DNA of 64,000 bases from Janthinobacterium sp. LM6 (GTDB lineage Bacteria > Pseudomonadota > Gammaproteobacteria > Burkholderiales > Burkholderiaceae_D): assembly GCF_002002885.1 (NCBI RefSeq), contig NZ_CP019510.1:1240001-1304000 (forward strand), given 5' to 3'. This document shows positions 1-64,000 of the stretch, piece by piece (position 1 is the stretch's first letter; each line of letters begins with the position of its first letter). Position numbers and translations under genes: made by a program. The notes under the pieces are model-generated. The model worked only from the letters and a program-made list of their open reading frames with translations, did not search any database and was not told the DNA's origin.

Positions 1-1
1 C

Positions 2-148
2 AGCGGCAGCGGCGGCTTGCCGGCCCTGTCTGCCGCCTACGCCGTGCTGCCCTGTGTTTTGAAACTGCTGGCGGCGCTCATGCTGTGGCGCGCGCCGCTA
101 CAACATATATATAGTGACCATCGGGAGAATCGCGCATGCGCTTCATGA
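2..148 (+). CDS. C-terminal end of a membrane protein, probably an MFS transporter (partial)
   Basis: An open frame enters from the left edge and stops at the TGA at 146-148. The 48 visible residues hold one hydrophobic segment (LPALSAAYAVLPCVLKLLAA) followed by a short polar tail, which is what the last helix and cytoplasmic tail of a permease look like. It overlaps the start of the DUF3833 lipoprotein gene by 13 bases, so it is probably the upstream gene of the same operon. Transporter genes are often found beside DUF3833/SDR/NTF2 sets, which is why I suggest MFS, but the fragment is too short to prove the family. Confidence 0.45.
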   Translation, partial: SGSGGLPALSAAYAVLPCVLKLLAALMLWRAPLQHIYSDHRENRACAS

Positions 149-696
149 CTTATTGCAAACGTTGCCTGCCGCTGGCCGCTATGCTGCTGGCGCTGGCCGC
201 CTGTTCCACGCCGCCCACGCCGGCCATGTACGCGCAGGAATTGCCCGTACTGGATCTGCAACAGTATTTCAACGGCACGCTCGACGCCCACGGCATCTTC
301 CAGGACCGTTCCGGCAAGGTGGTCAAGCGTTTCACCGTGGTGATGCGGGCCAGCTGGGTGGGCGAGACGGGGACCCTGGACGAGGATTTCACGTATGCGG
401 ACGGCAGCCGGCAACGGCGCGTGTGGATCTTGCGCAAGACGGCGCCCGGGCGCTTCATCGGCACGGCGCCCGACGTGATCGGGGAAGCCATCGGCGAAGT
501 GGCGGGCAATGCGCTGCGCTGGCAATACGTGCTGGCGCTGCCCGTCGATGGCACGGTCTACCACGTCGATTTCGAGGACTGGATGTTTCTGATGGATGAC
601 AAGGTCATGCTGAACCGCGCCGCCATGAGCAAGTTCGGCTTCAGCCTGGGCGCCGTCACCTTATCGTTCAGCAAGCGTCCACAGGCGGCCCCATGA
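136..696 (+). CDS. DUF3833 family lipoprotein
   Basis: The 186-residue product begins with a lipoprotein signal peptide: basic start, hydrophobic core and lipobox LAAC, with the lipidated Cys at about residue 23. The mature part (LQQYFNGTLDAHGIFQDRSGKVVKRFTV, later VDFEDWMFLMDDKVMLNRAAMSKFGF) has the features of DUF3833, a small all-beta periplasmic lipoprotein family with no proven biochemical role. The next gene starts inside its stop codon (ATGA), so the two are translationally coupled. The DUF3833/SDR/NTF2 trio recurs in proteobacteria, often with fatty-acid cyclopropanation or sigma-E/ChrR type genes; that association is from memory and is not visible in this window. Confidence 0.8.
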   Translation: MRFMTYCKRCLPLAAMLLALAACSTPPTPAMYAQELPVLDLQQYFNGTLDAHGIFQDRSGKVVKRFTVVMRASWVGETGTLDEDFTYADGSRQRRVWILRKTAPGRFIGTAPDVIGEAIGEVAGNALRWQYVLALPVDGTVYHVDFEDWMFLMDDKVMLNRAAMSKFGFSLGAVTLSFSKRPQAAP

Positions 697-1460
697 ATCG
701 CAAGATCAGCAATTGGGCCGGCAAGCGCGTGTGGATCATCGGCGCGTCCAGCGGCATCGGCGCCGCGTGCGCCACCTTGCTGCTGGAGCAGGGCGCGTGC
801 GTGGCCTTGTCGGCCCGCCACCGCGCCAGCCTGGAACAGTTGTGCGAAGGACAGCCGCTGGCGCAGGCCTTGCCGCTCGATATCACGCAACATGCGCAAG
901 TGCGGGCCGTCTGCGTGCAATTGCAGCAGCAGTGGACGCATATCGACCTGATACTGGTGGTCGCTGGCGGCTATCAAGCCATGCGCGCCGATAGCTTCGA
1001 CCTCGAGGCGGCCCAGGGCTTGCTGGCCCTGAACGTGGGCGGCGTCTTCAATTGCCTGGAGCCGGCCTTGCCGTGGCTGTTGCGCCAGGGTAGCGGCGGC
1101 ATCGGCATCGTCGGCTCGGTGGCCGGCTATGGCGGCTTGCCCAAGGCGCTCGCGTATGGCGCCAGCAAGGCGGCGCTGGTCAACCTGACGGAGTCGCTGT
1201 ATCTGGATTTGCATCCGCGTGGGATTGATGTGTATCAAATCAATCCTGGATTTGTCGCTACGCCTTTGACGGCGAACAATGATTTCAGCATGCCGGCCCT
1301 GATGACGGCGCAGGACGCGGCCGCCGCCATGCTTGACGGTATAGAACGGGGGCAATTCCACATCCACTTTCCGAAACGCTTTACCAATACCATGCGCCTG
1401 GCGCGGCTGTTGCCCTACCGCGCCTACTTTTGGCTGATCCGCAAGGTGACGGGCCTATGA
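693..1460 (+). CDS. Short-chain dehydrogenase/reductase (SDR)
   Basis: This 255-residue classical SDR has a Rossmann fold with the cofactor motif GASSGIG at residues 17-23. The catalytic triad is Ser142 with Tyr155-x-x-x-Lys159 (YGASK). An acidic residue after the second strand is not obvious and basic residues (ARHR, 41-44) follow it, which would favour NADP(H). The substrate cannot be told from the sequence. It overlaps the lipoprotein gene by 4 bases upstream and the NTF2-like gene by 4 bases downstream, so all three are probably one transcript with a shared role. Confidence 0.9.
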   Translation: MNRKISNWAGKRVWIIGASSGIGAACATLLLEQGACVALSARHRASLEQLCEGQPLAQALPLDITQHAQVRAVCVQLQQQWTHIDLILVVAGGYQAMRADSFDLEAAQGLLALNVGGVFNCLEPALPWLLRQGSGGIGIVGSVAGYGGLPKALAYGASKAALVNLTESLYLDLHPRGIDVYQINPGFVATPLTANNDFSMPALMTAQDAAAAMLDGIERGQFHIHFPKRFTNTMRLARLLPYRAYFWLIRKVTGL

Positions 1461-1894
1461 GCGCAACCATGGAAGGCGCGCTGGCGCGTCTGGTGGCGTT
1501 TTACGAGCACCTGAGCCTGGAGAGCCTGGCCCAGCTGGGTGCCGTGTACGCGCCAGATGCCCATTTCAAGGACCCGTTCAACGAGGTGGAAGGGCATGCC
1601 GCCATCCTGGCCATCTTCGAGCACATGTTCGTGCAAGTCGATGCACCGCGGTTTGTCGTGCTGGAAAGTCTGGGGCAGGGGGAGCAAGCGTTCCTGACGT
1701 GGGAGTTTCGCTTTCGCATGAAACGCCTGGTATCTGGCGAACAATGTATCCGTGGAGCAACACATGTGCGTTTCGACGGGCTGGGGCGGGTGGTATTGCA
1801 CCGCGATTATTGGGATGCGGCGGAAGAATTGTATGAAAAACTGCCGGTGCTGGGCCCTTTCATGCGCATGCTCCGGCGCGCAAGCCGGCGCTAG
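1457..1894 (+). CDS. NTF2-like / SnoaL-fold small protein
   Basis: I chose the ATG at 1457 because it overlaps the SDR stop as ATGA; an open frame extends nine codons further upstream. The 145-residue product (LARLVAFYEHLSLESLAQL, VYAPDAHFKDPFNEVEG, LTWEFRFRMKR, IRGATHVRFDGLGRVVLHRDYWDAAEELYEKLP) has the alpha+beta cone pattern of the NTF2/SnoaL superfamily, which includes isomerases, hydrolases and non-catalytic ligand-binding proteins. Last gene of the operon; no terminator hairpin is evident just after its TAG. Confidence 0.8.
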   Translation: MSATMEGALARLVAFYEHLSLESLAQLGAVYAPDAHFKDPFNEVEGHAAILAIFEHMFVQVDAPRFVVLESLGQGEQAFLTWEFRFRMKRLVSGEQCIRGATHVRFDGLGRVVLHRDYWDAAEELYEKLPVLGPFMRMLRRASRR

Positions 1895-1994
1895 GCATGT
1901 TTCTTGATGCTTTTAAGCAAAAAAAGCGAAAAAGAAAAAGTAAATTGTGGGAAATTTGGCTGGCGAAAACTTGATTTCGGTCAATGTGTCGTTT

Positions 1995-2016
1995 TTTTGA
2001 CACAAATATGTCAAAA
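1995..2016. promoter_or_regulatory. Inverted repeat TTTTGACA-N6-TGTCAAAA
   Basis: Perfect 8-bp arms separated by six bases (CAAATA) give a 22-bp dyad in the AT-rich stretch after the NTF2-like gene. Size and spacing fit a dimeric repressor site (TetR or LysR class). There is no gene start within several hundred bases downstream, so the regulated promoter is not identified. A second, weaker repeat, TGTGTC/GACACA, overlaps it at 1985-2004. Confidence 0.35.
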
Positions 2017-2797
2017 TATTGAGAAGGCAACATTGTAAGAAATTGTTTCAACTGATGCGAAATTTACAAGCAACAGTCGTCCTCATCCGTTCCAAGCCGG
2101 TACTCCATGCGCGCGCTGGAAAACATGGAAAACATTTCTATGTGAGCAATTTAAATTACCGGAAAGTCAGTAATTATATTGATACTCTGCCTATTTTCCT
2201 GACGCGCGCGCCGACATCGAAAATCGCGCCTACGCCCCTGAATAATGCGGCAACGCACCAAAACAGGGCGTCATATTTCCCGTTTGCGGGCATCCGGCAG
2301 CAAACATTGGCGATGCCGTGTATGCTTCGTCCCGTTTATCCATTATCGCCTGACAAATTGTGCGCTTTGTCGCGTAAATCATGCAGGGCAAATGGCGGGT
2401 AAAGCATGTTGACGTTTTAATCATGCGCCTGATACTGTTGCACTAATACAACGGGTGTCGACAAGGCATGCGTTATGATGGAATGGTCAATCAGGCCAAT
2501 GCATTGGTTGGCAAGGGGCACTGGCTCTGTCGCGTAGTACGGTTGGCGATGACCGGGATGCCTGAAAACGCACTCGGCCTGGTACCGGAAGTAACATGTT
2601 GGAACTTGATGGAATGTGAAACGGTCGTTATAGTGCCGCTTCCGGTGCCCTTTGAGCACCGAACCGGCGCATGAAAATACGGTCGCTCTGCAGCCTTCAA
2701 GCTTATCGGTGCAATAGCGTGCCGATACCGATATGAATTGTTCCCCTGACCGGAACAGCAATGTGGCAGGTGGAGACCTTGCCCTCACTCATAAAAA

Positions 2798-2814
2798 GCG
2801 CTCTGTTAGAGCGC
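2798..2814 (+). promoter_or_regulatory. Hairpin in the porin leader
   Basis: GCGCTCT-GTT-AGAGCGC forms a 7-bp stem with a 3-base loop about 55 bases before the porin start. No T-run follows, so it is unlikely to be a terminator. It could be a stabilising 5' hairpin of the porin mRNA, a common feature of abundant outer-membrane protein messages. Confidence 0.35.
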
Positions 2815-2869
2815 AGCTCGAGATGCATAGGCTGTATTACTTTTTGCTTCAAAATTAAAGGAAATCGCA

Positions 2870-3949
2870 ATGAAAAAAACTCTGATCACCCTGGCAGTTC
2901 TGGCAGCAGCCACCGGCGTAGCCCAAGCTCAATCGAGCGTTGTTATCTACGGTACCGTTGACGCTGGTTTCGTCAGCGAGCGCGGCGGCAAAGCTGGCTC
3001 CGTGAATAAACTGGACAGCGGCGTTGCTTCGGCTTCCCGTCTGGGCTTCAAAGGTACCGAAGATCTGGGCAGCGGCCTGTCGGCTCTGTTCGTTCTGGAA
3101 GCTGGTTTCGGCGTAGACAACGGCGCGCAAGGTAAAGACGAAGGCCTGTTCGGTCGTCAATCTTACGTAGGCCTGAGCAGCAAAACGAGCGGTACCCTGA
3201 CCCTGGGTCGTCAATACACCCCTTGGTACAACACCCTGTCGAAAGTTGCTGATCCATTCGCAGTGGGCTACGCTGGTTCCGCCAAGAACCTGTTCCCAGC
3301 GAACACCCGCACCAGCAACACCGTGCTGTACACCTCGCCAAACTTCAACGGCTTTGACGCTGACGTGGCTTACACCTTCGGCGAAAAAGCTGAGTCGAAC
3401 AAGTACGGCCGTCAAATCGGCGCGTCGGCTGGCTACTCGAACGGTCCTTTGAATGCACGTCTGGCTTACAACAACACCAGCAACGACGACGTCGGCGTTC
3501 AAGCCGCTAGCGCACGTAACTGGTTGGCTGCAGCTAACTACGACTTCGCAGTTGCTAAAGCTTACGTCGCATACGGCGCAAACAAAGGTTTGAAGAGCGC
3601 CCAGATGAATAACAAAGGCGTTGATGCTAACGGCAACAACTACTACAACTACGCTCCAGCTGCTGCTAGCACCGACAGCAACAACATCCTGGTCGGCGCA
3701 ACCGTACCTGTTGGCCCAGCTGGCACCGTGATGGCTTCGTTCATCCGCACGAACGACAAAACCATCGCCAATGCTGACGCTGATCAATGGGCAGTGGGCT
3801 ACTCGTACGCTCTGTCGAAGCGCACCAGCACCTACGCTTCGTACGCTAAAATCAAGAACAAAAACGGCGCATCCTACACCGTTGGTAACAACAGCAACGT
3901 TGGTTCGGGCGACAAAGCCTTCAACGTTGGCGTTCGTCACTCGTTCTAA
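2870..3949 (+). CDS. General outer-membrane porin
   Basis: The 359-residue product is a betaproteobacterial trimeric porin (OmpC/Porin_4 class) for passive diffusion of small hydrophilic solutes. It starts with a clean signal peptide (MKKTLITLAVLAAATGVAQA, cleavage before QSS), continues with VVIYGTVDAGF, a typical first strand, and ends with the VRHSF aromatic terminus recognised by the Bam machinery. Alternating hydrophobic/polar residues fit 16 strands. A strong ribosome binding site (AAAGGAAA) sits 8 bases upstream. Codon use is narrower and less GC-rich at third positions than the neighbours (many GCT, GTT, AAC), as expected of a very highly expressed gene. Two terminators follow. Confidence 0.95.
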   Translation: MKKTLITLAVLAAATGVAQAQSSVVIYGTVDAGFVSERGGKAGSVNKLDSGVASASRLGFKGTEDLGSGLSALFVLEAGFGVDNGAQGKDEGLFGRQSYVGLSSKTSGTLTLGRQYTPWYNTLSKVADPFAVGYAGSAKNLFPANTRTSNTVLYTSPNFNGFDADVAYTFGEKAESNKYGRQIGASAGYSNGPLNARLAYNNTSNDDVGVQAASARNWLAAANYDFAVAKAYVAYGANKGLKSAQMNNKGVDANGNNYYNYAPAAASTDSNNILVGATVPVGPAGTVMASFIRTNDKTIANADADQWAVGYSYALSKRTSTYASYAKIKNKNGASYTVGNNSNVGSGDKAFNVGVRHSF

Positions 3950-3979
3950 TATTCGCGCAAGCGAAGCTTAGTACCGCTG

Positions 3980-4003
3980 TCAGCATCCCTTCGGGGATGC
4001 TGA
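3980..4003 (+). terminator. UUCG-capped 10-bp hairpin after the porin
   Basis: TCAGCATCCC-TTCG-GGGATGCTGA is a perfect 10-bp stem capped by the extra-stable UUCG tetraloop, 30 bases after the porin stop. It lacks a U-tract, so it probably protects the mRNA 3' end from exonucleases; a proper terminator follows at once. Confidence 0.6.
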
Positions 4004-4012
4004 CAAGCAAGG

Positions 4013-4049
4013 AAACGCGTCTCCAGGCTAGTCCTGGCGGCGCGTTTTT
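4013..4049 (+). terminator. Intrinsic terminator of the porin gene
   Basis: Arms AAACGCG (4013-4019) and CGCGTTT (4041-4047) enclose an inner CCAGG/CCTGG stem, and the 3' arm runs into TTTTT. This is the rho-independent terminator of the porin transcript. Confidence 0.75.
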
Positions 4050-4056
4050 GCATTTG

Positions 4057-4079
4057 CGGCGCCAGTTATAATGGCGCCG
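4057..4079 (+). promoter_or_regulatory. -10 box inside an 8-bp palindrome
   Basis: CGGCGCCA-GTTATAA-TGGCGCCG: perfect 8-bp arms flank the centre, and a consensus TATAAT occupies 4067-4072. The A of the start codon of the next gene is at 4101, giving a leader of about 20 bases. No good -35 is seen at the usual distance (the terminator T-run lies there), so the promoter may depend on an activator or be blocked by a repressor binding the dyad. Confidence 0.5.
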
Positions 4080-4100
4080 TTACTCATGTAAAGGAATGCC

Positions 4101-4643
4101 ATGTATCCATCCACCTCGCCGCGCCTGGCTGTCTTGCTGGCCGCGCTGCTGTTCGCTGGCGCCACGGGCGCCGCTGTCGCTGCCGTCAAGGGCAAGAAGC
4201 CGGCCGGACTGGAGCGCTATGGCGTGGCCGTCTATTCCGACCTGTGCCTGCAAAAGGATAGCGGCGAAATCGGCGGCCAGCGCGTGACCCTGCACCGTTT
4301 TGCCGAGGCCGATTCCGTCATCTATGAATTCACGGCAGGCGCCCTGAGCTGGCCCATCGTGGCCAACGACGTCAACCTGGACGCCGCCACGGGCGCCTTC
4401 GACTTCACCATCGCCGGCGCCGACAGCGAAGAGCGCACCATCGTCGGCAAGTTTTCCAAAGATGGGCAGACCCTGACCCTGGAAGGCGATTACTGCGGCG
4501 GCAACGTGCGCATGCCCATGAAACTGAGCCGCGTGCGCGATTTCGGCCGTCCCCTGAAGCATTGCACGCCGTGCCCGCCGATGCCGCAGGCGCCCGCCGA
4601 GGCGGTGCCTGCCGAGGAAAGCGCACCAGCGCCCGCCGCCTGA
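4101..4643 (+). CDS. Exported protein of unknown function
   Basis: The 180-residue product has an N-terminal signal sequence (SPRLAVLLAALLFAGATGAAVAAV) and ends in a Pro/Ala/Glu-rich tail (PMPQAPAEAVPAEESAPAPAA). The mature part contains Cys in LCLQK, DYCGGN and KHCTPCPP, which could form disulfides. I do not recognise the family. An AAAGGA ribosome binding site lies 7 bases before the ATG. It has its own palindromic promoter and a terminator behind it, so it is probably a single-gene unit expressed under specific conditions. Confidence 0.75.
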   Translation: MYPSTSPRLAVLLAALLFAGATGAAVAAVKGKKPAGLERYGVAVYSDLCLQKDSGEIGGQRVTLHRFAEADSVIYEFTAGALSWPIVANDVNLDAATGAFDFTIAGADSEERTIVGKFSKDGQTLTLEGDYCGGNVRMPMKLSRVRDFGRPLKHCTPCPPMPQAPAEAVPAEESAPAPAA

Positions 4644-4666
4644 GCGATTGTTGCTGTGAAAAAGAA

Positions 4667-4692
4667 AAAGGCCCGGTATCGACCGGGCCTTT
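4667..4692. terminator. Bidirectional terminator
   Basis: AAAGGCCCGGT and ACCGGGCCTTT form an 8-bp GC stem with an ATCG loop, with A-rich and T-rich flanks on the two sides. It lies between two convergent genes and can serve both strands. Confidence 0.8.
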
Positions 4693-4716
4693 GTTATTTT
4701 CAACGCAGCAAGGGGC

Positions 4717-6420
4717 TTACTGGGCCGCTTGCGCCTTTTCCGCATTCGCCCGGATGGTGGCGAGCGTCGCATTCGGCGTGATCAGGTTGCCGTCGTAGCG
4801 CAGCTCGATCAGGGCCGGCAAGTTGTGCGCCTTGGCGTGCGCCAGCGCCCGCTGCAGGGCAGGGGCGAACTCTTCTGTCGTAGCCACCACTTCGCCATGC
4901 GCGCCATACGCTTGCGCCAGCGCCGCAAAATCCGGGTTGTGCAGGGTCGTGCCCGACACGCGACCCGGGTAATCGCGTTCCTGGTGCATGCGGATGGTGC
5001 CGAACATCTGGTTGTTGAAGACGATGATGACCACGCCCGCCTGGTATTGCACGGCGGTGGCCAATTCCTGGCCATTCATCATGTATTCGCCGTCGCCGGC
5101 AAAGGTGATCACGGTGCGCTCGGGGTGCACGATCTTCGCCGCCACGCCGGACGGCACGCCATAGCCCATGGCGCCATTCGTTGGCGCCAGCTGCGTGCGC
5201 ATGCCGCCGTAGCGGTAAAAACGGTGCGCCCACGAGGCGTAATTGCCGGCGCCGTTCGTCAGGATGGTGTCAGCGGGGGCCCGCGCCATGATTTCTTGCG
5301 TCACTTGCCACAGGTCCAGCGGCGCCTGGCCATCCTGGAAGATGGGCGGGCGCTCCTGGTAGGCGGCCAGCTCGGCCTTCGCTTCGGCCGGCGTATGTTT
5401 CCATGCGGCAGCATCGACGGGCGCCATGGCGGCCAGCATGGCGCACACTTGCGGCATGCCGCTGTTGATCATCAGTTCGGCCTGGTAGACGCTGCCCAGC
5501 TCCTCGGCATCCGTATGGATGTGCACCAGGCGCTGGCGCGGCACGGGCGAGTCGAACAGGGTGTAGCCTCCCGTTGTCATTTCACCCAGGCGCGGGCCGA
5601 TGGCGATGACCAGGTCGGCATTTTTCACGCGCGCGGCCAGTTTCGGGTTGATGCCGATGCCGACGTCGCCAATGTAGTTCGGGTGGGCATTGTCGAGCAA
5701 GTCCTGGAAGCGGAAGGCGCAGGCGACGGGCAGGTGATTGCTTTCCGCGAACTGTTGCAGGTCGGCGCACGCTTGCGGCGTCCAGGTGGTGCCACCCAGC
5801 AAGACCAGCGGCTGTTTCGCGGAGGCCAGCATGCTGCGCAGCTGCTGCAACTGGCCGTCCGATGGCGCTGCCTGCACGGGCTGGTAGGCGCGCGTGTCGG
5901 CCACCGTGGCCAGCGAAATGAGCATGTCTTCGGGCAAGGCCAGCACGACGGGTCCGGGACGCCCGCTGGTGGCCACCTGGAAGGCGCGCGCCAGGTATTC
6001 GGGGATGCGCTCGGCGCGGTCGATCTGCGCCACCCACTTGGCCATCTGGCCATACATGCGGCGGTAGTCGATTTCCTGGAATGCTTCGCGGTCGACGAAA
6101 TCATTGCCCACCTGGCCGATGAACAGGATCATCGGGGTGGAATCCTGGTAGGCCGTGTGCACGCCGATCGAGGCGTTGGTGGCGCCCGGTCCGCGCGTGA
6201 CGAAGCAGATGCCCGGCTTGCCCGTCAGCTTGCCGTAGGCTTCGGCCATGAAGGCGGCGCCGCCTTCCTGGCGGTTGATGATGAAGCGGATGCCCGAGTC
6301 GTGCAGGGCGTCGAGCACGTCGAGGTAGCTTTCGCCAGGCACGCCAAAGGCGGTGTCGACACCGTGGATCTGCAGGGCATCGACCAGGATCTGGCCGCCG
6401 GTACGGGATTGTTGCGTCAT
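4717..6420 (-). CDS. Thiamine diphosphate-dependent enzyme, acetolactate-synthase-like
   Basis: I start at the ATG ending at 6420 (MTQQSRTGGQ), where family homology begins; the frame is open 23 codons further upstream. The 567-residue length and three-domain layout match the IlvB/POX superfamily: N-terminal pyrimidine-binding domain with the catalytic Glu in NRQE (residue 52), a central domain, and a C-terminal ThDP/Mg-binding motif GDG...NN at about residues 442-470. It resembles the large catalytic subunit of acetolactate synthase, but the neighbourhood has no small regulatory subunit, so a standalone catabolic decarboxylase or carboligase is equally possible. It converges on the preceding gene across a shared terminator. 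Confidence 0.85.
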   Translation of the reverse strand: MTQQSRTGGQILVDALQIHGVDTAFGVPGESYLDVLDALHDSGIRFIINRQEGGAAFMAEAYGKLTGKPGICFVTRGPGATNASIGVHTAYQDSTPMILFIGQVGNDFVDREAFQEIDYRRMYGQMAKWVAQIDRAERIPEYLARAFQVATSGRPGPVVLALPEDMLISLATVADTRAYQPVQAAPSDGQLQQLRSMLASAKQPLVLLGGTTWTPQACADLQQFAESNHLPVACAFRFQDLLDNAHPNYIGDVGIGINPKLAARVKNADLVIAIGPRLGEMTTGGYTLFDSPVPRQRLVHIHTDAEELGSVYQAELMINSGMPQVCAMLAAMAPVDAAAWKHTPAEAKAELAAYQERPPIFQDGQAPLDLWQVTQEIMARAPADTILTNGAGNYASWAHRFYRYGGMRTQLAPTNGAMGYGVPSGVAAKIVHPERTVITFAGDGEYMMNGQELATAVQYQAGVVIIVFNNQMFGTIRMHQERDYPGRVSGTTLHNPDFAALAQAYGAHGEVVATTEEFAPALQRALAHAKAHNLPALIELRYDGNLITPNATLATIRANAEKAQAAQ

Positions 6421-6581
6421 GTTCGGCTCTTTATATTCTAGTGGGTGGCAAAGAAGTGGGGCAAGCGGTGCGCATGCGCTTGCATGCAAGCAGCTTGCCT
6501 CATTCTATGTGAGCCGATTTGGCCCGGCTTTTGAAATGGCGACACCGAATTACACAATCCCTCGATGGCCACGCCGCGCTT

Positions 6582-6611
6582 TTGCAGAAACATGCTGCGG
6601 CGCGGTACAAT
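6582..6611 (+). promoter_or_regulatory. Promoter of RNase P RNA
   Basis: TTGCAG (6582-6587), an 18-base spacer, and TACAAT (6606-6611). Transcription would start at about 6617, exactly where helix P1 of the RNase P RNA begins, which supports both calls. Confidence 0.6.
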
Positions 6612-6616
6612 GGCGG

Positions 6617-6956
6617 GTGAAGCAGGCCAGACAGTCGCTGGCCGGCGCAGCAATGCGCTGGCGGGAGGAAGGTCCGGACTCCATAGAGCGGGGTGACGGT
6701 TAACGGCCGTCCGTCGAAAGCCGCAAGGTATAAGGCGAGGAATAGGGCCACAGAGACGAGCGTATTAAGTTACGGTGAAACGCGGTAACCTCCACCTGGT
6801 GCAATTTCAAATAGGCACGCGATGATGCTGCTCGCGGAGCGTGCGGGTAGAAAGCTTGAGCGCCCGAGTAATCTGGCGCCTAGAGGAATGACTGTCATAG
6901 CGCCGACCTGCAAGGGAAGGTGCCGTAACAAAATCCGGCCTACCGGCCTGCTTCAC
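6617..6956 (+). ncRNA. rnpB: RNase P RNA (class A)
   Basis: This is the catalytic RNA of RNase P, which matures tRNA 5' ends. Its ends form helix P1: GTGAAGCAGGCC (6617-6628) pairs perfectly with GGCCTGCTTCAC (6945-6956). Inside are the conserved blocks GAGGAAGGTCCGGACTCC (P4 5' strand and CR-I), CAGAGACGA, GGTGAAACGCGGTAA and, near the 3' end, AATCCGGCCTACCGG. At about 340 nucleotides it has the usual length of proteobacterial type A RNAs. The protein-coding frames that cross it are not genes. Confidence 0.95.
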
Positions 6957-7025
6957 TTGAATTCCTGTTCCCTGGTTTGCCAGGGAGCGTATCGGCCGCA
7001 GCGTTTTGCCTGCTGCGCGCCGCCC

Positions 7026-7052
7026 AAAAGCCCCCGCGAGGGGGCTTTTTTT
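7026..7052 (+). terminator. Terminator of rnpB
   Basis: AAAAGCCCCC-GCGA-GGGGGCTTTT, a GNRA-capped stem with a seven-base T-run, 70 bases after the mature rnpB 3' end. Confidence 0.85.
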
Positions 7053-7496
7053 GTTTCTAAAAGTATAGCACTTAAGATAAAGTTGTATATACAACTAAAA
7101 GTGAATAATTGGTTAAAGTTTCTTATCTGCAATTAATTGCTGCATTGCAAAAATAGTTTTCCTGCGTCAGACCAACCCCGGAAAACAGGGCCGATACGCG
7201 CCATGGACGATTATTTTTTGCTTTAAACCAAGTCTTACGTTGCGCTTGATTGCTGTTGCGTCTGGATGGCGAAATTATTGTCATGTGTCAACTAACTGTA
7301 AAAAATTCAATTTTTCGATTTCGTTTTTTTCGATGTTTACGGTAGGAAAACACATGTGTGCAGATGAGGTAGCACATTCACTATCTTTCATAAGTATCTA
7401 ATTTATCGATATATTTTTATTTGAGACTCCTTCAACGATATGCGCTAAGTCCTTAATTTCATTAATAAAATTCCTGTTTTGCCAATCGGAAACCGC
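7053..7496. other. AT-rich spacer before the dcw cluster
   Basis: About 440 bases, much more AT-rich than the neighbouring genes, with no open frame worth calling and no hairpin of note. It separates rnpB from the mraZ promoter and may hold further upstream promoters or UP-like A/T tracts, which I cannot pin down. Confidence 0.6.
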
Positions 7497-7525
7497 TTGA
7501 CCACTATCTTTGCTTCCTCTAAAGT
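7497..7525 (+). promoter_or_regulatory. Candidate mraZ (dcw) promoter
   Basis: TTGACC (7497-7502), a 17-base spacer and TAAAGT (7520-7525). The -10 overlaps the first MraZ box (starting 7524), so a protein bound to the boxes would block polymerase. The promoter drives the first gene of the division and cell wall cluster. Confidence 0.5.
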
Positions 7526-7558
7526 GGGCAACTGTGTGAAAAAGTGTGTTTTTGTGGG
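7524..7558 (+). promoter_or_regulatory. MraZ operator: four direct repeats at 10-bp pitch
   Basis: GTGGG (7524), GTGTG (7534), GTGTG (7544), GTGGG (7554), each separated by five bases. MraZ proteins are known to bind tandem TGGGN repeats with 5-base spacers in front of their own operon and repress it. Here the array ends about 60 bases before the mraZ start and overlaps the candidate -10, the arrangement expected for autoregulation. Confidence 0.75.
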
Positions 7559-7619
7559 AAATTTTCCCTTTTCATCATGATGCGCAAGCGTCGCAACCCA
7601 AGCTCAAAAAAGGTCTTCC

Positions 7620-8048
7620 GTGTTTCAAGGCGCGTCCGCAATCAATCTCGATGCCAAAGGCAGGATGTCTATCCCTGCCAAGCACCGTGACGCGCTGGCG
7701 ATTCAATGCGAAGGTCGCTTGACCCTGACCAAACACCCCGATGGCTGCCTGCTGTTTTTCCCCCGTCCCGTGTGGGAAAGCCACCGCCAGCAAATCGCCG
7801 CCTGGCCCATGTCGGCGCGCGCCTGGCAGCGCATCTTCCTCGGCAACGCCGTCGATGTCGAGCTGGACTCGGCCGGCCGCGTGCTGATCTCGCCTGAATT
7901 GCGCAACGCCGTCGGGCTGGCGCGCGAAGTCATGATGATCGGCATGGGCAGCCACTTTGAAATATGGGATGCCGCCAAGTTGGCCGACAAAGAACAGCAG
8001 GCGATCGATGCCGGCACCCCCGATGTACTTTCCAATTTTTCTTTCTAA
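7620..8048 (+). CDS. mraZ: Transcriptional regulator MraZ
   Basis: The 142-residue product has the two AbrB/SpoVT-like half-domains of MraZ, each with its signature: DAKGRMSIP near residue 11 and [13 protein letters not shown] in the second half. MraZ forms a ring and represses the dcw operon from tandem repeats in its own promoter; such repeats are present just upstream. The start codon is GTG ([15 protein letters not shown]), with AAAAAAGG ahead of it. It heads the cluster, 9 bases before rsmH. Confidence 0.95.
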
Positions 8049-8057
8049 GGCTCCGTA

Positions 8058-9035
8058 ATGACACAACTCACGGTGCCGGAATTTCAGCATCGCACGGTGC
8101 TGCTCGATGAAGCGGTCGATGCGCTCGACCTGTCGGGCGACCGCGCGCACGGCATTTACGTCGACGGCACGTTTGGCCGCGGCGGCCATAGCCGCCTGAT
8201 TTTGTCGCGCCTGGCCTCCGACGCGCGCCTGATCGGCTTCGACAAGGACTTGCAGGCGATCGCCACGGCCGAACAGATCGGCGACCCCCGCTTTGAAATC
8301 GTCCACGACAGCTTCGCCACCATGACGGCCAGCCTGGCCGAACGCGGCGTGCAGCAGGTGGACGGCATCCTGCTCGACCTGGGCATCTCGTCGCCGCAGG
8401 TCGACGACGCGGCGCGCGGTTTCAGCTTCCGCAACGACGGACCGCTGGACATGCGCATGGATACCACGCGCGGCATCTCCGCGGCCGAATGGCTGGCGGT
8501 GGAAACCGAGCAGAATTTAGAGAAAGTGATACGCGATTATGGGGAAGAACGGTTTGCTTTTCAGATTGCAAAGGCGATTGTTGCTGGCCGGGCAGTCCAG
8601 CCAATTTCAAGCACACGACAGCTTGCCGGCATCGTGGCAGGCGCCGTCAAGACCCGCGAGAAGGGTAAGGACCCCGCTACCCGCACCTTTCAGGCCATAC
8701 GCATTTTCATTAACAAAGAGCTCGAGGATCTCGAGATCGGCCTGAACCAGGCATATGCCTGCCTGGCGCCCGGCGCGCGCATGGCCGTGATCAGTTTTCA
8801 CTCGCTGGAAGACCGCATGGTCAAGCGCTTCTTCGCCTCGAAGGCGAACGTGGAGCAGCCTGACCGCCGCCTGCCGATCCGCGCGGTGGACTTGCCGCAG
8901 CCGGAAATGAAGCTGATTTCGAAGATGAAGCCGTCCGACGCCGAGATCGAGGGCAACCCCCGCTCGCGTTCGGCCGTGATGCGCGTGGCGCAGCGCCTGC
9001 CGCTGGCCGCCCCTGCAAACGGCGGCGCCCGATGA
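8058..9035 (+). CDS. rsmH: 16S rRNA m4C1402 methyltransferase RsmH
   Basis: The 325-residue enzyme (formerly MraW) N4-methylates C1402 in the ribosomal decoding centre using SAM. Diagnostic segments are [13 protein letters not shown] at the start, [16 protein letters not shown] (SAM site), [31 protein letters not shown], and [16 protein letters not shown] near the end. Full length. The ftsL start overlaps its stop by 4 bases. It is the usual second gene of the dcw cluster. Confidence 0.97.
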
Positions 9036-9301
9036 CTGGCAAGCTGTGTGTCGTGCTGTCGGCCCTGCTGGTGTGCTGCGGCCTGTCGCTGGTGAACGCG
9101 CAATACCAGTCGCGCCACCTGCTGATCGACCTGGAGCGCGCGCAAGCGCTGTCGCGCCAGCTCGACATCGACTGGGCGCAACTGCAGCTGGACCAGTCCA
9201 CTTTGGGCAAGCATGAACGCATCGAATCGATCGCGCGGCGCGACCTGAGCATGACGCCGCTGACGGCGGCACGGACGCAATACCTGACGGAGGGCGAATA
9301 A
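9032..9301 (+). CDS. ftsL: Cell division protein FtsL
   Basis: The 89-residue bitopic protein has a very short cytoplasmic start (MTGK), one transmembrane helix (about 5-24) and a periplasmic heptad-rich coiled coil ([26 protein letters not shown]). FtsL, FtsB and FtsQ form the trimer that activates FtsWI at the septum. The periplasmic Leu/Gln pattern, size and position between rsmH and ftsI identify it. It overlaps rsmH by 4 bases and shares one base with ftsI. Confidence 0.93.
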
Positions 9302-11079
9302 TGAAGTTGGGCGGTAACAGCAATGGCCGGGTGGCGGCATCGAAAGGCGTGCCATTCTCGAAGAACCCCGTACTGGCGGTGCGCCTGCCCGTCTGGCGTT
9401 CGCGCGTCGTGCTGTTTCTGCTGTTCTTCGCTTTCGCCGGCCTGGGCGCGCGGGCGCTGTGGCTGCAGGGCGTGTCGACGCAGTTCCTGCAAAAGCAGGG
9501 CAAGGCGCGCTATGAGCGCACCCTGGAATTGCCAGCCACGCGCGGCAAGATCACCGATCGCAATGGCCAGGTGCTCGCTTCGTCCGTGCCCGTGAAAGCC
9601 ATCTGGGCCATTCCCGACGACGTGCTGCAGGCGTCGCCCGAGAAAATCAATGCGCTGGCCGGCCTGCTGGAAATGAATGTCAACGAATTGCGCAAGAAGC
9701 TCGATTCGGACCGCAGCTTCGTTTACCTGAAACGCCAGGTCGAGATGGACGTGGCCGACAAGATTTCCAAGCTGGGCATCGACGGCATCGACGAGCGCAA
9801 GGAATATAAACGCTTTTATCCACAGGGCGAAGTAATGACCCACGTGGTGGGCTTTACCAACGTGGAAGACGTCGGCCAGGAAAGCATGGAACTGGCGCAG
9901 CAGAAAACCCTCGTCGGCACCACCGGCAGCCGCCGCGTGATCAAGGACCGCCTGGGCCACATCGTCGAAGACATCGGCTTCATCCACGAACCGCATGACG
10001 GCAAGGATCTGACCCTGTCCGTCGACAGCAAGATCCAGTACATCGCCTTCACGCAGTTGAAGGAAGCGGTGGAGAAATTCAACGCCAAGGCCGGCGGCGC
10101 CGTGGTGCTCGACGTGCACACGGGCGAAGTGCTGGCCCTGGCCAATTACCCAAGCTACGACCCGAACGACCGCCGCAAGCTCACGGGCCAGCAGCTGCGC
10201 AACCGCGTCATGACCGATACGTTTGAACCTGGTTCGACCCTGAAACCGATCACGGTCTCGCTGGCGCTCGACACGGGCCGCGTCAAGCCGGGCACCCTGA
10301 TCGACACGGGCCCGGGCCGCTACACCATCGCCGACCGCACGATCACCGACACCAAGCCGCACGGCGTGATCAATGTCTCCGAAATCATCGAAATGTCGTC
10401 GAACATCGGCACCTCGAAGATCGCGCTGGGCATGCCGTCGCAGGAAATGTGGGAAATGTTTACCAAGGTGGGCTTCGGCCAGCAGCCGAAATGGGGTTTC
10501 CCCGGTGCCGTGGCCGGCCGCGTGCGTCCGTATAAATCGTGGCGCCCGGTGGAGCAGGCGACCATGAGCTACGGTAACGGTATTTCCGTCTCGCTGATCC
10601 AGCTGGCGCGCTCTTATATGATGTTCGCGCGCGACGGCGACACGATTCCCCTGTCGTTCCAGAAGGTCAATGAACTGCCCGTGGGCCAGCAAGTGATCAA
10701 GCCGAAGACGGCCGCCGAAATGCGCGCCATGCTGGAACTGGTGGTCTCCGGCGCGCACGGCTCGGCCAAGCGCGCCCAGGTCGCCGGCTACCGCGTGGGC
10801 GGCAAGACGGGTACCGCCTATAAGGTGGAAAACGGCCGCTATGCGATGCCGCGTAAATACATCGGCTCTTTCGTGGGCATGGTGCCGATGTCGGCGCCGC
10901 GCTTCATCATCGCCGTGATGATCGATGAACCGACCGGCCCGGCCCACTATGGCGGCCAGGTTGCCGCTCCCGCTTTCGCGGCGATTGCGACCAACGCGCT
11001 GCGCGCGATGAACGTACCGCCCGATTCCTCCGTCACCGAAATCGTGGTCCCGGCCAATGCCGGCCCGGAGGCCATGTGA
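9301..11079 (+). CDS. ftsI: Septal peptidoglycan transpeptidase FtsI (PBP3)
   Basis: The 592-residue class B penicillin-binding protein cross-links septal peptidoglycan. It has one N-terminal membrane helix (about 36-53), the dimerisation domain, and a transpeptidase domain with all three motifs: Ser312-Thr-Leu-Lys315 (nucleophile S312), SSN at 366-368 and KTGT at 502-505. It is the partner of FtsW, encoded downstream in the same cluster, and the target of beta-lactams such as aztreonam. Start overlaps the ftsL stop (TAATG). Confidence 0.97.
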   Translation: MKLGGNSNGRVAASKGVPFSKNPVLAVRLPVWRSRVVLFLLFFAFAGLGARALWLQGVSTQFLQKQGKARYERTLELPATRGKITDRNGQVLASSVPVKAIWAIPDDVLQASPEKINALAGLLEMNVNELRKKLDSDRSFVYLKRQVEMDVADKISKLGIDGIDERKEYKRFYPQGEVMTHVVGFTNVEDVGQESMELAQQKTLVGTTGSRRVIKDRLGHIVEDIGFIHEPHDGKDLTLSVDSKIQYIAFTQLKEAVEKFNAKAGGAVVLDVHTGEVLALANYPSYDPNDRRKLTGQQLRNRVMTDTFEPGSTLKPITVSLALDTGRVKPGTLIDTGPGRYTIADRTITDTKPHGVINVSEIIEMSSNIGTSKIALGMPSQEMWEMFTKVGFGQQPKWGFPGAVAGRVRPYKSWRPVEQATMSYGNGISVSLIQLARSYMMFARDGDTIPLSFQKVNELPVGQQVIKPKTAAEMRAMLELVVSGAHGSAKRAQVAGYRVGGKTGTAYKVENGRYAMPRKYIGSFVGMVPMSAPRFIIAVMIDEPTGPAHYGGQVAAPAFAAIATNALRAMNVPPDSSVTEIVVPANAGPEAM

Positions 11080-12596
11080 AGTCACTCATGACCATACAAG
11101 ACATCAGTTTGTGGATCAAAACGGCTGCACCGTCCGGGCAGCTGACGTCCGATTCGCGCCGCGTGCAGCGCGGCGACGTGTTTTTCGCCTACGCAGGCGC
11201 CACGCATTTCATCGAAGCGGCCATCGAGCAGGGCGCCGCCGCCATCGTGCACGACGCCGTTGAATGGAACGCCGCATGGAGCGTGCCGCACCTGCTGGTC
11301 GGCGACCTGAAACGCCTGGCCGGCCCCGTGGCGCATGCTTTTTACGACATGCCCGACAGCGCCATGTTCAGCGCCGGCGTGACGGGCACGAATGGCAAGA
11401 CCTCGTGCGCGCTGTGGCTGGCGCAAGCCCTGGCGCGCCTGGGCGAAACGTCGTCCGTCATCGGCACCCTGGGCGTAGGCCTGTGCAAGCCGCGCGGCGC
11501 CATCGAATTCGACGTGACCGGCTACACCACGCCGGACGCCGTGCTGCTGGCGCGAAAACTCGCCGCCATGCGCGACGCCGGCGCCAAGGCCGTCGCCATC
11601 GAAGTGTCGTCGATCGGCCTGGACCAGGAACGCGCGGCCGGTATGCATTTCGATGTCGCCATGTTTACCAATTTGACGCGCGACCACCTCGACTACCATG
11701 GCGATATGGTGGCCTACGAGGCGGCCAAAGTCAAACTGTTCGACTGGCCCGGCCTGAAAACAGCTGTCATCAACCTGGACGACCCTATGGGCCTGCGCCT
11801 GGTCCGCCATGTGGACGGCAAGCTGGCAGGGGAATATCCCGTCATCGGCTATACCCTGCAGGATGCAGCCGCCTTGCCCGATTTGCCGGGTGTGCTGATG
11901 CTGCGCGCCAGCCAGTTCCGCAGCCGTAATGCCGGCACCGACTTCCATCTGGAATGCGCGCTGGGCGTTGCGCTCGTCAAGACGCAACTGGTGGGCCACT
12001 TCAATATCAGCAACGCGCTGGCCGTGCTGGGCGCCTTGCTGGCACATGGCACCGGCTTGCGCGCCGCCATCGACGGCATCGAATCCCTGCAGCCGGCGCC
12101 CGGCCGCATGCAGCAGGTGGGCGGTCAGGAAGCGCCGATGGTCGTCATCGATTATGCGCATACGCCTGACGCGCTGGAAAAAACTCTGACTGCCTTGCGC
12201 CAGGTGGCGCAGGAGCGGGGCGGCCAGTTGTGGTGCGTGTTCGGCTGCGGCGGCGACCGCGATCCCGGCAAGCGTCCGCAGATGGGTGCCATCGCGCAGC
12301 TGGCCGATCACGTGCTGGTCACCAGCGACAATCCGCGCAGCGAAGACCCGCACGCCATCATCGCGCAGATCGTCGCCGGCATGCGTGCCGACGGTCCGCA
12401 GCCGCAAGCCATCGAAGACCGCGCCGGGGCCATTTTGTCGGCCATCAAGCACGCGGCCAAGCCGGACGTGATCCTGTTGGCGGGCAAGGGCCATGAGCCG
12501 TACCAGGAAATCAAGGGAAAGAAACTGCCGTTCTCCGATGCCGACCATGCGCAGCTGGCCCTGTCCGCGCGCCTGACGATGATGAGGACGAATTGA
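11076..12596 (+). CDS. murE: UDP-MurNAc-tripeptide synthetase MurE (meso-DAP adding)
   Basis: This 506-residue Mur ligase adds the third residue to the peptidoglycan stem peptide. The ATP P-loop is GVTGTNGKTSC (101-111), and the DNPRSEDP motif in the C-terminal domain is the one known to select meso-diaminopimelate over lysine, as expected in Gram-negatives. I use the GTG at 11076, which overlaps the ftsI stop and has GGAGG 4 bases before it; an ATG 12 bases later is an alternative. Confidence 0.96.
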   Translation: MKSLMTIQDISLWIKTAAPSGQLTSDSRRVQRGDVFFAYAGATHFIEAAIEQGAAAIVHDAVEWNAAWSVPHLLVGDLKRLAGPVAHAFYDMPDSAMFSAGVTGTNGKTSCALWLAQALARLGETSSVIGTLGVGLCKPRGAIEFDVTGYTTPDAVLLARKLAAMRDAGAKAVAIEVSSIGLDQERAAGMHFDVAMFTNLTRDHLDYHGDMVAYEAAKVKLFDWPGLKTAVINLDDPMGLRLVRHVDGKLAGEYPVIGYTLQDAAALPDLPGVLMLRASQFRSRNAGTDFHLECALGVALVKTQLVGHFNISNALAVLGALLAHGTGLRAAIDGIESLQPAPGRMQQVGGQEAPMVVIDYAHTPDALEKTLTALRQVAQERGGQLWCVFGCGGDRDPGKRPQMGAIAQLADHVLVTSDNPRSEDPHAIIAQIVAGMRADGPQPQAIEDRAGAILSAIKHAAKPDVILLAGKGHEPYQEIKGKKLPFSDADHAQLALSARLTMMRTN

Positions 12597-14038
12597 TGGA
12601 TAGCCTGATGCACGCAAGCCTGGCTGAATTGATGCCGTCGCTGGACGGCGCACAGCTGACGGGCGACGCCGTTTTTGACGGCGTATCCACCGACAGCCGC
12701 AGCGCCCAAGCCGGTTCGCTGTTCGTCGCCCTGCGCGGCGAGAGTTTCGACGCCCACGATTTCCTCGACCAGGTGGCCGCGCGCGGCGTCGCCGCTGTGG
12801 TGGTCGAGCGCCTGCCGGCAGGCTGGGACAGCAGCAAGGTGCCGGCCATCGTGGTCGCCGATAGCCTGGCCGCGCTGGGCCGCATCGCCAATCACTGGCG
12901 CTGTCGTTTCAGTTTGCCCGTCATCGGCGTCACCGGCAGCAACGGCAAGACCACCGTCAAGGAGATGATTTCATCCATCCTGGCGGCCGCTTTTGCCGAA
13001 GAGGGCCGGCTGGCCACGCGCGGCAACCTGAATAACGAGATCGGCGTGCCCTTGACCCTGTTCCGCCTGAATGAAGCACACAAGGCGGCCGTCATCGAGA
13101 TGGGCATGAACCACCCTGGCGAGATTGCCCGACTGGCGGCGATTGCCGCGCCAACCCTGGCAATGGTCAACAATGCGCAGCGCGAGCACCAGGAATTCAT
13201 GCATACGGTGGAAGCGGTGGCGCGCGAGAACGGCGCCGCGCTGGCAGCCCTGACGCATGACGGCGTGGCCGTCTTCCCGCATGGCGATGAATTCACGCCC
13301 GTGTGGCGCGAACTGGCAGGCGCGCGCGCCGTCATCACTTTCGGCCTGTCGAAAGAGGCGGATGTCAGCTGCACGCACCGCGCGGCCGAGGATTTTGGCA
13401 GCGACCTGTTCGTCAGCGTGCGCGCACAGGACGGCGGCTTGCGACAGTTCTTCGTGGGCTTGCAGGCGGCAGGCGAACACAATGTGCGCAATGCGCTGGC
13501 GGCGGTGGCATGCGCCATTGGCGCTGGCATCGCGCCAGAACATATCAAGCAGGGCCTGGAGGCGTTTTCTCCCGTGAACGGTCGGCTGCAGAAAAAACGC
13601 GCCGCCAATGGCGCCACCATCATCGACGACACGTATAACGCCAATCCGGATTCGGCGCGCGCGGCCATCGATGTGCTGGCGCAGGCCGCGGCACCGCGCA
13701 TCCTGGTGCTGGGCGAGATGGGTGAAGTCGGTACGCAGGGGCAGCAGTTCCACGAAGAGATCGGCGCTTACGCCGCCGCCAAAGGCATCGAACACGTGCT
13801 GGCGACGGGCGGCCTGGCGCGCCATCTGGTCAATCCGGCGCAGGCAGCCGCGAGCCAGGAATCAGGCACGGTCGTGGAGTATTTCGAACAGTTCGACGGT
13901 TTGCTGGCGGCGCTCGATGCGCATTTGTCCGGCCGTTCGGATGCAACAGTATTAATCAAGGGCTCCCGTTTCATGAAGATGGAACGGGCCGTGCAGCATT
14001 TGATTGGTTCAAACAACAATAACAAGGAAGCTCACTAA
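12596..14038 (+). CDS. murF: UDP-MurNAc-tripeptide-D-Ala-D-Ala ligase MurF
   Basis: About 480 residues. It attaches the D-Ala-D-Ala dipeptide (made by the Ddl encoded later in the cluster) to complete the UDP-MurNAc-pentapeptide. P-loop [14 protein letters not shown] at 111-124, then [12 protein letters not shown] and MGMNHPGEI, and [10 protein letters not shown] in the C-terminal domain, all MurF hallmarks. The ATG shares one base with the murE stop (TGATG); a TTG one codon earlier is also possible. Confidence 0.96.
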
Positions 14039-14040
14039 TC

Positions 14041-15216
14041 ATGCTGCTCTGGCTCGCTCATTATTTCCAGGACGACATTGGCCCATTGCGGGTCTTTAAC
14101 TTCATCACGTTCCGCGCCGTCTTCGCCACCCTGACGGCGATTTTGATCGGCCTGTGCGCCGGTCCCGCCGTGATCCGCATGCTCACGCGCATGAAGGTCG
14201 GCCAGGCCGTGCGTACGGATGGCCCGCAAACGCATCTGAAAAAACACGGCACCCCCACCATGGGCGGTGTGCTGATCCTCATCGCCATCGGCATTTCCAC
14301 TCTGCTGTGGGCCGACCTGTCGAACCGTTTCATCTGGCCTGTGCTGATCGTCACCCTGGGTTTTGGTGCCGTCGGCTGGGCCGACGACTACCGCAAGGTG
14401 GTGCACCAGGACCCGGAAGGCATGCGCTCGCGCGAAAAATACTTCTGGCAGTCGCTGATCGGCATCGCCGCCGCGTTTTACCTGGCGTTTTCCGTCTCCA
14501 TCTCCGAGCCCAATGCCGGCCAGGTGTGGAATCTGATCTACGCCTGGGTGCAGTCGGGCTTCGCTATGGACTTGCCGCCGAAGGCCGATTTGATCGTCCC
14601 GTTCTTCAAGACCATCAGCTATCCGTTGGGCGTGTGGGGCTTCATCGCGCTGACTTATTGCGTCATCGTCGGCACTAGCAACGCCGTCAACTTCACCGAT
14701 GGCCTTGACGGCCTGGCCATCATGCCGACCGTGATGGTGGGCACGGCCCTGGGCCTGTTCGCCTACCTGACGGGTAATGCCACGTATGCGCGCTACCTGT
14801 TCATCCCGCATATCCCGGGCGCCGGCGAACTGGTGATCTTCTGCGGCGCGCTGGCCGGTTCCGGCCTTGCCTTCCTTTGGTATAACACCCATCCCGCGAA
14901 AGTGTTCATGGGCGACGTGGGCGCGTTGGCACTGGGCGGCGCACTGGGCACCATCGCCGTCATCGTGCGCCAGGAAATCGTCCTGTTCATCATGGGCGGC
15001 ATCTTCGTCGTTGAAACGCTGTCCGTGATCATCCAGGTCGTCTGGTTCAAGTACACCAAGAAGCGCTTTGGCGTTGGCCGTCGCGTCTTCCTGATGGCGC
15101 CATTGCATCACCATTTTGAACAAAAAGGCTGGAAGGAGACGCAGGTTGTCGTGCGTTTCTGGATCATCACCATGATGCTGGTGCTGCTCGGCCTGACCAC
15201 CTTGAAGCTGCGCTGA
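14041..15216 (+). CDS. mraY: Phospho-MurNAc-pentapeptide transferase MraY
   Basis: This 391-residue integral membrane enzyme transfers phospho-MurNAc-pentapeptide to undecaprenyl phosphate, giving lipid I. About ten transmembrane helices are readable. Catalytic and Mg-binding loops are present: the DDYRK segment ([11 protein letters not shown]), [10 protein letters not shown], and [12 protein letters not shown], plus the HHHFE histidine cluster near the C-terminus ([11 protein letters not shown]). It starts 2 bases after murF and its stop shares a base with murD. Confidence 0.97.
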
Positions 15217-16772
15217 TGATGTACGACGCTAAAACCGCACTGGTACTGGGCCTCGGGGAGTCCGGCCTGGCCATGGCCCAGTGGCTGGCCCGCAGCGGTG
15301 CGACCGTGCGCGTGGCCGACACCAGGGAAACCCCGGAGCGCCTGGCCGCATTGCAGGCCGCCGTGCCGCAGGCGCAGTTCATCTCCGGCGCCTTTACGGC
15401 CGACCTGCTTGACGGCGTGGACTTTGTCGCCGTCAGCCCAGGCCTGGCGCCAGGCCGCGAACTGGCGCAGATTGCGCCGGCCGCTGCTGAGAAAAACATC
15501 CCCGTGTGGGGCGAGATCGAACTGTTCGCACAAGCTCTGGCCGCGCTCAAGGCGGAACGCGGCTATGCGCCGAAAGTCATCGCCATCACGGGCACGAATG
15601 GCAAGACGACCGTCACCAGCCTGGTAGGCTTGCTGTGCGAACGCGCCGGCCTTGCCACGCGCGTAGCCGGCAATATCAGCCCGGCCGCGCTGGACGTGCT
15701 GCGCGAAGTGCTCGATGCCGAGCCTGCGCCGCAGCCGGTGGATGTGGAAGCTGAAGTGGCGGAACCCGCCGCCAGCACTTTGCCGCAAGCGTGGATCCTG
15801 GAACTGTCCAGCTTCCAGCTGCACACAACATTCAGCCTGCAAGCCGATGCGGCCACGGTCTTGAATCTGTCGCAGGACCACCTGGACTGGCATGGCGACA
15901 TGGCGGCGTATGCCGCCGACAAGGCGCGCATCTTCGGCGACCAGACCGTGCGCATATTGAACCGCGACGATGCGGCCGTGATGCACATGGCCGACCCGTT
16001 GGTCGAGACCATCACCTTCGGCACGGGCGAGCCGCTTGACGTGGACAGCTTTGGGCTGGTCAACGAACGGGGCATCTTCTGGCTGGCGCAAGCCGTGCCC
16101 AGCGAAGAAGTCATCGAGAAAAAACGCAGGAAGAACGATCCGGCGCCGGAACCGGTGCCGACGATGGCGAAAAAGCTGATGCCGGCCGACGCGCTGAAAA
16201 TCCGCGGCCAGCACAATGCCGCGAATGCGCTGGCGGCGCTGGCCCTGTGCCGCGCAATCGGCCTGCCATTCGCGCCGCTGCTGCATGGCTTGCGCGAATA
16301 CCAGGGCGAGCCGCACCGGGTGGAGCTGATCACTGCAGTGGGCGAGGTTGAATACTACGACGACAGCAAGGGCACGAATGTGGGCGCGACCGTGGCGGCT
16401 CTGTTTGGCTTGGGCAAGGCGTTTGGCGGCGCGGAACAGCGCCTGGTGCTGATCGCCGGCGGCGACGGCAAGGGGCAGGATTTCTCGCCGCTGGCCGAAC
16501 CCGTGTCGCGCTATGTGCGCGCCGTGGTGCTGATCGGCCGCGATGCGCCTGCCTTGCGCGCGGCGCTCGAGCCGGCCGGCGTGGATATCATCGATTGCGC
16601 CACCTTGCCGGAAGCCGTCAAGCGCGCCAGCAGCCTGGCGCTGGCTGGCGATGCCGTGCTGCTGTCGCCCGCGTGCGCCAGCCTGGACATGTTCAAGAAC
16701 TATGCGCACCGCGCGCAGGTGTTTGTCGACGCCGTGCGCGACATCGCCCTTGAAAACGGACAGGATATCTGA
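15216..16772 (+). CDS. murD: UDP-MurNAc-Ala D-glutamate ligase MurD
   Basis: MurD adds D-Glu to UDP-MurNAc-L-Ala in the cytoplasm. The P-loop ITGTNGKTT is at about 124-132, with the [10 protein letters not shown] and [11 protein letters not shown] motifs following. At 518 residues it is longer than the usual 440-450. The excess lies in two low-complexity Pro/Glu/Ala/Lys-rich inserts, at about 169-190 ([19 protein letters not shown]) and 296-322 ([21 protein letters not shown]). These look like surface loops that leave the active-site motifs intact. Coupled by one-base overlaps to mraY and ftsW. Confidence 0.96.
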
Positions 16773-17983
16773 TGGCTTTCCAACTGCCCTTCAGCTTTGG
16801 TTCCGGCTCGGCTGCCAAGCCGCTGGACAGCCGCGCGCGGCAGTCGAAGATGATGGACTATGACAAGCCGCTGGTATGGGTCGTCCTGCTGCTCATGTTG
16901 CTGGGCATGGTGATGGTGTATTCGGCATCGATCTCGCTGTCGGATGCGCGCAAGTTTGCCGCCTACACGAACAATTATTTTGTCGTGCGCCAGGCGCTGT
17001 TCATCGGTATTTCGATCATTGTCGGCGCGCTGGTGTTCCGCATCCCCGTCGCCACCTGGCAAAAGATGGCGCCGTGGCTGTTCATCGGCACCCTGGTGCT
17101 GCTGGTGATGGTGCTGATACCTGGCCTGGGCGTGTCGGTCAACGGCGGCCGCCGCTGGCTGAACTTGCCGGGACTGCGGCCGCAGCCGTCCGAGCTGATG
17201 AAGGTGGTGATGGTGCTGTATGCGGCCGATTACACGGTGCGCAAGCAGGAATACATGCACAAGCTGACCAAGGGCTTCATGCCGATGGCGCTGGCCGTCA
17301 GCTTCGTCGGCTTGCTGCTGCTGATGGAGCCCGATTTGGGCGCTTTTGGCGTGATCGTTTGCATCGCCATGGGCATTTTGTTTTTGGGCGGCGTCAACGC
17401 CATCTGGTTCGGCGGCATCGGCGCCATGCTGACGGCGATCTTCGTCACCATCATCGCCCTGTCGAAATTCCGCCGCGAGCGGTTTTTTGCGTATCTCGAT
17501 CCGTGGCAGGAAGACAATGCGCTGAACAAGGCGTACCAACTGACGCACTCGCTGATCGCCTTTGGGCGCGGCGAACTGTTTGGCGTGGGACTGGGCGGCA
17601 GCGTGGAAAAACTGCATTACCTGCCCGAAGCCCACACGGACTTTTTGCTGGCCGTGATCGGCGAGGAGCTGGGCCTGGTGGGCGTGCTGGTCGTGATCGG
17701 CATGTTTTACTGGATTATCAAGCGGGCGTTCGACATCGGCCGCCAGGCGATCGCCATCGACCAGACCTTCGCGGGACTGACGGCGAAAGGCATCGCCATC
17801 TGGATCGGCGTGCAGACCTTCATCAACATGGGCGTGAACCTGGGCCTGCTGCCGACCAAGGGCCTGACCTTGCCCTTGATGAGTTATGGCGGCACGGGCG
17901 TACTGATTAACTGTATCGGCCTGGCGATTTTGCTGCGCATCGATTACGAAAACCGGATCCTCATGCGGGGAGGCCGGCTATGA
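16772..17983 (+). CDS. ftsW: Septal peptidoglycan polymerase FtsW
   Basis: This 403-residue SEDS-family protein has about ten membrane helices. SEDS proteins polymerise glycan strands from lipid II, and FtsW works as a pair with FtsI at the division site. Recognisable SEDS blocks are [61 protein letters not shown] and the C-terminal [14 protein letters not shown]. The preceding 35-residue cytoplasmic tail is not conserved. It overlaps murG by 4 bases. Confidence 0.97.
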
Positions 17984-19074
17984 ACAACGCGACGAACTTG
18001 AAAACGACGAAAAGACTGATGATCATGGCGGCCGGCACCGGCGGCCATATTTTCCCCGGCCTGGCGATTGCGCAGACGATGCGCGCGCGCGGCTGGGAGG
18101 TGAGCTGGCTGGGCACGACCCACGGCATGGAACAGGAACTGGTGCCGAAGAGCGGCATTCCCATGGACGCCATCGCATTTTCCGGCATGCGCGGCAAGGG
18201 TCTGGCGCACACCATTCAAGGCGGCTTCAAGATGCTGGCCAGCTTCTTTGCCATCCGCCGTTTCATCGCCAGCCGCAAGCCGGACGTGGTGATGGGCATG
18301 GGCGGCTACGTCACCGTGCCGGGCGGCCTGATGGCGCGCCTGAAAGGCGTGCCGCTGGTTCTGGTCAATGCCGACGCGGCCCTGCTGTTGTCGAACAAGA
18401 CGCTGGTGCCGCTGGCGCAGCAAGTGTGCTTCGGCTTTCCCGCCGATTTTGGCAGTGCCGCCGGCAAGGCCGTCGTCACGGGCAATCCCGTGCGCGCGGA
18501 AATCCTTGCCATGGCGCCGCCAGCCACGCGTTTCGCGGGCCGCAGCGGCCCGCTGCGCATCCTGGTGGTGGGCGGCAGCCTGGGCGCGAAGGCGCTGAAC
18601 GACAATCTGCCTGCCGCGCTGGCGCTGATGCCGCAGGACGAACGCCCGCTGGTGACGCACCAGTCGGGCAAGAAGAATATCGACGCCTTGCATGCCGCAT
18701 ATGCGCAGGCGGGCGTGCAAGCCAATGTGGTCGACTTCATCGACGACATGGCCAAGGCGTATACCGAGGCCGATCTGGTGATTTGCCGTGCGGGCGCCAT
18801 CACCCTGTCGGAATTGACGGCGGCCGGCGTGGCCAGTGTGCTCGTGCCGCTGGTGGCGTCGACCACCAGCCATCAGCGCGACAACGCGCAATGGATGGCA
18901 AAACAAGGCGCGGCGATTCATCTGCCGCAGACGGAAATGAGTGCGGCGTCGCTGAGCACCCTGCTGGCATCGCTGAGCCGCGATACCTGCCAGCATATGG
19001 CGCAAGCGGCACTGGCAGCAGGCAAGCGCGACGCCAATGAGGCGATCGCACACGTATTGGAAAAACTGGCATGA
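17980..19074 (+). CDS. murG: UDP-GlcNAc:lipid I GlcNAc transferase MurG
   Basis: A 364-residue GT-B fold glycosyltransferase acting at the inner face of the membrane to make lipid II. The donor/phosphate-binding loops are [11 protein letters not shown] (17-27) and [12 protein letters not shown]. The UDP-GlcNAc-binding region reads [22 protein letters not shown]. Length is standard. It starts inside the ftsW stop (ATGA). Confidence 0.97.
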
Positions 19075-19084
19075 GGTTAGCTCT

Positions 19085-20488
19085 GTGAAGCATAAAGTAA
19101 ACAATATCCACTTTGTCGGCATTGGCGGCAGCGGCATGAGCGGCATCGCCGAAGTGCTGGTCAACCTCGGCTACAAGGTGTCGGGCTCCGACCTGGGCAG
19201 CAATGCGGCGACGCAGCGCCTGGCGAGCCTGGGCGCGACCGTCATGCTGGGCCACGCGGCCGAGAACATCGGCGACGCCGATGCGGTGGTGACGTCGGGC
19301 GCCGTCCCGCAAGACAATCCGGAAGTGGCGGCCGCGCGCGCGCGCAAGATTCCGCTGGTGCCGCGCGCCGTGATGCTCGGTGAATTGATGCGCCTGAAGC
19401 GCGGTATCGCCATCGCCGGCACGCACGGCAAGACGACGACCACCAGCCTGGTCGCTTCCGTGCTGGCGCAGGGCGGTCTCGATCCGACTTTCGTCATCGG
19501 CGGCCGCCTGACCAGCGCCGGCGCGAACGCCAAGCTGGGCTCGGGCGACTACCTGGTAGCCGAAGCCGATGAATCGGATGCCTCGTTCCTGAACCTGACG
19601 CCGATGATCGAAGTGATCACGAATATCGACGCCGATCACATGGACACCTACGAGCACGATTTCGAAAAACTCAAGCAGGCCTTCGTGCAGTTCACGCACC
19701 GCTTGCCGTTCTATGGCCGCGCCATGCTGTGCATCGACGATCCGCACGTGCGCGCCATCATCCCGTCCGTCACCAAGCCCGTCACCACCTACGGTTTCGC
19801 GGAAGACGCGCAAGTGCGCGCCATCAACGCGCGCGCCGTGGGCCTGGAAATGCATTTCACCGTGCTGCAGGACGGCTATCCCGACCTCGACGTGGTGCTG
19901 AACCAGCCCGGCATGCACAATGTGCAGAATGCCTGCTCGGCGATCGCCATCGCGCGCGAAATCGGCATTGCCGACAGCGCCACACAGCAGGGCCTGGCCG
20001 AGTTTTCCGGCGTGGGCCGCCGCTTCACGCGCTATGGCGACGTGGCGCTGCCGAATGGCGGCAGCTTCGCGCTGGTCGACGATTTCGGCCACCATCCGGT
20101 GGAAACGGAAGTGACGCTGGCCGCCGCGCGCGCCGCCTATCCTGGCCGCCGCCTGGTGCTGGCGTTCCAGCCGCACCGCTACAGCCGCACGCGCGACCTG
20201 TTCGAGGATTTCGTCAAGGTATTGGGTGCGCCCGACGTGCTGCTCTTGTCCGAAGTGTATGCGGCGGGCGAGGCGCCTATCGTCGCCGCTGACGGCCGCG
20301 CACTGGCGCATGCGCTGCGCGCGCGCGGCAAGATCGAACCGATTTTCGTCGAGTCCATGACGGACATGGCCGACACCATCATGAGCGTGGCGCGCGACGG
20401 CGACGTCGTGCTGACCATGGGAGCCGGCTCGATCAGCGGCATCCCGCAACAACTGACAACGTATCAATCCAACACTGTAAAGGCCTGA
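19085..20488 (+). CDS. murC: UDP-MurNAc L-alanine ligase MurC
   Basis: I start at the GTG at 19085 ([20 protein letters not shown]), preceded by GAGG; the open frame extends 16 codons upstream into murG but those residues are unlike MurC. The 467-residue ligase adds L-Ala to UDP-MurNAc, the first committed stem-peptide step. Motifs: GIGGSGMSG for UDP binding (12-20), P-loop [11 protein letters not shown] (111-121), DFGHHPVE and [12 protein letters not shown] in the C-terminal half. Confidence 0.96.
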
Positions 20489-20489
20489 T

Positions 20490-21458
20490 GTGAACCAAGC
20501 TTCAGCTATCGACGTAAAACAATTGGGCAAGGTCGGCGTCCTGTTCGGCGGCCGTTCGGCCGAGCGCGAAGTGTCGCTGATGTCCGGCGCGGGCGTGCTG
20601 GCCGCTTTGAAAAGCCATGGCGTGGATGCGCATGGCTTCGACACGGGCGAACGCAGCCTGGCCGAACTGGCCGCTGAAAAGTTTGACCGCGTCTTCATCG
20701 CGCTGCACGGCCGCTTCGGCGAAGACGGCAGCCTGCAGGGCGCGCTGGAACAGCTGGGCATCCCGTACACGGGCAGCGGCGTGATGGCTTGCTCGGTGGG
20801 CATGGACAAGGTCTATACCAAGATGGTCTGGCTGATGCACCAGCTGCCGACGCCAAAGTACGCGGTGCTGGACGACAGTTCCGATCTGGCCAAGGTCGCT
20901 GCGGAACTGGGCTTGCCGCTGATCGTCAAGCCGCCGCATGAAGGCTCGAGCATCGGTATCACGACGGTCAACGAAGCGTCCGCCTTCCAGGCCGCCTACG
21001 ACATCGCCGCCGGCCTCGATGATTCGGTGCTGGCCGAGGAATTCATCAAGGGCCGCGAGTTCACCGTCGCGATCCTGGGCAAGGGCGCCACGGCGCGCGC
21101 GTTGCCGCCGATCGAAATCGTCGCGCCGCAAGGCAATTACGATTACCAGAACAAGTACTTCACAGACGATACGCAGTATTTCTGCCCGCCGCAGCTGGAC
21201 CCGGCCATCATCGCCGAGATGGAACGCATCGCCCTGGCGGCGTACCGCGCCCTCGGCTGCGAAGGCTGGGGACGGGTCGATGTGCTGATGCGCGCGGTCG
21301 ACAGCAAGCTGTTTTTGCTGGAGGTGAATACCTCGCCCGGCATGACCGGGCACTCGCTCGTGCCGATGGCGGCGCGCGCGGAAGGCACCAGCTATGAAGA
21401 CCTGTGCCTGGAAATCGTTGCCGGCGCAAGCCTGAAAATGCACAAGGGACGGCGCTGA
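20490..21458 (+). CDS. ddlB: D-alanine-D-alanine ligase
   Basis: A 322-residue ATP-grasp enzyme joining two D-Ala residues for MurF. GTG start, one base after murC. N-terminal [18 protein letters not shown], central [31 protein letters not shown]-binding [13 protein letters not shown], and Mg-binding [20 protein letters not shown] near the end are all diagnostic. The phenylalanine-versus-tyrosine resistance positions were not analysed. Confidence 0.96.
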
Positions 21459-21459
21459 T

Positions 21460-22278
21460 ATGTGGCATGACGCTAAAAGCCTCAATACGACTGCCAACGG
21501 CCTGCTGGCCGCGGTGCTGGTCGTGTGCGTGGCCGCCGGCGTCTGGTGGGTGTCGCAGCGTCCCATGTTCGACCTGCGCACGATCAAGGTGGAAAGCGCG
21601 GACGACAAGGGCCTGCGCCACGTGAATTATCTGACCCTGCGCAGCGGCACACTGGGCCGCATCAAGGGCAATTTTTTCACGACCAACCTGGAAAGCGTGC
21701 GCGGCGTGTTCGAATCGGTGCCCTGGGTACGCCGCGCCAGCGTGCGGCGCGAGTGGCCGAACCAGCTGATCGTGGCGCTGGAAGAACACGAAGCGCTGGG
21801 CACCTGGGGCGAGGACGGACGCCTGCTGTCGGTAAAGGGCGACGTGTTTACGGCCAATGTGGCCGAGGCCGAGGATGACCATGAACTGCCCGCGTTTTCG
21901 GGACCGGATGGCAGCGAAAAGGAAGTGCTGGCCACCTACGTGCAGCTGGCAAAGTGGTTTGCGCCGCTGAAGATGGTGCCGGAAACCCTGTCGCTGTCGA
22001 GCCGCTATGCGTGGACCGTAAAACTGGATAACGGCATGAGCGTGGCGCTGGGACGCGAGCAGAATCATACGACCCTGAAGGCGCGGGTCGACCGGCTGGT
22101 GGGCATTTACCCTCAGCTGGCGAGCCGGCTGGAAAATATCGACACGATCGATATGCGTTACCAGAATGGCCTGGCGCTCAGTTCCGCCGGCCTGGTGATA
22201 CCGGCCGAAGGCAAGGATGGCAGGCCGGCAGCGGCAATCAAGAAGAAAAATGGCAGTCCGATTAAAAAACCGACTTAA
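21460..22278 (+). CDS. ftsQ: Cell division protein FtsQ
   Basis: The 272-residue bitopic protein has a short cytoplasmic segment, one membrane helix (about 14-34), a POTRA domain (FDLRTIKVESADDKGLRHVNYLTL) and the FtsQ/DivIB beta domain (WVRRASVRREWPNQLIVALEEHEALGTWGEDGRLLSVKGDVF). It scaffolds FtsB and FtsL in the divisome. The last 25 residues are Lys-rich and not conserved. One-base gap after ddlB. Confidence 0.95.
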   Translation: MWHDAKSLNTTANGLLAAVLVVCVAAGVWWVSQRPMFDLRTIKVESADDKGLRHVNYLTLRSGTLGRIKGNFFTTNLESVRGVFESVPWVRRASVRREWPNQLIVALEEHEALGTWGEDGRLLSVKGDVFTANVAEAEDDHELPAFSGPDGSEKEVLATYVQLAKWFAPLKMVPETLSLSSRYAWTVKLDNGMSVALGREQNHTTLKARVDRLVGIYPQLASRLENIDTIDMRYQNGLALSSAGLVIPAEGKDGRPAAAIKKKNGSPIKKPT

Positions 22279-22327
22279 CCGAATAATCAATTAATCAATT
22301 AATAGCCCAAAAAACTAGGCGAAAGAA

Positions 22328-23560
22328 ATGACAAAAGACGCGAAAAACCTGATCGTCGGCCTCGACATCGGCACCTCGAAAGTGGTGGCGGTGGTAGCCG
22401 AAGTGATGTCCGACGGGCGCCACGAAGTGATCGGGCTGGGCCAGCACGAATCGAAGGGCCTGAAAAAGGGCGTGGTGGTCAATATCGAGGCCACGGTGGA
22501 GTCCATCCAGCGCGCGCTGGAAGAGGCCGAGCTGATGGCCGACTGCAAGATCCGCAATGTGTATGCGGGCATTGCGGGCAGCCATATCCGCAGCTTCAAT
22601 TCCAGCGGCATGGTGGCCATCAAGGACAAGGAAGTGACGGCGACCGACGTGGCGCGCGTCATCGAGACGGCAAAAGCGGTTAACATTCCGACCGATCAGC
22701 AATTGCTGCACACGGTGCCGCAAGAGTTCATCGTCGACAGCCAGGAAGATGTGCGCGAGCCTATCGGCATGAGCGGCATCCGCCTGGAGGTGAAGGTGCA
22801 TATCGTCACCGGCGCCGTGTCGGCGGTGCAGAACATCGTCAAGTGCGTGCGCCGCTGCGGCCTGGAAGTGTCGGACCTGATCCTGCAGCCGATGGCGTCC
22901 GCCGATGCGGTGCTCACGCCCGACGAGAAGGAACTGGGCGTGGTGCTGATCGACATCGGCGGCGGCACGACCGATGTGGCGGTATTTTCCGATGGCGCGA
23001 TCCGCCATACGGCAGTCATTCCCATCGCCGGCGACCAGATCACCAACGACATCGCCATGGCCTTGCGTACCCCGACCGCGGAAGCGGAAGAAATCAAGAT
23101 CCGCTATGGCGTGGCCAAGCAGGTCCTGGCCGATCCCGGTGAATCGCTGGAAGTGCCTGGCCTGGGCGACCGCGGCCCACGCAACCTGTCGCGCCAGGCG
23201 CTGGCGGCAGTGATCGAGCCACGTGTCGAAGAGCTGTTCGCGATGGTGCACCAGGTGGTGCGCGAATCCGGTTACGAAGGCGTGCTGTCGTCGGGCATCG
23301 TGCTCACGGGCGGCACCTCCATCATGCCCGGCATGGTGGAAATGGCGGAAGACATTTTCCTGAAACCGGCGCGCCTGGGCACGCCCGAGTATCGGGGCCA
23401 GCTGGCCGACGTGGTGCGCAGCCCACGCTATGCCACGGTATTGGGCCTGCTGCTGGAAGCGAAGAAGCAATACCTGCGCGGTCACATCGTGACGCGTCAG
23501 GACGGCTCGGTGAAGGCAGTCTGGCAGCGCATGAAGGAATGGTTTTTAGGGAATTTTTAA
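22328..23560 (+). CDS. ftsA: Cell division protein FtsA
   Basis: The 410-residue actin-fold ATPase tethers FtsZ to the membrane. It has the phosphate-binding loops GLDIGTSKVVAVVAEV (near the N-terminus) and DIGGGTTDVAVF, an inserted 1C domain, and the C-terminal amphipathic targeting helix (AVWQRMKEWFLGNF). Unlike most dcw genes it is preceded by a 49-base gap, AT-rich with a tandem AATCAATT repeat, so a minor promoter or a translation control element may sit there. Confidence 0.97.
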   Translation: MTKDAKNLIVGLDIGTSKVVAVVAEVMSDGRHEVIGLGQHESKGLKKGVVVNIEATVESIQRALEEAELMADCKIRNVYAGIAGSHIRSFNSSGMVAIKDKEVTATDVARVIETAKAVNIPTDQQLLHTVPQEFIVDSQEDVREPIGMSGIRLEVKVHIVTGAVSAVQNIVKCVRRCGLEVSDLILQPMASADAVLTPDEKELGVVLIDIGGGTTDVAVFSDGAIRHTAVIPIAGDQITNDIAMALRTPTAEAEEIKIRYGVAKQVLADPGESLEVPGLGDRGPRNLSRQALAAVIEPRVEELFAMVHQVVRESGYEGVLSSGIVLTGGTSIMPGMVEMAEDIFLKPARLGTPEYRGQLADVVRSPRYATVLGLLLEAKKQYLRGHIVTRQDGSVKAVWQRMKEWFLGNF

Positions 23561-23714
23561 GGGCGTACTTCAGGCCCGGCAGCACAGGTTTTTTGGCAGC
23601 ATCGCAGGTACACACACATAACTTTATTTTATATTTAACCGCAGTTTTCAATCTCCAGTTCTCCTACCAATATGAGGCCTGGCGCTTGGAAACCGCATCT
23701 GATAGGAGCACATC

Positions 23715-24923
23715 ATGGAGTTCGATATGGTCGATAACACAGCTTTAGGTACCGTCATCAAGGTCGTCGGCGTCGGCGGTGCGGGTGGCAATGCAGTCCA
23801 ACACATGATCAACAAAGGCATGTCGGGTGTGGAGTTCATTGCCGCCAACACCGACGCACAGGCCCTGTCGACATCGAAGGCCCACAACATCATCCAGATC
23901 GGCGATACCGGTCTGGGCGCCGGCATGAAGCCTGCTGTCGGCCGCCAGCTGGCGGAAGAATCGCGCACGCGCATCGCCGATTCGCTGCGCGGCGCGCACA
24001 TGGTCTTCATCGCTGCCGGCATGGGCGGCGGCACGGGCACGGGCGCCGCTCCTATCGTGGCCGAAGTGGCCAAGGAACTGGGCGCGCTGACGGTGGCCGT
24101 GGTTTCCAAGCCATTCTCGTATGAAGGCCAGAAGTGCATGGACATCGCCGACGAAGGCCTGGAGCAGCTGTCCCTGCACGTCGATTCGCTGATCATCATC
24201 CTCAACGAAAAACTGGAAGAGATCTACGAAGACGAAAGCATGCTGGAATGGATGCAGCATGCCGATGATGTGCTCAACAACGCGGTGGCCGGCATTGCCG
24301 AGATCATCAACGTGCCAGGCCATATCAACGTTGACTTCAACGACGTGAAAACCATCATGGGCGAGCAGGGCAAGGCCATGATGGGTACGGCGACGGCTTC
24401 CGGCGTCGACCGCGCACGCATCGCCGCGGAACAGGCTGTCGCTTCGCCGCTGCTGGACGGTATCGACCTGTCCGGCGCGCGCGGCGTGCTGGTCAACGTC
24501 ACGGCCAGCCGTGGCTTGAAAGGTAAAGAGATCAAGGAAGTCATGGCCGCCGTGCGCGCGTTTGCCGCGCCGGACGCGTCGATCGCGCAAGGTATCGCCT
24601 ACGACGACGCCATGGGCGACGACATCCGCGTTACCGTGGTGGCCACCGGCCTGGGCCGTGCGAAGAAAAACATCCAGCTGGTACCGCAGCAAGTGCTGCG
24701 CACCGGTACCCACAACAGCCCGTTGACTCCATCGGCTGCCATGGGTAGCGCGCAAGCGGCGACGACGACAGTTGGCGTGGCTACGCCGGCTGCCGGTTTC
24801 GACGGCATGAAGGCGCCGGCAGTATGGCGCCGCGAATCGGCTTCCGAGCAAGTGCGCGCGATGGAAAAGAATGGCATGGAGACGTATGACATTCCCGCCT
24901 TCCTGCGCAAACAGGCCGACTAA
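23715..24923 (+). CDS. ftsZ: Cell division GTPase FtsZ
   Basis: The 402-residue tubulin homologue polymerises into the Z ring. The tubulin signature GGGTGTG is at 104-110, the GTP-binding VGVGGAGGNAV at 18-28, and the synergy loop NVDFNDVKTIM follows. The C-terminal peptide YDIPAFLRKQAD, used by FtsA and ZapD, ends the protein after a variable linker. The 154-base gap after ftsA ends in a good ribosome binding site (ATAGGAGCA) and contains AT-rich stretches able to hold an extra ftsZ promoter. Last gene of the cluster, followed by a strong terminator. Confidence 0.98.
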   Translation: MEFDMVDNTALGTVIKVVGVGGAGGNAVQHMINKGMSGVEFIAANTDAQALSTSKAHNIIQIGDTGLGAGMKPAVGRQLAEESRTRIADSLRGAHMVFIAAGMGGGTGTGAAPIVAEVAKELGALTVAVVSKPFSYEGQKCMDIADEGLEQLSLHVDSLIIILNEKLEEIYEDESMLEWMQHADDVLNNAVAGIAEIINVPGHINVDFNDVKTIMGEQGKAMMGTATASGVDRARIAAEQAVASPLLDGIDLSGARGVLVNVTASRGLKGKEIKEVMAAVRAFAAPDASIAQGIAYDDAMGDDIRVTVVATGLGRAKKNIQLVPQQVLRTGTHNSPLTPSAAMGSAQAATTTVGVATPAAGFDGMKAPAVWRRESASEQVRAMEKNGMETYDIPAFLRKQAD

Positions 24924-24947
24924 GGTGATGTGATGCATGCAACGATG

Positions 24948-24975
24948 ACGGCGGCCTGAGGGCCGCCGTTTTTTT
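24948..24975 (+). terminator. Terminator of the dcw cluster
   Basis: ACGGCGGCC-TGAG-GGCCGCCGT, a 9-bp GC-rich stem followed by eight T, 25 bases after the ftsZ stop. Confidence 0.9.
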
Positions 24976-25017
24976 GCCGGGTTTTTGACTTTTACCTTTG
25001 CCTTTCCTGCCACTTTC

Positions 25018-25047
25018 TGCACAAATACGGCAAGTCAGGCATACTAT
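25018..25047 (+). promoter_or_regulatory. Weak candidate promoter for the peroxiredoxin gene
   Basis: TGCACA (25018-25023), an 18-base spacer and TACTAT (25042-25047), each four of six to consensus. A promoter is needed here because the dcw terminator precedes it; this is the best pair I see. Confidence 0.3.
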
Positions 25048-25146
25048 CGCGCAGTGTCGGCAGCATGCCGGCAGAACCAGATCACGGGCGCTGTCCGCTC
25101 CATGGAACGGGCGGCGCCTTCAACCGACAGTACACAAGGAGTCAAT

Positions 25147-25653
25147 ATGACCATCAAGATCGGCGACACCCTGCCAGAAGGCACCCTGGCCGAATTCATC
25201 GAAAGCGAAACCGAAGGCTGCGCACTGGGCCCGAACACATTCAACGTGCAAGACTTGGTCAAGGGCAAGAAGATCGCCATCTTCGGCCTGCCAGGCGCCT
25301 ACACCCCGACCTGTTCCGCACAGCATGTGCCGGGCTACGTCAAGCACGCTGCCGACCTGAAAGCCAAAGGCGTCGATGAAATCTGGTGCATCTCCGTCAA
25401 CGACGCGTTCGTGATGGGCGCCTGGGGCCGCGACCAGAAAGCTACCGGCATCGTGCGCATGATGGCTGACGGCAACGCCGCCTACAGCAAGGCCCTGGGC
25501 CTGGACGCCGATTTTTTCAAGCACGGCATGGGCACGCGCTCGCAGCGCTACTCGCTGCTGGTCGACAATGGCGTCGTGACGCAATTGAACATCGAGCAAG
25601 GCGGCAAGTTTGAAGTGTCGAATGCGGAAACCTTGCTGGGCCAACTGGCTTAA
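25147..25653 (+). CDS. Peroxiredoxin (Prx5 / AhpC-TSA type)
   Basis: The 168-residue product reduces peroxides through the peroxidatic Cys56 in PGAYTPTCSAQHVPGY, the Prx5-subfamily active-site pattern. No second conserved resolving Cys at the typical Prx5 site is obvious, so recycling could depend on glutaredoxin or thioredoxin. The ATG at 25147 has AAGGAG 7 bases ahead; the longer frame upstream overlaps the promoter region. Single-gene unit bounded by terminators, placed between ftsZ and lpxC. Confidence 0.93.
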   Translation: MTIKIGDTLPEGTLAEFIESETEGCALGPNTFNVQDLVKGKKIAIFGLPGAYTPTCSAQHVPGYVKHAADLKAKGVDEIWCISVNDAFVMGAWGRDQKATGIVRMMADGNAAYSKALGLDADFFKHGMGTRSQRYSLLVDNGVVTQLNIEQGGKFEVSNAETLLGQLA

Positions 25654-25670
25654 GCGTTTCTTGTTCGCAT

Positions 25671-25701
25671 AAAAAAACGGCGCCATCGGCGCCGTTTTTT
25701 T
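25671..25701. terminator. Bidirectional terminator
   Basis: AAAAAAACGGCGCC-ATC-GGCGCCGTTTTTTT, a symmetrical stem that ends both the peroxiredoxin gene and, on the minus strand, the methyltransferase gene, whose stop codon (25700-25702) lies at its edge. Confidence 0.9.
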
Positions 25702-26467
25702 ATTGTACCGACGGCTTGGTCGCCTCGAACATGGCCGCATCGATGCTGAACGAATAGTCGTCCTGCAGCGCAAAATATCTGCGCGCTTCCTCGGGCGCGC
25801 CATCGAACAGGTTGCGGATGGCCGCCACTCTTTCGCCTGGCGTGCGCATGCGCGCCACCCACTCGTCGAACTGCATCGTCAGTTTCCACACGCTGCGCAA
25901 GCTGTGCGTAAAGCCCGCATTGTTGAACTTGGCGCCCCATTCGCAGCTGCGGTAGTCGCGTACGTGCGACGCGTCGCGCAGCATTTCCACCGCCTGCAAG
26001 GTGCTGTCGTACAGGGCCGTCTTGGGCGCGACGATATCAACGACTAATAAGGTGCCGTTCGGGCGCAGCACGCGCCACGCTTCGGCCAGGGCTCCCGCCA
26101 CATCGTTCCAGTGGTGCGCGGAAAAGCGCGTGACGACCATGTCGAAGCTGGCGTCGGCAAACGGAAGCCTGGCCACGTCGCCCTGTTGCGTGCTGATATT
26201 GTGCAAGCCGCGCTGCGCCCTGGCGCAATCGACCACGTCGAGCATGGGTTGCGCCAGGTCGTAGGCGACCACCGATTGCGCCACGGGGGCGACGGCGAAG
26301 CTGGCGTGGCCGGCACCGCAGCCCAGGTCCAGGACGACGGGCTTGCCATGGCGGCGTGCGCATTCCTGCATCAGCACCAGGTCGGCGCCTTGCGCGTGTA
26401 TCGCGCTGCTCAGGTAGGCATTCGCCGTCTTGCCAAACTGTTCGGTAACGACATCGTGCTGCTGCAT
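25700..26467 (-). CDS. Class I SAM-dependent methyltransferase (UbiE/SmtA type)
   Basis: I start at the ATG ending at 26467 (MQQHDVVTEQFGKTANAYLSS), which has AGGAGA just upstream. The 255-residue protein carries the SAM-binding motif VVLDLGCGAGHAS (44-56), then YDLAQPMLDVV, a DVARLPFADASFDMVVTRFSAHHW motif II/III region and VLRPNGTLLVVDIVAP. It belongs to the Methyltransf_11 group; the substrate is unknown. It is divergent from an MmyB-type regulator, and an operator-like palindrome sits in its promoter, so the regulator probably controls it. Confidence 0.88.
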   Translation of the reverse strand: MQQHDVVTEQFGKTANAYLSSAIHAQGADLVLMQECARRHGKPVVLDLGCGAGHASFAVAPVAQSVVAYDLAQPMLDVVDCARAQRGLHNISTQQGDVARLPFADASFDMVVTRFSAHHWNDVAGALAEAWRVLRPNGTLLVVDIVAPKTALYDSTLQAVEMLRDASHVRDYRSCEWGAKFNNAGFTHSLRSVWKLTMQFDEWVARMRTPGERVAAIRNLFDGAPEEARRYFALQDDYSFSIDAAMFEATKPSVQ

Positions 26468-26498
26468 GGTTTTCTCCTGTTGATGGCTGAGTTCCTGC

Positions 26499-26527
26499 AG
26501 AATAGGGATAAAATTATCCTGTAACAA
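26499..26527 (-). promoter_or_regulatory. Methyltransferase promoter with a palindrome in the spacer
   Basis: On the minus strand: TTGTTA (26527-26522), 17 bases, TATTCT (26504-26499). The dyad GGATAA-AA-TTATCC (26506-26519) lies wholly between the two boxes, the classic place for a repressor site. The divergent regulator gene begins 45 bases away. Confidence 0.5.
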
Positions 26528-26571
26528 GACCATAACTTATACTGGTATATCTACTACCATGCATCCTCGTC

Positions 26572-27345
26572 ATGTCGAACAAACTTGCTGAATTCATCCG
26601 CGCCCGGCGCGAAGCCGTCACCCCCGCCATGGCCGGCTTGCCCGGCGGCGGACGGCGGCGCACGCCCGGTTTGCGGCGCGAAGAGCTGGCACAGCTGTGC
26701 GATGTCAGCCCCACCTGGCTGACGTGGCTGGAGCAGGGGCGGCCCGTGTCGGCATCGGCCAAGATGCTGGCCCGCCTGGCGCAGGTGCTGCAGCTGAGCG
26801 CGGCCGAGCGCGCCTACCTGTTCGAGGTGGCCGACAAGCATGACCCCAGCCATGGCACGGGCGAGGGCGGGGGACCCGCCGCCGCCGAGTTGGCAGCCAT
26901 CGTCACCGCCATCGACGCGCCCGCGTACATCCTCGACCGCGCATGGAATGCCGTGGCGTGGAACGGGGCGGCGTCCACGCTGTTTACGGGCTGGCTGCAC
27001 GGCGACGGGGACGCGCCGAACCAGTTGCGCTTCATGTTCCTGGAACCTGGTGCGCGCGACCTGGTCATCGGCTGGCCCGAGCGGGCGCAGCGCCTAGTGG
27101 CGGAGTTCCGCGCCGATATCGGCCGTCAGGCGGATCAGGCGCCGCTGGCCGGCCTGATCGCCGCACTGGCCGATGCCAGCCTTGAATTTCGCCAGTGGTG
27201 GGGCGCGCAGCAGGTGCTGGGCCGCGATGGCGGCTTGCGCCAGTTCCGGCATGCGCAACAGGGCCTGCTTGCGTTCAATCAAGTGACCCTGCACCTGGCG
27301 CGCCAGCACGACTTGAAACTGGTGATGCTGTTGCCTGTGTCATAA
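26572..27345 (+). CDS. Helix-turn-helix regulator with MmyB-like ligand domain
   Basis: The 257-residue product has an N-terminal XRE-type helix-turn-helix (GLRREELAQLCDVSPTWLTWLEQGRPVSASAKMLARLAQVL, roughly 30-75) and a C-terminal MmyB-like PAS-fold domain (IDAPAYILDRAWNAVAWNGAASTLFTGWL). MmyB/PF17765 regulators, first described in the methylenomycin cluster, commonly control a divergent oxidoreductase or modifying enzyme and may bind a fatty-acid-like ligand. Here the divergent neighbour is the methyltransferase. Start context lacks a strong ribosome binding site, suggesting low expression. Confidence 0.9.
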   Translation: MSNKLAEFIRARREAVTPAMAGLPGGGRRRTPGLRREELAQLCDVSPTWLTWLEQGRPVSASAKMLARLAQVLQLSAAERAYLFEVADKHDPSHGTGEGGGPAAAELAAIVTAIDAPAYILDRAWNAVAWNGAASTLFTGWLHGDGDAPNQLRFMFLEPGARDLVIGWPERAQRLVAEFRADIGRQADQAPLAGLIAALADASLEFRQWWGAQQVLGRDGGLRQFRHAQQGLLAFNQVTLHLARQHDLKLVMLLPVS

Positions 27346-27365
27346 GGTAAAACGGCCGCGCTTGT

Positions 27366-27371
27366 TATAAT
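27366..27371 (+). promoter_or_regulatory. -10 box upstream of the EamA gene
   Basis: A perfect TATAAT at 27366-27371 in the gap between the regulator and the transporter gene, about 60 bases before the ATG. No good -35 at 16-18 bases. Confidence 0.3.
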
Positions 27372-27430
27372 CGGGCTGACCGCCTGGCACTGCCTTTTCA
27401 TACCATGCTGTCCTGGCTCCGGCCGTCGCC

Positions 27431-28348
27431 ATGATGACGGTCCCGCTCTTTCGCCAGGAGTCTGTCCTGTTACCCCGCAATCAAAACCTGCGCAGCATCT
27501 ATGTGATGCTGGTCGCCGTCGCCATGTTTTCTCTGATGGACACAGCCATGAAGCTGCTGTCCGCCCATTATCCACCGATGCAGGTGACGGCCTTGCGCGC
27601 CCTGTCGTCCTTGCCGCTCGTCTGCCTGTACCTGCTGTACCGCGGCGCCTTCAAGAACGTGCTGAAGGTGCGCTGGCCGCTGCACCTGTTGCGCGGCGTC
27701 CTGGGCGTGCTGATGATCACCCTGTTCGCCTACGGCCTGAAGCGGATGTCGCTGGCCGAGACGTATGCGCTGTTTTTCGTCGCCCCCTTGCTGATCACGG
27801 TCCTGTCGGTTTTTATCCTGAAGGAAAAAGTGGACTTTGCGCGCTGGTGCGCCATCGCCGTGGGCTTGCTGGGCGTGCTGGTGGCGCTGCGGCCCGGCGG
27901 TTCGGGATTCTTTTCGGTGGCCGGGCTGGCCGTGCTGGGCTCGGCCGCCTGTTACGCCATTTCCGCCGTCACGGGCCGCATCCTCAGCCGCACGGACGCC
28001 AGCGAAAGCATGGTCTTCTGGCTGATGGTGATGATGGCCCTGGGCGGCGTGGCCCTGTCGGCGCACGAGTGGGTGGGCATCCGCCGCGAAGACTGGTGGC
28101 TGCTGGCGGGCTTGTCGCTGAGTGGCTTCCTGGGACAGCTGGCGATCACGGAGGCGTTTCGCCATGGCAAGGCGTCCAGCGTGGCGCCGTTCGAATACTC
28201 GGCCCTGGCCTGGGGCATGGCGCTGGACTGGATGCTGTGGCGCGCCTTGCCCGACGAATACACCCTGATCGGCGCGGCCATCATCATCGGCAGCGGCATT
28301 TACCTGGTGCGGCGCGAAGCCGTGCATGCGGAAAGCGAGCATCCGTAA
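27431..28348 (+). CDS. EamA/DMT family transporter
   Basis: A 305-residue inner-membrane protein with ten predicted helices in two five-helix EamA repeats, the drug/metabolite transporter layout. The repeat starts read NLRSIYVMLVAVAMFSLMDTAMKLL and GLAVLGSAACYAISAVTGRIL. Such proteins export amino acids, nucleosides or other small metabolites; the substrate is not predictable. The ATG at 27431 has no clear ribosome binding site, and an AGGAG occurs inside the first codons, so the true start could be slightly further in. It lies directly before lpxC. Confidence 0.85.
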   Translation: MMTVPLFRQESVLLPRNQNLRSIYVMLVAVAMFSLMDTAMKLLSAHYPPMQVTALRALSSLPLVCLYLLYRGAFKNVLKVRWPLHLLRGVLGVLMITLFAYGLKRMSLAETYALFFVAPLLITVLSVFILKEKVDFARWCAIAVGLLGVLVALRPGGSGFFSVAGLAVLGSAACYAISAVTGRILSRTDASESMVFWLMVMMALGGVALSAHEWVGIRREDWWLLAGLSLSGFLGQLAITEAFRHGKASSVAPFEYSALAWGMALDWMLWRALPDEYTLIGAAIIIGSGIYLVRREAVHAESEHP

Positions 28349-28424
28349 TGCATGGCCGTAATGCATGGTTGTGGTATTTCTGGCGTGGGCCATGCCGCGC
28401 CGCAACGAAAATCCGGCAAATAGA

Positions 28425-28430
28425 TATAAT
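28425..28430 (+). promoter_or_regulatory. lpxC -10 box, transcript possibly leaderless
   Basis: TATAAT at 28425-28430 is followed six bases later by the lpxC ATG (28437), so initiation at the normal distance would fall on or next to the start codon. No ribosome binding site is visible before the ATG. The -35 region is poor (GCAACG). Confidence 0.35.
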
Positions 28431-28436
28431 CGACAG

Positions 28437-29372
28437 ATGTTAAAACAACGCACTATCAAACAACAGGTCCGCACCATCGGTGTCGGTTTGCACTCTGGCA
28501 CCAAGGTGGAGCTGACTCTGCGTCCTGCCGCGATCGACACGGGCATTGTGTTTCGCCGCATCGACCTCGATCCCATCGTCGAGTTCCCCGCCAGCGCCAT
28601 GGCCGTGGGCGATACGCGCATGGCTTCCGTGCTGATCAAGGATGGCGCCAGGGTTTCTACAGTGGAACACCTGATGTCGGCGGCGGCCGGCCTGGGCGTC
28701 GACAATATGTATATCGACGTGAATGCGGAAGAAATTCCCATCATGGACGGTTCCGCCTCGTCCTTCGTCTACCTGCTGCAGCAGGCTGGTGTGGAAGAGC
28801 AACAAGCGCCAAAGAAATTCATCAAGGTCATCAAGCCTGTGGAAGTGCGTCACGGCAAGGGCGACGCGGAGAAATGGGCTCGCCTGTCGCCGTACGACGG
28901 CTTCAAGCTCGACTTCTTCATCGAATTCAATCATCCGGCCGTCGATGGCACGATGCAGCGCGCCTCGGTCGACTTCGGCGACGTGTCGTATGTGCACGAC
29001 GTGGCGCGCGCACGCACCTTCGGTTTCATGCAGGACGTGGAAAGCTTGCGCGGCATGGGCCTGGCGCGTGGCGGTTCGCTGGAAAACGCCATCGTGATGG
29101 ATGAGTACCGCATCCTCAACGCCGATGGCTTGCGCTATGAAGACGAATTTGTGCGCCACAAGATCCTCGACGCCATCGGCGACCTATACCTGGTGGGCCA
29201 CCCCTTGCTCGCGTATTACACGGCGCACAAGTCGGGCCACGCGCTGAACAACCAGCTGCTGCTGGCGCTGCTGGAGCAGCCGGAATCGTATGAAATAGTT
29301 TCCTTCGATACCAATGAGGCGGCGCCGCAATCCTACCTGCGCCAGATGGAGCGCGAGTGGTCGCTTACCTGA
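28437..29372 (+). CDS. lpxC: UDP-3-O-acyl-GlcNAc deacetylase LpxC
   Basis: The 311-residue zinc amidase catalyses the committed step of lipid A synthesis. I start at [21 protein letters not shown]; the frame extends 24 codons upstream but without homology. Zinc ligand His78 lies in [10 protein letters not shown], and the other two in the [15 protein letters not shown] motif; KVELTLRPA and [12 protein letters not shown] complete the family pattern. It normally lies right after the dcw cluster; here about 3.5 kb of other genes separate it from ftsZ. A palindrome-ended repeat follows its stop by 7 bases. Confidence 0.97.
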
Positions 29373-29379
29373 TCTGAGC

Positions 29380-29513
29380 GACACCTCATTAAACCTACTG
29401 CGCGTCGGTATAGGCGGCCTGCGATGCTCACCGGCTCGGCGCCCCCGTACCTTCGTACGGTTGCGCTTCTTAGCCACCTCTCCCTTCCGCTCGCTACGGT
29501 TTTCTGAGGTGTC
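29380..29513. repeat. Palindrome-ended intergenic repeat, copy A
   Basis: A 134-bp element between convergent genes. Its ends GACACCTCA (29380-29388) and TGAGGTGTC (29505-29513) are perfectly complementary. The core, 29391-29503, begins AAACCTACTGCGCGTCG and ends CTTCCGCTCGCTACGGTTTT. It contains a small hairpin CCGTAC-CTTC-GTACGG. The same core occurs inverted at 38041-38152. Core ends (AAACC/GGTTT) extend the terminal stem. Confidence 0.8.
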
Positions 29514-29532
29514 AAGACGCCGCATGGTGTTC

Positions 29533-30042
29533 TTAATCTTTTGGTTCGCGGTGGTGGCGCAGCATATTGCGCAGCGCCGCGATCAATTGCTCGTTCTGTT
29601 TCGACGCGGGCAGGGCCGTGCTCAGCTCTTCCAGGGCCGACATGGCTTTTTCCGGCAAGACCAGCGCCCGCGTATGCACGATGGGCGCGATGCTCTTGAT
29701 GACTTGCACTTTCAGCTTGATGCCTGAAATCTGCCAGCCTTTTCTTTCCAGCTCCCCTTGCAATTTTGGCAATTGCTGCTTGAGCTTGGCTGCCAGCGCC
29801 GCGTTCGGCGTGGCCAGCACCAGTTGGCCGCTCTCGAATTGCAGGATGTCGCAATGCTCGAACATGGCCGGCAAGGCCTTGGCGCAATCTTTTTGCAGGG
29901 CGGCCAGGCGCGTGACGGTGGGCATCAGGGAGGCCATCGTCGCGTTGCCGCGCAGAAAATCGGTTGCGCCCGTGACGGCCGGGCCGGAGCGGGCAAAGCC
30001 GTAGCCGCGGCGCGGTGCCGGAGAATAAGTGGGAGTTCGCAT
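29533..30042 (-). CDS. DUF721 (DciA-like) protein
   Basis: The ATG ending at 30042 gives 169 residues; a longer frame runs 37 codons upstream. The core (FEHCDILQFESGQLVLATPNAALAAKLKQQLPKLQGELERKGWQISGIKLKVQV) matches DUF721, whose DciA members load the replicative helicase DnaB in the many bacteria that lack dnaC. In betaproteobacteria a DUF721 gene commonly lies between lpxC and secA, as here. The product is probably a DnaB loader, but the family also has members of unknown role. It reads away from secA. Confidence 0.75.
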   Translation of the reverse strand: MRTPTYSPAPRRGYGFARSGPAVTGATDFLRGNATMASLMPTVTRLAALQKDCAKALPAMFEHCDILQFESGQLVLATPNAALAAKLKQQLPKLQGELERKGWQISGIKLKVQVIKSIAPIVHTRALVLPEKAMSALEELSTALPASKQNEQLIAALRNMLRHHREPKD

Positions 30043-30321
30043 GGCCGAAACATAGCACACTCGCCCCCGCGTGACGAGTGCGGCGGCGGGTGTGGTGCAG
30101 GCGGGCGGACCGTATTGCCTTACAGTATGGAAAATGTCCGCAATTTCTGCCATTTGTTTGTCATTAAGCTATTGTTATATGGCGCATTACCCCAACCATG
30201 TCGGGAACGCATGATAAAATCATCGTCTTTTGCCATAGTCGAACTCCGTGCGGTGACGCGATTACTTCCTCGTTGTTCCCTACCGAGCTTTTTTTAACGG
30301 CGTTTTTTCAAGAATTCAAGC

Positions 30322-33090
30322 ATGTCATTACTGACCCAGATTTTCGGTAGCCGCAACCAGCGGCTGCTCAAGCAATACCAAAAAACGGTACGCGAGATCA
30401 ATGCGCTCGAGCCGGCCATCGAAAAGCTGTCGGATGCCGAGCTGCAAGCGAAGACGCCTGCCTTCAAGGAACGCATCGCCGCCGGCGAATCGCTCGATGC
30501 CTTGTTGCCGGAAGCCTTTGCCGTCTGCCGCGAGGCCAGCAAGCGCGTCCTGCGCATGCGCCATTTCGATGTGCAGATGATCGGCGGCATGGTCTTGCAT
30601 TTTGGCAAGATCGCGGAAATGGGCACGGGCGAGGGCAAGACCCTGATGGCAACTTTGCCAGCCTACCTGAATGCCTTGTCGGGCAAGGGCGTGCATATCG
30701 TCACCGTCAATGATTACCTGGCACAGCGCGATGCCGAGACCATGGGCCGCCTGTATGCGTGGCTGGGCCTGTCGACGGGCGTGAACATGTCGCAGATGGA
30801 GCACAGCGCCAAGCAGCAGGCGTACAACTCCGACATCACGTATGGCACGAATAACGAATTCGGTTTCGACTTCTTGCGCGACAACATGGTCTACGAAGCG
30901 CGCGAGCGCGTGCAGCGCAGCCTGAACTTCGGCATCGTCGATGAAGTCGACTCGATCCTGATCGATGAAGCGCGTACGCCGTTGATCATTTCGGGCCAGG
31001 CCGAGAACCATACGGACCTGTATCACAAGATCAATGAAGTGCCTGCGCGCCTGACTTTGCAGATCGGCGAAGAAACGCCGGACGGCAAGGGCAAGGTTGA
31101 AGTGCCGGGCGACTACACCAAGGATGAAAAAGCGCACCAGGTGCTGCTGACGGAAGCGGGCCACGAAAAGGCCGAAGGCATCCTGATGGAGATGGGCCTG
31201 CTGCCGGAAGGCGCCTCGCTGTACGATTCGGCCAACATCACCCTCGTGCACCACCTGTATGCGGCCCTGCGCGCGCATGCGCTGTACTTCAAGGATCAGC
31301 ACTATGTGGTGCAGAACAATGAAGTGGTAATCGTCGATGAATTCACGGGCCGTCTGATGACGGGCCGCCGCTGGTCCGATGGCTTGCACCAGGCCGTCGA
31401 AGCGAAAGAAGGCGTCAAGATCCAGAACGAGAACCAGACCCTGGCCTCGATCACTTTCCAGAACTACTTCCGCATGTACGCCAAGCTGGCAGGCATGACG
31501 GGTACGGCCGATACCGAAGCGTACGAATTCCAGGAAATCTACGGCCTGGAAACGGTCGTGATCCCGCAAAATCGTCCGCTGCAGCGCAAGGACCGCCAGG
31601 ATCAGGTCTATAAATCGTCGGCGGAAAAATACAACGCGATGTTGAACGACATCCGCGACTGCTACGAGCGCGGCCAGCCGGTGCTGGTGGGTACGACCTC
31701 GATCGAGAACTCGGAACTGCTGTCTGGCATCCTGACCAAGGCCGGTTTGCCGCATAACGTGCTGAACGCGAAACAGCATGCGCGCGAAGCGGAAATCATC
31801 GCCCAGGCAGGCCGTCCGAAAGCCATCACCATCGCCACCAACATGGCCGGTCGCGGTACGGACATCGTGTTGGGCGGTAACGTCGAGAACCAGATCAAGT
31901 TCATCGAAGCCAATGCTGAACTGAGCGACGCCGACAAGGCAGCCCAGTCGCAGACCTTGCGCGATGAATGGCAATCGCTGCACGACCACGTGGTCAATGC
32001 GGGCGGCTTGCACATCATCGGCACCGAACGCCACGAATCGCGCCGCGTCGACAATCAGCTGCGTGGCCGTGCCGGCCGCCAGGGTGATCCGGGGTCGTCG
32101 CGCTTCTACCTGTCGCTCGACGACGCGCTGCTGCGCATCTTTGCCGGCGACCGCGTGCGCGCCGTGATGGACCGCCTGAAAATGCCGGAAGGCGAACCGA
32201 TCGAGGCAGGCATCGTCTCGCGTTCGATCGAGTCGGCCCAGCGCAAGGTCGAAGCGCGCAACTTTGACATCCGCAAGCAATTGCTGGAATACGATGACGT
32301 CGCCAACGACCAGCGTAAAGTCATCTACCAGCAGCGTAACGAGTTGCTGGAAACGACCGATATTTCCGACATGATCGCTTCCTTGCGTCATGGCGTGTTC
32401 ACCGACCTGGTGCACGAGTACGTGCCGCATGAATCGGTGGAAGAGCAGTGGGATATCAAGGGCCTGGAAAATACCCTGTCCAGCGAATGGCAGCTCGACT
32501 TGCCGCTGCATGAAATGCTGGAAGCCGATTCGACCCTGACGGACGAAGAGATACTGGAAAAAGTGCTGGCCGCGGCCGATGCCGTGTACCAGTCGAAGAT
32601 CGATATCGTCGGCAAGGAATCGTTTGGCGGCTTCGAACGCAATGTCATGCTGCAAAGCGTGGACAGCCACTGGCGTGAACACCTGGCGGCGCTCGATCAC
32701 CTGCGCCAGGGCATTCACCTGCGCGGTTATGCGCAGAAGAATCCGAAGCAGGAATACAAGCGCGAAGCGTTTGAACTGTTTGGCCAGATGCTCGACATGA
32801 TCAAGAACGACGTCACGAAACACGTGATGACGGTGCGTATCCAGTCGCGCGAAGAAGTCGATGCGGCCGAACAGGCGATGCAGCAGTCGCACGTGGAAAA
32901 CGTGCACTACCAGCACGCCGAATTCGACCCGAACGCGGCGCCGGAAGAATTGCTGGCTCCTGCTGCCGGCGGCAACATGGATAACGTCGACGACATGAGC
33001 GTGAGCATGGGCGTCAAAGTGGGCCGCAACGACCCATGCCCTTGCGGCAGCGGCAAGAAGTACAAGGCTTGCCACGGCAAGCTGGCGTAA
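30322..33090 (+). CDS. secA: Protein translocase ATPase SecA
   Basis: The 922-residue motor drives unfolded preproteins through SecYEG. Walker A MGTGEGKT is at 100-107, and the [19 protein letters not shown] block is the DEAD-like Walker B segment. The second nucleotide-binding fold has [15 protein letters not shown], followed by the helical scaffold and a C-terminal zinc/SecB-binding tail [14 protein letters not shown]. Full length. The 279-base upstream gap to the divergent DUF721 gene holds its promoter and possibly secM-like control, though no secM-like frame is evident. A terminator follows. Confidence 0.98.
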
Positions 33091-33111
33091 AGCCCGCTGC
33101 ATGGACTGAAC

Positions 33112-33139
33112 AAAAACGGAGACCGCGGTCTCCGTTTTT
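33112..33139 (+). terminator. Terminator of secA
   Basis: AAAAACGGAGACC-GC-GGTCTCCGTTTTT, a nearly perfect palindrome with eight T following, between secA and the convergent DUF900 gene; it can act on both strands. Confidence 0.88.
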
Positions 33140-33171
33140 TTTATGCCCGGCATGTCTTGCCCGCTCCCTGC

Positions 33172-34512
33172 TCAGGGAAAGGCCCAGTATTGCGGCGCCT
33201 GCGAGGGAATGCCCTTCAAGCCGCCGCGGTTTTTTGCCCGTTGCCCCGTCTTGATCATGGTGGCGATATCGGTCAGCAAGACGCGGTTGCTGGCGAAGTA
33301 ATCGTGCCCCATGAAGTTCATGATGACGGCCGAGGCATCGACGAGTTCCATGCCGGGGATGCCGACGACGGGGCCGCGGATATCGCCTATCCTGTCCCAG
33401 TCGGCAAAGCTGTAGGAAGCGCGGATCGCCTTGTCGTTCGCGGACGCGTACAGGGTGGCGGGGAGCTTGAGGCTGGCAAAGCGGGGGGCGATCTGGTCGC
33501 GGAAGACATCGGCATTGATGTCCGGCGCCGCCAGCACCACCTGCTTGAACAGGGGCAGCAGGTCGGGACGCTTTTCCAGCAGGTTGGCCAGGGCCACGGT
33601 CATCGGGCGGTTGCCCATGCTGTGGGCGATGAGGTAGATATCCGTGGCGGAGGAGTGCTCGGCGAAATCGGCCAGGAACGCCTGCAGGTGCGCCTGCGTC
33701 CATTCGGCGGAATTCTGGTCGTATTCGTAGCCGGCCAAGGTGCCTTTCGATGGCCAGCTGTAAAACACGGGCAGGGCGCCAATATCGAGGTCGACCGCCA
33801 TCTGCGCCGTGCGCCGGGCCGCATCGTCAAAGGAATTGCTGTAGCCATGGATATAGATGAAGGCGGCATGCCGTTCCGGGGCGGCTTGAATGCGTGCCTT
33901 GACGGTGGCGAGGAAATCCGCGCGCGACAGGCGCGTGGTTCCCTTGATCAGCACATATTTTTGCGCATCGTCGCCGGACAGGATGGCGTACCAGGGCGGC
34001 AACGGCAGTTCGCCCGGCGCTCTTTTTTCAGGAATGCTGACGAGGACGCTGCCGTAGCTCAGGTGGGGCGCGGCGCGGTTGGGCTGCCAGCCATAGCTGC
34101 GGCTGCTGGCCTGGTATTGCCTGTCGGTGGCGTAGTACACGGTGACGTGCACGGCGCCGGCCGGCGGTGGATCGTTGCCAGGCTTGGGCATGCCGCTGCT
34201 GCCGGTCAGGTTACCCAGGTTGTCGATCAAGCCGCCGATGCCTGACCATGAGCTGCTCCATGGGAAGGTTGGCGGTGGCCGTCCCACCCCGGTCGTGGGT
34301 GGGAATTCTGCGGCTGGCGGCGTTTCAGCGGCCGGCGCTTCGGATGCCAGATCGGTGGCGTGGCCGACGGCATGATCGGCCGGTTCGCCTGGCAGCGTAC
34401 AGGCCGTCAACGAGGCCAGCAGGCAAAGCAGGCAGCATAAGCACCATAGACGCAACCGGCATGACAAGCCTGAATCGCTGCGATGCATGCGGTAGGATTT
34501 TCCATGCGCCAT
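33172..34512 (-). CDS. DUF900 alpha/beta-hydrolase lipoprotein
   Basis: A 446-residue protein starting with a lipoprotein signal (LWCLCCLLCLLASLTAC, lipid Cys in LTAC) and a Pro/Ala/Glu-rich linker. The C-terminal two thirds is an alpha/beta hydrolase of the DUF900 type: VTVYYATDRQ start, oxyanion region AAFIYIHGYSNSFDDAARR and nucleophile elbow LIAHSMGNRPM (Ser in HSMG). It should sit in an envelope membrane and act as an esterase or lipase on an unknown substrate. The ATG ending at 34512 is preceded by GGGGAGGGG, which supports this start over an internal one 8 codons later. Confidence 0.88.
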   Translation of the reverse strand: MAHGKSYRMHRSDSGLSCRLRLWCLCCLLCLLASLTACTLPGEPADHAVGHATDLASEAPAAETPPAAEFPPTTGVGRPPPTFPWSSSWSGIGGLIDNLGNLTGSSGMPKPGNDPPPAGAVHVTVYYATDRQYQASSRSYGWQPNRAAPHLSYGSVLVSIPEKRAPGELPLPPWYAILSGDDAQKYVLIKGTTRLSRADFLATVKARIQAAPERHAAFIYIHGYSNSFDDAARRTAQMAVDLDIGALPVFYSWPSKGTLAGYEYDQNSAEWTQAHLQAFLADFAEHSSATDIYLIAHSMGNRPMTVALANLLEKRPDLLPLFKQVVLAAPDINADVFRDQIAPRFASLKLPATLYASANDKAIRASYSFADWDRIGDIRGPVVGIPGMELVDASAVIMNFMGHDYFASNRVLLTDIATMIKTGQRAKNRGGLKGIPSQAPQYWAFP

Positions 34513-34670
34513 GACATCCCCTCCCCGGGCGCTTGTGCGAGACGCGTGATCGTCTGTTCCTATACCTTAGCGCCGCCAGGCGGCAGCGTTCTGATAAATC
34601 GCAAGCCTGGTCATGTTGCCGACCCGCTGCGGGACCGCCCTGGCCGGCGCGACTATTCCCTTGTCGCATG

Positions 34671-34698
34671 TTCACCTGCGCCGCGAAGGCGCTACAAT
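34671..34698 (+). promoter_or_regulatory. argJ promoter
   Basis: TTCACC (34671-34676), 16 bases, TACAAT (34693-34698), 35 bases before the argJ start. Confidence 0.45.
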
Positions 34699-34732
34699 AG
34701 CGCTTCCCTTTTCCCTCGCAGAAGAAATCACC

Positions 34733-35971
34733 ATGGCCGTCAATTCCCCCAAGCCCGTCGCCGCCGACTTGAAAGCCGTCGCCGGCATTGAAATCGGTGT
34801 TGCCGAAGCCGGCATCAAGAAACCCAACCGCAAGGATTTGCTGGTATTGAAACTGGCGCCGACGGCCACCGTGGCCGGCGTATTCACCTTGAACCGCTTC
34901 TGCGCCGCACCCGTGCAAATCTCGAAGGCCAACCTGGCCGCCGTGACGGCCGGCGCCGCGCCGATCCGCGCGCTGCTGGTCAATACGGGCAACGCGAATG
35001 CGGGCACGGGCGAATCGGGCCTGGCCGACGCACAGGCCAGCTGCGCCGCGCTGGCCGAGCTGCTGGGCTGCACGCCGCAGCAAATCCTGCCGTTTTCCAC
35101 CGGCGTGATCCTCGAACCCTTGCCCGTGCAGCGCCTGGTCGCCGGCTTGCCGCAAGCCGTGGCCGCACTGACGCCGGACAACTGGTTCTCGGCCGCCGAA
35201 GCCATCATGACCACCGACACGCAGCCGAAAGCCGGCTCGCGCACCGTTACCGTCGGCGGTCACGCGGTCACCCTGACGGGCATCAGCAAGGGCGCCGGCA
35301 TGATCAAGCCGAACATGGCCACCATGCTGGGTTTCCTCGCTTTCGACGCCACCGTGGCGCAACCGGTGCTGGACCAGCTGGTGAAACAGGCGGCCGATAA
35401 ATCGTTCAACTGCATCACCATCGACGGCGACACGTCCACCAATGACTCGTTCATGCTGGTGGCCACGGGCGCGGGCAGCCTGGTCATCGATTCCATCGAT
35501 TCGCCGCACTATGCGGCACTGGCCGCTGCCGTGACCGAACTGTCTACTTTTCTCGCGCAAGCCATCGTGCGCGACGGCGAAGGTGCCACCAAGTTCATGA
35601 CGGTGACCGTGGAAGACGGCCGCAACGTGGAAGAGTGCCGCAAGATCGCCTATTCCATCGCCCATTCGCCGCTGGTGAAAACGGCCTTCTTTGCCTCCGA
35701 CCCGAACCTGGGCCGCATCCTGGCCGCCATCGGCTACGCGGGCGTGGACGACCTGGACGTGGGTCAATTGAACCTGTACCTGGACGACGTGTGGGTGGCC
35801 AAGAACGGCGGCCGCAACCCTGACTACCAGGAACAGGACGGCCAGCGCGTGATGCAGCAAAGCGAAATCACCATCCGCGTGAAACTGGCGCGCGGCGATG
35901 CCACGGCCACCCTGTGGACGTGCGATTTGTCGCATGACTACGTGTCGATCAACGCCGACTACCGCTCATGA
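34733..35971 (+). CDS. argJ: Bifunctional ornithine acetyltransferase / N-acetylglutamate synthase ArgJ
   Basis: The 412-residue enzyme recycles the acetyl group in arginine synthesis by moving it from N-acetylornithine to glutamate. It is a self-cleaving N-terminal nucleophile hydrolase; the cleavage and catalytic threonine is Thr197 in [16 protein letters not shown]. Start chosen at [30 protein letters not shown]; the frame upstream overlaps the promoter. Whether it keeps the synthase activity cannot be told. Translationally coupled to the DUF815 ATPase by ATGA. Confidence 0.96.
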
Positions 35972-36849
35972 CCGGCCTCGATCAATTCCTGATCCGCGCC
36001 GAACGGGTACTGGCGCGCCTCGAGTCGATCTTGCCGCCGGCCTTGCCGGCGACCGACTGGAACAGCTTTGCCTTCCGCTGGCGCCGGCGCCAGGGCGCGG
36101 CCAGCCATCTGCAGGCGGTGGCGCACGTGTCGTCCATCGCCTTGGATGACTTGCACAATATCGGCACGCAAAAGGCGCAGATCGAGCAAAACACGCGCCA
36201 GTTCGTGGCCAGCCGTCCGGCCAACAACGTGCTGCTGACGGGTGCGCGCGGCACGGGCAAGTCGTCGCTGATCAAGGCATGCCTGAACCAGTTTGCCGAT
36301 CAAGGCCTGCGCCTGATCGAAGTGGACAAGGCGGATCTTGCCGACTTGCCCGACATCGTCGACCTGGTGGCGGCGCGCCCCGAGCGCTTCATCATCTTTT
36401 GCGACGACCTGTCGTTCGAAGAGGGCGAAAGCGGCTACAAGGCGCTGAAAGTGGCGCTCGACGGCAGCATCGCCGCGCAATCGGACAATGTGCTGATCTA
36501 CGCCACTTCGAACCGCCGTCACCTGATGCCCGAACGCATGTCGGACAACAGCAGCTACAAGACGGACGACGATGGCGACCTGCACCCGGGCGAGACGGTG
36601 GAAGAAAAAATCTCGCTGTCCGAGCGCTTCGGCCTGTGGCTGTCGTTCTACCCGTTCAAGCAGGATGATTATCTCGATATCGCGGCGCACTGGCTCGCTT
36701 CGTTCGGCTGCACGCCGGAGCAGATCGCGCAGGCGCGCGGCGACGCCCTGCGCTGGGCCTTGCAGCGCGGTTCCCGTTCGGGCCGTGTCGCCTGGCAATT
36801 TGCGCGCGATTATGCTGGGAAACTACCTGCGGGAAAGTTGCCGCAATGA
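35968..36849 (+). CDS. DUF815 AAA-type ATPase
   Basis: The 293-residue P-loop ATPase has Walker [12 protein letters not shown] (91-101), Walker [15 protein letters not shown], sensor [11 protein letters not shown] and C-terminal AAA helices. The DUF815 family is widespread between argJ and mutT in betaproteobacteria, but its function is unproven. Its AAA core resembles helicase-loader and DnaA-like ATPases. Four-base overlaps on both sides place it in an argJ-DUF815-mutT operon. Confidence 0.9.
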
Positions 36850-37268
36850 GCGAGGTGAAAGTCACACCGGTGGACGTCGCCGTCGGCATCCTGATGAAGC
36901 CGAATGGCGACGTGTTGCTGGGCCAGCGCCCGGCCGGCAAGCCGTATGATGGCTACTGGGAGTTTCCTGGCGGCAAAGTCGAACCGGGCGAAGCCATTTT
37001 GGATGCCTTGAAACGCGAGTTCGTCGAGGAACTGGGGCTGTATATCGACAGCGCCGAAGCCTGGTGCGGCGTCGAATATGTGTATCCGCACGCCCATGTG
37101 CGCCTGCATTTCTATATCAGCCGCGAGTGGCGCGGCGAGCCGCAAAGCCTGGAAGGGCAGGCGTTCGCCTGGCAGGGCACGGTCGGCGTGGAACCCTTGT
37201 TGCCGGCCACCATTCCCTTGCTGGAATGGCTCGACGAGGTACGCCGGGAATCGCTGGCGCCTGCCTGA
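36846..37268 (+). CDS. mutT: Nudix hydrolase MutT (8-oxo-dGTP diphosphatase)
   Basis: A 140-residue Nudix enzyme that removes oxidised dGTP from the nucleotide pool, preventing A:T to C:G mutations. The Nudix box is complete: Gly43-x5-Glu49-x7-Arg57-Glu58-x2-Glu61-Glu62-x-Gly64-Leu65. N-terminal VDVAVGILMKPNGDVLLGQRPAGKPYDGYWEFPGGK is typical of MutT rather than other Nudix groups. Size is standard. It ends the argJ operon. Confidence 0.93.
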   Translation: MSEVKVTPVDVAVGILMKPNGDVLLGQRPAGKPYDGYWEFPGGKVEPGEAILDALKREFVEELGLYIDSAEAWCGVEYVYPHAHVRLHFYISREWRGEPQSLEGQAFAWQGTVGVEPLLPATIPLLEWLDEVRRESLAPA

Positions 37269-37332
37269 TTGACACTTGTGCCAGCGGGCAGCACCATGCT
37301 GCGTGCTGGCGCAAGCTTTCCTGTTACTTTCC

Positions 37333-37360
37333 TTGTATCGCGCGCGCTTTGCGCTACAGT
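37333..37360 (+). promoter_or_regulatory. Candidate toxin-antitoxin promoter
   Basis: TTGTAT (37333-37338), 16 bases, TACAGT (37355-37360), 28 bases before the antitoxin ATG. The spacer holds a GCGCGCGCTTTGCGC segment that could be a site for the antitoxin-toxin complex. Confidence 0.35.
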
Positions 37361-37388
37361 GCTTTCATCTAGCATTGGGGAGTTGCGC

Positions 37389-37598
37389 ATGCCGCTGACA
37401 CTGACCTTTACCGATACCGATGAATTGCTGATTGCCGCCCTGCACAAGCGTGCCCGCGCGCATGGCCGCAGCATCGAAGACGAACACCGCGACATTCTGC
37501 GCAGCGCCTTGCGGCCGCTGCCGAAGCGTCCGCTCGATGATATTCTGCGCGGCATGCCCGACGTGGGGCTGGACGCGGATTTCGAGCGTCGCATCTGA
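37389..37598 (+). CDS. FitA/VapB-like antitoxin
   Basis: A 69-residue protein with a ribbon-helix-helix start (MPLTLTFTDTDELLIAALHKRARAHGRSIEDEHRDILRSAL) and a short C-terminal toxin-binding tail (PLDDILRGMPDVGLDADFERRI). The HGRSxExExRxIL pattern is that of FitA-like antitoxins, which repress their own operon and neutralise the partner PIN nuclease. I start at 37389 because the frame extends upstream only through non-conserved residues. The toxin starts 7 bases after its stop. Confidence 0.82.
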   Translation: MPLTLTFTDTDELLIAALHKRARAHGRSIEDEHRDILRSALRPLPKRPLDDILRGMPDVGLDADFERRI

Positions 37599-37604
37599 CG
37601 TGCG

Positions 37605-38021
37605 ATGTCCGCCTACCTGGTCGACACGGATGTGATTGTTGCAGCGCGCAAGGGCAGCGCTGCGCCGGAGGGCGTGCGTGCTTTTTTCGAACGGGTGGTG
37701 CCGGAAATGCGCTATGTGCCGGTGCAGGTGATCGCGCAGTTGCGCGCAGGCATACAGCGCAGCTGGCGGCGCGAAGCGGCGCTGGAAGCACTGGCGCTGG
37801 AAGGCTGGCTGGAAGCCGTGCTGGCAGACTATGCGCCGCGGCTGCTGGAATTCGACCTCGATTGCGCGCTCGTGTGCGCACGCCTGCATGCTCGCGGCCA
37901 TGCGCATGGCGTCGATGGGCAGATCGCGGCGATGGGCATCGCCTATGGCTTGACGGTGGTCAGCGGCAGGCTCGACAGTTTCGCGGCGCAGGGGCTGCGC
38001 CTGGAAAATCCGTTTACCTGA
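37605..38021 (+). CDS. PIN-domain toxin (FitB/VapC type) with an altered active site
   Basis: The 138-residue product is a PIN domain: MSAYLVDTDVIVAARKG at the start, DLDCALVCARLHARGHAHGVDGQIAAMGIAYGLTVVSGRLDSF at the end. PIN toxins are Mg-dependent ribonucleases that cut tRNA or rRNA sites. The conserved acidic residues appear as Asp7, Asp104 and Asp124, but the position normally occupied by Glu (V-x-x-x-E-L-R-x-G) is Gln45 in QVIAQLRAGI, codon CAG. One base change from GAG would explain it. The toxin may be weakened or dead. It is paired with the antitoxin upstream and followed by a repeat. Confidence 0.85.
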   Translation: MSAYLVDTDVIVAARKGSAAPEGVRAFFERVVPEMRYVPVQVIAQLRAGIQRSWRREAALEALALEGWLEAVLADYAPRLLEFDLDCALVCARLHARGHAHGVDGQIAAMGIAYGLTVVSGRLDSFAAQGLRLENPFT

Positions 38022-38030
38022 TGCTTTTTT

Positions 38031-38162
38031 AACGTCTAATAAAACCGTAGCGAGCGGAAGTGGGTGGTGGTTGAGAAGCGCAACTGTACCGAGTACGGGG
38101 CCGCCGAGGCAGTGAGCATCGCAGACCGCGACCCGCGACGCGCAGTAGGTTTGATAGACGTT
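38031..38162. repeat. Palindrome-ended intergenic repeat, copy B (inverted)
   Basis: A 132-bp element whose core (38041-38152) is the reverse complement of copy A: the same 20-base CTTCCGCTCGCTACGGTTTT end, AAACCTACTGCGCGTCG end and inner blocks TGCGATGCTCAC, CCCCGTAC and GTTGCGCTTCT. Its outer ends AACGTCTA (38031-38038) and TAGACGTT (38155-38162) are perfectly complementary but differ from those of copy A. It lies between the toxin stop and the yacG stop, one base from the latter. Confidence 0.8.
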
Positions 38163-38163
38163 A

Positions 38164-38352
38164 TTATTGCGGCTTGTTGTCTTCGTCCGCCAGCGGATCT
38201 TCGAACGGGTCGGCGGCGGGGATCGTGTATTTCTCTTCGGCCCAGGCACCCAGGTCGATCTGCTTGCAGCGTTCCGAGCAGAAGGGGCGGAATTTGTTGG
38301 CTTCAGTCCATTCGACTTTGGCGGCACAGGTAGGGCAATTAACGACGGTCAT
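38164..38352 (-). CDS. yacG: DNA gyrase inhibitor YacG
   Basis: A 62-residue zinc protein starting [42 protein letters not shown], with the four zinc Cys at about 6, 9, 25 and 29 and an acidic tail ([13 protein letters not shown]). YacG binds GyrB and blocks DNA binding by gyrase. It lies after zapD and coaE as in many proteobacteria. A start 7 codons upstream exists but lacks homology. Confidence 0.93.
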
Positions 38353-38373
38353 GATGGGGCAAATAAGTAACAA

Positions 38374-39129
38374 TTAAAAATTACAGAGCGTGAGCTCGAA
38401 CGGGACATCTTCTTCCAGCGGCTTGGGCTTCAAGTCGCCGCCCTGGGTGGTGAAGCGTACCCACAGCATATATTTATTGGCGGAAATTTCCGGGATGGCG
38501 CCGCTGCTTTCATCCAGGCTCAGGCGCAGCATCTGGTACACCTTGCCTTGCAGCATTTGCTGGTAGCTGCCGCCATTGGCGATCAGTTTAACGGGTCCGC
38601 CGGAATCGCGCAGCAGGCGTAAAACCAGGGCCAGTGCGTCGAACAGCGGGGCGAGCGGGGCGAACCAGGCATGGATATCGGTCAGGCGCTGTTCCGAGCT
38701 GCGTTTCTGCCAGGCAAAGTAGGACGGCAAGTCGAATTCGCAGGCGCCGCCCGGGATGATGGTGCGGCCGCGGATGCTCATCAGCCATTCATTGTCGCGG
38801 ATATTCTGGCCCGTCTTGCCTTGCGCCGCCACCAGGGCGCCGCTGACGCTGTCGAGTTCGCCGAGGATGGCATCGAGCGTTTCCGGTTCCACATTCGGAT
38901 TGCTGCGGTAGCCGAGCAGGCTTTGGCGCTGGCGCTCGAGTTCCTGCAGCAGGTCGGACTTCAGGTCGGCGCGGCCGGCCACTTCGAGCATATCGAAAAT
39001 AGTTGCCAAGGCAACATGGTGCTGCATTGCATGCTCTTGCTGGATGAAGAACTTGAATTTGTCGTACAGGTCTTCCAGCCGCAACAAGGTACGTATGCGT
39101 TCGTTGAAAGGGTATTCGTAGACAATCAA
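38374..39129 (-). CDS. zapD: Z-ring associated protein ZapD
   Basis: The 251-residue protein (DUF1342) bundles FtsZ filaments by binding the FtsZ C-terminal peptide. I place the start at a TTG ending at 39129, giving MIVYEYPFNERIRTLLRLEDLYDKF, the conserved beginning of the family, with AAGGGA upstream. The ATG-started frame 17 codons longer begins with unrelated residues. The rest (LDSVSGALVAAQGKTGQNIRDNEWLMSIRGRTIIPGGACEFDLPSYFAWQ, ending DVPFELTLCNF) is a full-length ZapD. It precedes yacG. Confidence 0.93.
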   Translation of the reverse strand: MIVYEYPFNERIRTLLRLEDLYDKFKFFIQQEHAMQHHVALATIFDMLEVAGRADLKSDLLQELERQRQSLLGYRSNPNVEPETLDAILGELDSVSGALVAAQGKTGQNIRDNEWLMSIRGRTIIPGGACEFDLPSYFAWQKRSSEQRLTDIHAWFAPLAPLFDALALVLRLLRDSGGPVKLIANGGSYQQMLQGKVYQMLRLSLDESSGAIPEISANKYMLWVRFTTQGGDLKPKPLEEDVPFELTLCNF

Positions 39130-39191
39130 AATAATTCCCTTAAGTAAGGACCTGCAAACAATCCCGTGATTTTGAACCAAGCGTCGACAAA

Positions 39192-39851
39192 TTACAAACG
39201 TTGCGGCCCGATTCCGGCCATTCTTTTTGAAAATGCCAGATATAAATCGTGCAACTGGGCAATCTGCGGCGCCAGGGCGGCCAAATCGCCATTATTGTCG
39301 ATCACATCGTCCGCCGCCGCCAGGCGCATGGCGCGCGTGGCCTGCGTGGCCATGATGGCTTTGACTTGTTCTTCCGACAAGCCATTGCGCGCCATCACGC
39401 GCGATACTTGCAGGCTTTCCAGGCAATCGATGACGAGAACCCGGTTGACCCGTTCCACCCAGCCGCCGGACTCGACGAGCAGGGGCACGGCAAAGATCAC
39501 GTAGCTGCCCGTCGCTTCGGCGGCCGCCGCCAGGGTCGCCTGGCGGATGCGCGGGTGCAGGATGGCTTCCAGTTTTGCCTTGGCGGCGGCGTCGGCAAAC
39601 ACGAGGTTGCGCATTTTTGTGCGGTCGAGTGCGCCGCGCGCATCGGCGTAGTCGGGGCCGAATTCCGCCACCAGGGCCGGCATGGCCGTGCCATTTGGCG
39701 CCGTCAGGCTGTGCGCGATCTGGTCCGTGTCGACGATAGAGGCGCCCAGCGCGGCGAACTGGTCGGCCACGGTGCTCTTGCCGCAACCGATGCCGCCGGT
39801 GAGACCCACGCTGAAATACGGTGCGTTATGTAGTTGCATGTGTTTTTCCAT
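39192..39851 (-). CDS. coaE: Dephospho-CoA kinase CoaE
   Basis: About 219 residues. It phosphorylates the ribose 3'-OH of dephospho-CoA, the last step of CoA synthesis. The P-loop is [11 protein letters not shown] (17-27), and further motifs are [10 protein letters not shown] and the lid HPRIRQA. The start may instead be the second ATG, four codons in; neither has a strong ribosome binding site. 19 bases after pilD, part of the pilC-pilD-coaE-zapD-yacG set. Confidence 0.95.
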
Positions 39852-39870
39852 AGGGGCAGTGTTGCGCGGG

Positions 39871-40740
39871 TCAGCTGGTCAGGCCCAGCGTGAGGCGCGA
39901 CAGGGGCGTGCCGTACAGCAGTGCGATCAGGCCTGCCGCCGCCAGGTAGGGGCCGAACGGAATCGGTTTGTCGCGCCCCCGCTTGGCGAAGACGATCAGG
40001 CCGATGCCGACCACGGCGCCGACCAGCGATGACAATAAGATGATCGTCGGCAGCATGGTCCAGCCCAGCCACGCACCGAGCGCCGCCAGCAATTTGAAGT
40101 CACCATAGCCCATTCCCTCCTTGCCTGTCGCCAGCTTGAAGGCCCAGTACACGGCCCACAGGGCCAGGTAGCCGGCGGCCGCGCCGATGACGGCGTCTTG
40201 CAGGGGCACAAAAGTACCGTTGATATTGATCAGCAAGCCGGCCCACAGCAGGGGGAAGGTGAGGTCGTCGGGCAGCATTTGCGTATCGGCGTCGATGAAG
40301 GTCATGGCGATCAGCAGCCAGGCAAACACGAGCGTGGCCAGGCCCGTCCAGCCGCTGCCGAAGTGCCAGACCAGGAGGGCCGACAGCGCGCCCGTCAGCA
40401 GCTCGACCAGCGGATAGCGCACGGAGATGGGCGCTTGGCAGGCGCTGCATTTGCCGCGCAGCAGCAGGTAGCTGACGACGGGAATGTTTTCCATGGCCGT
40501 GATGCGGTGGCCGCAAGCGGTGCAGTTCGAGTGCGGCAGCATCAGGTTGTAGCGGTCCGTGTGCGGCAAGGGCAAGCCGCTTTCTTCCGCCACATAATTA
40601 TCGGATTCGCGCTGCATCATTTTCGGCACGCGGTGGATCACCACGTTGAGGAAGCTGCCGACGATCAGGCCGAACAGGGCGGCAACGAGGGTGACGGGCA
40701 GATTGCCGGGCGCGGCGAACAGCAGGGTATCTTGCAGCAT
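39871..40740 (-). CDS. pilD: Prepilin peptidase / N-methyltransferase PilD
   Basis: A 289-residue inner-membrane aspartic protease that cleaves and N-methylates type IV prepilins and type II secretion pseudopilins. Start chosen at [16 protein letters not shown]; the frame is open 32 codons further upstream. It has the two zinc CxxC pairs (Cys73/76 and Cys98/101), the cytoplasmic SAM region, and catalytic Asp residues in [15 protein letters not shown] and [10 protein letters not shown]. About eight helices. Lies after pilC. Confidence 0.95.
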
Positions 40741-40846
40741 GGTGAACTTGTCTGAGGTGATGAATGTTGCCGCGCAAACATTGCCTGGCACTGCCGCAGT
40801 GTAAAACATCTGCCAGCGCATGGGGACGTTTTGCACAGGTGAATGG

Positions 40847-42043
40847 TCAAATCACGGCCCCCAGCTTGAAAATCGGCAAATACAGGGCGATCACGAGGGA
40901 ACCGACGAGTATGCCAAGCACCACCATCAGTGCCGGTTCCAGCAGCGTGGAAAGGGTGGCGACCATAGCGTCGATGTCCGCCTCGATGATATCGGCCGCG
41001 CGCGACAGCATGGCGTCGAGCGCGCCGGACTCTTCGCCGATCAGGGTCAGCTGCGTCAGCAAGGGGGGAAACACGCCGCTGTGTTCCATGGCCAGGGCCA
41101 GGCTGCCGCCGGCGCGGATTTCGCGTTCGATGCGCGTTGTCGCTTCCTGGTACAGCGCGTGGCCGGAGGCGGCGCCCACCAGGCCGAGCGAGTCGAGCAG
41201 CGGTACGCCGGCGGCGAACATGGCGGCCAAGGTGCGCGTCCAGCGGGCGATTGCCGCCTTGCGCAAGAGGGGACCGAACACGGGCAGGTGCAGCGCCCGC
41301 AGTTGCGTGTTGCGCCGCCACGCGGGAGAGCGGCGCCAGGCCAGGTGCAACAGCACGCAAGCCAGCACGAGCACCGCCAGCAAGGCCAGCCAGTAGCGGA
41401 CAACAAAGGCGGACACGCCCATGACGAGCAGGGTGGGCAGCGGCAACGGCGCGCCGAAGCTGTCGAAGACCTGGCGGAAAGCGGGCACGACCACGCTCAT
41501 GATGATGGCCGTGACGACGATGGCGACGAGCACGATGGCCAGCGGATACATCAGCGCGCCGCGCACCTTCCGCCGCAGGGCGATGGCCTTTTCCTGGTGC
41601 GTGGCCAGGCGCGCCAGCAAGTCTTGCACGATGCCGGCCTGTTCGCCTGCCGCCAGCAGGTTGCAATACAGTTCGTCAAACAGCAGCGGGAACTGGCGGA
41701 ACGCCTGTTGCAGGCTGCTGCCCGCCTCGATATCGTGGCGCAAGTCGCGCATTAGCGCCGTGATCGCGGGCTTGGCATGGCCCTTGCCGGCGATGTCGAA
41801 GGCGTGCAGCAGCGGCACGCCGGCCGCCATCATGGTCGACAGCTGGCGCGTAAACAGCGCGATATCCTTGCGCGTGATTGCCTTGCCGGGTACGCTGCCC
41901 GCAGCCTGCACCCGGGTGGCCAGGATGCCCTGGCTTCTCAATGCGGCCTTGGCAGCGCAGGCGTCGGCGGCGCGCAAGACGCCGTCGACCGGCTTGCCAT
42001 GGCGGTCCGTGCCCTTCCACGCAAAGCGCCGCTCGGCCGCCAT
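40847..42043 (-). CDS. pilC: Type IV pilus inner-membrane platform protein PilC
   Basis: A 398-residue GspF-family protein with two similar cytoplasmic domains and three membrane helices; it couples the PilB and PilT ATPases to pilus assembly. Family blocks: FTRQLSTMMAAGVPLLHAFDIAG, LFDELYCNLLAAGEQAGIVQDLLARLA, WTRTLAAMFAAGVPLLDSL and MEHSGVFPPLLTQLTLIGEESGALDAML. I start at the ATG ending at 42043, with AGGAGG 6 bases ahead. The usual upstream pilB is absent here; an MFS gene lies in that place. Confidence 0.95.
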   Translation of the reverse strand: MAAERRFAWKGTDRHGKPVDGVLRAADACAAKAALRSQGILATRVQAAGSVPGKAITRKDIALFTRQLSTMMAAGVPLLHAFDIAGKGHAKPAITALMRDLRHDIEAGSSLQQAFRQFPLLFDELYCNLLAAGEQAGIVQDLLARLATHQEKAIALRRKVRGALMYPLAIVLVAIVVTAIIMSVVVPAFRQVFDSFGAPLPLPTLLVMGVSAFVVRYWLALLAVLVLACVLLHLAWRRSPAWRRNTQLRALHLPVFGPLLRKAAIARWTRTLAAMFAAGVPLLDSLGLVGAASGHALYQEATTRIEREIRAGGSLALAMEHSGVFPPLLTQLTLIGEESGALDAMLSRAADIIEADIDAMVATLSTLLEPALMVVLGILVGSLVIALYLPIFKLGAVI

Positions 42044-42116
42044 GTGCACCTCCTGCCATCACGATAGCAGCGTCAGGCAAAAGTACCAGCGGCGCTGGCG
42101 GCAAGCTTGATGTGGC

Positions 42117-43589
42117 TCAGCCTTTCGTAGTTTGCACTTCCGTCTGCACAACGGCCTGGGCCTTGACGTCGGCCGCATCCTCCTCGTCGCTGTCCGTGCC
42201 CTTGCTGATGCTTTCGCCATCGTCACGGCGCAAGGTCCAGAAGGTCAGCGAAGACAGCACCGTCAGGGCGGCCAGGGTGAGGAAGGCGTGGTGCAGGGCC
42301 GTGCTGAGCATGGCGCGGTCCGACTGCGGCATGTCGCCCAGGTACCAGCCCGTGATCAGCGAACCGAAGGCGAGGCCAAAGCTCATCGACAGTTGCTGCA
42401 TCGAGCTGGCGATAGTGCTGGCCATGCTCGAATCGTTCTTGTCGACGTCGGCATACGCGATGGTATTCATGCTGGAAAATTGCAGCGAATTGAAAAAGCC
42501 CATGCATAGGCTGATGACGACGATGACGTACAGGGACGTGCCCGCGTTCACCTGCGAAAACATGGCGATGGTCACGCCGATCAGCACGGTGTTGACGATC
42601 AGTACCTGACGGTAGCCGAAGCGGGCCAGTACGCGCGCGGAAATGAATTTCATGCCCATGGCGGCAGCGGCCGACGGCATCATCAGCAAGCCCGATTGCC
42701 AGGCGGGTAAGCCCAGGCCCAGCTGGTACAGCAGCGGCAACAGGAAGGGCAGGCCGCCCACGCCCAGGCGCGTGACGAAGCCGCCCACCACGGAAACGCG
42801 GAAGGTGCGGATCTTGAACAGGGTCAGGCGCAGCAGCGGATGCAGCACTTCGCTCGAATGCCAGACATACGCGGCCAGCAGGCTGATGGAGATGAACAGC
42901 AGCACGGCAAACGAGGTGCCGTCGATGCGGTGTTCGCCAAAAATTTCCAGCAACCATGACAGCAGCGCGATGCCCGTGCCGAACAACACCAGGCCGATCA
43001 GGTCCAGCGGACGGGGCTTGTCGCCGTAATAGTCGGGCATGTAGCGGTGCGCCAGATACAGCGCCACCAGGCCGACAGGCACGTTGACGAAGAAAATCTC
43101 GCGCCACGACAGCCAGTGCACGATCAGCCCGCCGACCGTGGGTCCCAGCAGGGGGCCGATCAGGGCGGGAATGATGACGAAATTCATGGCCGCCAGCAGT
43201 TGCGACTTGGGAAAGGTGCGGATGATGGTCAGTCGGCCCACCGGCATCATCATGGCCGCGCCCACCCCTTGCAGCAGGCGCGCGGCCACCAGCATGGGCG
43301 CATTCACGGACAGGCCGCACAGGATGGAGGCGATGGTAAAGATGGCGACGGCGGCGGAAAACACGCGCCGCGTGCCGAAGCGGTCGGCCATCCAGCCGCT
43401 GATGGGAATGCACACGGCCAGGCTCAGGATATAACTGGTGACGACGGCCTTCAGGCTCAGCGGCGTCACGTTGAGGCTGGCGGCCATGGCGGGAATGGCG
43501 GTGTTGACGATGGTGGAGTCGAGTTGCTCCATGAACAAGGCGGTGGCGACCACCCAGGGAAGGTAGCTTTTAATCGGGGAACTGGTCAT
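42117..43589 (-). CDS. MFS multidrug efflux protein, EmrB/QacA (DHA2) type
   Basis: A 490-residue inner-membrane transporter with 14 helices. The opening LPWVVATALFMEQLDSTIVNTAIPAMAASLNV carries the DHA2 motif D-x-T-I-V-N-x-A, and the GWMADRFGTRRVF loop is MFS motif A. DHA2 pumps export drugs and other hydrophobic compounds by proton antiport. No membrane-fusion partner (EmrA) or TolC is adjacent. It precedes pilC on the same strand, 73 bases away. C-terminal tail is acidic and repetitive (SDEEDAADVKAQAVVQTEVQTTK). Confidence 0.92.
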   Translation of the reverse strand: MTSSPIKSYLPWVVATALFMEQLDSTIVNTAIPAMAASLNVTPLSLKAVVTSYILSLAVCIPISGWMADRFGTRRVFSAAVAIFTIASILCGLSVNAPMLVAARLLQGVGAAMMMPVGRLTIIRTFPKSQLLAAMNFVIIPALIGPLLGPTVGGLIVHWLSWREIFFVNVPVGLVALYLAHRYMPDYYGDKPRPLDLIGLVLFGTGIALLSWLLEIFGEHRIDGTSFAVLLFISISLLAAYVWHSSEVLHPLLRLTLFKIRTFRVSVVGGFVTRLGVGGLPFLLPLLYQLGLGLPAWQSGLLMMPSAAAAMGMKFISARVLARFGYRQVLIVNTVLIGVTIAMFSQVNAGTSLYVIVVISLCMGFFNSLQFSSMNTIAYADVDKNDSSMASTIASSMQQLSMSFGLAFGSLITGWYLGDMPQSDRAMLSTALHHAFLTLAALTVLSSLTFWTLRRDDGESISKGTDSDEEDAADVKAQAVVQTEVQTTKG

Positions 43590-43793
43590 GGATGTGCCTG
43601 AGGAGGAGAAACGGAGCCGACAGTACGATGAATTGTCACATAAATGGCGTCCGCGTGCCTCCCGCGCCCGTCATTCTGGCAGCGTGCCGGGGGCATCGTC
43701 CATGGAACATTTGTTCTATGGCAATAGATTTCGGACAAGGCTAGCATGTGTTTTCTGGCAGCTCCGGCCTCTTTTCCTCGAAAGTCACACCAC

Positions 43794-44948
43794 ATGAAAA
43801 ACGCATTTACGTTCCTTGTCCTGGGCGCGGCCCTGTCCGCATGCGGTGGCGGCAGCGATGGCGGCACGCCGGCAGCACCCGTTACACCGCCCGTCGTGGT
43901 CACGCCTCCCGTCGTGCCCGCCGACAGCGTGACGGTGGCGTCAGATGCCGTGGCCAAGGAGGCTGGCTTGAGCGTCATTGCCGGCGCCAGCGCCGATGAA
44001 AGCGTGTATGACGTGGCTGCCTATATAGGCGACACCTGGCGCATCACGTTCGACAGCGTCAAGAAAACCTATGCCATCCGCGTGCTGTCGACGCAGTTCG
44101 GCTTGAACGACCGCAGCGGCACGTTTACCGCGTCCACCAGCGGCAATCTCACCACCTACACGGCAACGGATTTCAGCGTCACCGTCGATGCGCGCACGCG
44201 TCTTCTGTCGGGCAATATCAAATTGGGTAGCATGGTCTCGACCGTCAGCGGCACCGGCTATGCCGCCACCGATGTGGCCAAGCTGGCCGGCAACTATATC
44301 TTCCTGGGCGCCATGCGGAATGCCTCGAATGGTGGCGACCGCTTCAATCCGAAGGGCAGCCTCAAGGTAGCGGCCGATGGCAGCGCGCAACTGTGCAATG
44401 GCGGCGTGTTCAATGCGCAAGGCGTGTGCTCGCCAGTATCGCCGCAGCTGGAAGCGGAAAATGCCAGCCTGACCCTGGTCAAGGATGCGAAGACCGGTTT
44501 GCTCGTCGCCCGCCAGGGCCAGCAGGATTTCGGCATTGTCCACGTGCATGCCGGCGACCGGGGGCTGGCGCTGTTCATCGACCGCTACAGCCGCAACCAG
44601 CAGAACGTGTTGCGCGTGGGCACCATCGTGGCGGCCAAACAACAGAAGATCGGTACCGAAATCGCCGGCAGCTACGCCTGCTCGGCGCCGGGCATCAGCG
44701 CGAACATCGTCGTTGCCGGCAGCACCGCCACCCTGACGAATAACACGACGGGTAAGACGCACGCGGAAACCATCACCGTCAACAAGCTGGGCCTGGGCGC
44801 GCAAGCCGTCGATTTCGATGGCATCGCCGTGTTCAAGGACCCGGCCGATGTGCCGGCAGATTACTCGATGTTCATGCCCGTGTCATCGAGCATGGCGGTC
44901 GAGTTTTCGACCGACCGCTCGTACATGGGCGTGTGCCTGAAAAAGTAA
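43794..44948 (+). CDS. Lipoprotein of unknown function
   Basis: Start at MKNAFTFLVLGAALSACGGGSDGGTP: a lipoprotein signal peptide with lipobox LSAC followed by a Gly/Ser/Pro/Val-rich linker. The 384-residue product is otherwise beta-rich (ITFDSVKKTYAIRVLSTQFGLNDRSGTFTASTSGNLTTYTATDFSVTVDARTRLLSGNIK) with repeated short strands, and has two Cys pairs that may be disulfide-bonded. I cannot assign a family. It is divergent from the MFS gene and converges on cbiP with only three bases between their stops. Confidence 0.75.
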   Translation: MKNAFTFLVLGAALSACGGGSDGGTPAAPVTPPVVVTPPVVPADSVTVASDAVAKEAGLSVIAGASADESVYDVAAYIGDTWRITFDSVKKTYAIRVLSTQFGLNDRSGTFTASTSGNLTTYTATDFSVTVDARTRLLSGNIKLGSMVSTVSGTGYAATDVAKLAGNYIFLGAMRNASNGGDRFNPKGSLKVAADGSAQLCNGGVFNAQGVCSPVSPQLEAENASLTLVKDAKTGLLVARQGQQDFGIVHVHAGDRGLALFIDRYSRNQQNVLRVGTIVAAKQQKIGTEIAGSYACSAPGISANIVVAGSTATLTNNTTGKTHAETITVNKLGLGAQAVDFDGIAVFKDPADVPADYSMFMPVSSSMAVEFSTDRSYMGVCLKK

Positions 44949-44951
44949 TCG

Positions 44952-46406
44952 CTAGCGCTTGATGCGATCCAGGGCCGCCAGCAGCGGGATGGCCGCATCG
45001 GCGATGCGTTCGAGGCTGGCCTCGCGCAGGGCGGCGGTGTCCACCGCGTGGCCGGAGTCCAGCCCCGCCCAGCGAAGCAGTGCCGAACACGCGGCGGGCG
45101 TGTCGAACATGCCGTGCAAATAGCTGCCGAGGATTTGCCCGTCGCCCGATACCGCCCCTTCCGGACGGCCGTCGATGACAAAGGCCGGTTGCGCCAGCGC
45201 CGCGCCATGCGAGACGCCCATGTGGATTTCATAGCCTGCCACGGGTGCGTTTTCCGCACCGGCGAAGGCGCAGTGACCCTGCACCTGTTCCAGCCGCTTG
45301 TCGCTCGTCAGCTCCGTCACCATGTCGAGCAAGCCCAGTGCCTTTGACTCTCCCGCCACGCCTTCCACGCCCAGCGGATCGCACACGCTTTGCCCCAGCA
45401 TCTGGAAGCCGCCGCAGATGCCGAGCACCTTGCCGCCATAGCGCAGGTGTCTGGCCAGGTAGGCGGGCCAGCCTTGCTGCTGCAGCCAGGCCAGGTCGCC
45501 GCGCGTGTTCTTGCTGCCTGGCAGGATCACCAGGTCGGCCGCAGGAATCGGCTGCCCCTGCTGGATGAATTGCAGGTCGATATCGGGGTGGGCGCGAAGC
45601 GCGTCGAGATCCGTGTGGTTGCTGATGCGCGGCAGTTGCGGCACCACCACCTTGAAGGCGCCGCGTTCGGCCTGCATCGCTTCGACGGCGTCTTCCGCAT
45701 CGAGGAACAGGCCTTGCAGGTAGGGCAGCACGGCCAGCACGGGTTTGCCCGTCTGCTGTTCCAGCCACTCGATGCCCGGTTGTAGCAGCGAGATGTCGCC
45801 GCGAAAGCGGTTGATGACGAAGCCAAGGATGCGCGCCCGTTCGCTGTCGGACAGGCACGCGAGGGTACCGATGATGTGCGCGAAGACGCCGCCACGGTCG
45901 ATGTCGGCCACCAGGATCACGGGGCAGTCGACGGCTTCCGCAAAGCCCATGTTGGCGATGTCGCGCGCGCGCAGGTTGACTTCGGCGGGACTGCCCGCGC
46001 CTTCGACGACGACGGCGTCGTACTGCCGGCGCAGTCGCGCGTAGGATTCGAGCACGGCGCCCATGGCGATGCTCTTGTATTGCTGGTAGTCGCGCGCATC
46101 CATCTCGGCGCGCACCTTGCCGTGGATGATCACTTGCGCGCCCGTGTTCGACGACGGTTTCAATAGCACCGGATTCATGTCCGTATGCGGCGCGATGCCG
46201 CAGGCCAGCGCCTGCAAGGCTTGCGCGCGCCCGATCTCGCCGCCATCGCTCGTCACCGCGCTATTCAATGCCATGTTTTGCGGCTTGAACGGCGCTACCG
46301 TCACGCCACGGCGTTTCAAAAGGCGGCACAGCGCTGCGACGACGGTGCTCTTGCCCGCATCCGACGTCGTGCCTTGCACCATCAGGGCGGGGAAGGGACT
46401 CTTCAT
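44952..46406 (-). CDS. cbiP: Cobyric acid synthase CbiP (CobQ)
   Basis: The 484-residue enzyme amidates four carboxylates of adenosyl-cobyrinic acid a,c-diamide. The N-terminal ATPase domain opens [22 protein letters not shown], and the C-terminal glutaminase domain has the triad Cys in [12 protein letters not shown] and His in GSYLHGMFD. Start ATG ends at 46406 and overlaps the stop of the upstream BtuF-like gene. It is the last gene of the cobalamin operon. Confidence 0.95.
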
Positions 46407-47212
46407 GCCTGCCGCTCTTTCTGATTCTCCTGCCACTGCGCGATGATGTTGCTGATCTGGCGCAAGCCTTGCGTGATGGCGGCCGGACCGGGCGAAAGAA
46501 TGTCGGGCGACTTGATCTCGAACAGCATGTCATTGCGTACGGCGGGAATCGCATCCCAGCCCGGGCGTGCCGTCAGCTGCACCGGCTGGAACTTCTTGCC
46601 GCACCAGCTGGCGATGATGATGTCGGGCGCGCGCCGCACCACCTCCTGTGGATCGGCGATGATGCGCTCTTTCGCGCCAGGATGGGCGGACAATTCCGGG
46701 AAGGCGTCCGTGCCGCCGGCGATGTCGATCAATTCGGCCGCCCAGCCGGTACCGCTCATCAGGGGATCGTTCCACTCTTCAAAGTAAATCACGGGTTTGC
46801 GCGTCCAGGCCGCGGCGCGAGCCCGGGCGGCGGCGATGTCCGCGCGCAGGCTGGCGATCAGCACGTTGCCCGCTTCCTCGCGCCGCACCAGCGCGGCCAG
46901 CACGCCGATCATGCGCAGGATGCCGTCCACCGTGCGCTGGTTGAACTGGTGTACTTCGACACCGGCCTTGACCAGGTCGCGGCAAATGTCCGCCTGCATG
47001 TCGCAAAAGCCGATTACGAGGTCGGGTTTCACTGCCAGGATGCGTTCCAGGTTCGTGGATGAAAAACCGCTGATCCTGGTTTTTTCCTCGCGCGCCCGTG
47101 GTGGGCGCACGGTAAAGCCGGAAATGCCCGCTATGACGTCTTCGGCACCCAGCGCATACAGCGTTTCCACGGCTTCCGTCGACAAACAGGCGATGCGCTG
47201 GTAGTGGCTCAT
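46403..47212 (-). CDS. Cobalamin-binding BtuF-like protein without signal peptide
   Basis: About 269 residues starting [33 protein letters not shown]. It has the type III periplasmic binding fold of BtuF/FhuD ([54 protein letters not shown]) but no signal peptide from this or the longer frame. It may therefore stay in the cytoplasm, or its N-terminus may be misjudged. The overlap of four bases with both neighbours makes the start at 47212 likely. It is a paralogue of the adjacent btuF and may bind a corrinoid intermediate. Confidence 0.82.
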
Positions 47213-48108
47213 GGTGCGGACTTGGCGCGGCGCTGGCGGGCCGTTTCCAGCTGTTCGCACATGGCGACCGTGCCTTCGATCATGCGCGGCCCGGCGCGGT
47301 TCAGCAGGTCGCCATTCAGGCGGAACAGATTATTCTTGCGCACGGCCGTCATCGACGGGAAGGCGCGCCACATGGCCAGGCCGCCTTCGCTGCGCGCATC
47401 GCTTTTTTCGCTGGTGCCGAAGATGACTTCCGGGTCTTCCTGCAGCACGCCTTCCGGCGTGACGACGGGCGCCACCACCTTCATCGCGGCAAAGACATTT
47501 TGCGCGCCGCACACGCGCATGGAGTCGCTGATGATGCTCGCGCCGCTCAAGGTATATAGAGGCTTGTCCCACACCTGATAAAACACGCGCACGGGCGGAC
47601 GCTGCGCGTATTGCGCCGTCAAGCTGGCCAGTTTGGCGCGCAGCTGGGCGGCGGCCGGTTTGGCGGTTTTTTCCGTTCCCATCAGCTGGCCCAGGCGCTC
47701 CATGCTGTCGGGGATGTCGGCCAGCTTGCGCGGTTCGCTGTGATAAATCGGCACCTTCAGCTGGCGCAGCATGGCGATCTGGCGCTCGGCGCTGCCATGC
47801 ATCCACACGACGATCAGGTCCGGCTTCAGGGCGATGATGCGCTCCATGTCGTACTGGCGGTTGTCGCCCACTTGCGTGATCTGCTTTGCCGCTTCCGGGA
47901 AGTCGCTGTAGCTGACGACACCGGCGATCCTGTCGCCGCCACCGGCTGCGAACAGCAGTTCCGTCACGTGCGGCGCCAGCGCCAGGATGCGCTGCGCCGG
48001 TTTTGCCACGGTGACGGTATTGCCGTCGTCGTCGCGCACGGTGATGGCGGCGTGTGTTTGCAGCGAGACCAGTCCGGCCAGCAGCAGTGCTGTTTTCAAG
48101 TGGTTCAT
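47209..48108 (-). CDS. btuF: Cobalamin ABC transporter substrate-binding protein BtuF
   Basis: A 299-residue periplasmic protein with signal peptide [20 protein letters not shown], then the BtuF fold: AQRILALAPHVTELLFAAGGGDRIAGVVSYSDFPEAAKQI and RIIALKPDLIVVWMHGS. It hands vitamin B12 to BtuC/BtuD, encoded upstream in the same operon. The start was placed at MNHLK (GGAAG ahead), four bases inside the cobD stop; the long open frame upstream is a shadow of cobD. Confidence 0.93.
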   Translation of the reverse strand: MNHLKTALLLAGLVSLQTHAAITVRDDDGNTVTVAKPAQRILALAPHVTELLFAAGGGDRIAGVVSYSDFPEAAKQITQVGDNRQYDMERIIALKPDLIVVWMHGSAERQIAMLRQLKVPIYHSEPRKLADIPDSMERLGQLMGTEKTAKPAAAQLRAKLASLTAQYAQRPPVRVFYQVWDKPLYTLSGASIISDSMRVCGAQNVFAAMKVVAPVVTPEGVLQEDPEVIFGTSEKSDARSEGGLAMWRAFPSMTAVRKNNLFRLNGDLLNRAGPRMIEGTVAMCEQLETARQRRAKSAP

Positions 48109-49091
48109 GTGTGCTTCCATGTGGTGAGGGCCTGCTGCAGGCGCAGCCAGGCATGTTCGTCGGGGGGCAGGCCCAGGCGGATGCCGTGCGCAGCGTGGCG
48201 GAACAGGCGCACCCAGATGCCCGATTCCGCCATGTGGCGCCAGAAGGCGGTGGCACGTGCTTCCGGCCACCATTGAAACAGCGCCGTGCCGTTGCTGGCG
48301 ATGCCGTGCGAGGCCAGCAGCTGGTGCAGGCGGGTGCCTTCGCCGCGCAGGCGCTCGCGCATCGTGTGCTGCCAATGCGTGTCGTTCAAGGCCGCCAGCG
48401 CCACTTGCTGCGCCGGGCCGCTGACGGTCCATGGGCCCAGCATGTCGGCCAGTTGCGCTAGCAGGGCGGGATGGGCCGCGACAAAGCCCAGGCGCAGCCC
48501 CGCCAGGCCAAAGAATTTGCCCACCGAACGCAGCACGATCAAACCCGGCTGGTCCGAGTGCGGACCGAGGCTGGCGTGCGATTCCGTATCGCCAAACGCT
48601 TCATCGACCACCAGCCAGCCGCCGCGCGCGGCCAGCTTGGCGGCCCACTCCAGCAGCAGTTCCGGTGCGATGCGTTCGCCCGTGGGATTGTTCGGATTGC
48701 AGACGACCAGCACGTCGCAGCCGTCCACCGCAGCGGCCAGCTGCGCATACGGCACTTGCCGCAATTGATGGCCGTGCTGGCCCCAGTGGTGCGCATGTTC
48801 CGCATACGACGGCGCGGCCACCACCACGCGCGATGGCGCGCGCAGCCGGGGCAGGGCCTGGATGGCGGCCTGCGTGCCGGCGACCGGTAGCAGAGCTGGC
48901 GCACCGTAATAGGCGCAGGCGGCGGCCGCCAGCGCGGGATCGGCTTCCGGCAGCCGGTGCCAGGCGTTGGCGTCGGGTGCTGGCACTGCATACCAGTGCG
49001 GGTTGATGCCGGTCGACAGGTCGATCCAGTCGGCGATTGGCCGGTCATATTCGCGCGCGGCGTCGCGCAGGTTGCCGCCATGTTCAAGCAA
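48105..49091 (-). CDS. cobD: L-threonine-O-3-phosphate decarboxylase (CobD/CobC type)
   Basis: A 328-residue fold-type I PLP enzyme making (R)-1-amino-2-propanol phosphate, the linker of the nucleotide loop. Family marks: [32 protein letters not shown] (PLP phosphate side), VVDEAFGD and the Schiff-base Lys192 in [16 protein letters not shown]. It overlaps cbiB by 8 bases upstream; CbiB uses its product. Also called CobC in Pseudomonas nomenclature. Confidence 0.93.
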
Positions 49092-50037
49092 GGTATTTCC
49101 CCCGCAGGTAATACAGCCCGGCCAGCAACGCCATCCAGATCAGCCACAGCACGGCGGTTTCGGCCACCAGGCGCCAGGCGCGGTCGATGTCGCGCGCTTC
49201 GGCAGGACGGCCGCTGCCCAGCGGCGGGCGGCGTTCCAGCTCGCCGTTATAGATGGCGTCGCCGCCCAAGGCCAGGCCCAGGGCGCCGGCGCCGCTGGCC
49301 ATCACGGGCCCCGCGTTCGGACTGCCCCAGTTGGGCGCCTGCGTGCGCCAGCATTGCCATGCGCGCTGTTTGTCCGCCATGCGCTTGCCCAGCAAGACAT
49401 AAGACATGGCCGTCAGGCGCGCCGGCAGGTAATTCAATATGTCGTCGATGCGCGCGGCGCAGCAGCCGAACCAGTCGTAGCGCGCATTGCGGTAGCCCCA
49501 CATGGCGTCGAGGGTATTGGCCAGCCTGAAGAGCACGGCGCCGGGGCCGCCCGCCACGGCAAACCAGAACAGGGTGCCGAAGACGGCGTCGTTGCCGTTT
49601 TCCAGCAAGGACTCCGTGCTGGCCTTGGCCAGGCTGGCCGCGTCGGCGTCGGCCGTGTCGCGGCTGACGATGCGCGCCGTCAGCAGGCGCGCGTTGTCCA
49701 GGTCATCGATGGCCAGGGCGTCGGCGATCGGCTGATTGTGGTCGCGCAGGCTGCGCAGGCCCAGGCACAGATACAGCAGGAAGACGTGCAGCGCCGCGCC
49801 GGCCAGGCCGCACAGCCACCAGGCGGCATAGCTGATGGGCAGCACGGCCAGCGACCAGGCCAGCGCGCCGCGCAGGAAACGCCCACGGCTCCGGTTCAGC
49901 AGGCGCTCCAGCGCGCTGGCGATGCGGCCAAAGCCCACCAGCGGATGCCAGCGGCGCGTTTCTCCCAGCAGCATGTCGAGCAGCACGCCCGCCGCCATCA
50001 AGGCGGCCAGCATGGGCAGCGACAAGCCGCTCAGCAT
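49084..50037 (-). CDS. cbiB: Adenosylcobinamide-phosphate synthase CbiB
   Basis: A 317-residue inner-membrane enzyme attaching aminopropanol (or its phosphate) to adenosylcobyric acid. Signature [29 protein letters not shown] at the N-terminus, then [61 protein letters not shown]. Several membrane helices. It follows cobU with overlap. Confidence 0.95.
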
Positions 50038-50597
50038 GGGGCGCCTTTCAGGTGCAGCGGCAGGCCGGCGGCGACAAATACGGCCCTGTCGCAGATGGCC
50101 GCCACGGCCTGGTTCAGCCGGCCCGCTTCATCGGTGAAGCAGCGCGAGATGGCGCCATATGGTACGATGCCCATGCCCACTTCGTTCGATACCAGAATAA
50201 GGTCGCAATCGGTATCGCCAAGTTCGGCCAGCGCGTACAGCAGGTGCGCGCGCTCGCTGTGGAACAGTTCGGGCAGGGCGATGTCGCCCACGTCCGGATA
50301 AGTCTCGCCAGTGGAAAACATCAGATTCGTCAGCCACAGGGTCAGGCAGTCGAGCAGCAGCAGGCGGCCTGGCCGTGCCTCCCGCAGGATGGCGTCGCCC
50401 AGGCGCAGCGGTTCTTCGATAGTCACCCACCCGGCCGGGCGCTGCGCACGGTGATGCGTGATGCGCGTGGCCATTTCGCCATCGCCCGCTTGCGCGGTGG
50501 CGATGTAGATCACTTTCTTGCCCGACTCGCGGGCCAGCTTTTCCGCATAGGCGCTCTTGCCGGAACGGGCGCCGCCGAAGACCAGGGTGCGCGTCAT
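50031..50597 (-). CDS. cobU: Adenosylcobinamide kinase / guanylyltransferase CobU
   Basis: A 188-residue bifunctional enzyme that phosphorylates adenosylcobinamide and transfers GMP to it. The P-loop GGARSGKS is at 8-15, followed by [39 protein letters not shown] with the guanylylated His region and [16 protein letters not shown]. Start at [15 protein letters not shown]; the upstream extension is not conserved. Confidence 0.95.
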
Positions 50598-50604
50598 GGC
50601 GCTG

Positions 50605-51243
50605 TTACCACTCGGTGCCGAGTTGCGCGCCGATGCCGGCCGCATAGGCATGCTTGACGACGGCCATTTCCGTGACGGTGTCGGCGATGGCGATCAATTC
50701 ATCCGGCGCGCCGCGGCCCGTGATGACCACGTGCTGCATGGCCGGGCGCTCCAGCAGGTCGGCGATGACCTTGTGCACGTCGAGGTAGTTGTATTTGAGG
50801 GCGATATTGAGTTCGTCGAACAGCACCAGGCCGTAGCTGGGGTCAGCCAGGAAGGTCTTTGCCTGCTCCCATGCCAGTTCGGCTTTTTCGATGTCGCGTT
50901 CGCGGTTCTGCGTTTCCCAGGTATAGCCTTCACCCATCGCATGAAAACTGATTTCGTCGGGGAAGCGGCGCAGGAATTTCTCTTCGCCCGTCGACATGGC
51001 GCCCTTGATGAACTGCACCACGCCCACTTTCATGCCGTGGCCCATGGCGCGGATGGCCATGCCGAAGCCGCTCGAACTCTTGCCCTTGCCGTTGCCCGTG
51101 TTGACGATGATGATGCCGATTTCCTTGTCGGCCTTGGCGATGGCCGCGTCGATGATGGCCTTCTTTCTCTCCATGCGCACGCGGTGGCGTTCGTTGATGG
51201 CAGCGGTATTGGCAGCGGTGTCCGCGTTGATGTTGTCGTTCAT
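50605..51243 (-). CDS. cobO: Cob(I)yrinic acid a,c-diamide adenosyltransferase CobO
   Basis: A 212-residue CobA/CobO/BtuR-type adenosyltransferase that moves the 5'-deoxyadenosyl group of ATP to Co(I). Its P-loop NTGNGKGKSSSGFG (48-61) binds ATP in the reversed mode known for the family; GMAIRAMGHGMKVGVVQFIKGAMSTGE and VLFDELNIALKYNYLD are typical. The first 20 residues are a low-complexity extension. It sits one base after btuD and 7 before cobU. Confidence 0.94.
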   Translation of the reverse strand: MNDNINADTAANTAAINERHRVRMERKKAIIDAAIAKADKEIGIIIVNTGNGKGKSSSGFGMAIRAMGHGMKVGVVQFIKGAMSTGEEKFLRRFPDEISFHAMGEGYTWETQNRERDIEKAELAWEQAKTFLADPSYGLVLFDELNIALKYNYLDVHKVIADLLERPAMQHVVITGRGAPDELIAIADTVTEMAVVKHAYAAGIGAQLGTEW

Positions 51244-51244
51244 G

Positions 51245-52012
51245 TCAGTCCTCTTTCGGTATGAATATCTTGCGTTTGCCGTGGGCTATGATCTCGATAG
51301 GGTGGCCCAGGTAGTCGCCCAGGATGGAGGCTTGCATCACCTCGGCCACGGGGCCGGCCAGCCAGCCGCCGTCGCCCATCAGCAGCAGCGCATGGGTCGA
51401 GACGCTGTGCGCGAGGTTCAGGTCATGCCCCACCATCACTACGGTTTTATTTTGTTCGCGGCACAGCCTGGCCAGCAGGCCCATGACGCTGACCTGGTGC
51501 GCCAGGTCCAGCGCGTTGGCTGGCTCGTCCAGCAGCAGCAAGGGCGTATCCTGCGCCAGCATGGAGGCGATTGCCACGCGCTGGCGTTCGCCGCCGGACA
51601 GGCTGCGCACGTCGCGCTCGGCCAGGTGTTCCACTTCCATCGAGGCCAGCGCCGCCAGGGCGATGCGCTGGTCGTCGCTGCCTTCCCAGTACTGGTTATC
51701 GTGATACGGGTGGCGCGCCGACAGCACCGTTTCGATGACGCGGTACGAGAACGCATCGTGGCGCGCCTGCGCCAGGAAGGCCCGTTCGCGCGCCAGTGCT
51801 TCCAGTGGCCAGTCGACCAGGGCGCGGCCCTGTATCGTCACGTGGCCGACATCCGGTTCGCGCAAGCCGGCCAGCGCGCGCAGCAAGGTGCTCTTGCCTG
51901 CGCCGTTGCGGCCGATGATGCTCCAGCATTCGCCGTCTTTGATTTGCCAGGTGAGGTTTTCCACGAGGCAGCGCGTGCCCGCCTTCAGGCCCAGTTGGTA
52001 GGTACGTATCAT
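51245..52012 (-). CDS. btuD: Vitamin B12 ABC transporter ATPase BtuD
   Basis: A 255-residue ABC ATPase: Walker A GRNGAGKST (34-42), signature LSGGERQR (138-145), Walker B LLLLDEPANALDL (158-170), switch His in VMVGHDLNLAH. It resembles the FecE/FhuC/BtuD group and with the adjacent BtuC and BtuF forms the inner-membrane B12 importer. The btuC stop lies 7 bases before its start. Confidence 0.93.
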   Translation of the reverse strand: MIRTYQLGLKAGTRCLVENLTWQIKDGECWSIIGRNGAGKSTLLRALAGLREPDVGHVTIQGRALVDWPLEALARERAFLAQARHDAFSYRVIETVLSARHPYHDNQYWEGSDDQRIALAALASMEVEHLAERDVRSLSGGERQRVAIASMLAQDTPLLLLDEPANALDLAHQVSVMGLLARLCREQNKTVVMVGHDLNLAHSVSTHALLLMGDGGWLAGPVAEVMQASILGDYLGHPIEIIAHGKRKIFIPKED

Positions 52013-52019
52013 GCTTTTT

Positions 52020-53045
52020 TCATCTCCTGCGCAGCCGATGCAGTTGGTACAGGAAGACGGGCGCGCCTATCATGGCCGTGACCACGCCGACTGGCAGCTG
52101 TAATGGCGCCAGCACGGTGCGCGCCAGGGTATCGGCCAGCACGAGGAAGGTGCCGCCGGCCAGCGCGGCGGCCGGTATCAGCAGGCGGTGGTCGGGGCCG
52201 CAGGCGAAGCGCAGCGCGTGCGGCACGATCAGGCCGACGAAGCCCACACTGCCGGCGCTGGTGACGGCGCTGGCCGTGAGCAGGCCGGAACAGAAGAACA
52301 GTCCCTTGCGCAGGGCGCCCACGCGCACGCCCAGGGTGCTGGCAGCTTCCGCGTGCAGGGCCATGACGTTCAGCGAGCGCGCGCAGCGCAAGGCGAAGGC
52401 CATGGCCCCGGCCAAAACCAGCCAGGGCATCAGCCGCGCGGGCGCGCCGGACAGGTCGCCGATCATCCAGAACACCATGCTGCGCAAGCGGCTTTCCGGG
52501 GCGATGGACAGCATCAGGGTGACGATGGCCATGCAGGCCGAGGCCAGGATCACGCCCGTCAGCAGCAACAGCGAGGCGCCGCCTTCGGCCGCCGTGCCGC
52601 CGCGCAGGTCGCGCCGGGCAAAAAAGTACAGCAGCATGGACACGCCGACGGCGCCGGCAAAGGCAGCCGCGTCGACCACCCACAGCGCGCACATGAACAG
52701 CAGCGCGGCCAGCGCGCCGACGGAAGCGCCGGCGGAAATGCCCAGCACATACGGGTCGGCCAGGGGATTGCGCAGCAGCGCCTGCATCATCAGGCCGGCC
52801 AGCGACAGCGCCGCGCCGGTGACAAAGGCGGTCAGCGCGCGGCCCAGGCGCAGGTCAAGCAGGGTGGCGGCGAGGGTGTCGGTCTTGCCCTGCACGACGT
52901 GGAACAGGGCGGAAGGCAGGTCGGCGAGCGGAATCGCGATCGAGCCGATCATGCCGGAGAAAATCAGGCTGGCAATCGCGCACACGATCAACACCGTGAG
53001 GATGACGGTGGCGCGGTGGCGCATATTGCGGAAAAATGGGTGCAT
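52020..53045 (-). CDS. btuC: Vitamin B12 ABC transporter permease BtuC
   Basis: A 341-residue FecCD/BtuC-type permease with about ten helices. Conserved blocks are LRLGRALTAFVTGAALSLAGLMMQALLRNPLADPYVLGISAGASVGAL and SVGFVGLIVPHALRFACGPDHRLLIPAAALAGGTFLVLADTLART. Start ending at 53045 has GAGG 6 bases ahead. It lies after btuB but a terminator separates them. Confidence 0.94.
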   Translation of the reverse strand: MHPFFRNMRHRATVILTVLIVCAIASLIFSGMIGSIAIPLADLPSALFHVVQGKTDTLAATLLDLRLGRALTAFVTGAALSLAGLMMQALLRNPLADPYVLGISAGASVGALAALLFMCALWVVDAAAFAGAVGVSMLLYFFARRDLRGGTAAEGGASLLLLTGVILASACMAIVTLMLSIAPESRLRSMVFWMIGDLSGAPARLMPWLVLAGAMAFALRCARSLNVMALHAEAASTLGVRVGALRKGLFFCSGLLTASAVTSAGSVGFVGLIVPHALRFACGPDHRLLIPAAALAGGTFLVLADTLARTVLAPLQLPVGVVTAMIGAPVFLYQLHRLRRR

Positions 53046-53118
53046 GTACTGCCTCAGGTGAAACGGGTGCGGTGCAAGATGCTACGGACTGCTGCAGATG
53101 CGTTGGTGGGACGTATAC

Positions 53119-53157
53119 AAAAAAATGGCCCGCATGCGATTGCGCGTACGGGCCATT
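53119..53157 (-). terminator. Terminator between btuB and btuC
   Basis: Read on the minus strand: AATGGCCCG...CGGGCCATT with inner pairing (GCG-CAAT-CGC), followed by seven T. It begins 21 bases past the btuB stop and should end most btuB transcripts before the rest of the operon. Confidence 0.82.
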
Positions 53158-53177
53158 GTAATCATCTCCGGGCCGAT

Positions 53178-55160
53178 TTAGAAATCGTAGCGTGCCGAGA
53201 GTTTCATCTGACGGCCATTGCTAGGATAGATGCCGCCTTTGCAGCTGAATGCATAGGTGAAGTACTGTTTGTCGGTCAGGTTCAAGGCATTGACCGCCAC
53301 TTCCCAGGCGCCGAACTTGCGTGCATAGCGGGCATCGAAGGTGGTGAACGATGGGATTTTGGCCGAGCAGGTATTGGCAAAATCGCTGCCATAGCGCTGG
53401 CTGTCTACCCATTGGGCGCCGAAGTCCGCGCTCTGGCCATCTTTCGGCACCCACGACAGGCGAGCCGACAGGGTGTTTTTCGGGATCAGTGTCAGTTCCT
53501 TGCCCGAGTTGACGCCTTCGGTGAAAGTCGCCTTTACGTGCTGGTAGTGGCCGCTGACGCGCCAGTCAGCCGCGATGCTGGTGCTTGCATCGAGTTCAAT
53601 ACCCTGGTGCTTGGTCGGATCCAGATTGGTGTTGGCACCCCAGCCGGACGCGCCTGCCGTTGGGTCATAGTAGATCTCGTTGGTCAGCTTGTGGCGGAAG
53701 ACGCGGGCATCGAGCTTGACGATGCTGTTGTTGTAGGTCGCGCCCAGTTCCAGGTCATGGGAGGTCTGGCCTTGCAGGGGCTTGTTTGCAACGGGGGTGG
53801 AGTTGTTTTCATCGGCGTTCGCCACGCGATAGCTCTGGCCGGCCTTGGCGTACAGATTTACCTGCGGCACGACATCGAAGCTGCCTTGTACGTCCCAGGC
53901 ATTGAAATTCTGCTTGATGTTGTAGGCTGTCGTGGGGTATCCGATAGGGTCGTTGAAGTCCTTGTCGAAGGTTTCGTGGCGTACGCCTGCGGCGATGCGG
54001 AAGTTTTGTGGGCTGGCGAATTTCAGTTCATCGCGCACATAGAATGCCTGCGATTTCTGATTCGCCTTGGCCAGCGAATAGGCGCTGTCGATGTTGGAGT
54101 CCCATTTGATGAAGTCGACACCTGCGACGATCTCATTGAGCATGCCGTCAAACTGGCCCAGGTGACGCAGGCGTGGTGAAAACTGGTTTTGTTTGGTTTT
54201 GGCTTGCCTTGGGCTTCCGAAGTTCGACTTGGCCGTCTTTTCGTTGCGAGACAATTCCGCTGCCAGATCCACTGCTCCCAGGCGTCCCTCGGCGAACGCG
54301 GTGTAGCGGTCGCTGTCGATCGAACCGAAATCTTTTGGCGTGTTTGTCTGGCGTGGATTGGCTTCAAACTGGGCCATTGTGAGGCTACCCGGGAAGCGGA
54401 TATCCTGGCGCGTGCTGTCGATACGCAGGCCGGCGCGAATATCCTTGCCGCTCCATTGCGCGCCGCCGCTGAAGGTATTTTGCTTGTATTCGTTGTTATC
54501 GCGGTAGTTGTCCGTTTCCAGCCGGCCGATGGCGGCGTTCAGCGCCACGTTGTCCCAGGATTGTGCAACGGAGCCGCGCACTTCGCGCTGGCCCAGTTGG
54601 CCTGCTTCCGCAAATACGGTGCCACGGCCTGCCTGCTTGCCTGGACGCTTGGTGACGATATTGATGATGCCGCCCGTGGCGCCGTCGCCGTACAGGACGC
54701 TGCTGCCGCCGCGCGTGATTTCGATGCGCTCCACGCTATCGATGGGAATAGTTGTCAGCAGGGGATCGGCCAGCTCATTTTCCGACAGGCGCACGCCGTC
54801 GAGTACCACGACCATGTTCTGGCTGGAGGTGGCGCCGAAACCGCGCAGGTCCAGGGTGAAGTTATCCGGATTGCCAGCCAGGCCTTGGCGGCCGTAGACG
54901 CCACCGATCTTGCGGATGGCCTGGTTCACATCCGTGACGCCCGCGCGGCGGATTTCATCGGCCGTGATGATGGTGGCGCCGATCGGCTGCAGTGCCGGAT
55001 CGCTGTTGAAGCGGGAGCCCGTGACGACGATCTGGTCCAGCGTCTTGTTCGCGGTTTGCGCGAAGGCGGGAGCGGCGGCGATGAAGCACAGGGAAATGGC
55101 GGAAACCAGGGCGCGCGGCGCCATTGCCGGCGCGCGGCGGTGTAATACGGGAGCAGTCAT
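53178..55160 (-). CDS. btuB: TonB-dependent vitamin B12 receptor BtuB
   Basis: The 660-residue outer-membrane protein has a signal peptide ending at about Ala34 (AISLCFIAAAPAFA), a TonB box LDQIVVTGS (41-49), a plug domain (VTDVNQAIRKIGGVYGRQGLAGNPDNFTLDLRGFG, GGSSVLYGDGATGGIINIVTKRPG) and a C-terminal 22-strand barrel ending in RQMKLSARYDF. Position directly behind a cobalamin riboswitch and before btuC/btuD identifies the ligand as a corrinoid. The start at MTAPVLHRRAP was chosen over a frame continuing into the riboswitch. Confidence 0.93.
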   Translation of the reverse strand: MTAPVLHRRAPAMAPRALVSAISLCFIAAAPAFAQTANKTLDQIVVTGSRFNSDPALQPIGATIITADEIRRAGVTDVNQAIRKIGGVYGRQGLAGNPDNFTLDLRGFGATSSQNMVVVLDGVRLSENELADPLLTTIPIDSVERIEITRGGSSVLYGDGATGGIINIVTKRPGKQAGRGTVFAEAGQLGQREVRGSVAQSWDNVALNAAIGRLETDNYRDNNEYKQNTFSGGAQWSGKDIRAGLRIDSTRQDIRFPGSLTMAQFEANPRQTNTPKDFGSIDSDRYTAFAEGRLGAVDLAAELSRNEKTAKSNFGSPRQAKTKQNQFSPRLRHLGQFDGMLNEIVAGVDFIKWDSNIDSAYSLAKANQKSQAFYVRDELKFASPQNFRIAAGVRHETFDKDFNDPIGYPTTAYNIKQNFNAWDVQGSFDVVPQVNLYAKAGQSYRVANADENNSTPVANKPLQGQTSHDLELGATYNNSIVKLDARVFRHKLTNEIYYDPTAGASGWGANTNLDPTKHQGIELDASTSIAADWRVSGHYQHVKATFTEGVNSGKELTLIPKNTLSARLSWVPKDGQSADFGAQWVDSQRYGSDFANTCSAKIPSFTTFDARYARKFGAWEVAVNALNLTDKQYFTYAFSCKGGIYPSNGRQMKLSARYDF

Positions 55161-55249
55161 GATATCGTTTTCTTCGGAAAAAGCACCCGGCTCGCGTCCC
55201 CGCAAGCCAGATTCAACGGAAGGCGCGGCGCCCGGCAAGGCCCGCACTT

Positions 55250-55440
55250 CCACCTGTCCTGGCCGGTATCCGGGCTGGCAAGTACGGCCATCCCACCTTC
55301 CCATGCTCGATGATTGCAAGCACAGTGGTTGTCAGAGATAGCTTGTCACCCGCTTCCTGTGGGGAGGGGCGACACTTGCTTACCGTTGCGGGGGCAGCAC
55401 ACGTTCGCCGCGAGCGCGGCATCGTGTTTCCCGTTTAACT
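55250..55440 (-). promoter_or_regulatory. Cobalamin (AdoCbl) riboswitch
   Basis: In the btuB leader, read on the minus strand, are the conserved blocks GCCCCCGCAACGGTAA (55395-55380), AACCACTGTGC (the CCACTG element), CATGGGAAGG, and the B12 box AGCCCGGATACCGGCC (55276-55261). The ordered blocks cover about 190 bases. It should switch off btuB expression when adenosylcobalamin binds, by sequestering the ribosome binding site or ending transcription in the 90 bases that follow. Confidence 0.95.
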
Positions 55441-55460
55441 GCGCTCATGGACATGAGCGC
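55441..55460 (-). promoter_or_regulatory. Palindrome just upstream of the riboswitch
   Basis: GCGCTCATG-GA-CATGAGCGC: 9-bp complementary arms with a 2-base centre. In the RNA this would be a 7-bp hairpin at the very 5' end of the leader, perhaps a stability element; in DNA it could be an operator. Confidence 0.5.
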
Positions 55461-55471
55461 GGGCACCAAAA

Positions 55472-55500
55472 CCCCGCCATTATACGTGCAGCAGGCGGGG
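55472..55500 (-). promoter_or_regulatory. btuB promoter -10 inside the loop of an upstream terminator
   Basis: Minus strand: CCCCGCC (55500-55494), 15 bases, GGCGGGG (55478-55472), then TTTT. This is a plausible terminator for the cobTSC genes, which end 30 bases earlier. The loop contains a perfect TATAAT (55484-55479), a likely -10 for btuB that would start RNA at about 55472 in front of the riboswitch. The -35 region is weak. Confidence 0.5.
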
Positions 55501-55529
55501 ACTGAAATGGTCGGCTGGACGATTCGATA

Positions 55530-56084
55530 TCAGAAATCGACGACGACCGTCGCACCGTAGGCGATTTTATGGGCGGAATGGGCGGCCAACAGGGCCGTTT
55601 CCTCCAATGGCAGCCGGGCCTGCAATGCCGACAGCAGGCGGATGGTGCCCGCATGGCAGATGATGACCGCCGTTTCGTGTTGTTCGCGCAACAGATCGCC
55701 TAAAAACGCATCGACGCGGGCGGCCATCGCCAGTACATTCTCGCCCCCACCGGGGCGGTACCAGGCCAGGTCGGCCGCCCAGGCATCGATGTCCGCGCGC
55801 GCAATCGCGTGCCAGGGCTGCATTTCCCATGTGCCGAAATCCATTTCGGCCAGCCGGGCATCAAAGTGTAATTCGCTCGCGGGCAGATCCTGCGCCAGGG
55901 CAGTCGCCAGGTCGGCGCAGCGGCGCAGTGGACTGGCGTAGAGCGGCACGTCGGCCGGCAAAGTCGCTTGCAGGCTGGCGCGCGCTGCGGTCATTTCGTG
56001 CGGCGCCACCGCCACGTCGCTGCGGCCATAGCATGTGCCGCTGGTGACTTGCGGCGCGGGGTGGCGGACGAGGATCAGGCGCAT
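55530..56084 (-). CDS. cobC: Alpha-ribazole phosphatase CobC
   Basis: A 184-residue histidine phosphatase that dephosphorylates alpha-ribazole phosphate or adenosylcobalamin phosphate. Phospho-His8 lies in MRLILVRHPAPQVTSGTCYGRSD; the second His is in ETAVIICHAGTIRLL, and YASPLRRCADLATAL and FDARLAEMDFGTWE fit the CobC subgroup. Start at 56084, 5 bases after cobS. The long open frame upstream is a shadow of cobS in another frame. Confidence 0.93.
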   Translation of the reverse strand: MRLILVRHPAPQVTSGTCYGRSDVAVAPHEMTAARASLQATLPADVPLYASPLRRCADLATALAQDLPASELHFDARLAEMDFGTWEMQPWHAIARADIDAWAADLAWYRPGGGENVLAMAARVDAFLGDLLREQHETAVIICHAGTIRLLSALQARLPLEETALLAAHSAHKIAYGATVVVDF

Positions 56085-56089
56085 GGTGT

Positions 56090-56896
56090 TTAGAAGAAGC
56101 GTGCTGGCGGCTGAAAGCTGGACAGGATGGCCAGGTAAATCGCCACTTCCGCCACCTGCTGCACGGCGCCCAGGCAGTCGCCCGTGTAGCCTTGCAGGCG
56201 GCGCTGGCATTTGCGGCCCAGCCAGAGTGCGGCAGCTGCCGCCGCCACGATGGCAAAGGCCAGCGCGCCCCAGTCGACTATCCCCAGCAGGCCGCAGGCG
56301 ATGGCTGGCAGCAGGGCGCAAAGGGAGGCGACGATGAATTCTCCCGTCGTCATTTCCTGCGCCATCGGCTTGGACTTGCCTTCGTTGCGCGCGTAATCCA
56401 TGAACCGGATCAGCGAGACGGCGGCCAGGCGGGACAAAGGATGGGCGATGCACAGGGTCGCCACGATGACGGTGGGCGGCAGCGAAACCAGCGCTGCGCA
56501 CTTGATGGCCAGCAGGCAGGCGATGCCGATGGCGCCATACGCGCCGATGCGCGAATCCTTCATGATTTCCAGCACCCGCTCGCGCGTCAATCCGCCGCCA
56601 AAGCCGTCGCACATGTCGGCGAAGCCGTCTTCGTGGAAGGCGCCCGTCAGATAAATGCCGGCGGCGACGGCCAGCAGCACGGCCACCGCCGAAGGCAGGA
56701 GCCAGCTGGCCAGCAGATACACTGCGCCGGAAATGGCCGCCACCACCACGCCGACCAGCGGAAAGTAGCGCGAAGCGTGCTGCAGCCAAGCCGGCTCGAA
56801 ACCCACCCAGCGCGGGATCGGCAGGCGCGTGAAGAACTGCAGCGCGATGAAGAAGAGGCGGCACTGGTGGACTGCGGCGGAAACGGGGTTGCTCAT
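56090..56896 (-). CDS. cobS: Cobalamin synthase CobS (adenosylcobinamide-GDP ribazoletransferase)
   Basis: A 268-residue inner-membrane enzyme joining adenosylcobinamide-GDP with alpha-ribazole (phosphate). Its marker is LTGAFHEDGFADMCDGFGGG, with several helices around it; FFIALQFFTRLPIPRW is the usual N-terminus. I start at MSNPVSAAVHQ; the frame is open 64 codons upstream within cobT. Gap of 4 bases to cobT. Confidence 0.94.
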   Translation of the reverse strand: MSNPVSAAVHQCRLFFIALQFFTRLPIPRWVGFEPAWLQHASRYFPLVGVVVAAISGAVYLLASWLLPSAVAVLLAVAAGIYLTGAFHEDGFADMCDGFGGGLTRERVLEIMKDSRIGAYGAIGIACLLAIKCAALVSLPPTVIVATLCIAHPLSRLAAVSLIRFMDYARNEGKSKPMAQEMTTGEFIVASLCALLPAIACGLLGIVDWGALAFAIVAAAAAALWLGRKCQRRLQGYTGDCLGAVQQVAEVAIYLAILSSFQPPARFF

Positions 56897-56900
56897 GGTC

Positions 56901-57941
56901 TTAGTCTGGCGTGGACTTTTCGCTGACCTGGGCCGAGGCGAAGGTCGCCATCTCGCGCATGAAGTTGACGGCCGCGTGCAGCAGCGGCAAGGCCAGGGCC
57001 GAACCCGTGCCTTCGCCGAGGCGCAAATCGAGGTGCAGCAGCGGATGCGCGCCAAGGCTGGCCAGCAGCTGGCGGTGACCGTTTTCATCGGAGCAGTGCG
57101 AAAACACGCAGTAATCGAGAATGGCCGGTTGCAGACGAGCCGCCACCAGCAGGGCGCTGCTGACGATGAAGCCGTCGATGAGCAGAATCATGCGCCGTTC
57201 AGCCGCTTTCAGCATGGCGCCGGCCATCATGGCGATTTCGAAGCCGCCAAAGGTGGCCAGCACGTCGAGCGGCTCATCGACTGCCGCATGATGGGCGACA
57301 GCCGCTTCGATCACTTGCTGTTTATGTAGTACGCCCTCTTTCGACAGGCCCGTGCCGGCGCCGACGCAATCGGCAACGGGCGTGCCGGTCAGTTTGTGCA
57401 TCAGTGCTGCCGCGGCCGTGGTGTTGCCGATGCCCATTTCGCCAAAGCCCAGGACATTGCCATCGAGCGTGGCGACCAGATCCATCCCCGCCTGCATGGC
57501 GGCGATGCACTGTGCCTTGCTCATGGCGGCTTCGTGGGCAAAGTTACGCGTACCCGGGCCTTGCTTGCGGTCGAGCAAGCCGTCGCGCGGGCCGAAATCG
57601 TGGTTGACGCCCGCATCTACTATATAGAGAGCGCAATCGTTCTGGCGGGCAAAGACATTGATGGCGGCGCCATTGCCCAGGAAGTTTTCCACCATCTGCC
57701 AGGTCACGCTTTGTGGATAGGCAGAAATGCCTTCGGCTACGATGCCATGGTCGGCAGCGAAAACGATGATGGCTGGCTGGTGCAGCGCCAGTTGCGTGCT
57801 TTGCTGGATCAGGCCGATCTGACGGGCCAGGGTTTCCAGCATGCCGAGGCTGCCAAGTGGTTTGGTCTTGCTGTTGATGGCATGTTCGAGTGCGCTGGCC
57901 AGGGAGGAGTTGGCGGTGGGTAATATATGTGGGATAGGCAT
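56901..57941 (-). CDS. cobT: Nicotinate-nucleotide-dimethylbenzimidazole phosphoribosyltransferase CobT
   Basis: A 346-residue enzyme that makes alpha-ribazole phosphate from DMB and nicotinate mononucleotide. Signatures: TKPLGSLGMLE, FAADHGIVAEGISAYPQSVTWQMVENFLGNGAAINVF, GEMGIGNTTAAAAL and the catalytic Glu310 in LRLGEGTGSALALPLL. First gene of cobT-cobS-cobC; no riboswitch is seen in its leader, unlike btuB. Its 5' end faces the rRNA promoters, about 80 bases away. Confidence 0.95.
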   Translation of the reverse strand: MPIPHILPTANSSLASALEHAINSKTKPLGSLGMLETLARQIGLIQQSTQLALHQPAIIVFAADHGIVAEGISAYPQSVTWQMVENFLGNGAAINVFARQNDCALYIVDAGVNHDFGPRDGLLDRKQGPGTRNFAHEAAMSKAQCIAAMQAGMDLVATLDGNVLGFGEMGIGNTTAAAALMHKLTGTPVADCVGAGTGLSKEGVLHKQQVIEAAVAHHAAVDEPLDVLATFGGFEIAMMAGAMLKAAERRMILLIDGFIVSSALLVAARLQPAILDYCVFSHCSDENGHRQLLASLGAHPLLHLDLRLGEGTGSALALPLLHAAVNFMREMATFASAQVSEKSTPD

Positions 57942-58021
57942 GGGAATCTATATGGATGAGGCAGGATGTGGTCGTCGCTACGATATCACACAGCAATATT
58001 TGTCCAACTGCAAAATAGCGC

Positions 58022-58050
58022 TTGCGGGGCATGGGCGGCTTTGCTATAGT
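58022..58050 (+). promoter_or_regulatory. rRNA operon promoter P1
   Basis: TTGCGG (58022-58027), 17 bases, TATAGT (58045-58050), followed by a GC-rich discriminator (TCGCCTCCCC), the sequence class that makes rRNA promoters sensitive to ppGpp. It is about 370 bases before the mature 16S end. Confidence 0.55.
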
Positions 58051-58127
58051 TCGCCTCCCCAATGAGACGCAGTCAAATGCGGCAGTTGAGGATCACCGGA
58101 AACGGCGATGAGTAGTAAAAGAAGGAG

Positions 58128-58156
58128 TTGACGGATGTAGTGAAATGCCTCATAAT
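58128..58156 (+). promoter_or_regulatory. rRNA operon promoter P2
   Basis: TTGACG (58128-58133), 17 bases, CATAAT (58151-58156): five of six in each box with ideal spacing. RNA would start near 58163, in front of the boxA antitermination site at 58221-58231 (GTTCTTTAACA). Confidence 0.65.
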
Positions 58157-58246
58157 CTTCCTTCTTCGCAGCTGACAAACACAACGCTTTGTCGATAGCG
58201 CGAAAGCAGTACCGAATACAGTTCTTTAACAATTAACAGTCGATAA

Positions 58247-58320
58247 GTGTGGACATTTGATGTAAGTGCAGCAGCGATCTTCGGATTGCTGTAATACTTA
58301 AAATATATCAAATGTTCACA
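58247..58320 (+). promoter_or_regulatory. Leader hairpin with UUCG loop, alternative to the 16S processing stem
   Basis: TGTGGACATTTGAT (58247-58260) can pair with ATCAAATGTTCACA (58307-58320); between them GCAGCAGCGATC-TTCG-GATTGCTGT forms an inner stem capped by UUCG. The same 5' strand also pairs with an identical ATCAAATGTTCACA behind the 16S gene (59991-60004), so the two folds exclude each other. Confidence 0.6.
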
Positions 58321-58424
58321 AGAAATAATGAAATAGGATACTTCTTCGGAAGTAGCCTGTCAGTTTTTTGAGTGAGCGACCCGTCGCAAGACGGTGCCAA
58401 TAAAATGGCAAAGTAACAGAGATT

Positions 58425-59958
<1,534 letters not shown>

Positions 59959-60036
59959 GAGTTTGCACGAATCAGGTAACTGGTTCACGCATCAAATGTT
60001 CACACTTATCGGCTGTTAATATAAAGAACAGCATTT

Positions 60037-60113
60037 GGGGCTGTAGCTCAGCTGGTTAGAGCACCGTGTTGATAACGCGGGGGTCGTTGGTTCGAGTCCA
60101 ACCAGCCCTACCA
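60037..60113 (+). tRNA. tRNA-Ile (GAT)
   Basis: 77 bases including an encoded CCA. Acceptor GGGGCTG pairs with CAGCCCT (first pair G-U), D loop AGCTCAGCTGGTTAGAGC, anticodon GAT at 60071-60073 in loop TTGATAA, T arm GTTGGTTCGAGTCCAAC. In the usual spacer position. Confidence 0.97.
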
Positions 60114-60138
60114 GTTTCTGTAGTCTGGAAATACCCTA

Positions 60139-60214
60139 GGGGGATTAGCTCAGCTGGGAGAGCACCTGCTTTGCAAGCAGGGGGTCGTCGGTTCGATCCC
60201 GTCATCCTCCACCA
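60139..60214 (+). tRNA. tRNA-Ala (TGC)
   Basis: 76 bases with encoded CCA. Acceptor GGGGGAT pairs with ATCCTCC, anticodon TGC at 60172-60174 in loop TTTGCAA, T-loop GGTTCGATCCC. Second spacer tRNA, 25 bases after tRNA-Ile. Confidence 0.97.
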
Positions 60215-60285
60215 AAAGTTCAAACGTAAATCAGTGCTAAGTGCACCGGGATTTAGGTTTGGTCTTTTCGAGATCAAGTGCTGTA

Positions 60286-60297
60286 TGTTCTTTAACA
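60286..60297 (+). promoter_or_regulatory. boxA antitermination site before 23S
   Basis: TGTTCTTTAACA, the NusB/S10-binding element of rRNA operons, repeating the copy in front of 16S at 58221-58231 (GTTCTTTAACA). Confidence 0.8.
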
Positions 60298-60453
60298 ATC
60301 TGGAAGAAGTAAAGATTATTTATTGATCGGTTTGCCGTAAAAAGCGAATCGATGGGTAATGATTGTATGTATCAACAAACAAGCAACAACGTTGTACTTT
60401 CTTATCCCTGTAGCGCTCTTTTCGTTTGAAAGAATGAAGAGGCTAACGTTATA

Positions 60454-63330
<2,877 letters not shown>

Positions 63331-63480
63331 ATAACCTTAGCAGGTACAGAGGATGAGAAAGTACATGTTGCGTGAATGTTGATCGCAATCATTACCCAAG
63401 TAATACCTCAATACATAATCCTACTTCTTCCAGATTCATGGCTTTGTCGTCCTACAGGAGACAAATGCCGGTACAAGTTA

Positions 63481-63596
63481 TGCCTGATGACCATAGCAAG
63501 TTGGTCCCACCCCTTCCCATCCCGAACAGGACCGTGAAACAACTTTGCGCCGATGATAGTGCTGCAACCAGTGTGAAAGTAGGTTATCGTCAGGCT
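63481..63596 (+). rRNA. 5S ribosomal RNA
   Basis: Starts TGCCTGATGACCATAGCAAG and ends TCAGGCT, which pair as helix I. Conserved CCCATCCCGAACAGG and CGATGATAGT blocks are present. About 116 bases; last gene of the operon. Confidence 0.95.
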
Positions 63597-63614
63597 TGTT
63601 ATTCGCAGTAAGAG

Positions 63615-63648
63615 AAAAACCCGTCAAGCAATTGGCGGGTTTTTTTTC
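63615..63648 (+). terminator. Terminator of the rRNA operon
   Basis: ACCCGTCAA-GCAA-TTGGCGGGT, a 9-bp stem with a GNRA-like loop and nine T, 20 bases after 5S. Confidence 0.92.
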
Positions 63649-63689
63649 GTCTGGCGCTTTGTTGGTGACTTTGATGCTGATAACATGCG

Positions 63690-63718
63690 AAAAAAAGGCA
63701 GCGCTGCGCGCTGCCTTT
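63690..63718 (-). terminator. Terminator of the minus-strand gene at the right edge
   Basis: Minus strand: AAAGGCAGCGC-GCA-GCGCTGCCTTT followed by further T (seven A on the plus strand at 63690-63696). It follows the stop of the broken gene by 13 bases. Confidence 0.75.
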
Positions 63719-63730
63719 ACTGGCTGACGC

Positions 63731-64000
63731 TCAGTTTTCCTGCAAAACTTGGCGGAACAGCTCGTTCAACGCCTCCATGCCCCCGGATTTTTCTTCCTTT
63801 TCCAGACTGAAATGCTCCAGCCTGGCCAAATCAGATAGCCGCGGTAATTCGTCTTGGCCATGCTGCGGTAATGATAAATTCCCTTTTCCAGTGCGTAGAC
63901 GGTATCGAGCAAGGCCTGGATGCCCATCCTGAAACCGCATTTTTCCATATATCGGATCGGCGACTGTATCCATTCGATGACGGCAGGATTGGAGCGCCAG
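63731..64000 (-). pseudogene. Broken nucleotidyltransferase-like gene (RlaP/COG3541 type), 3' part
   Basis: Entering from the right edge, one frame reads WRSNPAVIEWIQSPIRYMEK ... LEKGIYHYRSMAKTNYRGYL, the helical part following the catalytic domain in predicted nucleotidyltransferases of the RlaP/DUF family. In that frame it then degenerates and stops at 63766. A second frame, ending at 63731, continues with a sensible C-terminus (LARLEHFSLEKEEKSGGMEALNELFRQVLQEN). The region usually found between these parts is missing, so there seems to be an internal deletion that shifted the frame. The 5' part lies outside the window. Family assignment is from memory of motif patterns. Confidence 0.5.

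Follow-up and report, generated by a model that had tools for sequence, protein, structure and literature searches.

Integron attC sites end in the boxes RYYYAAC and GTTRRRY, and MITEs of the IS1031 group of IS5 are associated with 3-bp TNA duplications. According to one account of REP sequences and BIMEs, REPs are 20-40 bp long, and they lie mostly between tandem or convergent genes, less than 20 bp from the 3' end of the upstream gene in the species shown (PMC3733652). E. coli REPs less than 16 nt from a stop codon can down-regulate translation (PMC12306157), and by both accounts it is well established that REP palindromes lie next to stop codons (PMC3733652, PMC12306157). The effect of ERIC on upstream transcripts is described as depending on orientation, YPAL as having filled and empty sites and duplications of 3 to 26 bp, and most ERIC/YPAL-like elements as ending in TA (PMC2229807); the sizes given for ERIC and YPAL are 127 and 168 bp (PMC2759123).

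We analysed a repeat found in a 64,000-nt stretch of Janthinobacterium sp. LM6 (the window; NZ_CP019510.1, positions 1,240,001 to 1,304,000). Like the REP/BIME sequences of the GTAG and CGTC superfamilies, the element is palindromic, is present in high copy number and lies near the 3' end of the upstream gene. It differs from REPs in its length (~124-138 bp), its two conserved internal loops, its variable ends and the lack of any Y1/RAYT link found, and its GTAG lies inside the fold, whereas in REPs GTAG or CGTC is an end tag. With ERIC/RU-1 and YPAL/RU-2 it shares a short, non-autonomous, intergenic form, paired ends and a similar size, but its ends vary with compensation and are in register with stop codons, a distinction drawn from descriptions of those elements. 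Probable TNA target sites connect it with TNA MITEs, and its distant relatives in three genomes (G143, G251 and G289) resemble MITEs with fixed GAGKTTGTGA ends; the Janthinobacterium copies, in contrast, have many end sequences, no consistent duplication and a fixed polarity, and no element with matching ends on either side of a transposase was found. The element resembles attC as a structured site behind a stop codon with one strand preferred, but its copies are dispersed and not in cassette arrays, and the GTTRRRY box is mostly absent. We file it as a variant of the MITE/REP kind, because it departs from REPs in size and RAYT association, from MITEs in lacking conserved TIRs and from attC in its end boxes. 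No earlier description of the repeat was recognised among the open-licence papers listed.

Two copies of the element in the window

The two copies, A and B, are inverted relative to each other and are laid out as follows (window positions).

29380..29513, minus strand (model orientation): copy A from stem to stem, the longer form, which includes the inner segment GGGGGCGCCGAGCC (covariance model R1, E 5.5e-26)
29379-29516, minus strand: span of the model match of copy A (covariance model R1)
29370..29372, plus strand: lpxC stop codon TGA, 7 nt ahead of the copy A stem (Pfam LpxC; sequence)
29380..29388, plus strand: left arm of the copy A outer stem, GACACCTCA (sequence)
29396..29404, plus strand: conserved internal-loop strand TACTGCGCG of copy A on the side facing the lpxC stop, near-constant in 30 loci of ten other genera
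29445..29460, plus strand: central hairpin CCGTAC-CTTC-GTACGG of copy A (sequence), its pairs included in the covariation counts
29488..29497, minus strand: conserved internal-loop strand GTAGCGAGCG of copy A, near-constant in 30 loci of ten other genera, with the exceptions L069, L070, L079 and L087
29505..29513, plus strand: right arm of the copy A outer stem, TGAGGTGTC (sequence)
29533-29535: dciA stop codon, 19 nt from copy A (sequence)
38028..38163, plus strand: model match of copy B, inverted relative to copy A (covariance model R1, E 3.8e-21)
38030..38038, plus strand: left arm of the copy B outer stem, TAACGTCTA (sequence)
38155..38163, plus strand: right arm of the copy B outer stem, TAGACGTTA (sequence)
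38164..38166, minus strand: yacG stop codon TAA, directly abutting copy B (Pfam YacG; sequence)

Both copies were found by a covariance model made from 11 other copies, confirming the dispersed inverted repeat that the sequence-only reading had described here, and the 20-mer which that reading had proposed as a search sequence gave two exact matches in the window with up to 3 mismatches allowed, versus 0 in 100 shuffles. Copy A lies in the lpxC/dciA interval and copy B in the interval between a PIN-domain gene and yacG, with the stop of the PIN-domain gene 8 nt from the element. The statement that both copies lie within 10 bases of a stop codon holds for both sides of copy B and for the lpxC side of copy A (7 nt), and fails for the dciA side (19 nt). 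Among named relatives, the lpxC locus of copy A is closest to that of Janthinobacterium sp. FT68W, with 100% LpxC identity. No Rfam match fell on the element in the window, nor in four loci at E values up to 5. A simple scan for hairpins with 3-8 base loops followed by a T tract detected no terminator-like site inside copy A or copy B, and gave only a weak match outside copy A, at 29516-29531. The window also contains RNase P RNA (6619-6958), a cobalamin riboswitch (55244-55485) and an rRNA operon (58425-63595).

Size and spread of the family

A genome search at E <= 0.01, with a covariance model trained on 11 copies, yielded 121 matches, consisting of 92 places that were kept, 24 opposite-strand readings and 5 short matches that were set aside; with 150 of 4480 first-look candidates scored, 92 is a lower bound. 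The at least 92 copies are dispersed over the whole chromosome with a median spacing of 39 kb, and the closest pair is 1014 bp apart. Plain DNA similarity gave at least 46 matches, with the best 40 of 108 candidates scored. The element is ~124 bp long, and a variant of ~138 bp has an extra GGGGGCGCCGAGCC segment. Replication-strand bias is not evident (31/23 vs 23/15, with the origin assumed near base 1).

The congener G048 has 47 copies at E <= 1e-8. At the family level, 55 of 116 genomes and 30 of 44 genera, the window genus included, have a match at E <= 1e-6 with 30 candidates scored per genome, and at the class level 9 of 274 genomes match, the window genome among them, at E <= 1e-8 with 12 candidates scored per genome. 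With the single copy L013 as the query, there was no match in plasmid or phage collections at E 1e-5, and an exact-pattern search returned two viral contigs, one of which matches the covariance model.

Stems covary around two conserved internal loops

The element folds as a single long hairpin that is interrupted by two conserved internal loops and capped by a central GTAC hairpin. Across ten other genera (30 loci), the outer and middle stems vary around loops of near-constant sequence. In the alignment of these genera (A5; 33 rows, three of which are opposite-strand readings that the strand counts drop), 31 of 39 pairs show two-sided changes, paired cells reach 95.6% versus 70.7% after shuffling, and the covariation score is 0.662 versus 0.183. 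When the partner is slid by 1-3 columns, pairing falls to 28-42%. The outer arms of the window genome comprise 57 sequences in 91 copies (the 92nd copy fell under the alignment threshold), and 674 of the 719 cells (94%) of the eight outer pairs are paired. The covarying end stems noticed in two copies extend to further copies within the genome and across ten genera. The accompanying description of the stems as different in sequence and equal in complementarity fits the 57 arm sequences, with the correction that they are not arbitrary: many resemble ACRCCTRAC/GTYAGGYGT, which is exact at both ends in 18 of 92 copies. Among the usual marks of a MITE, the family has its 92 copies, a length too short for a transposase and complementary arms; a conserved TIR is missing from the 57 outer-arm sequences and is present in the distant relatives from G143, G251 and G289.

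Orthologous copies of the window genome (G000) and G048 were compared at single sites. Between L029 and L188, two pairs have changed with compensation and one mismatch has been repaired, the middle stem has been exchanged in L010/L191, and L030/L192 are identical. At the lpxC site, L111, L112 and L116 have an outer stem near that of the window copy and a different middle stem that is still largely complementary. L028 (1498-1647) has the inner GC-rich segment in the opposite arm and in inverted orientation, an arrangement expected from template switching; L291, L296, L297 and L298 are similar to L028 in length.

Most copies lie beside stop codons with a fixed polarity

On the sense strand of the adjacent gene, the order is the stop codon, a few bases, and then ACRCC...TACTGCGCG...CGCTCGCTAC...GGYGT. 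A stop codon lies within 15 nt of this fixed end only in 66 copies, of both ends in 12, of the other end only in 4 and of neither in 10 (n = 92, also counting stops that fall within the modelled element by up to 20 nt), and the polarity of 66 versus 4 has P 1.6e-15. The fixed end thus has a stop in 78 of 92 copies, bearing out the expected preference for gene 3' ends, and the remaining 14 are without a predicted stop there; for random noncoding points in the same loci, 7% are near a stop for one given side. The commonest gap between stop and stem is 2 nt (28 of 78). The stops beside elements are TAA in 36 cases, TGA in 25 and TAG in 17, with no marked difference from the loci overall (125, 101 and 47). 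In other genera, where the gene calls are weaker, a stop is found within 20 nt of the fixed end in 14 of 30 loci and of the other end only in 1 of 30, with 9 of 30 contexts unresolved; genes were called by a codon-usage script trained on window genes.

With respect to gene context, 51 of the 92 copies are tandem behind the upstream gene, 31 are convergent, 6 are tandem in the opposite orientation, 2 are divergent and 2 have an unknown context. For comparison, among window stops with at least 20 nt after them, 10 are convergent and 16 tandem, so the suggested bias to convergent sites is absent.

Wobble pairs favor the strand antisense to the gene

Read in the orientation of the model, the 91 copies of the window genome contain 299 G.T cells and 41 A.C cells, and the counts are 81 to 15 in the ten-genus set, from which the three opposite-strand rows were dropped; the eight outer pairs alone give 45 G.T versus 16 A.C. 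Since the alignments were fitted to the model, these counts may lean slightly towards the model strand. The model strand, which runs antisense to the gene with the adjacent stop, is also predicted to be the more stable one in 86 of 92 copies with RNA parameters and in 90 of 92 with DNA parameters. A function in the 3' UTR is possible and would explain the polarity, but the bias argues that it is not the mRNA strand that folds.

Filled and empty sites and TNA flanks

Forty-eight query sites were searched for in G048, in a set that was enriched for shared sites by containing G048 element loci. Thirty-one were placed, of which 7 are shared, 23 are empty and 1 holds a core-deleted relic; 17 were unplaced. 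Inspection by eye detected the outer stem at 0 of the 23 displayed empty sites, and at least four of them (L002, L004, L014 and L060) carry another inverted repeat. The idea that the ends are target-site-like, in the sense of a palindrome that was there before, is refuted by these sites, and a pre-existing terminator with the element in its loop was rejected on the same ground. The proposed REP-like, non-autonomous mobile element gains support from the presence and absence at orthologous sites together with the TNA signature described below. We infer insertion events from this pattern, though at single sites it may reflect loss instead of gain. Relics that lack the core but still have both ends and a shorter hairpin were seen in L300-L304, at genome position 4084475-4084513 and in L220 (~9267-9355).

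Six joined sites were searched for in 40 genomes of the genus, and loci were returned for four of them. At L047, three empty sites read GTTTATTCG (GTTTACTCG in one) and the filled site is TTA-element-TTA, a 3-bp TTA duplication. The empty site of L009 suggests a possible 5-bp duplication, CATTT; no duplication length fits cleanly at L022, and at L051 the empty sites are less similar and show no clear duplication.

TNA stands exactly 2 nt outside the stem on the left in 30 and on the right in 25 of 92 copies, against a background of 5.6% (right, P 2.5e-11), and in other genera in 10 and 6 of 30. Because stop codons themselves feed the left peak, the right one is informative, and a right TNA coincides with a predicted convergent stop only at L047. 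At offset 2/2, 7 of 92 copies carry identical 3-mers on their two sides, against a shuffled mean of 2.7 (uncorrected P 0.0155). This is the top count among 121 offset pairs but not clearly better than at other offsets, which do as well, with 5 copies at 1/0 (P 0.0025) and 6 at 0/1 (P 0.008). So few identical triplets are expected if duplications have decayed except where a stop codon preserves them, and equally if no fixed duplication ever existed. Two of the stop codons, TAA and TGA, fit TNA, and an element inserting into one of them would duplicate the stop. TNA insertion into stops would therefore explain the adjacency, though neither the 17 TAG cases nor the polarity, because TNA is its own reverse complement. 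The flanks of L063 and L084, from two other genera, have 8-bp direct repeats (CATCATGG and CGATAAGG) round the copies, longer than the TNA model predicts.

Distant relatives and other repeats at the lpxC stop

The distant relatives in G143, G251 and G289 (L347-L376, L306, L308, L310-L312 and L314) are MITE-like, ~140-254 bp long, with GAGKTTGTGA-type ends and several core layouts; G289 has 93 matches to this type of end. Perfect 3-bp duplications flank 15 of 19 elements from these three genomes, 14 of the duplications being TNA and all of the elements having GAG-type ends. This set leaves out six less clear relatives from other genomes (L305, L307, L309, L313, L315 and L316).

The lpxC stop (~10934 in these loci) is a site common to several repeat families, as seen by eye in 25 of 80 loci. 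In L106, L107, L109, L117, L119, L122, L127 and L171 it is followed by unrelated palindromes that differ between species, of the GTAGGTCGGATTAG type, of the GTAGGGTGG type or ~100 bp long, and in L113, L115, L118 and L120 the palindrome is absent. Look-alikes of GTAG-type REPs occupy this same site in other Janthinobacterium species, also by eye. The ~100-bp repeat (L109, ~10974-11075) is structured and has a similar GTAC-GAAT-GTAC core. It has at least 40 matches in 39 places of the window genome, with the best 40 of 59 candidates scored, and it is possibly a sister family of the element.

Search for an enzyme that may move the element

The window genome yielded no autonomous element that shares these ends: all 39 exact matches to the end pattern are known copies or two core-deleted relics, and nine one-mismatch matches lie elsewhere, versus ten for a reversed control pattern. 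No good end pair spaced for a transposase gene was recognised in the 30 loci of distant relatives. The full element is absent from the ~1.5-kb flanks of 13 Y1 genes in 6 genomes, in which one 39-nt fragment matched (E 0.75). When compared by hand, copies occur in 8 of 20 genomes without Y1_Tnp and in 47 of 96 with it, indicating no association. A RAYT/Y1 partner is unsupported, since the element neither lies beside these 13 Y1 genes nor tracks the presence of Y1_Tnp. The Y1 gene at 5191312 has a palindrome of its own (GGGGTCGGACCCT/AGGGTCCGACCCC), and in L097 (1193-1219) a Y1 transposase gene of the window genome adjoins its own palindrome, GGGGTCGGACCCTAAGGGTCCGACCCC. Identity with attC was also rejected: its end boxes are present at both ends in 7 of 92 copies and at one end or more in 15 of 92.

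Discussion

We consider it probable that the repeat is a family of non-autonomous, MITE/REP-like mobile elements, inserted at TNA, often at or beside a stop codon, and kept as a folded structure. The element would insert at a TNA trinucleotide, very often at or beside a stop, so that the gene keeps a stop codon, and it may spread or persist as a single strand in folded form. A trans-acting protein presumably recognises the two internal loops, which would account for their conserved sequence; the stems, terminal inverted repeats included, would need only complementarity and no fixed sequence. The polarity may be due to selection or to the mechanism itself. A more specific proposal is that the ends are read by shape and on one strand only, that stops are targeted in one orientation and that an enzyme acting in trans reads the loops, which would place the element between MITEs and attC; we offer this tentatively and regard it as rather doubtful.

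The polarity and the 2-nt spacing, the commonest gap (28 of 78), would reflect function and not insertion if the element acted as RNA in the 3' UTR and were selected where it stands, as a hairpin close to the stop codon that holds up ribosomes at termination, or protects or destabilises the mRNA, as has been proposed for REP/ERIC. This explanation agrees with the orthologous copies in which double changes preserve the pairing (L029/L188, L010/L191) or nothing has changed (L030/L192), with the different palindromes seen by eye at the same lpxC stop in different species, and with the reported down-regulation of translation by REPs less than 16 nt from a stop (PMC12306157) and the reported orientation effect of ERIC (PMC2229807). 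A function in mRNA predicts the opposite of the observed wobble bias, which favors the antisense strand (299:41), and that strand is the more stable one in 86 of 92 copies; moreover, 23 of 31 placed sites are empty in the congener. We hold selection in place to be rather unlikely. The preferred strand, the conserved loops and ends kept by complementarity (57 arms in 91 copies) would suit a single-stranded DNA substrate of a hairpin-reading enzyme (like attC/IntI or REP/RAYT), with the antisense strand folding and being moved. The 3-bp duplications in the relatives, however, point to staggered double-stranded cuts, the element is present in 8 of 20 genomes that lack Y1_Tnp and in 47 of 96 that have it and so does not follow its distribution, and attC boxes at both ends are confined to 7 of 92 copies; such a substrate is held to be unlikely.

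The covarying arms could also arise without selection, by template switching between the arms in replication, which homogenises quasi-palindromes. The process itself has been published (PMC8794818, PMC8604942), and the inverted GC-rich segment of L028 is of the kind it would leave. Yet asymmetric internal loops persist over ten genera, the bias of G.T over A.C would need an added strand-asymmetric process, and neither copy number nor stop adjacency is explained; as a full account it seems improbable; homogenisation of the arms as described in PMC8794818 could account for part of the covariation. A two-way transcription terminator between convergent genes, the function suggested from the two window copies, would fit the 31 of 92 copies in convergent contexts. 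The 51 of 92 copies in tandem contexts, the strong polarity (66 versus 4) and the lack of a terminator-like site in either window copy by a simple scan leave this function unsupported and very improbable.

Dispersed palindromes behind stop codons are common and poorly explained. The family has value as a clean test case: it combines a sharp 2-nt register to the stop with a fixed polarity, its folding signature is specific to one strand, and closely related species offer many sites with and without it. It makes directly testable whether such repeats come to lie at stops through the way they transpose or stay there under selection, and whether the ends of a transposon can be preserved by their structure without a fixed sequence.
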